35,523 nt of DNA from Candidatus Paraprevotella stercoravium. GTDB lineage: Bacteria; Bacteroidota; Bacteroidia; Bacteroidales; Bacteroidaceae. The notes beneath the pieces are model-generated. The model was not told where the DNA came from, did not search any database, and saw nothing but the letters and a program-made list of their open reading frames with translations. Positions 1-35,523 of this stretch are shown here, piece by piece (within the stretch, counting starts at the first letter, position 1; each line of letters opens with the position of its first letter). The stretch spans positions 1-35,523 of the forward strand of contig CALUIU010000034.1 of assembly GCA_944320795.1 (NCBI GenBank), given 5' to 3'. Position numbers and translations under genes: made by a program.

Positions 1-21
1 GGAGAGTAGGTAGCCGCCACT
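1..21 (+). rRNA. rrf: 5S rRNA, 3' end only (truncated by window edge)
   Basis: The first bases, GGAGAGTAGGTAGCCGCC, match the conserved 3' end of bacterial 5S rRNA (GGGAGAGTAGG followed by the last helix). A strong intrinsic terminator follows within 10 nt, as expected at the end of a 16S-23S-5S operon. Only about 20 nt lie in the window, so the call rests on this short conserved tail and the terminator; the exact 3' end is not certain. Confidence 0.8.
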
Positions 22-30
22 TTTACAGAT

Positions 31-70
31 GAATCCCTTCAGAGAGCAATCTCCGGAGGGATTCTTTTTT
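31..70 (+). terminator. rRNA operon intrinsic terminator
   Basis: Arms 31-45 and 50-64 pair almost perfectly (one A-C mismatch at 41/54, one G-T pair) around a GCAA tetraloop (46-49). A T-rich run to position 70 follows. It ends the transcript coming from the 5S gene and separates it from the protease gene. Confidence 0.88.
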
Positions 71-231
71 GTATACTCCTCTAAGACAATTCCCAAATCC
101 GGATTCGCTGAAAAATATTACCAAATGTTTGTTTTTTAAGTTTTTTCTTAATAACTTGCCCGCAACTGTTAGGATCTTTCTTTTGTTAACTTTTCCGATC
201 TATATAGTTGATGTTTTTAAAGCGAACGGAT

Positions 232-1050
232 ATGAATATAGGGTATTTAAATGGTATTTTTTTATTTTTCTGCCTTCTATGTACTACGATCTCTGCCAAT
301 GCGCAGATAAATTGGTCTCGAATGTTAGGAGGTGCCACAAAGGCATTTCAAGCAGTTACGCTTACTGATGAACAGATGGCTGAATATGTTAGAGAGTATG
401 TTCAGAAACTGGATGCAACAAATCAGATCTGTCCATCGGGCAGCACCTATGCTGTTCGCTTGAACAGGCTGACTCAAGGTTTGACTGATGCAGATGGAAT
501 TCCTTTGAACTTTAAAGTTTATCAGAAAAAGGAACTGAATGCTTTTGCCTGTGCGGATGGTAGTGTGCGTGTTTATTCCGCATTGATGGATGTGATGACT
601 GATGAGGAACTGTTGGGTGTAATTGGCCATGAGATTGGTCATGTAGCTCATCGGGATTCGAAAAGAAGTTTTCGTACAGCCTTGCTGACATCAGCCTTGA
701 AAGATGGAATCTCATCTTCCAGCGATAGAATAGCAGTTCTTACCGATTCACAATTAGGAGCGCTTACAGAAGCTATGGTGAATGCGCATTATTCGCAAAA
801 GCAGGAATGTGCCGCAGATGATTATGGTTATGAGTTTCTGAAAAAGGCAGGAAAGAACCCGTGGGCAATGGCATTGTCTTTTCGAAAACTGAAGCAATTG
901 CAGAATGATACGGGAACATCACAGGTAGGTGCTTTTCTGAATCAGTTGTTTTCCACTCATCCGGACTTGGATATGCGTATTCAACGGATGGAAGAACGGG
1001 CAGAGCGTGAGAAAATAACAAAGCCTATGCGGACGCTTAGAATCAGATAG
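232..1050 (+). CDS. M48 family periplasmic zinc metalloprotease
   Basis: 272 residues from ATG 232. This start is chosen because it gives a clean signal peptide (hydrophobic core about residues 5-21, cut near SANA-Q); TTG 208 and ATG 211 would add eight polar residues and lie in a possible promoter. The zinc motif HEIGH is at 133-137 (ligands H133 and H137, catalytic E134), and the third ligand is E192 in ECAADDYG. This is the layout of the M48 peptidase domain, as in YggG/LoiP and BepA, which act in envelope protein quality control. It has no TM segment beyond the signal and no TPR tail, so it is a minimal secreted M48 enzyme. It stands alone between the rRNA terminator and the leu operon. 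The family call is firm; the substrate is unknown. Confidence 0.88.
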   Translation: MNIGYLNGIFLFFCLLCTTISANAQINWSRMLGGATKAFQAVTLTDEQMAEYVREYVQKLDATNQICPSGSTYAVRLNRLTQGLTDADGIPLNFKVYQKKELNAFACADGSVRVYSALMDVMTDEELLGVIGHEIGHVAHRDSKRSFRTALLTSALKDGISSSSDRIAVLTDSQLGALTEAMVNAHYSQKQECAADDYGYEFLKKAGKNPWAMALSFRKLKQLQNDTGTSQVGAFLNQLFSTHPDLDMRIQRMEERAEREKITKPMRTLRIR

Positions 1051-1131
1051 AATATGGACCGAACAAGATAGCAATCGCGCATAAAAGAAAGTAATTCCAT
1101 CTTTCTGGAGTATATGTTGAAAAACATCTTT

Positions 1132-1161
1132 CAATATAAGAATACTACTTATATTGCGTTT
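1132..1161 (+). terminator. Probable terminator after the M48 protease gene
   Basis: A perfect 9-bp stem (1132-1140 with 1148-1156) with a 7-nt loop is followed by CGTTTTTA. The stem is A/T-rich, so it is moderate in strength. It lies 80 nt after the protease stop codon and before the leu promoter. Confidence 0.5.
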
Positions 1162-1207
1162 TTAGGATAAAATTGTTATTATATCCTCTATTTTCCTTTA
1201 TAATTAT

Positions 1208-1238
1208 TTTGTTATATGGTATTTTCCTCTTAATTTTG
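1208..1238 (+). promoter_or_regulatory. leu operon promoter (Bacteroidota-type)
   Basis: TTTG at 1208-1211 (-33 element), 19-nt spacer, then TAATTTTG at 1231-1238, an exact match to the -7 consensus TAnnTTTG. Transcription should start near 1242, about 25 nt before the leader-peptide ATG. Confidence 0.8.
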
Positions 1239-1266
1239 CGTTATCAATAATATAAAAAATAAAAAT

Positions 1267-1347
1267 ATGGTTACTGCGATTACTGGTTTGATGACAACTC
1301 TATGTTTCCGACTGCAGAAAGTGGTGGGAAGTGTGCTTTGTGTGTAA
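1267..1347 (+). CDS. leuL: leu operon leader peptide (26 aa)
   Basis: A short reading frame from ATG 1267 to TAA 1345-1347, preceded by the A-rich stretch common before Bacteroidota start codons. Of 26 codons, four are Leu (TTG 1288, CTA 1300, CTG 1312, CTT 1336), five are Val and one is Ile, so ten are branched-chain amino-acid codons. The last third of the frame overlaps the 5' arm of the antiterminator. This is the arrangement expected of a ribosome-mediated attenuator that senses charged tRNA-Leu (perhaps also Val). The Leu codons are spaced out rather than consecutive, unlike the enteric leu leader. Symbol by analogy. Confidence 0.75.
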   Translation: MVTAITGLMTTLCFRLQKVVGSVLCV

Positions 1348-1382
1348 TCGTATCGCAGAGATATAAAAGCCTTTCCCACTTT
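1318..1382 (+). promoter_or_regulatory. Antiterminator of the leu attenuator
   Basis: Bases 1318-1323 and 1327-1331 can pair with 1377-1382 and 1372-1376 (about 11 pairs, 3-nt bulge at 1324-1326). The right arm contains most of the left arm of the terminator (1367-1375), so the two structures exclude each other. A ribosome stalled at the early Leu codons (1288, 1300) leaves 1318-1331 free and favours read-through; one that reaches the stop at 1345 covers it and lets the terminator form. Confidence 0.7.
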
Positions 1383-1405
1383 ATTGTGTGAAAGGCTTCT
1401 TTTTT
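1367..1405 (+). terminator. Attenuator terminator in front of leuA
   Basis: Stem 1367-1375 with 1390-1398 (9 bp, perfect); CAC/GTG (1377-1379 with 1386-1388) can extend it inside the loop. A C plus six T (1399-1405) follow. It sits 24 nt before the leuA start, so it can only act on leader transcripts. Confidence 0.85.
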
Positions 1406-1429
1406 GGTAAACAAATTAAAATATAGAAT

Positions 1430-2932
1430 ATGAGTGACAGACTTTTTATTTTTGATACAACACTTCGTGATGGAGAGCAGGTTCCAGGCTGCCAGTTGAA
1501 TACGGTGGAGAAAATTCAGGTAGCCAAGCAACTGGAAGCCTTAGGAGTAGACGTGATTGAAGCCGGTTTCCCGATTTCCAGTCCGGGTGATTTTAATTCG
1601 GTAATCGAAATTTCCAAGGCTGTGACCTGGCCTACCATTTGTGCTTTGACACGTGCCGTGCAGAAAGATATTGACGTAGCTGCCGAAGCTTTACAGTTTG
1701 CCAAGCACAAACGTATCCATACAGGTATTGGAACATCAGATTCACATATAAAATATAAATTCAATTCCAATCGCGAGGAGATTATTGAGCGTGCGGTTGC
1801 TGCTGTAAAATATGCGAAACGTTATGTAGAGGATGTTGAATTTTATGCGGAGGATGCCGGACGTACGGACAATGAATACTTGGCCCGCGTGGTAGATGCG
1901 GTGGTTAAGGCCGGAGCTACTGTTGTCAATATCCCGGATACTACCGGTTATTGTTTACCACAGGAATTTGGAGCTAAAATCAAGTACCTGATGGAACACG
2001 TTGATGGCTTGTCTGCCGGAAAGGCAATTCTTTCAACCCATTGTCATAATGATCTGGGTATGGCTACAGCCAATACGATTGCCGGTATCATGAATGGTGC
2101 CCGTCAGGCTGAGGTTACTATCAACGGTATCGGAGAGCGTGCCGGTAACACTTCGCTCGAAGAAGTTGCCATGATTCTGAAATGTCATAAGGGAATAGAT
2201 ATTGATACCAATATCAATACTCAGAAGATATATCCGACCAGCCGTCTGGTTTCCAGTTTGATGAATATGCCGGTGCAGCCCAACAAGGCGATTGTGGGAC
2301 GTAATGCTTTTGCTCATTCCAGCGGAATTCATCAGGATGGCGTCTTGAAGAATGTACAGACTTATGAGATTATGGATCCAAAGGATGTAGGTATTGACGA
2401 CAATGCGATTGTATTGACAGCCCGAAGCGGACGTGCTGCTTTGAAGCATCGTTTGAGTGTATTGGGTGTTGAATTGGAAGGTGAACGTCTGGATGCCACA
2501 TATCAGGAGTTCCTGAAGCTGGCCGATAAGAAGAAAGAGGTAAACGACGACGATATTCTGATGTTGGCCGGTGCCGACCGTGCTGCTGCCCACGCCATCA
2601 AGCTGGATTATCTGCAGGTGACCACCGGTATGGGAGTCAAATCTGTAGCTTGTATCGGCTTGGATATTGCCGGTGAGAAGTTTGAGGCTTCTGCCAGCGG
2701 TAATGGTCCGGTTGACGCAGCCATCAAGGCTCTGAAGAATATAATCAAGCGTCATACTGTATTGAAAGAGTTTACTATTCAGGCAATCAGTAAGGGATCG
2801 GATGATGTCGGTAAGGTACATATGCAGGTAGAATATGACGGACATGTATACTATGGCTTCGGTGCCAATACGGATATCGTATCCGCTTCAGTAGAAGCAT
2901 ATATCGACTGTATCAATAAATTTAAAAAGTAA
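1430..2932 (+). CDS. leuA: 2-isopropylmalate synthase
   Basis: 500 residues. Condenses acetyl-CoA with 2-oxoisovalerate, the first committed step of leucine synthesis. The N-terminal TIM barrel carries DTTLRDGEQ (R13 and metal ligand D14), metal ligands H204 and H206 in HCHND, and [14 protein letters not shown]. The C-terminal third (about 370-500) matches the LeuA allosteric dimer domain that binds leucine for feedback inhibition. Length is normal for a full synthase with regulatory domain. First structural gene of the operon, 24 nt after the attenuator terminator, so it should be controlled both at transcription and by feedback. Confidence 0.96.
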
Positions 2933-2942
2933 TTTCAGGACA

Positions 2943-4340
2943 ATGGCTAATACTTTATTTGATAAGATATGGGACGCACATGTGGTACAGAATGTATCCG
3001 ACGGTCCTACCCAACTTTATATTGATCGTTTATATTGCCATGAGGTGACCAGTCCTCAGGCTTTTGAAGGCCTGCGTGCCCGCGGTCTGAAATGTTTTCG
3101 TCCGGAGCGTATTTACTGTATGCCCGATCATAATACACCTACCCACGATCAGGACAAGCCTATCGAAGATCCGGTTGGAAAGACACAGGTAGATACCTTG
3201 GCGCGAAATGCCAAGGAGTTTGGACTGACTCATTTTGGCATGATGCATCCGAAGAATGGTATTATTCATGTGGTAGGACCGGAAAACGGTCTTTCTTTAC
3301 CCGGAATGACTATTGTATGCGGCGACTCTCATACTTCTACACACGGAGCTATGGGAGCTGTAGCTTTCGGAATCGGAACTTCTGAAGTGGAGATGGTCAT
3401 GGCTTCGCAGTGCATCTTGCAGCAGAAGCCGAAATCTATGCGTATTACGGTTAAAGGTTCTTTGGGTAAAGGAGTTACGGCAAAGGATGTGGCTTTGTAT
3501 TTGATGAGCAAGATGACTACTTCCGGAGCTACCGGTTATTTTGTGGAGTATGCCGGTTCTGCCATTGAGCAGCTGACCATGGAGGGGCGTCTGACTTTAT
3601 GTAATCTTTCTATCGAGATGGGTGCCCGTGGCGGATTTATCGCTCCAGATGAGGTAACTTTTGCTTATCTCAAGGATAAAGAATATGCTCCGAAGGGATC
3701 TGACTGGGATCAGGCTGTAGCCTACTGGAAAACGTTGCGTAGCGGTGATGATGCTGTTTTTGACAAGGAAATCGAGTTTGATGCGGCTGATATCGAGCCT
3801 ATGGTAACTTATGGTACCAATCCGGGTATGGGAATGGGTATTACGAAGAATATTCCTTCTTTGGATCAGATTGAAGCAGCCGGTCAGGCCTCTTTCAAGA
3901 AAGCACTCGATTATATGGGATTTGCACCGGGAGAGCAGATGATCGGTAAACCGGTTGACTATGTTTTCTGTGGCTCTTGTACCAATGGAAGAATAGAGGA
4001 TTTCCGTGCTTTTGCTTCGATTGTGAAGGGACGTAAGAAAGCCGATCATGTGATTTGTTGGTTAGTGCCGGGTTCATGGGCAGTGGCACGTCAGATTGAA
4101 GAGGAAGGTTTGGATCAGATTTTCAAGGAGGCTGGCTTTGAGTTGCGTCAGCCGGGATGTTCGGCCTGTCTGGCTATGAACGATGACAAGATTCCTGCCG
4201 GAAAACTGTCCGTATCGACTTCAAACCGTAACTTCGAAGGCCGTCAGGGGCCTGGAGCCCGTACGGTATTGGCCAGTCCGTTGGTGGCAGCTGCCGCGGC
4301 AGTAACGGGAGTGATAACAGATCCAAGAACATTAATGTAA
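2943..4340 (+). CDS. leuC: 3-isopropylmalate dehydratase, large subunit
   Basis: 465 residues, 10 nt after leuA. With LeuD it isomerises 2-isopropylmalate to 3-isopropylmalate. Aconitase-superfamily features: [10 protein letters not shown] in the N-terminal part and three [4Fe-4S] cysteines, C346 in CGSCTNGR plus C406 and C409 in PGCSACL, at the spacing of known LeuC proteins. Length is standard. An exposed cluster of this kind is oxygen-sensitive, which fits an anaerobe. The same dimer could also process citramalate made by the paralogue two genes downstream. Confidence 0.96.
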
Positions 4341-4350
4341 AGACGATTCC

Positions 4351-4947
4351 ATGAAACAGAAATTTGACATCATAACAAGCACTTGTGTGCCCTTGCCTTT
4401 GGAGAATGTAGATACCGACCAGATTATTCCGGCTCGTTTTCTGAAAGCTACAACCAAGGAAGAGAAGTTTTTCGGTGAGAACCTGTTCCGCGACTGGCGA
4501 TATAATCCGGATGGTTCTCTAAATCCCGATTTTGTATTAAATAATCCCAAATACAAGGGAGAAATATTGGTTGCCGGGAAGAATTTTGGAAGTGGTTCCA
4601 GCCGAGAGCATGCGGCTTGGGCCATTGCCGGCTATGGCTTCCGTGTGGTTATCAGCAGTTTCTTTGCGGATATTCATAAGAATAACGAACTGAATAATTT
4701 TGTTTTGCCGGTTGTCGTGAGTGAAGAATTCCTTGCAGAATTATTTGCTTCCATTGAACAGGACCCTGCAACTGAAGTTGAAGTCAATGTTCCGGATCAG
4801 ACGGTAACGAATAAGGCTACCGGTAGAAAAGAACATTTCGAGATTAACGGATACAAGAAATATTGCTTGATGAACGCGCTTGATGATATAGACTTCCTGC
4901 TGGAAAATAAGGACAAAATCGAAGCCTGGGAGCAGAAGCGCGTTTAA
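4351..4947 (+). CDS. leuD: 3-isopropylmalate dehydratase, small subunit
   Basis: 198 residues, 10 nt after leuC. Supplies the swivel domain of the LeuCD isomerase. The N-terminus has the family VPLPLENVDTDQIIPARFL segment, and GSGSSREHAAWAI is the substrate-binding loop. Length matches bacterial LeuD (about 200 residues). Cotranscribed with leuA and leuC. Confidence 0.95.
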   Translation: MKQKFDIITSTCVPLPLENVDTDQIIPARFLKATTKEEKFFGENLFRDWRYNPDGSLNPDFVLNNPKYKGEILVAGKNFGSGSSREHAAWAIAGYGFRVVISSFFADIHKNNELNNFVLPVVVSEEFLAELFASIEQDPATEVEVNVPDQTVTNKATGRKEHFEINGYKKYCLMNALDDIDFLLENKDKIEAWEQKRV

Positions 4948-4985
4948 GCCTTTCAAATAAAACCTAAAATTAAATCCACAAGTAT

Positions 4986-6560
4986 ATGGAACAGAATAAA
5001 ACGGTTCGGGTAGAAATTATGGACACCACCTTGCGGGATGGCGAACAGACCAATGGTGTGAGTTTCCTGCCTCACGAGAAACTGATCATAGCCAAGGCTT
5101 TGTTACAGGATCTGAATGTGGACCGGATTGAAGTTGCTTCGGCTCGGGTTTCTGACGGAGAGGTCGAAGCTGTAAGTAACATTTGCCGGTGGGCGGCTCA
5201 AGTGGGTATGCTGGATCGGGTCGAAGTTCTGGGATTTGTGGACGGACATGCTTCTCTCGACTGGATTGCAAACTGTGGTTGTAAGAAAATCAACCTGCTT
5301 TGTAAGGGGTCACTCAATCATTGTCTGAACCAGTTGAAAAAGACTCCGGAGGAGCATATTGCTGATATCCGGAACTCATTGGCTTATGCCGGACAGTTAG
5401 GAATCAAGGTGAATGTTTATCTGGAAGACTGGAGTAACGGAATCAAAAATTCGCCGGAGTATGTCTTTCAGATTGTAGATGCCTTGCAGCATGAACGTAT
5501 TGAACGCTTTATGTTGCCCGATACTTTAGGAGTCCTTAATCCGCTTCATCTGGTCAGCTATATGCGCAAGATGGTGAAACGCTATCCGCATCTGCGTTTT
5601 GACTTTCATGCCCACAATGACTATAATTTAGCCATATCCAATGTACTGGCTGCCGTGTTGGCTGGCTGTCGCGGTATACACACTTCTGTAAACGGATTAG
5701 GTGAGCGTGCCGGAAATGCGCCTTTGGCCAGTGTGCAGGCTATTCTGAAGGACCAGTTTCAGGCCGAAACGGGTATTTGCGAGAATCGTTTGAATGAAGT
5801 GAGCCGTCTGGTGGAGAGTTATTCGGGCATAGCCATTCCTCCCAACCAGCCGATTACCGGTGACAGTGTGTTTACCCAAGTGGCAGGAGTACATGCTGAT
5901 GGAGACAATAAGGCGAGTCTTTATTGCAACGCATTGTTGCCGGAGCGGTTTGGGCGTAAGCGCGAATACGCGTTGGGAAAGAATAGCGGTAAAGCGAATA
6001 TCCTGAAGAACCTGGAAGAGTTGGGGTTGGAACTGACCCCGGAGCAGACCCGGAAAGTGACGGAGCGCATTATAGAATTGGGAGACAAGAAGGAACTGGT
6101 CACACAGAATGATTTGCCTTTTATCGTAGCCGATGTGCTGAAGCACGGTGCCCCTGAGGAACATGTGCGTTTGTTGAGTTATATGGTCACTACCGCCTAT
6201 GGGCTGAAGCCGATGGCTTGCGTCCGTCTGGACATAAACGGCCAGGCTTATGAGGCCCAGGCATCGGGAGACGGACAGTTTGACGCATTTATGCGGGCCA
6301 CGATGGCTATTTACAAAGAGCGATTGCATCGTGACTTTCCCTGGCTGGCCAATTATAATGTGACCATTCCGCCTGGAGGTCGTACAGATGCTTTTGTGCA
6401 GACTGTCATTACCTGGAACTGGAATCAGAAAACCTTGCGAACCCGCGGACTGGATGCGGATCAGACAGAGGCAGCCATTAAGGCAACGATCAAAATGCTG
6501 AATCTGATAGAGAAGGATTATACTTGTGAGGTTCCTGCAGAACATGCGGATAATTCGTAG
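4986..6560 (+). CDS. Second alpha-isopropylmalate/citramalate synthase-like enzyme
   Basis: 524 residues, 38 nt after leuD. Same DRE-TIM fold as Leu[10 protein letters not shown] (R17, D18), metal ligands H208 and H210 in HAHND, NGLGERAGNAPL, and a C-terminal LeuA-type regulatory domain (about 400-520). It is clearly diverged from leuA in this operon: after the DRE motif it reads TNGVSFLPHEKL instead of [12 protein letters not shown], and it carries a WSNGIKNSPEY segment. The citramalate synthase (CimA) group is of similar length. If it is CimA, it would make (R)-citramalate from pyruvate and acetyl-CoA, and LeuCD and LeuB would carry this to 2-oxobutyrate for isoleucine. A second isopropylmalate synthase or homocitrate-type enzyme remains possible. 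Confidence 0.8.
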   Translation: MEQNKTVRVEIMDTTLRDGEQTNGVSFLPHEKLIIAKALLQDLNVDRIEVASARVSDGEVEAVSNICRWAAQVGMLDRVEVLGFVDGHASLDWIANCGCKKINLLCKGSLNHCLNQLKKTPEEHIADIRNSLAYAGQLGIKVNVYLEDWSNGIKNSPEYVFQIVDALQHERIERFMLPDTLGVLNPLHLVSYMRKMVKRYPHLRFDFHAHNDYNLAISNVLAAVLAGCRGIHTSVNGLGERAGNAPLASVQAILKDQFQAETGICENRLNEVSRLVESYSGIAIPPNQPITGDSVFTQVAGVHADGDNKASLYCNALLPERFGRKREYALGKNSGKANILKNLEELGLELTPEQTRKVTERIIELGDKKELVTQNDLPFIVADVLKHGAPEEHVRLLSYMVTTAYGLKPMACVRLDINGQAYEAQASGDGQFDAFMRATMAIYKERLHRDFPWLANYNVTIPPGGRTDAFVQTVITWNWNQKTLRTRGLDADQTEAAIKATIKMLNLIEKDYTCEVPAEHADNS

Positions 6561-6619
6561 CGCTCTGAAAAAAGTATTGCTAATAAGTAAATGAAGAAAA
6601 TAAATAAAACGAATAAATT

Positions 6620-7681
6620 ATGGATTTGAAGATTGCCGTATTGCCGGGTGATGGAATTGGCCCTGAGATTTCCGAACAGGGAGTAGCTGTCATGTCGGCT
6701 GTTTGTGAGAAGTTTGGACATAAAGTATCTTATGAGTATGCTCTTTGCGGAGCTGCAGCCATAGATGCTGTAGGAGATCCATTTCCGGAAGATACTTTCC
6801 AGAAATGTATGGCTGCCGACGCAGTGCTTTTCTCTTCTGTGGGTGATCCTAAGTTTGATAATGACCCTACGGCAAAGGTCCGTCCGGAGCAAGGCTTGTT
6901 GGCCATGCGTAAGAAACTGGGACTTTTTGCCAATATCCGTCCGGTGGAAACTTTTGAGTGTCTGATTCACCAGTCGCCTTTGAAAGAGGAGCTGGTGCGC
7001 GGTGCTGATTTTATTTGTATCCGCGAGTTGACCGGTGGTATGTATTTCGGAGAAAAGTATCAGGATAATGAGAAGGCATATGATACGAATGCCTATACTC
7101 GTGGTGAGATTGAACGTATTCTGAAGGTTGCCTTTGAATATGCCCGTCGTCGCCGCAAGCATCTTACTGTTGTGGATAAGGCCAATGTCTTGGCGTCAAG
7201 CCGTCTGTGGCGTCAGATTGCCAAGGAAATGGCACCTCAGTATCCGGACGTTGAGACCGACTATATGTTTGTAGACAACGCGGCTATGCGTATGATTCAG
7301 GATCCACGTTTCTTTGATGTGATGGTTACAGAGAATACCTTTGGCGATATTCTTACTGATGAAGGATCATGTATTACCGGTTCCATGGGTTTGCTGCCTT
7401 CTGCTTCTACAGGTGAACATACACCGGTTTTTGAACCGATTCATGGTTCCTGGCCTCAGGCAAAGGGATTGAATATAGCCAATCCTCTGGCGCAGATTCT
7501 TTCTGTAGCTATGCTCTTTGAGTATTTTGATTTGAAAGAAGAAGGCGCTATGATCCGCCAGGCTGTCAACGCTTCGTTGGATGCTCATGTACGCACTCCG
7601 GAAATTCAGGTTGAAGGTGGTGCCAAATATGGTACGAAAGAGGTTGGCCAATGGATTGTTGATTATATCAAAAAGGCTTAA
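6620..7681 (+). CDS. leuB: 3-isopropylmalate dehydrogenase
   Basis: 353 residues, last gene of the operon, 59 nt after the leuA paralogue. Oxidatively decarboxylates 3-isopropylmalate to 2-oxoisocaproate with NAD. Motifs: [10 protein letters not shown] at the N-terminus, [25 protein letters not shown] with the catalytic Lys, the metal-binding segment [13 protein letters not shown], and [10 protein letters not shown]. Length is standard for LeuB. No promoter was recognised in the 59-nt gap, and an intrinsic terminator follows 19 nt after the stop. Confidence 0.96.
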
Positions 7682-7699
7682 CCTCAAGTAATAAAAATA

Positions 7700-7739
7700 A
7701 AAGTTCCTGCTCTTTTCTCTGGAGTCAGGAACTTTTTTT
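7700..7739 (+). terminator. leu operon terminator
   Basis: Arms 7700-7709 and 7726-7735 pair perfectly over 10 bp, and the T tract runs to 7739. It closes the leu transcription unit. Confidence 0.9.
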
Positions 7740-7816
7740 ATACATTTGTCCGTTCGTGTGCTGGTATTTTTTTACTATGCTTTCATGATATTATCCATTT
7801 GATAGATTTTCGGTTT

Positions 7817-8644
7817 ATGAAAAGAATATTATTGGCTTTCTGCTTTTTTACCGGCGCTCTTTCTTTGTCGGCACAGAGTTATCAGGAATTGGTAAAACAA
7901 GGGCTTGATGCCATTTCATGTGACAGTCTGTTGCAGGCAGAAGAGTATTTCCGTGCTGCCTTAAAGAAGGAGCCAGCAATAAAATCCAATGCTCTTCTGT
8001 TTAACTATATCGGTCAGATTCAAGAGAAAACCGGACGTGATGCCGAGGCTTTGGAATCCTATAATCTGGGAATTAATCTATCGCCTCATACGATGGGGAT
8101 TCTTCTGAATCGGGCGGCCTTGTATATGCGTACCCACCGTATGGAAAAAGCATTGACAGATTATAGTGATGTTCTTGATCTGAATCCGAATCATCGGCAT
8201 GCTTTGATGATGCGCGCGTATATTTACACGTCTCAGAATCTTTTTCGGAAAGCGCGCTTGGATTATGAGCATCTTCTGCGTCTGGACCCGAACAATGAAG
8301 ATGCTGTATTGGGACTGGTGTTGCTCAATGATAAAGACAATCGCCCAAAGGAAGCCATGGATCAGATTAACCAGTTGATACAAAAAGATCCCACCCGGGC
8401 AGACTACTATATGGTTCGTGCAGAAATGGAAATGAACCGTAAGGCCTATGAATCGGCTGAATTAGATTATCAGAAGGCTATAGAACTGGATCCAAAGAAT
8501 GTAGTTTATTACATGAACCGTGCTTTATTCTATATAAAAACGGGAGAGAAAAACAGGGCTCGTCTGGATTTGAAGGAAGCCCGTACTTTGGGAGCTGATC
8601 CGGGGGAACTGGCAGATTTATATCAGCAACTGGAGGAATATTAA
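7817..8644 (+). CDS. Secreted tetratricopeptide-repeat protein
   Basis: 275 residues from ATG 7817, chosen because it starts a clean signal peptide (MKRILLAFCFFTGALSLSA-Q); TTG 7799 would put six residues in front of it. The mature part is built of about six to seven TPR units of 34 residues, with repeated A..DY...L.L.P....A pattern from about residue 40 to the end. TPR arrays are protein-binding scaffolds; it probably acts in the periplasm or at a membrane. No enzymatic domain. The stop codon overlaps that of the convergent lipoprotein gene by 4 nt (TTAA). Confidence 0.85.
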   Translation: MKRILLAFCFFTGALSLSAQSYQELVKQGLDAISCDSLLQAEEYFRAALKKEPAIKSNALLFNYIGQIQEKTGRDAEALESYNLGINLSPHTMGILLNRAALYMRTHRMEKALTDYSDVLDLNPNHRHALMMRAYIYTSQNLFRKARLDYEHLLRLDPNNEDAVLGLVLLNDKDNRPKEAMDQINQLIQKDPTRADYYMVRAEMEMNRKAYESAELDYQKAIELDPKNVVYYMNRALFYIKTGEKNRARLDLKEARTLGADPGELADLYQQLEEY

Positions 8645-9036
8645 TCTTTGTTCGGGGGTAATTCGCTTGATTTTATCGCTGTCATGGAGATTATTCTCTT
8701 GAGTGTATAGATGTATCTAGAAGCATCCTGAGGTATATTTTTACGCTCAGTACGTGATAAAAGCAATTGATATTCGTATCCAGGCTCATAATCGAATCCT
8801 TTAATTTCAGAATAGAAATATTGCCATTTCTCGTTTGGGCTGTATTTTACTAAGAAACAGGATTGTGCTCCTACGCCATATCCGGTTCTTTTCTCAGATG
8901 CAACGAATAATTTTATCTCTACATTTTGATTGGCGGAATCTGATATTTCCTGTTTCATGTCTACGCTGCTACTTTTACAAGCAACAGAAAGGAAAAAGAT
9001 AGCCGATAAAAATATAAGTGGTGAAAGATGTTTCAT
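8641..9036 (-). CDS. Small lipoprotein, DUF4377-like
   Basis: 131 residues. The signal peptide ends in LSVAC, so C20 is the likely lipidated cysteine; position -3 is Ser, tolerated in Bacteroidota. The mature part has W..F...I.GFDYEPGYEYQL, the pattern of the DUF4377 family, small envelope proteins sometimes found with META/HslJ-type domains. I place it there by pattern only. No acidic lipoprotein export signal follows the Cys (KSSSVDM), so a periplasm-facing location is more likely than surface display. Function unknown. Confidence 0.7.
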   Translation of the reverse strand: MKHLSPLIFLSAIFFLSVACKSSSVDMKQEISDSANQNVEIKLFVASEKRTGYGVGAQSCFLVKYSPNEKWQYFYSEIKGFDYEPGYEYQLLLSRTERKNIPQDASRYIYTLKRIISMTAIKSSELPPNKD

Positions 9037-9054
9037 ATGACAAGAAAAAAGAAA

Positions 9055-9101
9055 TGCCGACAGAACTGTAAAGAGTTTTATATCTTTAGGTCTGTCGACA
9101 T
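9055..9101 (-). terminator. Probable purA terminator (possibly bidirectional)
   Basis: TGCCGACAGA (9055-9064) pairs with TCTGTCGACA (9092-9101) with one mismatch; inner AAAGA/TCTTT can extend it. On the minus strand ATTTCTTTTTT follows the stem, and on the plus strand a T7 run follows. It lies between the end of purA and the start of the lipoprotein gene, both on the minus strand. Confidence 0.6.
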
Positions 9102-9136
9102 TTTTTTATTGATAATTCTAAGTGGAATTTTCTGTT

Positions 9137-10411
9137 TTATTTGTTACGAATAATGGTCTGAGCGCGGTCTGGACCTACGGAAAGAATGGTGATTGGAGTT
9201 TCCAATTCGTCTTCCAGGAACTGGATATAGTTCTTGAAGGCTTCCGGGAAGTCCTTTTCGTCGGTGATACCTGTCAGATCACATTGCCATCCAGGGATAT
9301 CTTTGTACACAGCCTCACAACCCTCTGTTTCAAACGGTACGTTTTCCAGAACAACACCATCTTTCTTATAAGCCACGCATGCTTTGATTGTTTCAAAACT
9401 GTCTAATACGTCACTCTTCATCATTACCAGCTGGGTTACGCCATTGATCATGATTGCATATTTTAAGGCTACCAGATCCACCCAGCCACAACGGCGGTTT
9501 CTTCCGGTAACTGCACCGTATTCGTGACCGATCTCACGGATCTTATCACCAGTTTCATCAAACAATTCAACAGGGAATGGACCTGAACCGACACGGGTGC
9601 TGTAAGCTTTGAAAATACCAAATACTTCTCCTACCTGTTTGGGACCAATACCCAATCCGGTGCAGACTCCTCCGCTGGTGGTATTTGATGAGCTGACAAA
9701 TGGATAAGTTCCATGATCAATATCCAACATAGTACCTTGAGCTCCTTCGGCCAATACACTCTTGCCTTCCTTGAGATATTGGTTGATTTCCACTTCTGTA
9801 TCCGTCAAAGGGAATGTGCTCATATAGCGGATGCCTTCCATCCAAGCTTTTTCTTCCTCAGTGATATCGTAATCCGTGAAGTTTAGATCTTTCAGAATCT
9901 GTTCATGTCTGGCTTTCAGCGTTTGATATTTGCTTTCAAAATTTTCCAGAATATCACCTACGCGTAAACCGATACGGCTGGCCTTGTCACTATAGGTCGG
10001 ACCGATTCCTTTTCCGGTGGTGCCTACCTTGTTTTTACCTTTTGCAGCTTCATAAGCACGGTCCAACACTCTGTGAGTCGGCAGAATCAAGTGAGCGCGC
10101 TTGCTGATATGAAGTCTTTTTTTCAGATCATATCCGGCATTTTCCAATTCCTTGGCTTCTGCCATAAACAAATCCGGGGCAATGACGCAACCGTTTCCGA
10201 TAATATTAATCTTGTCTTCTGCAAAGATTCCAGAAGGAATGGATCTAAGTACGAACTTTTTACCTTCGAAAATGATGGTATGACCGGCATTGGGGCCGCC
10301 GGCGAATCTGGCTACAACATCATATTGGGGAGTAAACACATCAACTACTTTTCCTTTGCCTTCGTCTCCAAACACAATTCCGAGAAGGGCATCTACTTTT
10401 CCTTTTTCCAT
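9137..10411 (-). CDS. purA: Adenylosuccinate synthetase
   Basis: 424 residues, the usual length. Joins IMP and aspartate using GTP, the first step from IMP to AMP, in the cytosol. The P-loop-like GDEGKGK near the N-terminus carries the catalytic Asp; FAGGPNAGHTI contains the conserved His; GTTGKGIGPTYSDKASR and GAQGTMLDIDHGTYPFVSSSNT are diagnostic. It starts 28 nt after the stop of the fur-like gene on the same strand, so the two are probably cotranscribed. No purine riboswitch was seen upstream. Confidence 0.96.
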   Translation of the reverse strand: MEKGKVDALLGIVFGDEGKGKVVDVFTPQYDVVARFAGGPNAGHTIIFEGKKFVLRSIPSGIFAEDKINIIGNGCVIAPDLFMAEAKELENAGYDLKKRLHISKRAHLILPTHRVLDRAYEAAKGKNKVGTTGKGIGPTYSDKASRIGLRVGDILENFESKYQTLKARHEQILKDLNFTDYDITEEEKAWMEGIRYMSTFPLTDTEVEINQYLKEGKSVLAEGAQGTMLDIDHGTYPFVSSSNTTSGGVCTGLGIGPKQVGEVFGIFKAYSTRVGSGPFPVELFDETGDKIREIGHEYGAVTGRNRRCGWVDLVALKYAIMINGVTQLVMMKSDVLDSFETIKACVAYKKDGVVLENVPFETEGCEAVYKDIPGWQCDLTGITDEKDFPEAFKNYIQFLEDELETPITILSVGPDRAQTIIRNK

Positions 10412-10439
10412 GTTGGATATTTATATTTTGCTGTTTATT

Positions 10440-10892
10440 TTATTTTTCCAATGCACATTTCGCACATATCCCATGCAACTGCAGTCTGAAAGTTTCGATT
10501 TTGAAATCAGGAATTCCCAAACTATATATTTGTGTGCTTATGTAATCCAACGGAATTAATTTGGTCATTCTGCAGTGATTGCAGATCAATTCTACCGTGT
10601 CGGAATTACCATACGCTTTACAATAGACCGTACAGTTTTTGTCCTTTATTTCATAAATAACATTTGCATCTAGTAAAATGCTGACACTATTGTATACAGT
10701 TGACCGGCAGATGTGTGTCTGTGGGAACAACTCTTGATGTTTTTTAAGAATATCTTCAATAGAAACTTTGTCATCCATTTGATAAATGGTTTTCAGTACC
10801 GTTTCGCGTTCTATTGTTTTTCTTAATCCTTTCTTTTCAATATAATCGAAAAGGCTATTTAAAGCTAGCTCGTCTACTTTCTTGGTTTGCAT
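10440..10892 (-). CDS. Fur-family transcriptional regulator with altered metal site
   Basis: 150 residues from ATG 10892. A longer frame from TTG 10916 is rejected because that TTG lies in the -7 box. The N-terminal winged helix (about 10-85) has the Fur recognition-helix pattern HICRSTVYNSVSIL. The C-terminal domain keeps both structural zinc pairs, C104/C107 and C143/C146. The usual HHxH motif just before the first CxxC, part of the regulatory metal site, is replaced by GNSDTVELIC. It may therefore sense iron, zinc or peroxide differently, or have lost metal sensing. Upstream partner of purA. Subfamily (Fur, Zur, PerR) cannot be assigned. Confidence 0.87.
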   Translation of the reverse strand: MQTKKVDELALNSLFDYIEKKGLRKTIERETVLKTIYQMDDKVSIEDILKKHQELFPQTHICRSTVYNSVSILLDANVIYEIKDKNCTVYCKAYGNSDTVELICNHCRMTKLIPLDYISTQIYSLGIPDFKIETFRLQLHGICAKCALEK

Positions 10893-10913
10893 AAAATGGG
10901 TTTTTCTTTGCAA

Positions 10914-10921
10914 CAAAGGTA
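10914..10921 (-). promoter_or_regulatory. -7 box of the fur-like/purA unit
   Basis: The minus strand reads TACCTTTG, an exact TAnnTTTG match, 21 nt before the ATG at 10892. No good TTTG -33 element is present at the right distance. Confidence 0.6.
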
Positions 10922-10983
10922 GTGCTTTTTAATGAAAGGAAGCATATCCCCTTCAAAAAAAACAGAAAAAAATGGCGGAATAG

Positions 10984-11580
10984 CTAATTTTTAAGTATTT
11001 CTTCAATTTCTTCTACCTTTTTCGGACTGACTTCCTCATATTTGATGAGCGCATTGGAAATGGCTTTTTTCAGGGCTCCTTCGGCTTGTCGGATGTTTGC
11101 TGCGGCCTGGTCCAGAAATTCATTCTCAGCCCGTTCATTCAGAGTGTTGCCTTTCATAAAAAGTCGTGCCAGTAACAGATAGCCACACAGTTGGAACATT
11201 TCTTCTTCACGTGCAATCCACTGGAACGCTTTTTCCGAAGCATAGGGCAGTTTCTGAAAGAGATTGATGACGGTGAGTTGGGCTATCTCGGGGGTAGGCA
11301 TGTCTTCTATCCAGATTTCCGCGATCTCAGGATAAAAAGATTCGACAGGCTGTAACATACCGGCCAAAATCTTACATTCCCGAATGTTTTCTTTCCAGAG
11401 AGCTTGTGCCAGCTCATGGTTAGGCTGGAATTCATTGGCAATGTTTTGAAGGCGTGGGAGCTCTATACCGAAATTCAATTTGTATTTCAGGCCATTTTCT
11501 CTCATGAAAGCCGACGCCACTCCATTCATGGAGAGGCGCAGCTCTTGTTTTATTTTTTTTATTTCTTCTGCTGTATTCAT
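10984..11580 (-). CDS. AlkD-like DNA alkylation repair family protein
   Basis: 198 residues from ATG 11580, 4 nt after the DPP III stop codon; the longer frame to 11643 lies inside the DPP III gene. All-alpha sequence with HEAT-like repeats and the segment NFGIELPRLQNIA, where AlkD-family proteins have G(V/I)..P.LR..A. That family (PF08713-type) contains base-excising alkylpurine glycosylases, but many Bacteroidota members are untested. Close coupling to DPP III implies shared transcription, not a shared pathway. A second, more canonical AlkD-like gene lies at 26666-27358. Confidence 0.65.
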   Translation of the reverse strand: MNTAEEIKKIKQELRLSMNGVASAFMRENGLKYKLNFGIELPRLQNIANEFQPNHELAQALWKENIRECKILAGMLQPVESFYPEIAEIWIEDMPTPEIAQLTVINLFQKLPYASEKAFQWIAREEEMFQLCGYLLLARLFMKGNTLNERAENEFLDQAAANIRQAEGALKKAISNALIKYEEVSPKKVEEIEEILKN

Positions 11581-11584
11581 GAAT

Positions 11585-13549
11585 TTATAATGTTGCATAG
11601 TCCTTGCTGTAGCGTAGCATCTGAGCGTCGTATGCTTCACCATAGCTGATTTGAATGTCCGTAATTTGGTTGCAATCGTCTACGACAGGAGTGTATACGG
11701 GATTAATGAAGCCTTTATACGGGGCCAGATTCAATTGTTTATACCGTGCCAGAATCTCCTGATGCAGAGAAGGGTCTATCTTGATTCCGTAGCGTTCAAC
11801 CAAGATACGTGCCGCTTCCAGATCCCCTTCGCTCTTAATGCGTTGTATTTCTGCAAGCTGTTTGCCGAAAATTTCTTTCAGTTTGGGATAGTTGTTTATC
11901 TGCACATAAGTTTTTCTGTTTCGGCATACAATTTCTATGACTTGTTCTTCCTTGCCCATTTCCAATGCCCAACGTGAGATGAGAGCCCGGTTTCTCATAT
12001 GGGCTTCTTCTATTTCCTTTCCGGGATTGATGCGGACAAGTTGAGTGAGCAGACCGTTCATCAGATAACCGTAATATTGCGCTTTATAGGCATTTTCGTC
12101 AGGAGTCAGTCCCAGTTCGGTCAGTTTGTCGTCTGCCAGATAATACAGTCCGAAGAGATCGGCACGGGCTTCTTCGATAGTGGCGCCATAGGCTTTTAAA
12201 CTGTCGGGGTCTACACCTGGAAGCAACTTGCCGCTACCATGGCCGAGGCATTCGTGCAAGTCGGTGTGCAGATCATCACAAATGTCTTCATATTTTTCCA
12301 TCAGTTCGAGAACTTCATGACTGATGACAAACTCTTCTTTAAAACCATTTCCTCGGGCTGCCTGGTTATAAGCGTGGGTCAGGTTTCCGATCGTGACACT
12401 TTTGCTGCCATGTTCTGCGCGGATCCAGTTGGAGTTTGGCAGATTGATGCCAATGGCACTGGCCGGGTAAAGATCACCGCCTAATATGGCTGCTTCAATA
12501 ACCTTGGCAGATACGCCCTGACAGTTTTCTTTTTTGAACTGACTGGCAACAGGAGAATGATCCTCGAACCACTGGGCGTTTTCGCTTAATTTTTGTGTTC
12601 TTTCTGTAGCAGCCTGATCTTTGAGGTTGACATAGCCTTCCCAACTGGCTTTCATACCCAGTGGATCGCCATAGGTTTCAATAAATCCGTTGGTGAAATC
12701 AATAAACCCTTCCTGTTCCTGAATCCAAAGTATGCTGTACTCGTCGAATGTTCTTAAATCCCCGGTTTTGTAGAACTCTATCAACTTCTGGATAACTTCC
12801 TGTTGTTTGGGGTTTTCAGCGACTTCGACTGCCTTTTCAAGCCAGAATACGATTTTTTCTATAGCTTTTCCATACATGCCGTTTATTTTCCATACTTCTT
12901 CGCAGATGGTGCCGTTTTTGCGTACCAGTTGGCTGTTCAGACCATACATGACCGGGTGCGGATCCTGTTGCCGGTTCTTCATTTTCTGATAAAACTCTTC
13001 CGCCTCTTTTTGGGTGATCCCTTCTGCGTAATAATTACATGCTGAAGTCAGCAGCAGGTCTTCACCATCAGCCTGATTTACCCGTTTGGGCATAATGGCT
13101 GGGTTAAAGATTACCGGTGCGATTTCTTCCCATAAATCTTCAGCATTTTGTCCTGCCTGAAGCGGAAGTTTTTCCGGGTTGATTTTCAGTAAGGCTTCTT
13201 TTAGAAATGTTTCGCTGAAGTTTGCCGGAAATTTGTCACAGCCATAATGATGGTGAATACCATTGGAAAACCATATTCTTTTCAGGTATACGGTCAGTTC
13301 CTGAAAATCATGATCGTTTCTGTTGCCGGTATATTCTGTGTAAACCGCTTCCAGGGTCTTACGGATTTTCAGATTGAACTTACCGTTTTGGTCCCAAAGG
13401 ATGTCACGCCCGTATAGGGCGGCCTGTGAAAGGAAGTATACCAGTTTCTTTTGCTTTAGAGTCAGCTTCTCAAAACCGTCTACGCGGTATCTTAACAGTT
13501 GCAGATCTGCAAAACGCTCGTCGCAGTATGAAAAATCTGTAGTATTCAT
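11585..13549 (-). CDS. Dipeptidyl peptidase III (M49 zinc exopeptidase)
   Basis: 654 residues. Removes dipeptides from the N-terminus of short peptides. The family motif HExxGH is present as HECLGH: H432 and H437 bind zinc, E433 is catalytic, and E460 in IEEARAD is the third ligand. The unusual Cys in the motif (C434) is also known from the Bacteroides thetaiotaomicron enzyme. There is no signal peptide, and an in-frame stop six codons upstream of ATG 13549 rules out an N-terminal extension, so it is cytosolic. The AlkD-like gene follows after 4 nt. Useful for peptide catabolism in an amino-acid-fermenting gut bacterium. Confidence 0.93.
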   Translation of the reverse strand: MNTTDFSYCDERFADLQLLRYRVDGFEKLTLKQKKLVYFLSQAALYGRDILWDQNGKFNLKIRKTLEAVYTEYTGNRNDHDFQELTVYLKRIWFSNGIHHHYGCDKFPANFSETFLKEALLKINPEKLPLQAGQNAEDLWEEIAPVIFNPAIMPKRVNQADGEDLLLTSACNYYAEGITQKEAEEFYQKMKNRQQDPHPVMYGLNSQLVRKNGTICEEVWKINGMYGKAIEKIVFWLEKAVEVAENPKQQEVIQKLIEFYKTGDLRTFDEYSILWIQEQEGFIDFTNGFIETYGDPLGMKASWEGYVNLKDQAATERTQKLSENAQWFEDHSPVASQFKKENCQGVSAKVIEAAILGGDLYPASAIGINLPNSNWIRAEHGSKSVTIGNLTHAYNQAARGNGFKEEFVISHEVLELMEKYEDICDDLHTDLHECLGHGSGKLLPGVDPDSLKAYGATIEEARADLFGLYYLADDKLTELGLTPDENAYKAQYYGYLMNGLLTQLVRINPGKEIEEAHMRNRALISRWALEMGKEEQVIEIVCRNRKTYVQINNYPKLKEIFGKQLAEIQRIKSEGDLEAARILVERYGIKIDPSLHQEILARYKQLNLAPYKGFINPVYTPVVDDCNQITDIQISYGEAYDAQMLRYSKDYATL

Positions 13550-13574
13550 GAAATCGGATATATATTAGTACTGT

Positions 13575-13610
13575 AAAAGGGATAAAACCTGAATCAGGTT
13601 TATCCCTTTT
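13575..13610 (-). terminator. Terminator of the AraC-type regulator gene
   Basis: Arms 13575-13592 and 13594-13610 are complementary over 17 pairs with one bulged A. The minus strand leaves the stem as CCCTTTTAC. It separates the regulator gene from DPP III. The outer A/T pairs make it able to work on either strand. Confidence 0.75.
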
Positions 13611-13619
13611 CTGATAAAA

Positions 13620-14051
13620 TTATGCTTTGATATTTTCTTTAGCCATGTGGTTTATGCGGTAGCTTCTCGGTGTAATGCCGTTTAATTTATAGAAAGCCGC
13701 ATAAAACGATTGTCGGTTGGCAAATCCTACCATGGCTGATATCTCTTCCATGGTTTTGTCCATATAGCGTTTGTCTACAAGCAGGTATTGCGCATCTTTT
13801 ATGCGGTACTCGTTGACAAGGCTTGAATAGTTTTGACCAAAGCGAATGTTAACAACGGCACTGATGTAGCGGGTGTTGGTACTTAATTCCTCTGCCATCT
13901 TTTTAGCCGAATAATCGGGGTCTTTGTACTTTTTCTGTACGACGAAGATATGCAAGATCTTCTCGTAAAGTTCATCTACCAATTCAGCCCTTACTAAAGA
14001 GCGGTAGGCTGCATTCTTTTCTTTTTTTTCCGTCAAATTATACTTTCCCAT
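13620..14051 (-). CDS. AraC-family DNA-binding protein without sensor domain
   Basis: 143 residues: a basic N-terminal tail (about 1-40) and a single AraC-type double helix-turn-helix domain (about 45-135). The second HTH reads MEEISAMVGFANRQSFYAAFYKLNGITPRSYR, a clear match to the AraC signature. There is no ligand-binding or receiver domain, so it resembles the DNA-binding part of larger regulators; control could come from expression level or a partner protein. It is transcribed divergently from recQ. Targets unknown. Confidence 0.88.
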   Translation of the reverse strand: MGKYNLTEKKEKNAAYRSLVRAELVDELYEKILHIFVVQKKYKDPDYSAKKMAEELSTNTRYISAVVNIRFGQNYSSLVNEYRIKDAQYLLVDKRYMDKTMEEISAMVGFANRQSFYAAFYKLNGITPRSYRINHMAKENIKA

Positions 14052-14080
14052 ACTTCCTATTTATATTACTCAAAAATAAA

Positions 14081-14088
14081 ATCACATT
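14081..14088 (-). promoter_or_regulatory. -7 box of the AraC-type gene
   Basis: The minus strand reads TATTTTTG, an exact TAnnTTTG match, 29 nt before the ATG (14051). A TTTC lies about 20 nt further upstream as a possible -33 element. Confidence 0.6.
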
Positions 14089-14199
14089 CGGTATTAAAGA
14101 AAAGCCTATATGATTTTATTAACGTTACAAGATAAGGCAAAATTCGCTTTTTTTTCTTATTCGTACAAATTTTTCTCTCTTTTTAATGACAAAAAAAGT

Positions 14200-14207
14200 T
14201 AACTTTG
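14200..14207 (+). promoter_or_regulatory. -7 box of recQ
   Basis: TAACTTTG, an exact TAnnTTTG match, 31 nt before the recQ ATG. The -33 region is only T-rich. Confidence 0.65.
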
Positions 14208-14238
14208 CATTCGCTAATATAAATCGAACCGTTTTTGC

Positions 14239-16065
14239 ATGTATCAAACACTGAAAAAATACTTTGGATATGATATGTTCCGACCTCAGCAGGAAGAGAT
14301 TATAAAGAGTATCCTGGCCAAAAATGATACTTTGGTACTGATGCCTACCGGGGGAGGAAAAAGCTTATGTTATCAGATTCCGGCCTTAATGCAACCTGGT
14401 ACAGCCGTAGTGGTATCTCCCCTGATTTCTTTAATGAAGGATCAGGTAGAATCTTTATTGGAGAGCGGGATATATGCCGCGGCATTAAATAGCAACAATA
14501 CGGAACAGGAGGCGTTCAATATTCGTAGGGATTGCATCTCCGGCAAAGTTAGAATTCTTTACATTTCTCCGGAACGCTTATTGTCCGAAATTCCTTTTTT
14601 ATTGAAATCTATGCAGATTTCCTTATTTGCTGTTGATGAGGCTCACTGTATTTCTCAGTGGGGGCATGATTTCCGTCCGGAATATACACAACTTAAAGTT
14701 TTGCATCAGTATTTTCCTGGGGTTCCGGTTATAGCGTTGACCGCAACAGCAGATCGGGTGACGCGTGAAGATATTATTTTGCAGTTAGGCTTGGTCACTC
14801 CCAAAATTTTCATTTCGTCTTTTGATCGTCCGAATTTAAGTTTGTCAGTAAAAAAAGGACTGAAAAAGAAAGAAAAGCAATTGGCCATTCTGAATTTTCT
14901 GTCGAAATATGAAAATGATTGCGGTATTATTTATTGCATGAGCCGTAAGGCGACCGAAGAGGTGGCAGCCTGGCTTCAGGAGCATGGCTTTAGTGTGGCT
15001 GTATATCATGCGGGGCTTTCTGCCGAGGAACGTAATTTCACGCAAGAGGAATTTTTGAAGGACCGTATTCAAGTGATTTGTGCTACTGTGGCTTTCGGTA
15101 TGGGAATCAACAAATCGAATGTACGTTATGTCATTCATTATAATCTTCCGAAAAGTATCGAATGCTTTTATCAGGAAATAGGCCGGGCAGGGCGTGACGG
15201 GATGCCTGCCGATACCTTGTTATTCTATTCTTATGGAGATCTGGCACAGCTTACCCGGTTTGCAGAAGAAAGCGGTCAGCAGAGCATGAATAAGGAACGC
15301 CTGCAGCGTATGCAAGAGTATGCTGAGGCTTCGGTATGCCGCAGACGTATCTTATTGAATTATTTTGGGGAGCAGAGCGCGCATGATTGTGGCAATTGTG
15401 ATGTGTGCCGTAATCCTCCCTTGCGTTTTGACGGAACGGTATTGGTTCAGAAAGCGCTGAGTGCCATCATGCGCACCGGACAACAGATTGGTTTTCATCT
15501 GGTTGTAGACATTTTGCGGGGAAATCATACTCAGGAAGTTATCCAGCGCGGGTATGACACATTGAAAACCTTTGGAGCCGGTCATGATGTTCCGGCACGT
15601 CATTGGCATGATTATTTATTGCAGATGTTGCAGTTGGGCTTTCTGGAGATTGACTATAAGGAAAATCTTCATCTGAAGATTACGGCGGCCGGTTCTCAAG
15701 TATTGTATGGTAAGGCGACGGCTACGCTTGCTCAGATCCGTGAGGAGGCGGTATCGGTCCGTGTCCGGAAAAACAAAACGGCTGCTGTGCCCCGAAAGGC
15801 CGGAGAGCCGTTGTTGGTCAGGCATGTCTTTGGAGAAGAAGGGCAGGGCGACAAGCTGTTTGAGGCATTACGCACACTGCGTAAAAAACTGGCTGATGAA
15901 CAAGGTTTTCCGCCATATATCATAATGTCGGACCAAACCTTGCATTTATTGTGCAGTATCAAACCGACCAGTGTAGAAGCATTTGGTATGGTCAGTGGTA
16001 TCAGTGATTTTAAAAAACAAAAGTACGGAGAAGAATTTGTAACTCTTATCCGTACTTTCGTATAA
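14239..16065 (+). CDS. recQ: ATP-dependent DNA helicase RecQ
   Basis: 608 residues. 3'-5' helicase for recombination and stalled-fork repair. Motif 0 is FRPQQ at 14-18, Walker A TGGGKS with K41, DEAH box at 133-136 followed by CISQWGHDFRP (the RecQ aromatic-rich loop), and motif VI QEIGRAGRDG. The zinc-binding RQC part has C367, C384, C387 and C390, followed by a winged helix. An HRDC domain occupies about 532-605. All canonical domains are present, so this is a full RecQ. Divergent from the AraC-type gene, convergent with the amidase gene. Confidence 0.96.
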   Translation: MYQTLKKYFGYDMFRPQQEEIIKSILAKNDTLVLMPTGGGKSLCYQIPALMQPGTAVVVSPLISLMKDQVESLLESGIYAAALNSNNTEQEAFNIRRDCISGKVRILYISPERLLSEIPFLLKSMQISLFAVDEAHCISQWGHDFRPEYTQLKVLHQYFPGVPVIALTATADRVTREDIILQLGLVTPKIFISSFDRPNLSLSVKKGLKKKEKQLAILNFLSKYENDCGIIYCMSRKATEEVAAWLQEHGFSVAVYHAGLSAEERNFTQEEFLKDRIQVICATVAFGMGINKSNVRYVIHYNLPKSIECFYQEIGRAGRDGMPADTLLFYSYGDLAQLTRFAEESGQQSMNKERLQRMQEYAEASVCRRRILLNYFGEQSAHDCGNCDVCRNPPLRFDGTVLVQKALSAIMRTGQQIGFHLVVDILRGNHTQEVIQRGYDTLKTFGAGHDVPARHWHDYLLQMLQLGFLEIDYKENLHLKITAAGSQVLYGKATATLAQIREEAVSVRVRKNKTAAVPRKAGEPLLVRHVFGEEGQGDKLFEALRTLRKKLADEQGFPPYIIMSDQTLHLLCSIKPTSVEAFGMVSGISDFKKQKYGEEFVTLIRTFV

Positions 16066-16069
16066 TCGG

Positions 16070-16105
16070 TACAGGGGCGCGTTAATGCGGCTCCTGTATT
16101 TTTTT
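16070..16105 (+). terminator. recQ terminator overlapping the amidase stop codon
   Basis: The stem TACAGGGGC (16070-16078) pairs with 16090-16098 (one G-T pair), with further GC pairs inside, and a T7 run (16099-16105) follows. The T run runs into the amidase stop codon (16104-16106, minus strand). A second 10-bp hairpin (16020-16029 with 16049-16058) lies in the last recQ codons. Confidence 0.8.
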
Positions 16106-16742
16106 ATTCATCCAGTGAGTTCAGGTATTGCTTTACGGCCTGATATATGCAATAGGCCAGTTTCCGGCGTCCTCTTCTGGATTTCATATATTTTTCTTCT
16201 TTGGCATTTGAAATAAATCCTACCTCAGTCAGCACGGCCGGCATATTGGTATTTCTCAATACGGCAAAATTGGCTTTTTTTACGCCCCGGTTTTTTCTTT
16301 TAGCCCGTTCGGTATATTCTTTTTGAATGAGACGGGCCAGCTTCAGACTCCATGGATTATGTCGCTTGCTCCATACAAAAGTCTCTGTTCCTTCAGCGTA
16401 TCCGCGGGCGGAATTGGCATGGATGGAGATGAAGAGATCCGCTTCGCAGAAATTGGCAAAATTGGCTCTTTCGTTCAGAGAAATAAATTCGTCCCGTTCT
16501 CGGGTTAGAATCACGTCTACGCCCCGAGTACGTCTGCGGATATATTTTTCCGCTCTTTTGGCAATTTTCAGGGTGACTTCCTTTTCCTGTATTTTTCGTC
16601 CGGCAGCTCCCTGATCTTTACCGCCGTGTCCGGCATCAATTACAATTTTAAATCTTTCCCGGGCTTGTGTTGGCAGGGGTAAAGCAAATAGCGGAACAAT
16701 CAGTGCCCATACTATTCCGTATAAATACAAGACCTGTTTCAT
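16104..16742 (-). CDS. N-acetylmuramoyl-L-alanine amidase (Amidase_3)
   Basis: 212 residues from ATG 16742. Start chosen because it gives a signal peptide (hydrophobic segment about 4-23, cut near TQA-R) and because ATGA overlaps the stop of the upstream gene. Cuts the lactyl-amide bond between glycan and peptide in peptidoglycan. Zinc ligands: H39 in DAGHGG, E53 in QEKE, H108 in SIHAN. Catalytic E173 lies in TEVGFISN. It is a minimal AmiC-like catalytic domain with no AMIN, SPOR or LysM domain, so localisation must come from elsewhere. Four-nt overlap with the coiled-coil gene implies translational coupling. Confidence 0.92.
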   Translation of the reverse strand: MKQVLYLYGIVWALIVPLFALPLPTQARERFKIVIDAGHGGKDQGAAGRKIQEKEVTLKIAKRAEKYIRRRTRGVDVILTRERDEFISLNERANFANFCEADLFISIHANSARGYAEGTETFVWSKRHNPWSLKLARLIQKEYTERAKRKNRGVKKANFAVLRNTNMPAVLTEVGFISNAKEEKYMKSRRGRRKLAYCIYQAVKQYLNSLDE

Positions 16743-19534
16743 TCTGAAATTTTGCTTTTGAATTCTTCTTCGCAAAATCGCATCGTATCGAGCTTTTCCT
16801 GTTGATGAATCAGCTGTGCCTGACAAGCTGCAATTTTTCCGATAATGTTTTTGCGCTCCTGTTCCAGTGCTTCTTTGCGTTCGATCAGCATGGTATGCAC
16901 GTCTTTTTCGTTGCCTTCGCTCAGATAGTTTCCGTCAGCCTGGTGAGCAGCCAGTTCTGCCTGAAGCAAATCTACCTTTTCCTGTGTTATACTCAGTTCA
17001 AACTGCAGGTTGCGGGTAGTCTGGCGGGTTTGTTGCCAGTCAGTGCCGGCGGCAAATAATTGTTGCAGTTCTCCAAACTGTACGGGAGAATGTGACGCAT
17101 TGTATTTTCGCATCCAGATGTCCAGATCTGATTTTTCCTGTAGTACCATCTGCTCCAGTGTCTTGTCGCAGCTTTCTATCTGTTCCAAAGCTGCAGCTTT
17201 CTGGTGTAACTCCTGTTTGTTCTGATCCGTCAGTTTCAATAGTACCTCTTCTTCCTTTTGTGATTCCTCGAGTTTCCGTACGGCTTCGTCATAGACCTGT
17301 TTCGCTTCCTGAGTTCCGATCAACTTTTCCTGTGCGTTATTACATTCTTTCTTCAGGTTTTGGATCTGTTCCAAACGCTTGGATGAGGCCTCGTGCGCGT
17401 TTACATTCTTTTTCAGCCATTCCTCAAGCATTTCTATTTTCAGGTTTATCTGCGAAAGTCTTGCTTTGCAGATCTCGGTATCTGTAAGCAGCTCCTTATG
17501 CATTTTAAGCATGTTCTGAATCTGTATTTTCAGGCCCTCGTGATTATTTTGCCATAGTTTGTACCATCCGGGAATGGAAATCGCCTTTTCCAGGTCGTCA
17601 TACATTTCGCTGAACCGTTCGTTTTGTTTGCTGATTTCTTCCTGAAGACGTCCTACACGATAGGCCCAAACTTGACAGCCAGTATTCAGTTCATTAAAGC
17701 GCATCATGACATCATTCTTTTCGTTTTCCTTTTTGGAAATTTTTCCGTTGATGGAGTTTATATGCGTCTGGTGGAAGTTGAAAATTTCCAGTTCCTTTTC
17801 TGCTTCTTCGGCATCTTGTCCGGTTCGTTCGATAAGTTGTTGCAGCATGCTTCTACGTGCTGCCTGATTGGTCGAAGCCGAGCAATCCTTGAAGGAGCGG
17901 TCCAGATCCTCAAACTTTTTCCATTCCTGAATATTCTGTTGGTGCATGTTTCGGATCATCTCCAGATGTTTCTTTTCCACCTCCAGAATTCCGGTTTCCC
18001 GGGCATACTTCATACGCATGTCCTGTAACAGATCGTGTTTTTTGTTATATTCCGCCTCGATCATTTCCATCTCTGTTTTCATTTCCGAGATGAGTTTGCT
18101 CTGCTCCAGCATGGTGTCAGAATGATAAGGGTGGTGTGTGGCACCGCACACGCTGCAACTGCTGCCTTCTTTCAGGTCACTGCGCAATTGAATGACATTC
18201 TGGCTTTTGCTCACGGTGAAGGCATATTTCCTTTCTTCCGTCTTTTCTTTCAGAATATTCACTTCTGTTGTCAGTTGCTCTATGGCGTTATGTGTGCTGT
18301 CAGCCTGTGTCTGCAAGCGGTATATTTCCTGTATCTTTTCGTCGATCCAGTTATATCCCTGGGAAATATGGTTCCACAGTACTTGCGCGCTAAGGAGCAT
18401 TTGCATACGGCGTTTCAGTTCCATGGTTCTGGACTGTAATTTTTCACCGTCCGTACCATAATTACTTTTCAGATGCATGGATAACTCGTTTTGCAAACTG
18501 CTGATTTGCGATTCCAGATCCTTGATGTTCATGAAAAGCTTGTTGAGCTGTGTGTTCTGCTCACTTTGTTTTCTCAAGGCGCTGTCCAGTTCCTGTTGTG
18601 TTTTTTCTTTTCGGGTTTTCAGAACCTGAAACAGATCCAGCTTGACCAGAATACCTTCTCCCTTTTCGATCATTTTGAGGTGAACTTCTGTTTCCTGTTT
18701 GCTTAGATTCAGTCTTTCCTGTTTCTTGTATTCTTCCTCCTGGTTCTGCTTCAGTTCATTGATTTCCTTATTCATTGAGGCAATGTTCATTTGCCACTGA
18801 CTGTATACCTCGTTTTCTTTTTCTTCGTTCAGTTCCAGTATCTGAAGTTTTCCGTTGTTCATGTAAACTTCGGTCAGCAGATCGTCAATGTGCTTCAGGG
18901 CAGCCTCATTGTCTTTTCTTTTCAGAGTCTGCTGCTGATATTTTTCTTTTGTCTGATTGAATTGTTTTTCTGCTTTTTCCTTTTCCTGATGCAGATTATG
19001 AATCTGTTCCTTACAGATATCCCGGAGCTGTCCGATGAATTCTATTCTTTGAAAGCAGCCTTGTTGTGATTCGAATGTTTCAAATCGTTCCAAGTCCTGT
19101 ACGGCTTTCTGCACGGAAGCATATTGCTTGTTCAAGCGGTACAGTTCATTCTTCTCCTTTTCGAGGGAGTGGGATAATGTGATGAATTTTCTGTACCACT
19201 CTTGCTGTTGGCGTATTTTATCAAGTGAGTTTTCAATATTTTTTAGTTTGGTGTCGTTCAGACGCAAGGCTTCATTCAGTTTACTGGTTTCGTTAGTAGT
19301 AAGTAAACTGTTTTCCGCTTGTTTGCGTTTAATTTCCGTTCGTATGAGAGATTTGAACAGAGAGGTGACACTGTCTGGCATTTTTTCGCCGTATTTGTGT
19401 TCAAACCACAGAGACGCTGCTTCTTCTGCCGTAAGGTTCTGTGGCAGGTTTTCCGGTGTCAAAGGCAGGATGTCCTTATTGTTTTCTGTCTTTTCCGGAA
19501 TATTTTCTTGATGTGATTTTCGAAAAAACTTCAT
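16739..19534 (-). CDS. Headless SbcC/Rad50-like zinc-hook coiled-coil protein
   Basis: 931 residues from ATG 19534; the frame stays open to 19753 but that part overlaps the hisS start and follows the promoter, so it is not counted. Almost all of it is heptad-rich coiled coil. A zinc hook, CSVCGATHHPYH with C460 and C463, sits almost exactly in the middle, matching CPxCGxxxHPY of SbcC. The last part (about 820-925) also resembles the SbcC descending arm. However, the N-terminus (MKFFRKSHQENIPEKT...) has no Walker A, and the protein stops right after the arm, before any LSGGE signature or Walker B. It is therefore an SbcC-like protein without ATPase heads. Intact frame, consensus promoter, coupled to an amidase gene. 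No signal peptide or TM segment. Function unknown. Confidence 0.82.
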   Translation of the reverse strand: MKFFRKSHQENIPEKTENNKDILPLTPENLPQNLTAEEAASLWFEHKYGEKMPDSVTSLFKSLIRTEIKRKQAENSLLTTNETSKLNEALRLNDTKLKNIENSLDKIRQQQEWYRKFITLSHSLEKEKNELYRLNKQYASVQKAVQDLERFETFESQQGCFQRIEFIGQLRDICKEQIHNLHQEKEKAEKQFNQTKEKYQQQTLKRKDNEAALKHIDDLLTEVYMNNGKLQILELNEEKENEVYSQWQMNIASMNKEINELKQNQEEEYKKQERLNLSKQETEVHLKMIEKGEGILVKLDLFQVLKTRKEKTQQELDSALRKQSEQNTQLNKLFMNIKDLESQISSLQNELSMHLKSNYGTDGEKLQSRTMELKRRMQMLLSAQVLWNHISQGYNWIDEKIQEIYRLQTQADSTHNAIEQLTTEVNILKEKTEERKYAFTVSKSQNVIQLRSDLKEGSSCSVCGATHHPYHSDTMLEQSKLISEMKTEMEMIEAEYNKKHDLLQDMRMKYARETGILEVEKKHLEMIRNMHQQNIQEWKKFEDLDRSFKDCSASTNQAARRSMLQQLIERTGQDAEEAEKELEIFNFHQTHINSINGKISKKENEKNDVMMRFNELNTGCQVWAYRVGRLQEEISKQNERFSEMYDDLEKAISIPGWYKLWQNNHEGLKIQIQNMLKMHKELLTDTEICKARLSQINLKIEMLEEWLKKNVNAHEASSKRLEQIQNLKKECNNAQEKLIGTQEAKQVYDEAVRKLEESQKEEEVLLKLTDQNKQELHQKAAALEQIESCDKTLEQMVLQEKSDLDIWMRKYNASHSPVQFGELQQLFAAGTDWQQTRQTTRNLQFELSITQEKVDLLQAELAAHQADGNYLSEGNEKDVHTMLIERKEALEQERKNIIGKIAACQAQLIHQQEKLDTMRFCEEEFKSKISE

Positions 19535-19561
19535 ACTGATGAGCGATTGCTTGTTTGGTTG

Positions 19562-19569
19562 CAAAGTTA
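19562..19569 (-). promoter_or_regulatory. -7 box of the zinc-hook/amidase unit
   Basis: The minus strand reads TAACTTTG, an exact TAnnTTTG match, 27 nt before ATG 19534. ATTG lies about 23 nt upstream of it. This supports ATG 19534 as the start and a dedicated transcript for the pair. Confidence 0.7.
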
Positions 19570-19624
19570 GGAATAAAAAGCATTTGTAGGTACAATGCCT
19601 ATGCCTTTTTACAATGATTCTGTG

Positions 19625-19653
19625 GTTGAAATGGAAAAAATAATGTACCTTTG
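19625..19653 (+). promoter_or_regulatory. hisS promoter
   Basis: TTG at 19625-19627, 18-nt spacer, then TACCTTTG at 19646-19653 (exact TAnnTTTG match), 32 nt before the hisS ATG. It is divergent from the zinc-hook promoter. Confidence 0.75.
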
Positions 19654-19685
19654 CAGAAAGAAATAAATTAAAAAAAAAGTATAAG

Positions 19686-21050
19686 ATGGCAACGAAACCA
19701 AGTATACCAAAAGGAACACGGGATTTTTCGCCCGTAGAAATGGCGAAGCGCAACTATATTTTTGATACAATCCGCAGTGTGTATGCTCTGTATGGATTTC
19801 AGCAGATTGAAACGCCTGCAATGGAGAATCTGTCTACTTTGATGGGTAAGTATGGTGAAGAGGGCGACAAACTGTTGTTTAAGATTCTGAATTCCGGAAA
19901 TTTCCTGTCGGGAGTGGATACGGCAGACTTGTCTTCTGAAAACACCAATAAACTGGCTGCTCAGTTATGCGAAAAAGGTTTGCGTTATGATCTTACGGTG
20001 CCTTTTGCCCGCTATGTAGTGCAGCACAGAGAAGAATTGACCATGCCGTTCAAGCGTTACCAGATCCAACCGGTTTGGCGTGCAGACCGTCCTCAGAAAG
20101 GACGCTATCGTGAGTTCTATCAATGTGATGCTGATGTCGTTGGCAGCGATTCCTTATTGAATGAGGTGGAATTGATGCAGATTGTGGATACGGTATTTAC
20201 CAAGTTCGGAATCCGTGTCTGTATCAAAATCAATAACCGCAAGATTCTGACCGGAATAGCAGAAATGATCGGTGAGTCCGATAAAATCGTAGACATTACT
20301 GTGGCAATGGATAAGCTCGACAAGATCGGTCTTGAAGCTGTTAATGCGGAGCTGGCAAAAGCTGGAATCAGTGCCGAGGCGATTGAGAAACTGCAACCGA
20401 TCATTCTGCTGGAAGGTAGCAATGAGGAAAAACTGAACACGATGAAGCAGGTGTTGGCAGAAAGTGAAATCGGCCTGAAAGGTGTTGAGGAGTGTGCTTT
20501 CGTATTGCAGACCCTGCAGAATTTGGGATTGAAAAACGAGTTGGAGCTTGATCTGACATTGGCACGCGGACTGAATTATTATACCGGCTGTATTTTTGAA
20601 GTGAAGGCTTTGGATGTTCAGATCGGAAGCATAACCGGTGGCGGACGTTACGATAACCTTACTGGAATCTTCGGTATGCCAGGACTGAGCGGTGTCGGTA
20701 TTTCTTTTGGTGCAGACCGTATCTTCGATGTTTTGAACCAGCTTGACTTGTATCCTAAAGAGGCAACAACAGGAACAGAACTGCTGTTCGTAAACTTTGG
20801 CGCTGCTGAAACCGCTTATTGTTTGCCTATTCTGGCAGTTGCCCGACAGGCAGGAATCCGTTGTGAAATCTATCCGGACAGTGCCAAGATGAAAAAACAG
20901 ATGAGTTATGCCAATGCCAAGAATATTCCATTTGTAGCCATTGCCGGTGAAAATGAAATGAATGAACAGAAAGTGACCCTGAAAAACATGATTACCGGCG
21001 AGCAGATGCTGGTGAGTCAGGAAGAACTGATTCAGGTGGTCAAGAAATAA
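19686..21050 (+). CDS. hisS: Histidyl-tRNA synthetase
   Basis: 454 residues. Class II synthetase that charges tRNA-His. GTRDFSP is at the N-terminus. Motif 2 spans W131-R135 and beyond ([21 protein letters not shown]), the histidine-binding segment is [10 protein letters not shown], and motif 3 is in [13 protein letters not shown]-terminal anticodon-binding domain occupies about 360-454. Slightly longer than the E. coli enzyme, as usual in Bacteroidota. Own promoter and own terminator, so a single-gene unit. Confidence 0.96.
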
Positions 21051-21075
21051 GGAGTAGTTTTATTTAATAATAGGG

Positions 21076-21121
21076 AAGCAGACTTTTGTGGACGTGTAGT
21101 TCGTCCCAAAAGTCTGCTTTT
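21076..21121 (+). terminator. hisS terminator
   Basis: Arms 21076-21093 and 21103-21120 pair over about 17 bp with one mismatch; the stem is followed by TTTTATG. It lies 25 nt after the hisS stop. Confidence 0.85.
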
Positions 21122-21235
21122 ATGTTAAAAATTGTTTGCTTTAGCAAGAATATGATTTTATCCCAAATCTTTCCAGATTTGTTCTTTTTCTTTGTTTCGT
21201 AAAATGATTGATAACCAAGAAAACAAATCCTAATT

Positions 21236-22540
21236 ATGAAAAAGAATCTATGGCTCGCCGCAGCCTTGTGCTGCGGCTTATTCGGACTCTCTTCCTGTAA
21301 TGAGAATACAGCGGAAACCGTAACTGTTCCTAAGCATATAGAAGATCAGTTCTATATGAAATATCCTGATGCCAAGAATGTTCAGTGGTCGTCTAAGAAT
21401 GGATATGCGATAGCTTCATTCTATCAGGAAAACGACAGTATTACAGATAAATGTTCTGCCTGGTTTGCTCAGAGTGACGGCTTTTGGGATATGACAGAGT
21501 ATGATATTCCTTATGCATATTTGCCGGAAGCGGTACGGGTTGCGTTTGAGAGTTCTAAGTATGCTGCCTCACCATGGGTCGCAGATCGTGATGTGGAGAT
21601 TCTGGAACGTGCCGGTATTGAAACTCTTTATATTATTTCTGTAGAAAACCAGAATTCATCTGTAGAGATGGATTTTTATTATTCTGCTGACGGTATTTTG
21701 TTGAAAGAGGTGTTTGACGATAAAGATGACGGTGGACTTGCAGAAGATTTCTTGCCACAGACTCCTACGACTTCTATTAAGAAATGGATAGATCAGAAAT
21801 TTCCTGGTGCACGTATTGTGGATATAGAAACTGAGAATGGGGGTACAGAGGTTGAGTTGGTTTACGAGGGAAGTGTCTATGAGATACTTTTCAGCCGGGA
21901 GCAGAATTGGATGTATTCGAAACAGGAAATTCCTGAACGTCAGTATGTAAATTTACCGCCTAAGGTTCTCAGTACGCTGCGAACTATTGAAGGATTTACC
22001 GATTTGGCTGCATTGGATGATGTGGATTATTATCAGACAGCTTCTTCTGGAAACTTCTATTGCATAGAAATGGAAACCCGTTTTGATGATGATCAGAAGG
22101 TCTACATTACAGAAGCCGGCGATATTATCGAGAAACCTGTTTTAGGTGGTGGCGATGGTCAGGGTGTTCCTGTAGAATCTGAGATTGGAGAATGGATTAC
22201 TCAAAAATATGCCGGATCTGTAATCGTTGGTCGTGAGTATGACGACGGTTTCCTGGAGGTAGATTTTGTTCACGAAAACATTAAGAAAACAGCCTATTTC
22301 AATGGTTCAGGTACTTGGGTTCTCAGTGAATGGGATGTTGCATATACTTCTCTGCCAAGCGCAGTACTGAGTACTTTGAAAGAGCGTTATTCCGATTATT
22401 CAATTGATCGTGACGACATCGAAGTTCAAGAGTATCCTTCAGGCCTCAGATATGTTATTGAGATGGAACGAGGAGAACGCGATCTGAAAGCTTACATCAG
22501 TTCGGATGGAACTGTAATAGGTGAAAAATTTGAAGACTGA
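21236..22540 (+). CDS. Lipoprotein with three tandem PepSY-like modules
   Basis: 434 residues. Lipoprotein signal ending LSSC, so C21 is the lipidated residue, then NENTAET. The rest divides into three similar modules of about 125 residues (about 30-165, 178-305, 313-434). Each opens with a helix and K(Y/F)P.A..V-like strand and ends with a (Y/F)I...DG.(I/L).E turn, as in the PepSY-like family (PF11396 type, formerly DUF2874) common in gut Bacteroidales. Members resemble beta-lactamase-inhibitor-like folds; their role is unknown, with binding of a periplasmic partner a common guess. The mature protein is very acidic. It has its own terminator and no two-component system beside it. Confidence 0.78.
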   Translation: MKKNLWLAAALCCGLFGLSSCNENTAETVTVPKHIEDQFYMKYPDAKNVQWSSKNGYAIASFYQENDSITDKCSAWFAQSDGFWDMTEYDIPYAYLPEAVRVAFESSKYAASPWVADRDVEILERAGIETLYIISVENQNSSVEMDFYYSADGILLKEVFDDKDDGGLAEDFLPQTPTTSIKKWIDQKFPGARIVDIETENGGTEVELVYEGSVYEILFSREQNWMYSKQEIPERQYVNLPPKVLSTLRTIEGFTDLAALDDVDYYQTASSGNFYCIEMETRFDDDQKVYITEAGDIIEKPVLGGGDGQGVPVESEIGEWITQKYAGSVIVGREYDDGFLEVDFVHENIKKTAYFNGSGTWVLSEWDVAYTSLPSAVLSTLKERYSDYSIDRDDIEVQEYPSGLRYVIEMERGERDLKAYISSDGTVIGEKFED

Positions 22541-22548
22541 TTTTTTAT

Positions 22549-22597
22549 AAAAGGGGTTGTGCTTAGCTGAATGTGAAGCACAGCTCCTTTTGTTTTT
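22549..22597 (+). terminator. Terminator after the PepSY-like lipoprotein
   Basis: The arms 22549-22564 and 22576-22591 pair over 16 bp, with G-T pairs, and TTTTGTTTTT follows. It lies 8 nt after the stop codon. Confidence 0.85.
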
Positions 22598-22649
22598 GTG
22601 AGAAGTAGCCCTGTCCTTCATTCTTTAGCTTTTTTACTCTTTTTTTAAA

Positions 22650-22680
22650 TTGGAAGCATCATGTAAAATAGCTACTTTTG
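22650..22680 (+). promoter_or_regulatory. Promoter of the outer-membrane barrel gene
   Basis: TTG at 22650-22652, 20-nt spacer, then TACTTTTG at 22673-22680 (exact TAnnTTTG match). The ATG follows only 7 nt later, so the predicted transcript has almost no 5' leader. Confidence 0.7.
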
Positions 22681-22687
22681 TTTTATC

Positions 22688-25486
22688 ATGAAACATGCTT
22701 TTTTTCAGATATTGTTGTTCTTTGCACTTTTTGGGGGGAGTGCGGCCTGTTTATGGGCGCAAGAGGCAGGAGAGTGCCTTTTGCGGGGCAAGGTTTATGA
22801 TGCCGATCGTCTGGATCCGATGCTCGGTGCAACAGTTCAGGTTTATGATTCTTTAGGTACTTTTGTCGGTGGAGGTGTGACAAATGAAGAGGGGATTTTC
22901 CGTATCGGGAAATTACAGCCACAAAAATATAACTTGAAGGTGTCTTTTATGGGATATAAACCGCAGACATTTAGGTTGGACCTGAGCGACAGACGTAAAA
23001 CATACCGCATGAAGGATGTGTTGTTGCACGAAATGGTTTACGAGATGGATGAGGCGCAGATCACGGCGCAAGGGCGCGGACTGGTGTTGCGTGAAGACAC
23101 TTTGGTCTATTATGCGGATTATTATAAACTGCCTCCCGGCGCGCGTATGGCAGAACTGTTGCGCCGGATGCCCGGAGTTTATGGAAGCGAAGAGCAGGAC
23201 CTGCGGATCAATGGTAAGAAAGTATCACGTATTCTGATCAATGGAAAAGAATTTTTTGGTGATGATATAGCTACGGCTTTGAAATATCTGCCGGCAGAAC
23301 TGATTAAAGAACTGAAGGTATATGACAAGAAAAGTGATGAGTCTGAATGGAGTGGTGTGGATGATGGCAGCCGGGAAACCGTAATAGACCTGACCGTGGC
23401 TGACGATTTTCAGAACAGTTGGCTGGGAGAGGTGGAAGGTGCTTATGGTACCAGTAACCGGTATGCCGGTCGTGCTTCTTTGAATAACTTTCAGGACCGG
23501 CAATATACTACCCTGATCGCACAAGCCGGAAATGACAGTCAGATGGGTGATGAGAACAATCAGAATGTAGGACTTAGTTTTAACCGTACTCGAAAAAAAC
23601 TGGATATTGGCGGAAGCCTTTCTTATTACCGCAATGAGATGGAGCAGAATATGGCATCGAGTGTCCAGTCGTTTGAGAATACTACAGCGGCATTTTCAGA
23701 ATCAAAATATACCATGTATAATCGTCGGCACAGCCTGAGTGGATCTATGAATCTGGAATGGCGTCCTGATAGTATGACCGTCATAGCCATATCGCCCATG
23801 ATAAACTGGTCTGGCAGTAAAAGTCGTCAGGGATCCTATTCGGCTTCTTTTGCTTCCGATCCTTATCTGGTACCTGGAATAGAGCGCCCGCTGGATCAGA
23901 TGGAGTTGTTGACCGACAGTGTGGCATTGAATGCCAACCGGAGTGTAAGTGACGGAAATAATAGTTCCTGGTCGGCCCAGTTGAATGCCAATATGACCCG
24001 CCGTTTTGCCAAGAAAGGGCGTAGTCTGATGTTGGGACTGAATGGCAGCTACTCTAATTCAGAGAATGATCGGAATGAGTTCCGGCAGATAGATTATTAT
24101 CGTTTGACTGCAGCCTTGGGCGGTGACTCAATATTCCATCAGGTGCAATACGATCGGACACCAAGTACGAATACAAGCTGGGGCGGAAGAGTGACCTATA
24201 CCGAACCGTTGGGTCACGATTTTACTTTGCTGCTCGTTTATCAGGCTTCTTTGCGCAGACAGGAAGACAGTAGGGACGTGGCTTCTATTTTGGATCCGAG
24301 AGTCGCTCTCTTAGGGGTAAACCATACTAATTTTTACGACTTTCGGGCAGAAGCGTTACCGGATACGCTTCAAAACCGTACGACACGTAATGATTATCTG
24401 GAACAACAGGTCGAAGTAGGAGTGAATCTGAACCGTACGAAATATCAGCTGAATGCCGGGATTTTGCTGAACAGTCAGTGGAACAAGTTTGCTTATCAGA
24501 CATCCTCCCGAGTGTTTGAAGCCGAGAACCGGAGCCTGAATTGGGCACCCAAACTGAATTTTTACTATCGGATTACCAGCCGGGAGCAGTTTAACTGCTC
24601 TTATTATGCCATGGCTCGTCCCGTAGATGCCCAAAAGTTGGTGCCTGATACCTTGGATTATTCCGATCCGCTCAATCTGGAGTTGGGAAATCCCGATCTG
24701 AAGCCATCGTTTATGCATTCGGTCAATATGGGATATAGTCGGTTTGCGGAAGAAACCATGCGCAGTTATAATGTGAATCTGAACTATACCATTACCCGAA
24801 ACAGTATCAGTTCCAAGAGTATGTACGACCGGCAGACAGGATGTCGTACCGTGATTCCGGTAAATGTGAATGGGAATATGAGTGGAAGCATTTATTTCAT
24901 GATGGACACACCCCTGAAAAACAAACAGTTCACACTGGCATTGCAAACCAATGTGAACTATATGCGCTATGTGGGATTTACTGTGAATGAGAATCAGGAC
25001 GAGCCGGAGAAGAATGCCACCAATCAGATTTCTTTCTCTCCCAATGTGCAGTTGAGTTATCGGAAGGACTGGTTGAACTGTTCCGTTTCTTTAGGCGGTA
25101 ACTATGACCATTCGCGTAACACTTCTCTTGCTGCCGGAAATCTGGATACTTACGGGTTGGAAACCAAACTTATCAGTTCGGTAGAGATGCCTTGGGGAAT
25201 GGATTTCGCTACAGATTTTACGTTTAATGCCCGTTGGGGATTCAGTTTCCAGGGGATGAACAGTAATGAGTGGATTTGGAATATGCAGCTTTCACAGGGA
25301 TTCCTGAAAGGTAGAAAAGCCCGTATAGCCTTGAAGGTTTATGACCTGCTCAACGGGTACAATAGTGTAAACCGCTCATTTTCTTCATCCATGCGTTCCG
25401 ATGTGTATTATGAAGCATTCGGACGTTATGTCATGTTGCATTTTACTTATAATTTTACACTTTTCCGAAAAAAGGCGAAGGCATAA
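22688..25486 (+). CDS. Outer-membrane beta-barrel protein with carboxypeptidase-regulatory-like domain
   Basis: 932 residues. Signal peptide 1-25 (cut near LWAQ-E). Residues about 30-115 form a carboxypeptidase-regulatory-like Ig-type domain (GKVYDADRLDPMLGATVQVYD, then NEEGIFRI), as found at the N-terminus of Bacteroidota TonB-dependent receptors. A plug-like part follows (LLRRMPGVYGSEEQDLRINGKKVSRILINGKEFFGDD), then a long series of amphipathic strands ending in a C-terminal F (YVMLHFTYNF). This matches the OMP_b-brl_3 type rather than SusC: no SusD partner, no glycosidase beside it. Substrate unknown. It is convergent with the AI-2E gene, only 2 nt between stop codons. Confidence 0.85.
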   Translation: MKHAFFQILLFFALFGGSAACLWAQEAGECLLRGKVYDADRLDPMLGATVQVYDSLGTFVGGGVTNEEGIFRIGKLQPQKYNLKVSFMGYKPQTFRLDLSDRRKTYRMKDVLLHEMVYEMDEAQITAQGRGLVLREDTLVYYADYYKLPPGARMAELLRRMPGVYGSEEQDLRINGKKVSRILINGKEFFGDDIATALKYLPAELIKELKVYDKKSDESEWSGVDDGSRETVIDLTVADDFQNSWLGEVEGAYGTSNRYAGRASLNNFQDRQYTTLIAQAGNDSQMGDENNQNVGLSFNRTRKKLDIGGSLSYYRNEMEQNMASSVQSFENTTAAFSESKYTMYNRRHSLSGSMNLEWRPDSMTVIAISPMINWSGSKSRQGSYSASFASDPYLVPGIERPLDQMELLTDSVALNANRSVSDGNNSSWSAQLNANMTRRFAKKGRSLMLGLNGSYSNSENDRNEFRQIDYYRLTAALGGDSIFHQVQYDRTPSTNTSWGGRVTYTEPLGHDFTLLLVYQASLRRQEDSRDVASILDPRVALLGVNHTNFYDFRAEALPDTLQNRTTRNDYLEQQVEVGVNLNRTKYQLNAGILLNSQWNKFAYQTSSRVFEAENRSLNWAPKLNFYYRITSREQFNCSYYAMARPVDAQKLVPDTLDYSDPLNLELGNPDLKPSFMHSVNMGYSRFAEETMRSYNVNLNYTITRNSISSKSMYDRQTGCRTVIPVNVNGNMSGSIYFMMDTPLKNKQFTLALQTNVNYMRYVGFTVNENQDEPEKNATNQISFSPNVQLSYRKDWLNCSVSLGGNYDHSRNTSLAAGNLDTYGLETKLISSVEMPWGMDFATDFTFNARWGFSFQGMNSNEWIWNMQLSQGFLKGRKARIALKVYDLLNGYNSVNRSFSSSMRSDVYYEAFGRYVMLHFTYNFTLFRKKAKA

Positions 25487-25488
25487 AT

Positions 25489-26490
25489 TTATAGTTTGGT
25501 GTCTAACAGATATTCTTTGCGGAACATTTCCAGAAAGAGTAAGAACAGAGACACCAATAGCGGGCCGAAAATGACTCCCATAAAACCGAATATGGGCAGA
25601 CCGGCTACCACACCAAAGATGGTGATGAGCGGATGAATATTGGCCATCTTTTTTTGGAGAATAAAGCGGATCAGATTGTCTGACTGTGAAACGACAATAC
25701 CGCCATAGGCCACTAGAACCAAGGCCATGACCCAATCATCGATGATCGCCAAATATGCAGCCAAAGGAATCCAGATTACAGCCGTTCCGATCAGCGGGAT
25801 GATAGAAGCAACACCGGTAAATAGTGCTGCCAACAGTGGGTTGGGTACACCGCACAGCCAGTAACCTAAAAGGGAAATGCAACCTTGAATGAGTGCCAAT
25901 AAGGGAATGCCGATAGCGTTTGAACGGACAATGACATGGATCTTCTGCAGGACTTCCTGTTTGTTGTCTTCCTTAAAAGGTAAAAGTGTAGAGATATAAT
26001 GTTCCATGTTTCGTCCTCCTGAAAGAAGGAAGTAGAGCAGCATAATGGCAACAGCTACATTGACAAAAAAGTCACTCACTCCGCTCATGATGGATTGGCC
26101 GATAGCCGGAATTTGTCCGGCTATAAGGGAAAGAGTGCTTTCAGACAGGACATTGAAGCCAGTTTTTTCTTTGATGAAGCTGATCATGGCAAAGGCGGGG
26201 CGAAGCAGTTCTCTCGGATTAATGTCAATACTGGTAATCTCAGATATCAGTAGCCATCCCATCAGGCTGATAGGAATGACGATGAATAATAGAGTACCTA
26301 TGGTAACGGTCCAAACCGCCCGGCTGTAAGACATCTTTTCTGACAGTCGGAATGTAGCTTTTCGCAGTAACAAATAAAGGGTAAATGCTCCTAGAATGCC
26401 ATTCATAAAAGGCTGTGCCTGTTGGAACAGGATATATCCTAAAAATAGGATTAGGGTAATGAGGGAATATTTCCAGTATAATTCTTTCAT
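25489..26490 (-). CDS. AI-2E family transporter (PF01594-type permease)
   Basis: 333 residues with about seven to eight hydrophobic segments: two near the N-terminus, one at about 60-80, a paired set at about 140-160 and 205-270, and two at the C-terminus. The C-terminal pattern PLITIFGVVAGLPIFGFMGVIFGPLL is the hallmark of the AI-2E/PerM family. Members include autoinducer-2 exporters and Na+/H+ antiporters, so the substrate is not settled by homology. Inner membrane. No terminator was found in the 2-nt gap to the convergent barrel gene, so transcripts probably overlap. Confidence 0.88.
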   Translation of the reverse strand: MKELYWKYSLITLILFLGYILFQQAQPFMNGILGAFTLYLLLRKATFRLSEKMSYSRAVWTVTIGTLLFIVIPISLMGWLLISEITSIDINPRELLRPAFAMISFIKEKTGFNVLSESTLSLIAGQIPAIGQSIMSGVSDFFVNVAVAIMLLYFLLSGGRNMEHYISTLLPFKEDNKQEVLQKIHVIVRSNAIGIPLLALIQGCISLLGYWLCGVPNPLLAALFTGVASIIPLIGTAVIWIPLAAYLAIIDDWVMALVLVAYGGIVVSQSDNLIRFILQKKMANIHPLITIFGVVAGLPIFGFMGVIFGPLLVSLFLLFLEMFRKEYLLDTKL

Positions 26491-26528
26491 AACAGGTTTA
26501 ATTTAAAATAGTTTGATGATGCATGATT

Positions 26529-26536
26529 CAAAAGTA
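26529..26536 (-). promoter_or_regulatory. -7 box of the AI-2E transporter gene
   Basis: The minus strand reads TACTTTTG, an exact TAnnTTTG match, 38 nt before ATG 26490. No clear -33 element was seen. Confidence 0.55.
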
Positions 26537-26665
26537 CATTCTTTTTTGATTATATTGGTCTGTTTGGTCGGCTTTTTTTGCTTTGGATATAAAAATATTC
26601 TCAAAGAGTTTTTTCGTTCTGTATAAAAAGGAATATTGTTTGATTTTGATAATAGAGTTATAGAT

Positions 26666-27358
26666 ATGAATTCCATCAAGTTATTTTTGGAGGAGCATGC
26701 CGAACCGAAATATGCTGTATTTTCTGCTTCTCTTTTGAATGATTCCATTCCGGTAATGGGGGTACGCTTGCCTTGTCTTCGGAAATATGCTCGCGAATTA
26801 ATTAAAAATAAATCATGGTATTGTTTGTGGGAGGAGGAGTGCGAGTCTGTTTTTGAACTGACTTTATTGAAAGGGCTTACTTTTGCCGAAGCACCTATGA
26901 CTGATGTTGAACGCTGGGAATACATTGACCGTTATATACCTTTGATTACCAATTGGTCCTTGTGTGATTCGGTATGTGTATCACTTCGTTTTGTACGTCA
27001 TCAGCCTGAAGAGGCCTGGAACAGACTGCGACGATATTGGTCGTCTGAGCATGAGTTCGCTCAGCGGTTTGGGATTGTGATGCTGTTGGATCATTTTTTG
27101 ACAGAAGCATATAAAGATCGTACTCTGGCTGTTTTGGCTTGGATTCGTCCGGCCGGATATTATGCCGAGATGGCAGTTGCCTGGGCTTTGTCTGTCGCTT
27201 TTGTTTCTTTTCCTGAACAGGTGTATGAAATACTTCAGAATGGAGATTTGCAGAAAAATGTCTTGCAGATGACATTACGGAAGATTCTTGAATCACGGCG
27301 TGTATCCCCATTGTGGAAAGAACGGGTCAGAGTGTTGAGGAATTCGACAGTTTTCTAA
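26666..27358 (+). CDS. AlkD-like DNA alkylation repair protein
   Basis: 230 residues from ATG 26666; TTG 26636 is a less likely start. All-helical HEAT-like sequence with VMGVRLPCLRKYARELIKN near the N-terminus, the PF08713/COG4912 signature G(V/I)..P.LR..A. Internal YIPLITNWSLCDSVC fits the WD-containing substrate pocket region of AlkD-type glycosylases, and SEHEFAQRFGIVMLL the next helix pair. It probably binds alkylated DNA; activity is inferred. Its last 32 nt overlap the 3' end of the convergent DUF6056-like gene. Confidence 0.8.
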   Translation: MNSIKLFLEEHAEPKYAVFSASLLNDSIPVMGVRLPCLRKYARELIKNKSWYCLWEEECESVFELTLLKGLTFAEAPMTDVERWEYIDRYIPLITNWSLCDSVCVSLRFVRHQPEEAWNRLRRYWSSEHEFAQRFGIVMLLDHFLTEAYKDRTLAVLAWIRPAGYYAEMAVAWALSVAFVSFPEQVYEILQNGDLQKNVLQMTLRKILESRRVSPLWKERVRVLRNSTVF

Positions 27359-28217
27359 CCCTTTTCTTTCGGTGCTCTTGTAATAAAGTGATCAGATCAT
27401 GGAATAGGAATAAGACCCAAAACATACAAAAGAAGCATACTCCTTGAATGGCATTGTCCATCCCCAGAGGCGCAAATGGAACTGTACATACAGAAAAAAG
27501 CAGGCAATAAGATAATAGCTTGTGTTCCTTGAAAATAGGCCACAGGCGTCTTCTGCGTCTTCGGGAAACCAAATAGTATAGGCTTAGCAAGGTGGCGAAA
27601 ATAAAGACCTTGGTTTCCCAAAGTTGTGTGAATGCGGTAGCTGTTTGAGATGACAGAACCTGAAAATTTCCGAAAGAGGACCATGACAGATATTCCGAAT
27701 GGAGCAAGGATAGGGTTGTTCCAATCGCAAATCCGATAACCATTGGCCAGCAGGCCAGACCAAAGAATCTTTTTCTTTGTAAATAAGACAGCAGAAGAAA
27801 ACTAAGACAAAGAGGTATGGTGATACCATCGTGGGTATAACTGCAGAAGATACCCATCAACAGCATAATAAAATATCCGTATTTGAAATTTTTGCTCTCT
27901 ATACGATGGTATTGAGATATGAAAAACGGTACGATACAAACAGAAATGAGTTCTATCACAGCTTGTTCATCACGTGAAAAAAACATATAGGAGTTTGGAC
28001 AAAAGAGCAAAGTAAATATGGCCGTTCCGATAATTCCTGTATGGGTAGCTGAAGTGCCGGATATCTGTCCTACAAGAAACACGAGTAAGGTCAATAATAA
28101 AGCACTGACTGTATTGATCAGTTCGGGTTGCCAGATATAGCCACCGGTTTTCGGGATGAATGTCAAGAGGGAAAATATGCCGATAAACAATAAAAAATAT
28201 GTAAAAATGATTTTCAT
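27327..28217 (-). CDS. Multi-spanning membrane protein, DUF6056-like
   Basis: 296 residues with about eight or nine predicted TM segments, short loops and a basic Arg cluster (SRRRRRR) before the last two segments. Members of the DUF6056 group look like this and are distantly related to glycosyltransferase-type membrane proteins; the assignment is from overall appearance. No catalytic motif can be pointed out. It ends inside the 3' end of the convergent AlkD-like gene (32-nt overlap) and is divergent from the GH127-like gene, with facing promoters. Confidence 0.7.
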   Translation of the reverse strand: MKIIFTYFLLFIGIFSLLTFIPKTGGYIWQPELINTVSALLLTLLVFLVGQISGTSATHTGIIGTAIFTLLFCPNSYMFFSRDEQAVIELISVCIVPFFISQYHRIESKNFKYGYFIMLLMGIFCSYTHDGITIPLCLSFLLLSYLQRKRFFGLACWPMVIGFAIGTTLSLLHSEYLSWSSFGNFQVLSSQTATAFTQLWETKVFIFATLLSLYYLVSRRRRRRLWPIFKEHKLLSYCLLFSVCTVPFAPLGMDNAIQGVCFFCMFWVLFLFHDLITLLQEHRKKRVRKLSNSSTL

Positions 28218-28266
28218 GAGTTTGTTTGCAATTGCAAGGAAGATTGTTTAATGCATGTTTATTTGA

Positions 28267-28297
28267 TTGCAAAAATACGGATTTATTTCTATTTTTG
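28267..28297 (+). promoter_or_regulatory. Promoter of the GH127-like gene
   Basis: TTG at 28267-28269, 20-nt spacer, then TATTTTTG at 28290-28297 (exact TAnnTTTG match), 32 nt before ATG 28330. Its spacer contains the -7 box of the divergent gene. Confidence 0.65.
28270..28277 (-). promoter_or_regulatory. -7 box of the DUF6056-like gene
   Basis: The minus strand reads TATTTTTG, an exact TAnnTTTG match, 52 nt before ATG 28217. It lies only 12 nt from the oppositely directed box at 28290-28297. Confidence 0.6.
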
Positions 28298-28329
28298 CTT
28301 GATTTATTTTGTTTTTAAAGAAAAAAGAT

Positions 28330-30123
28330 ATGAGTTTACTGAAGAGATTTAAAGGGATTGCGATTCTGTTCGGGATCCTTTTTTTGCCGCTCAAAGGATG
28401 GGCCGATAATCGAAACGTATTATGCCCGGTTTCTTTTGAAAATATATATATAGATGATTTCTTTTGGTATTATCAGTTTCATGCACAACAGCAGAATAGT
28501 TTGCCTTCTATTTGGAACCGATTGAAGGTGCAGGGGTTCTTTGAAGGGAGATATCAAAAGCGGGATTTGGAGGATGCCGATTTGTACCAGCTGTTGGAAA
28601 CGATGTCATATATTAATTTCGTGGAACCAGATTCTTTGCTTTGGGAAAGATTGGATACTTTAGCTTCGTTAGTCCCGCATGAACTGGCTGTAAACACAAA
28701 CTGTTCGTGGTTAAAATATCCTCGAAAAGAATCACATCCTTTGTACTATCAGCTTGCCGCGTTTTATCGTGCGGCTTTGGCATATACCCGTTCTGGAGGA
28801 CAAAGAGATTTGTTGCATTGGGCATTACAGAATGCGGAACAACTAAGTCGGTACATTGTGGAAAATCCTAAGAAAATAAGGACAAAGGACTTGCATCCGA
28901 ATATGGTGCTTGCATTAGGGGATCTGTATGTACTGACCAATAATAAGCTTTTGTTACAGGCCGCTGAAGTGATGTTGCGTGAAATGAGTTCTGAGAATTG
29001 GGGTAAAGAGCAGGGATATTATTATGCGGCACAGGCTTGGTCTAGTGCTTTGAATGGGCAGAATGGCGTCTTGAAGGAAAATCATAATCTTTGGAAAAAA
29101 GCAGTAAATCAGACGATGCGGGTTACTGGCGGCTTCTCTGTTCATGATACGTTACCGGTAACTCAAATAGACTTGTTGGAAACGATTGCGAACATGGAGT
29201 GGTGTTTCAGATTATACGCTGCAACGTGTGATCCCCGGTGCATGGAGTTATATGAAAGAATTCTTTATAATGAGTTGCGTGCCGCTGTTCCTTATCATGG
29301 AAATTACGTAGCCCATGATTTGACGGTAGGCCTTGAAAATAATTTGATGCGAGACCCTATTGACGAGGTCCCTATGGGAAAACTGATTCCCTTGCTACGT
29401 AATATTGCGGTTCTTCCTGATTATTATTATGCTACGTATCAGGATACTTGCATCTATATAAATCAATACTTTCGAGGAGAAGTGCGGATTAAAAACAAAA
29501 AACTGGATTTAAAACTGAGCGCAATGAGTTCGATGCCTTGGGAAGGGGGATATTATATAGATGTCTTGAGTGAACAGCCTCAGTCTTGTACTTTTTATTT
29601 GAGAGTGCCGGCCTGGATGACTGATGATTGTTTGGAAGACTTGGGGCGTTATCGATTTATTCCAGTAAAGAAACATCTACGTTTTGTTGTTAATGGAAAA
29701 GAACTGCCAATTGATATTGAGAATGGTTTCCTGAAAGTTTCTGGGACATGGAAGAAAAATGATCGGATTTTGTTTGATTTTCTTTCTTCCGTCCGTAAAA
29801 TTGTTCCCAAAGAGTCTACAGAATATGATACCATGCAAGTTGCTTATCAGCGGGCTCCATTTGTTTTTTGTCAAGAAGAACCTGATACAGTTTTTCAGAA
29901 ACACCAACAGACGGCTGTTTGTCTTACAGAAGGGTTGGCTGCAAGATTTGCTTTGGGACTGATGGGAGGTGTACAGACTTTAGAAGGAAAGTTGTATTAT
30001 TTGAAGGAAGATTCTTTGCAAAGTGATGCTATATTGCTGACACCCTTCTTTGCAAAAGGACAGCGTGGCAGAATGAATACAAAAATATGGTTTCCATATT
30101 TTATAAAGAATAACGGGAGGTGA
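28330..30123 (+). CDS. GH127-like (DUF1680) secreted protein lacking the catalytic cysteines
   Basis: 597 residues from ATG 28330, which gives a signal peptide (hydrophobic core about 9-21, cut near GWA-D); TTG 28309 would lengthen it needlessly. An (alpha/alpha) barrel part, then beta-rich C-terminal domains, fit GH127 beta-L-arabinofuranosidases (FLRVPAWM, FVVNGKELP). In GH127 enzymes a zinc is held by the Glu and Cys of ETCA and by two Cys of CCPPN, one being the nucleophile. Here ETCA reads ETIA (E284, I286), and the CCPPN position is occupied by GKLIP (350-354) before LLRNIAVLPDYYYAT. Three of four ligands are gone, so it cannot work by the known mechanism. Binding protein, new mechanism, or inactive relative. 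Confidence 0.8.
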   Translation: MSLLKRFKGIAILFGILFLPLKGWADNRNVLCPVSFENIYIDDFFWYYQFHAQQQNSLPSIWNRLKVQGFFEGRYQKRDLEDADLYQLLETMSYINFVEPDSLLWERLDTLASLVPHELAVNTNCSWLKYPRKESHPLYYQLAAFYRAALAYTRSGGQRDLLHWALQNAEQLSRYIVENPKKIRTKDLHPNMVLALGDLYVLTNNKLLLQAAEVMLREMSSENWGKEQGYYYAAQAWSSALNGQNGVLKENHNLWKKAVNQTMRVTGGFSVHDTLPVTQIDLLETIANMEWCFRLYAATCDPRCMELYERILYNELRAAVPYHGNYVAHDLTVGLENNLMRDPIDEVPMGKLIPLLRNIAVLPDYYYATYQDTCIYINQYFRGEVRIKNKKLDLKLSAMSSMPWEGGYYIDVLSEQPQSCTFYLRVPAWMTDDCLEDLGRYRFIPVKKHLRFVVNGKELPIDIENGFLKVSGTWKKNDRILFDFLSSVRKIVPKESTEYDTMQVAYQRAPFVFCQEEPDTVFQKHQQTAVCLTEGLAARFALGLMGGVQTLEGKLYYLKEDSLQSDAILLTPFFAKGQRGRMNTKIWFPYFIKNNGR

Positions 30124-30225
30124 CATTTTGTCAGTGTGTCGTGCTTTGGCATGCTTTTCGTATTATATATAGTGAATTTGTTATTCAATAAATATTAAGA
30201 ATATAACTAATAAAACAATATTATT

Positions 30226-30498
30226 ATGAGCATTAAACCATTAGCAGACCGCGTTCTGATTGAACCCGCTCCAGCAGAAACAAAGACAGTCGGTGGAATT
30301 ATTATTCCGGATACAGCAAAAGAAAAACCATTGCAAGGTAAGGTGGTAGCTGTAGGTGCAGGTACCAAAGACGAAGAAATGGTATTGAAAGTGGGTGATG
30401 AAGTGTTGTATGGCAAGTATGCCGGCACTGAAATCGAGCATGAAGGTAACAAATATCTGATTATGCGCCAAAGTGATGTGGTTGCAATTCTTGCTTAA
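30226..30498 (+). CDS. groES: Co-chaperonin GroES
   Basis: 90 residues. Caps the GroEL ring. N-terminal [12 protein letters not shown] and the mobile loop [18 protein letters not shown] are diagnostic; [10 protein letters not shown] is the C-terminal core. It is 37 nt upstream of groEL. No CIRCE inverted repeat is present in the 102-nt gap after the GH127-like gene. The only promoter-like match there is imperfect (TGAATTTG at 30173-30180), so heat control is not visible. Confidence 0.96.
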
Positions 30499-30523
30499 TA
30501 TTTTTATTGTTGAATCATTTTAA

Positions 30524-32173
<1,650 letters not shown>

Positions 32174-32202
32174 AATTATTCCACAAATACATATAAATAG
32201 AT

Positions 32203-32247
32203 AAAAGAAGCAATTGCCAAGTTTATTGGTGATTGCTTCTTTTTTTA
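32203..32247 (+). terminator. groESL terminator
   Basis: AAAAGAAGCAATTGCCAA (32203-32220) pairs with 32226-32243 with small mismatches, and T7 follows to 32246. It lies 30 nt after groEL. Confidence 0.88.
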
Positions 32248-32486
32248 GGTACAGAAATAAACTTGAAAATATTATTGTCTTTTCTTTTTAACGGGAATAT
32301 GGGTTACTTTTCATATTCATGTATCATTAAGAAATAAACTTGTTGTTTTATTCTTTCTGAAGATTCTGAGACTGGGGATTTGGTAAGAATGATGATAGGT
32401 TTTATTTACGTTATGAAAAGAAAAATGTGATTATAAAGAATTCTTCTAAACAAGATTGTCTCCTTTAGACGACTTTCTTGTTTTTG
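32248..32486 (+). other. Gene-free A/T-rich stretch ending in a terminator-like hairpin
   Basis: No credible reading frame on either strand. It holds a 13-nt direct repeat AGAAATAAACTTG (32253-32265 and 32330-32342) and ends in a hairpin: 32448-32455 with 32476-32483 (8 bp) and 32456-32461 with 32467-32472 (6 bp, one G-T), followed by TTTTTG. An intrinsic terminator here, with no gene in front, might end a small RNA or back up the groEL terminator. No exact TAnnTTTG promoter was found inside. Confidence 0.35.
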
Positions 32487-32509
32487 AGAAAAGATAAAGA
32501 AAAATTGTA

Positions 32510-32517
32510 TATTTTTG
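32510..32517 (+). promoter_or_regulatory. -7 box directly before the uncharacterised gene
   Basis: TATTTTTG is an exact TAnnTTTG match; TTTG at 32483-32486 is a possible -33 element (23-nt spacer). The ATG comes 5 nt later, which implies a near-leaderless transcript. Confidence 0.6.
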
Positions 32518-32522
32518 TACCT

Positions 32523-33131
32523 ATGAATGATTCAAATGATAAAAGAGTAAGTGTTTCAGGGCCAATAGCAAAAGAGATGTTAAAGGAACTATTGGCTAAT
32601 GACTATCTGCTGAAGGATGAAGAGGTTATAGAATTACTTAATTGGGCTCTTAAAAGGAACAAGGATTCAGTAATTAGACCTGCCTATAGTAAGATAGTGA
32701 TTGACGAGCATTGTCGTATCTTTATGCCAGAATATAGTCATAAGGAAATAAAAATGCCTTATCTTCCGAAAACAGTTTATATCTTCTTTTTATTGTTTGA
32801 AAGTGGTTCTGAGTTTAAAAACTTATATAATTATATGGAACAACTTTATCATATCTATCAGGTTGTTTCTAAGGAAAAGAATTTGGAATCCGAGAAATTG
32901 AAACGGAGTTTGGAGAATTTGGTGGAACCTCTAAACAATCGTATTTATGAAATATGCTCTTTGATTCGTAGGGAATTGGCAGGAGTAGTTCCTGAAGAAT
33001 TACTGGATGAATACACCATAACCGGAAAGTGGGGTGGTTTGCATCAGATTCGTTTAGAACGTTCATACGTTCAAATTCATGATAAGATTTTGGAGGACTA
33101 TCAGCGGAAATTTGCTTCTTTTAGAACCTGA
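32523..33131 (+). CDS. Uncharacterised protein, possible winged-helix fold
   Basis: 202 residues from ATG 32523; TTG 32478 lies upstream of the promoter box. No signal peptide or TM segment, so cytosolic. An N-terminal helical part is followed by IKMPYLPKTVYIFFLLFESGSEFKNL, then LENLVEPLNNRIYEICSLIRREL and WGGLHQIRLERSYVQ. The central pattern recalls a family of unassigned Bacteroidota proteins with LPKALYLLFL.HPEGI.F..L, and the order helix, recognition-like helix (NNRIYEICSLIRREL), beta-wing resembles OmpR-type winged helices. That reading is inference; I do not know the function. More A/T-rich than groEL. Monocistronic between hairpin terminator and GH43. Confidence 0.65.
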   Translation: MNDSNDKRVSVSGPIAKEMLKELLANDYLLKDEEVIELLNWALKRNKDSVIRPAYSKIVIDEHCRIFMPEYSHKEIKMPYLPKTVYIFFLLFESGSEFKNLYNYMEQLYHIYQVVSKEKNLESEKLKRSLENLVEPLNNRIYEICSLIRRELAGVVPEELLDEYTITGKWGGLHQIRLERSYVQIHDKILEDYQRKFASFRT

Positions 33132-33219
33132 TTTTATGAAAAAAGCTAGTTGAAGCATAGGGCCTTTTTTATATTCTTCGTTTTTTCTATCTTTACGCAA
33201 CGAAATAAAGATCAGAAAT

Positions 33220-33318
33220 ATGAAGACAGTTTTATGGGTAATGGTTGGTTTTGTTGCTCTCTTGTTCTGTTGTTGCACAAAAGCGTACTACATTCCAACC
33301 AGAGAAAGAGTGGCCTGA
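33220..33318 (+). other. Signal-peptide fragment of the GH43 gene, out of frame
   Basis: ATG 33220 starts a 32-codon frame that begins MKTVLWVMVGFVALLF and stops at TGA 33316-33318. The first ten residues look like a signal-peptide start, but the mature GH43 protein is in the next frame (+1). Removing one T from TTTT (33249-33252) joins them as MKTVLWVMVG-LLLSCSVVAQKR, a full lipoprotein-like signal. A near-consensus -7 box, TATCTTTA (33188-33195), lies upstream. Confidence 0.6.
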
Positions 33319-34348
33319 TACTGAAGGTAAACACATTAATGCACATGGTGGCGGCATCTTGAAAAAGGGAAAGGTGTATTATTGGTATGGTGAAAACCGT
33401 CCTGATGCCGGTGGTTCTATGAATACCGGGATTTCTGTGTATACATCACGAGATCTGATGAATTGGGAAAACCGGGGAATCGCTTTATCTGTATCCTCAG
33501 ATACACTAAGTCCGATACAGGCTGGTTGCATTATGGAGCGTCCTAAGGTCGTGTATAACAGAAAAACCGGTAAGTACGTAATGCTTTTTCATCTGGAACT
33601 GAAAGGCCAAGGATATGCTGCCGCACAAGTCGGTTTTGCCGTTGCTGATCAGCCTGAAGGTCCTTTCCGCTTTTTACGTGGACTACGCCCCAATGCCGGT
33701 TTATGGCCAGTTGATTTTTCCAAGAATGATATTGAAGAGGCTTGTGCCTTGGATCCGTTCAGATATTCAAACTGGTGGACTCCCGAATGGCGCGAAGCTG
33801 TTAAAAAAGGTCTGTTCCTGGCACGCGATTTGAAAGGAGGGCAGATGAGTCGTGATATGACGGTTTATGTTGACGAAGACGGAACTGCTTATCATTTGTT
33901 TTCTTCGGAAGAAAATCTCACGTTACATTTGGCTGAACTTACTGAAGATTATTTGGATTACACGGGAAAATATATTCGTATTGCACCCGGAGGGCAGAAT
34001 GAGGCACCGGCTTTGTTTAAGAGAGATGGAAAGTACTGGCTGATTACCAGCGGTTGCACAGGTTGGGCTCCCAATGAGGCCAGGATGTATGTTGCAGACT
34101 CTCTTTGGGGAGAATGGAAACAGTTGCCTAATCCTTTTGTTGGAGAGAATGCGAAGAAAACGTTTAACGGTCAGAGCACATTTATTTTGCCGTATAAGAA
34201 TCAAGGATTCATATTTATGGGAGATATTTGGAATCCAAAAAGTTTGAGCTCTTCCCGCTATCTTTGGTTACCGATTCAGTTTCAGAAGGATGGAACCCCT
34301 GTGATACCTTACCGTGAAGAATGGACGCTGAAAGATCTGATGAAATAA
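33245..34348 (+). CDS. GH43 family glycoside hydrolase (exo-beta-1,3-galactosidase-like), N-terminus frameshifted
   Basis: 367 residues in the open frame, with only TTG 33245 as possible start because TAA 33239-33241 blocks it upstream; the true start is probably ATG 33220 in another frame. Five-bladed beta-propeller of GH43: GKHINAHGGGIL..GKVYYWYGE, MERPKVVYN (E98), SRDMTVYVDEDGTAYH (D204), EAPALF with the likely general acid E253, TSGCTGW. KTFNGQSTFI places Q310 where exo-beta-1,3-galactanases of GH43_24 use Gln instead of an Asp base. This suggests action on beta-1,3-galactan of arabinogalactan; subfamily is inferred. Mature part intact. Confidence 0.8.
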   Translation: MVLLLSCSVVAQKRTTFQPEKEWPDTEGKHINAHGGGILKKGKVYYWYGENRPDAGGSMNTGISVYTSRDLMNWENRGIALSVSSDTLSPIQAGCIMERPKVVYNRKTGKYVMLFHLELKGQGYAAAQVGFAVADQPEGPFRFLRGLRPNAGLWPVDFSKNDIEEACALDPFRYSNWWTPEWREAVKKGLFLARDLKGGQMSRDMTVYVDEDGTAYHLFSSEENLTLHLAELTEDYLDYTGKYIRIAPGGQNEAPALFKRDGKYWLITSGCTGWAPNEARMYVADSLWGEWKQLPNPFVGENAKKTFNGQSTFILPYKNQGFIFMGDIWNPKSLSSSRYLWLPIQFQKDGTPVIPYREEWTLKDLMK

Positions 34349-34399
34349 ATATCAGCCCCCTGGAGTTTGCAAGAAAACAACTTCAGGGGGCTGATATTT
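34347..34399. terminator. Bidirectional terminator between GH43 and apbE
   Basis: Stem 34347-34362 with 34384-34399 (16 bp, perfect), extended by 34363-34367 with 34379-34383 to 21 bp, loop of 11 nt. The last two bases of the GH43 stop codon lie in the stem. No long T tract follows on either strand, but both ends of the stem are A/T-rich. Confidence 0.75.
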
Positions 34400-34416
34400 A
34401 AGAAACAGTATTTCTC

Positions 34417-35418
34417 TTAGTTCTTAAAATATTTCTTCATACCTTCGGAATATTCACTGATAAAGTTTCCTTTTTCATCGGCATAAATGAAATAATATTC
34501 GAGTTCTGGGTGAGAGGTAATGAATTTCTTGGCTTTTTCACGCCCCATAGCCATGAAAGCTGTAGCGAAACCATCAGCGTTAGTGCCATCGGGAGCGATT
34601 ACGGTGGCACTTAGGATATCGCCATCTGCAGGATAACCGGTTTTAGGATTGATGGTATGCGCATATTTTTTCCCGTCCTTGATATAGAAATTTCGATAAT
34701 TTCCCGAAGTAGCTACACCCGTTTTCTGGGGCAATTGAATAATCTGCTGAATTTCCTGATTTACTCCTAAAGTATCATCTACCGGTTTGTTGATACCGAT
34801 AGTCCACGGATTGCCTTTCGGATTCTTGCCACTGGCCATGACTTCACCACCTATATCTACCAGATAATCCTTAATGCCATGTCTTTCCAGCAGCTCGGCA
34901 ATCAGATCACACAAGTATCCGTCACCGATTGCAGAAAAGTTTAACAAGATGCGCGGATCCTCTTTAACGACTTGATTTCCTTGAATCTGAACTTTATTAT
35001 ATCCTACAAATTCTTTCAGACTGTCTATTTCCGCCTGATTAACGGCGCCCATGTTCTTAAAACCGAATCCCCATAGATTAATCAGCGGTGCACAAGTTAC
35101 ATCAAACATACCGTCTGTAGCCTCTGATATTTTCGTACAGCTGTTAAAGGCTCTTGTAAACAGACTGTCTACCTCCATATTGCTATTGTTGTTTACAGCA
35201 CTGATGATGGATGTAGAATCAAAAGGATTGATGGCATGATGATAAGCCTGGATCATGGCATTGATCTCTTTATCGAGCGGTTCCTTATATAGATATTTTA
35301 TACGATAATATGTATGTGTACTGCCTTCGGTTATTTGATAGGTCGCCGGTTTCTCGCAACCGGTTAGGAAGAATACGGCTAACGGAAGTAAAGCCAATAA
35401 CGTGATAATTTTTTTCAT
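34417..35418 (-). CDS. apbE: FAD:protein FMN transferase (ApbE), lipoprotein
   Basis: 333 residues. Attaches FMN from FAD to Thr/Ser of target proteins such as NqrB, NqrC or RnfG/RnfD. The lipoprotein signal ends LTGC (C21), placing it on the periplasmic side of the inner membrane, where these substrates are modified. ApbE motifs: NFSAIGDGYLCD, DYLVDIGGEV, TSGNYRNFY, HTINPKTGYPA and the metal-binding end TNADGFATAFMAMG. Length is typical. No Nqr or Rnf gene lies in the window. Convergent with GH43; no -7 box was found in the last 105 nt of the window. Confidence 0.95.
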   Translation of the reverse strand: MKKIITLLALLPLAVFFLTGCEKPATYQITEGSTHTYYRIKYLYKEPLDKEINAMIQAYHHAINPFDSTSIISAVNNNSNMEVDSLFTRAFNSCTKISEATDGMFDVTCAPLINLWGFGFKNMGAVNQAEIDSLKEFVGYNKVQIQGNQVVKEDPRILLNFSAIGDGYLCDLIAELLERHGIKDYLVDIGGEVMASGKNPKGNPWTIGINKPVDDTLGVNQEIQQIIQLPQKTGVATSGNYRNFYIKDGKKYAHTINPKTGYPADGDILSATVIAPDGTNADGFATAFMAMGREKAKKFITSHPELEYYFIYADEKGNFISEYSEGMKKYFKN

Positions 35419-35523
35419 ACGTTTTTATTTAGAAATAATGTTTTAATACTCGTTGGCGGAATTAAATTAGCGCATATTTAACTCTACCAATGGGTTTCTC
35501 ATTTTTATAGTTAATATATTGCA

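What the first reader, a model, noticed from the sequence alone, without database searches (positions are those of the whole stretch)
16739..19534. Headless zinc-hook protein: SbcC/Rad50-like arms without ATPase heads
The 931-residue frame has an SbcC-type hook CxxC (C460, C463, then HHPYH) at its exact centre, with coiled-coil arms of about 459 and 468 residues. It lacks Walker A at the N-terminus and the LSGGE signature and Walker B at the C-terminus. The frame is intact, has a TAACTTTG promoter box and is translationally coupled to the next gene, so it does not look like a decayed sbcC. It could dimerise by zinc and act as a tether, or be a partner or inhibitor of the real SbcCD complex.
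Basis: partly seen in the sequence, partly recalled or inferred. Interest (0 to 1): 0.75.

Follow-up and report, generated by a model that had tools for sequence, protein, structure and literature searches.

The report
Decapitated SbcC/Rad50: zinc-hook arms only
Some gut bacteria keep only the long zinc-hooked arms of a DNA-repair protein after losing its ATP-burning heads, which suggests that the arms can do a job of their own.

Summary
On the minus strand (19534-16739) an intact 931-residue gene encodes two coiled-coil arms around a CSVCGATHH hook and no ATPase head. It descends from SbcC: 861 columns align colinearly with the arms of full-length SbcCs of sister genera (hhalign E 1e-124; controls at best 7.7e-5), with the cuts at the arm bases. 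The gene is in 17 of 18 genomes of the genus and in a second genus, headless in every copy read, usually near hisS, under purifying selection. Head loss happened at least twice: three genomes of a third genus carry a separately decapitated SbcC (one clade rejected, AU p 6e-49). Other relatives keep full-length SbcCs with destroyed ATPase motifs (7 of 37 head-bearing tree rows), some beside an SbcD that lost nuclease motifs. Most likely it is an ATP- and SbcD-independent zinc-hook rod that tethers or spaces something, possibly DNA. Zinc binding, dimerisation and cargo are inferred; one lineage lost even the hook. My literature searches listed no description.

The parts
16739..19534 (-). headless SbcC gene, 931 aa
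19346..19534 (-). N-terminal extension, residues 1-63, outside the alignment with SbcC; helix around 'LTAEEAASLWFEHKYGEKMP' conserved in the genus and seen in 2 of the 6 second-genus rows of A1 (L050, L055)
   Evidence: alignment A1, hhalign start at residue 64
18176..19282 (-). N-terminal arm, residues 85-453
18131..18157 (-). zinc hook CSVCGATHH, residues 460-468
   Evidence: block 451-480 has the highest conservation (0.87)
16745..18118 (-). C-terminal arm, residues 473-930, with the 'YNASHSPVQFGELQQLF....DW' element shared with full SbcC
19562..19569 (-). TAACTTTG promoter-like box
16104..16742 (-). Amidase_3 gene, ATGA overlap; next door in 11 of 15 same-genus loci read, none seen in the 14 second-genus or 3 third-genus loci read

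Best explanation
The gene encodes a decapitated SbcC. An SbcC of this bacterial family lost both halves of its ATPase head, cut at the arm bases, and kept the antiparallel coiled-coil arms and the CxxC hook. Selection keeps it as a stand-alone structural protein. Most likely two copies join hook to hook through one zinc ion and form a long rod whose free ends, including a new N-terminal helix in some lineages, hold a cellular partner or DNA. That would be tethering without ATP and without SbcD. Supported by computation: descent, absence of heads, at least two independent head losses, purifying selection, and persistence where SbcCD is not found. Inferred: zinc binding, dimerisation, what is tethered.
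For: Colinear homology over 861 columns, headless residue 64 to near the C-terminus against about 210-1070 of full SbcC, E 1e-124; reversed control E 0.002, three 7-column block shuffles 7e-4, 9.7e-5 and 7.7e-5. Full SbcCs with Walker A, LSGGE and a CPxCGxxHH hook exist in sister genera, most of those read beside SbcD. 32 of the 34 headless genomes examined keep the hook. dN/dS is 0.041-0.158 in the six headless pairs that gave a value (three of them with dS over 2), like the four full-SbcC pairs (0.055-0.280). SbcD is not found over cut-off in 25 of 34, and in 16 of the 23 that are at least 90% complete; SbcC Walker-B is not found over cut-off in the same 25, while it rings in 4 of 4 full-SbcC control genomes of that call (G126, G165, G230, G042). 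Two origins: tree, AU p 5.7e-49 against one clade of 28 headless rows. Promoter box conserved. The hook block is the most conserved. By PMC6969161 (passages read) the Rad50 hook is a stable dimerisation module exchangeable with an SMC hinge.
Against: Two genomes of the second genus (G054, G135) carry a 615-aa version at the same place without distal arms and hook, still under selection (w 0.083), so the hook is not needed everywhere. No partner, DNA binding or zinc binding is shown. The genomes are contig assemblies, the absence calls depend on HMM cut-offs, and weaker sub-cut-off matches in other phosphoesterase- or P-loop-sized frames were not read. pTM is 0.30, so the path of the rod is unknown. 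Arms evolve fast (31-78% identity to the window protein within the genus). The tree is a quick one with some long branches and uneven composition, and the AU test was set up after seeing it.
Confidence: 0.66

Rival explanations
1. It is a partner or inhibitor of the genuine SbcCD complex, joining SbcC through mixed hooks.
For: This genome has SbcD and SbcC; CxxC hooks could pair.
Against: 25 of 34 headless genomes tested have neither SbcD nor SbcC over cut-off. The SbcC of this genome is of another type (hook CPVCGNRVE) and was not reported when the genome was searched with the headless protein at E 1.
Confidence: 0.06
2. It is a decaying SbcC on its way to a pseudogene.
For: Series in the family: full SbcC, dead-motif SbcC, headless, hookless; SbcD is not found in most headless genomes.
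Against: No internal stop in any hit, 17 of 18 genomes of the genus, conserved promoter box, dN/dS 0.041-0.158, invariant CxxCGATHH in all 19 rows of A1, two independent origins with the same retained part.
Confidence: 0.04
3. It is a cytoplasmic scaffold for cell-wall remodelling, linked to the co-transcribed amidase.
For: ATGA overlap in the window and in L071, L072, L083; amidase next door in 11 of 15 same-genus loci read.
Against: No amidase neighbour seen in the second or third genus; the third-genus copies follow nrdD/nrdG-like genes. The amidases begin with export-like sequences while this protein does not (by eye).
Confidence: 0.09
4. It organises the chromosome by bridging DNA, a passive stand-in for condensin in bacteria that lack Smc.
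For: No Smc over the TIGR02168 cut-off in 30 of 30 genomes tested (up to 16 candidate places scored per genome); PMC10197239 (passages read) found no known condensin in its two Bacteroidetes and speaks of unidentified SMC complexes; hook and SMC hinge are exchangeable (PMC6969161).
Against: No ATPase, so no loop extrusion; no DNA-binding evidence; the protein was matched in only 6 of 30 genera of the family sample and in 2 genomes besides the window's in the order sample, weakly, so it cannot explain Bacteroidales in general.
Confidence: 0.12

Closest known systems
SbcC / Rad50 (SbcCD, Mre11-Rad50)
   Same: Colinear antiparallel arms, central CxxC hook, and the 'FN..HSP.Q..EL..F' element near the C-terminal arm base.
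   Different: No N- or C-lobe of the ATPase head, no SbcD at the locus, kept in genomes in which SbcCD is not found.
Full-length SbcC with dead ATPase motifs in sister genera (seen here)
   Same: Same arms and hook; catalytic motifs lost; in three of the five SbcD partners read, nuclease motifs lost as well.
   Different: One modelled member keeps the head fold (strands, Foldseek match to E. coli SbcCD heads), and an SbcD gene is present.
ASRP, archaea-specific SMC-related protein (NF045487)
   Same: Weak coiled-coil similarity (22 bits).
   Different: Curated cut-off is 300 bits. Paper PMC9389158 seen only in search listings.
Wadjet JetC and Lamassu LmuB
   Same: SMC-like coiled coils; weak LmuB match of a third-genus headless protein (4e-7).
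   Different: No PADLOC family at E 1 for the window protein.

Membership tests
SbcC/Rad50 | N-terminal lobe with Walker A (PF13476) | tested here: not met
SbcC/Rad50 | C-terminal lobe with LSGGE signature and Walker B (PF13558) | tested here: not met
SbcC/Rad50 | Long antiparallel arms homologous to SbcC | tested here: met
   (homology and helix tested; the antiparallel path is inferred)
SbcC/Rad50 | Central CxxC zinc hook (sequence) | tested here: met
SbcC/Rad50 | Zinc binding and hook dimerisation | not testable with these tools
   needs protein
SbcC/Rad50 | SbcD/Mre11 partner, usually the neighbouring gene | tested here: not met
   no SbcD at the locus; not found over cut-off in 25 of 34 headless genomes
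ASRP (NF045487) | score over the curated cut-off of 300 bits | tested here: not met
   22 bits
Lamassu LmuB / Wadjet JetC | family match | tested here: not met
   0 PADLOC families at E 1
Lamassu LmuB / Wadjet JetC | partner genes of the defence system next door | not tested
   neighbours were not scanned against PADLOC; adjacent genes are an amidase and hisS

The most novel reading that the evidence does not exclude
In part of this family the arms and zinc hook of SbcC do a conserved, ATP- and nuclease-independent job, such as bridging DNA in cells without Smc. That would explain why evolution repeatedly threw away the ATPase and nuclease, by mutation or by cutting the heads off, and kept the rod.
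Probability: 0.25. Interest if true: 0.9.

Novelty: new variant of a known kind. Interest (0 to 1): 0.72.

Why it matters
Rad50 arms and hook are normally studied as accessories of an ATP-driven nuclease. Here nature has removed the engine at least twice and disabled its motifs at several other places while conserving the arms. These proteins make the open question of what the arms and hook do by themselves directly testable, in organisms where the normal complex is not found.

Tried and rejected
Hidden ATPase motifs: none by Pfam, regex or structure. Split heads in trans: the SbcC Walker-B matches over cut-off in headless genomes are the SbcCs of 9 genomes plus three 1140-1147-aa frames, probably MukB/JetC-like, in three of those same genomes; sub-cut-off matches and smaller P-loop proteins were not followed. 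Coiled-coil artefact: made unlikely by reversed and shuffled controls (two of three shuffles still matched 9-10 columns at the hook). Sequence search of solved structures gave generic coiled coils such as keratin, LINE-1 ORF1p and IpaD, and epimerases at E 0.9. Foldseek for the headless model gave SMC, MukB and Rad50 coiled coils at low TM, so it does not discriminate. Homologues outside the family: 2 weak hits besides the window in 247 order genomes (up to 3 candidates scored per genome) and 3 hook-region hits besides it in 395 phylum genomes (up to 2 scored).

Rows dropped and limits: the tree has 67 rows that I chose among the fetched loci, so 7 dead-motif of 37 is no frequency. It holds 13 of 17 same-genus headless loci (L075 and L077 were left out as 5'-extended; G014 and the fragment of G002 were not re-fetched); L087, a short-armed SbcC, was left out; several fetched full-length loci were not used. 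A1 holds 19 headless sequences. In one search, 18 further second-genus genomes with a match were not read for the headless gene. In one search two full SbcCs (L056, L059) were labelled dead only because the start was mis-called; this was corrected before the tree (one search shows their Walker A as L033 and L036). For the AU test the two hookless rows were left out; its first run did not finish. In one search the row labelled hookless was by mistake the neighbouring 628-codon gene; one search gives the right value, 0.083 instead of 0.065. dN/dS gave no value (saturated) for the window pair, for L154-L155 and for L065-L088.

Full report
What is there. The hook is C460-S-V-C463-GATHHPYH, with 459 residues before and 468 after. 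Pfam and NCBIfam give only weak matches, none of them to the head domains PF13476 or PF13558. AlphaFold with 19 orthologues gives long helices over 80-453 and 473-930, a loop at the hook and no strand, so no ATPase head is hidden. The gene overlaps an Amidase_3 gene by ATGA and is divergent from hisS.

Orthologues. The gene was found in 17 of 18 genomes of the genus; the exception is 70% complete. Two orthologous contigs are titled uncultured Paraprevotella sp.. In 151 family genomes 34 had a match, in 6 of 30 genera: genus g11 has headless proteins in frames of about 890-970 aa (and 615 aa in two genomes), while the matches in g13, g16 and g26 lie in frames of about 1200-1320 aa. hisS is near in 14 of 15 loci read in g1 and 12 of 14 in g11. 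None of these 29 copies carries a head.

Descent. Most of the long proteins are SbcCs with Walker A, LSGGE, a DEGFG Walker B and a CPxCGxxHH hook, most of those read beside SbcD (PF13476 5.2e-26 for L068). Profile alignment puts the headless protein from residue 64 to near its C-terminus colinearly on about 210-1070 of SbcC (861 columns, E 1e-124); reversed and shuffled controls reach at best 7.7e-5. So this is SbcC with both head lobes removed at the arm bases. The SbcC of the window's own genome is another type and was not reported at E 1.

Two decapitations and several dead heads. Three g16 genomes (G310, G253, G294) carry headless proteins in 856-927-aa frames at another place, after an nrdD-like gene, with an nrdG-like gene between in two of them (names by recall). 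In the arm tree they sit with three g16 full SbcCs (SH-aLRT 100), apart from the g1+g11 clade; holding all 28 headless rows together is rejected (AU p 5.7e-49). In the same tree 7 of 37 head-bearing rows have lost catalytic motifs: six lack both Walker A and LSGGE, one (L063) lacks LSGGE only. The six g13 ones need at least 3 changes by starred branches alone, and the g16 one stands apart. Of five SbcD partners read, three have lost nuclease motifs (G096 all four inspected; G029 three; G123 one) and two look intact (G076, G093); the SbcDs of G056 and G239 were found but not read. One dead-motif SbcC is still predicted to fold like an SbcCD head. The motif names are recalled.

Without SbcCD. 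I tested 34 genomes with the headless or hookless gene (17 of g1, 14 of g11, 3 of g16). SbcD passes its cut-off in 9, and an SbcC Walker-B match passes its cut-off in the same 9. Of the 23 that are at least 90% complete, 16 have neither. This speaks strongly against an obligate role with SbcCD.

Selection. dN/dS is 0.080, 0.097, 0.041, 0.086, 0.158 and 0.111 for six headless pairs, 0.055-0.280 for four full-SbcC pairs and 0.083 for the hookless pair; other pairs were saturated. The hook block is the most conserved (0.87). TAnnTTTG stands 32-38 nt before the start in 15 of 15 g1 loci and within 150 nt in 11 of 14 g11 loci, against 5.5% of background windows.

Against my reading. Two g11 genomes have a 615-aa form that keeps the proximal arms and lacks the hook. 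Either that lineage changed the function or the hook is not the essential part. No zinc, dimer, DNA or partner data exist here.

Mechanism. Shown by comparison: a head-free rod is selected for, also where SbcD is not found. Inferred from the exchangeability of the Rad50 hook with an SMC hinge (PMC6969161, passages): a hook-hook zinc dimer and a long tether. What the ends hold is unknown. A chromosome role is attractive because 30 of 30 genomes tested have no Smc over cut-off, and PMC10197239 (passages) reports no known condensin in its two Bacteroidetes; but the protein was seen in few genera, so this stays a minor hypothesis.

Literature. Searches of the held open-access library listed nothing on headless or repeatedly inactivated SbcC in the titles and abstracts shown; subscription papers are not covered.

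Noticed in passing
30 genomes of the family: No genome has a canonical Smc over the TIGR02168 cut-off, although 10 of 14 control genomes do. Only up to 16 candidate places were scored per genome.
   Followed up: partly
L061 (G096), L062 (G029), L065 (G123): SbcD genes with lost nuclease motifs next to SbcCs with lost ATPase motifs: an apparently inert SbcCD kept as full-length genes.
   Followed up: partly
L085 3484-5331, L086 5102-6949: 615-aa hookless form of the headless gene at the hisS locus in two genomes, under purifying selection.
   Followed up: partly
L199, L200, L201: Third-genus headless genes lie after nrdD-like (and in two loci nrdG-like) genes of anaerobic ribonucleotide reduction (names by recall).
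   Followed up: partly
Ordinary SbcCD is patchy in the genus (7 of 18 genomes), with full-length SbcC identities to the window genome's copy from 58% down to 28%, as if replaced or reacquired.
   Followed up: no
G000:C29:24828-25103: A strong SbcC_Walker_B match (7.5e-23) in a 1144-aa frame, probably a MukB/JetC-like protein.
   Followed up: no
window 1430-7681: Leucine biosynthesis cluster with two LeuA-like genes around leuC/leuD-like genes (read by eye, by recall).
   Followed up: no
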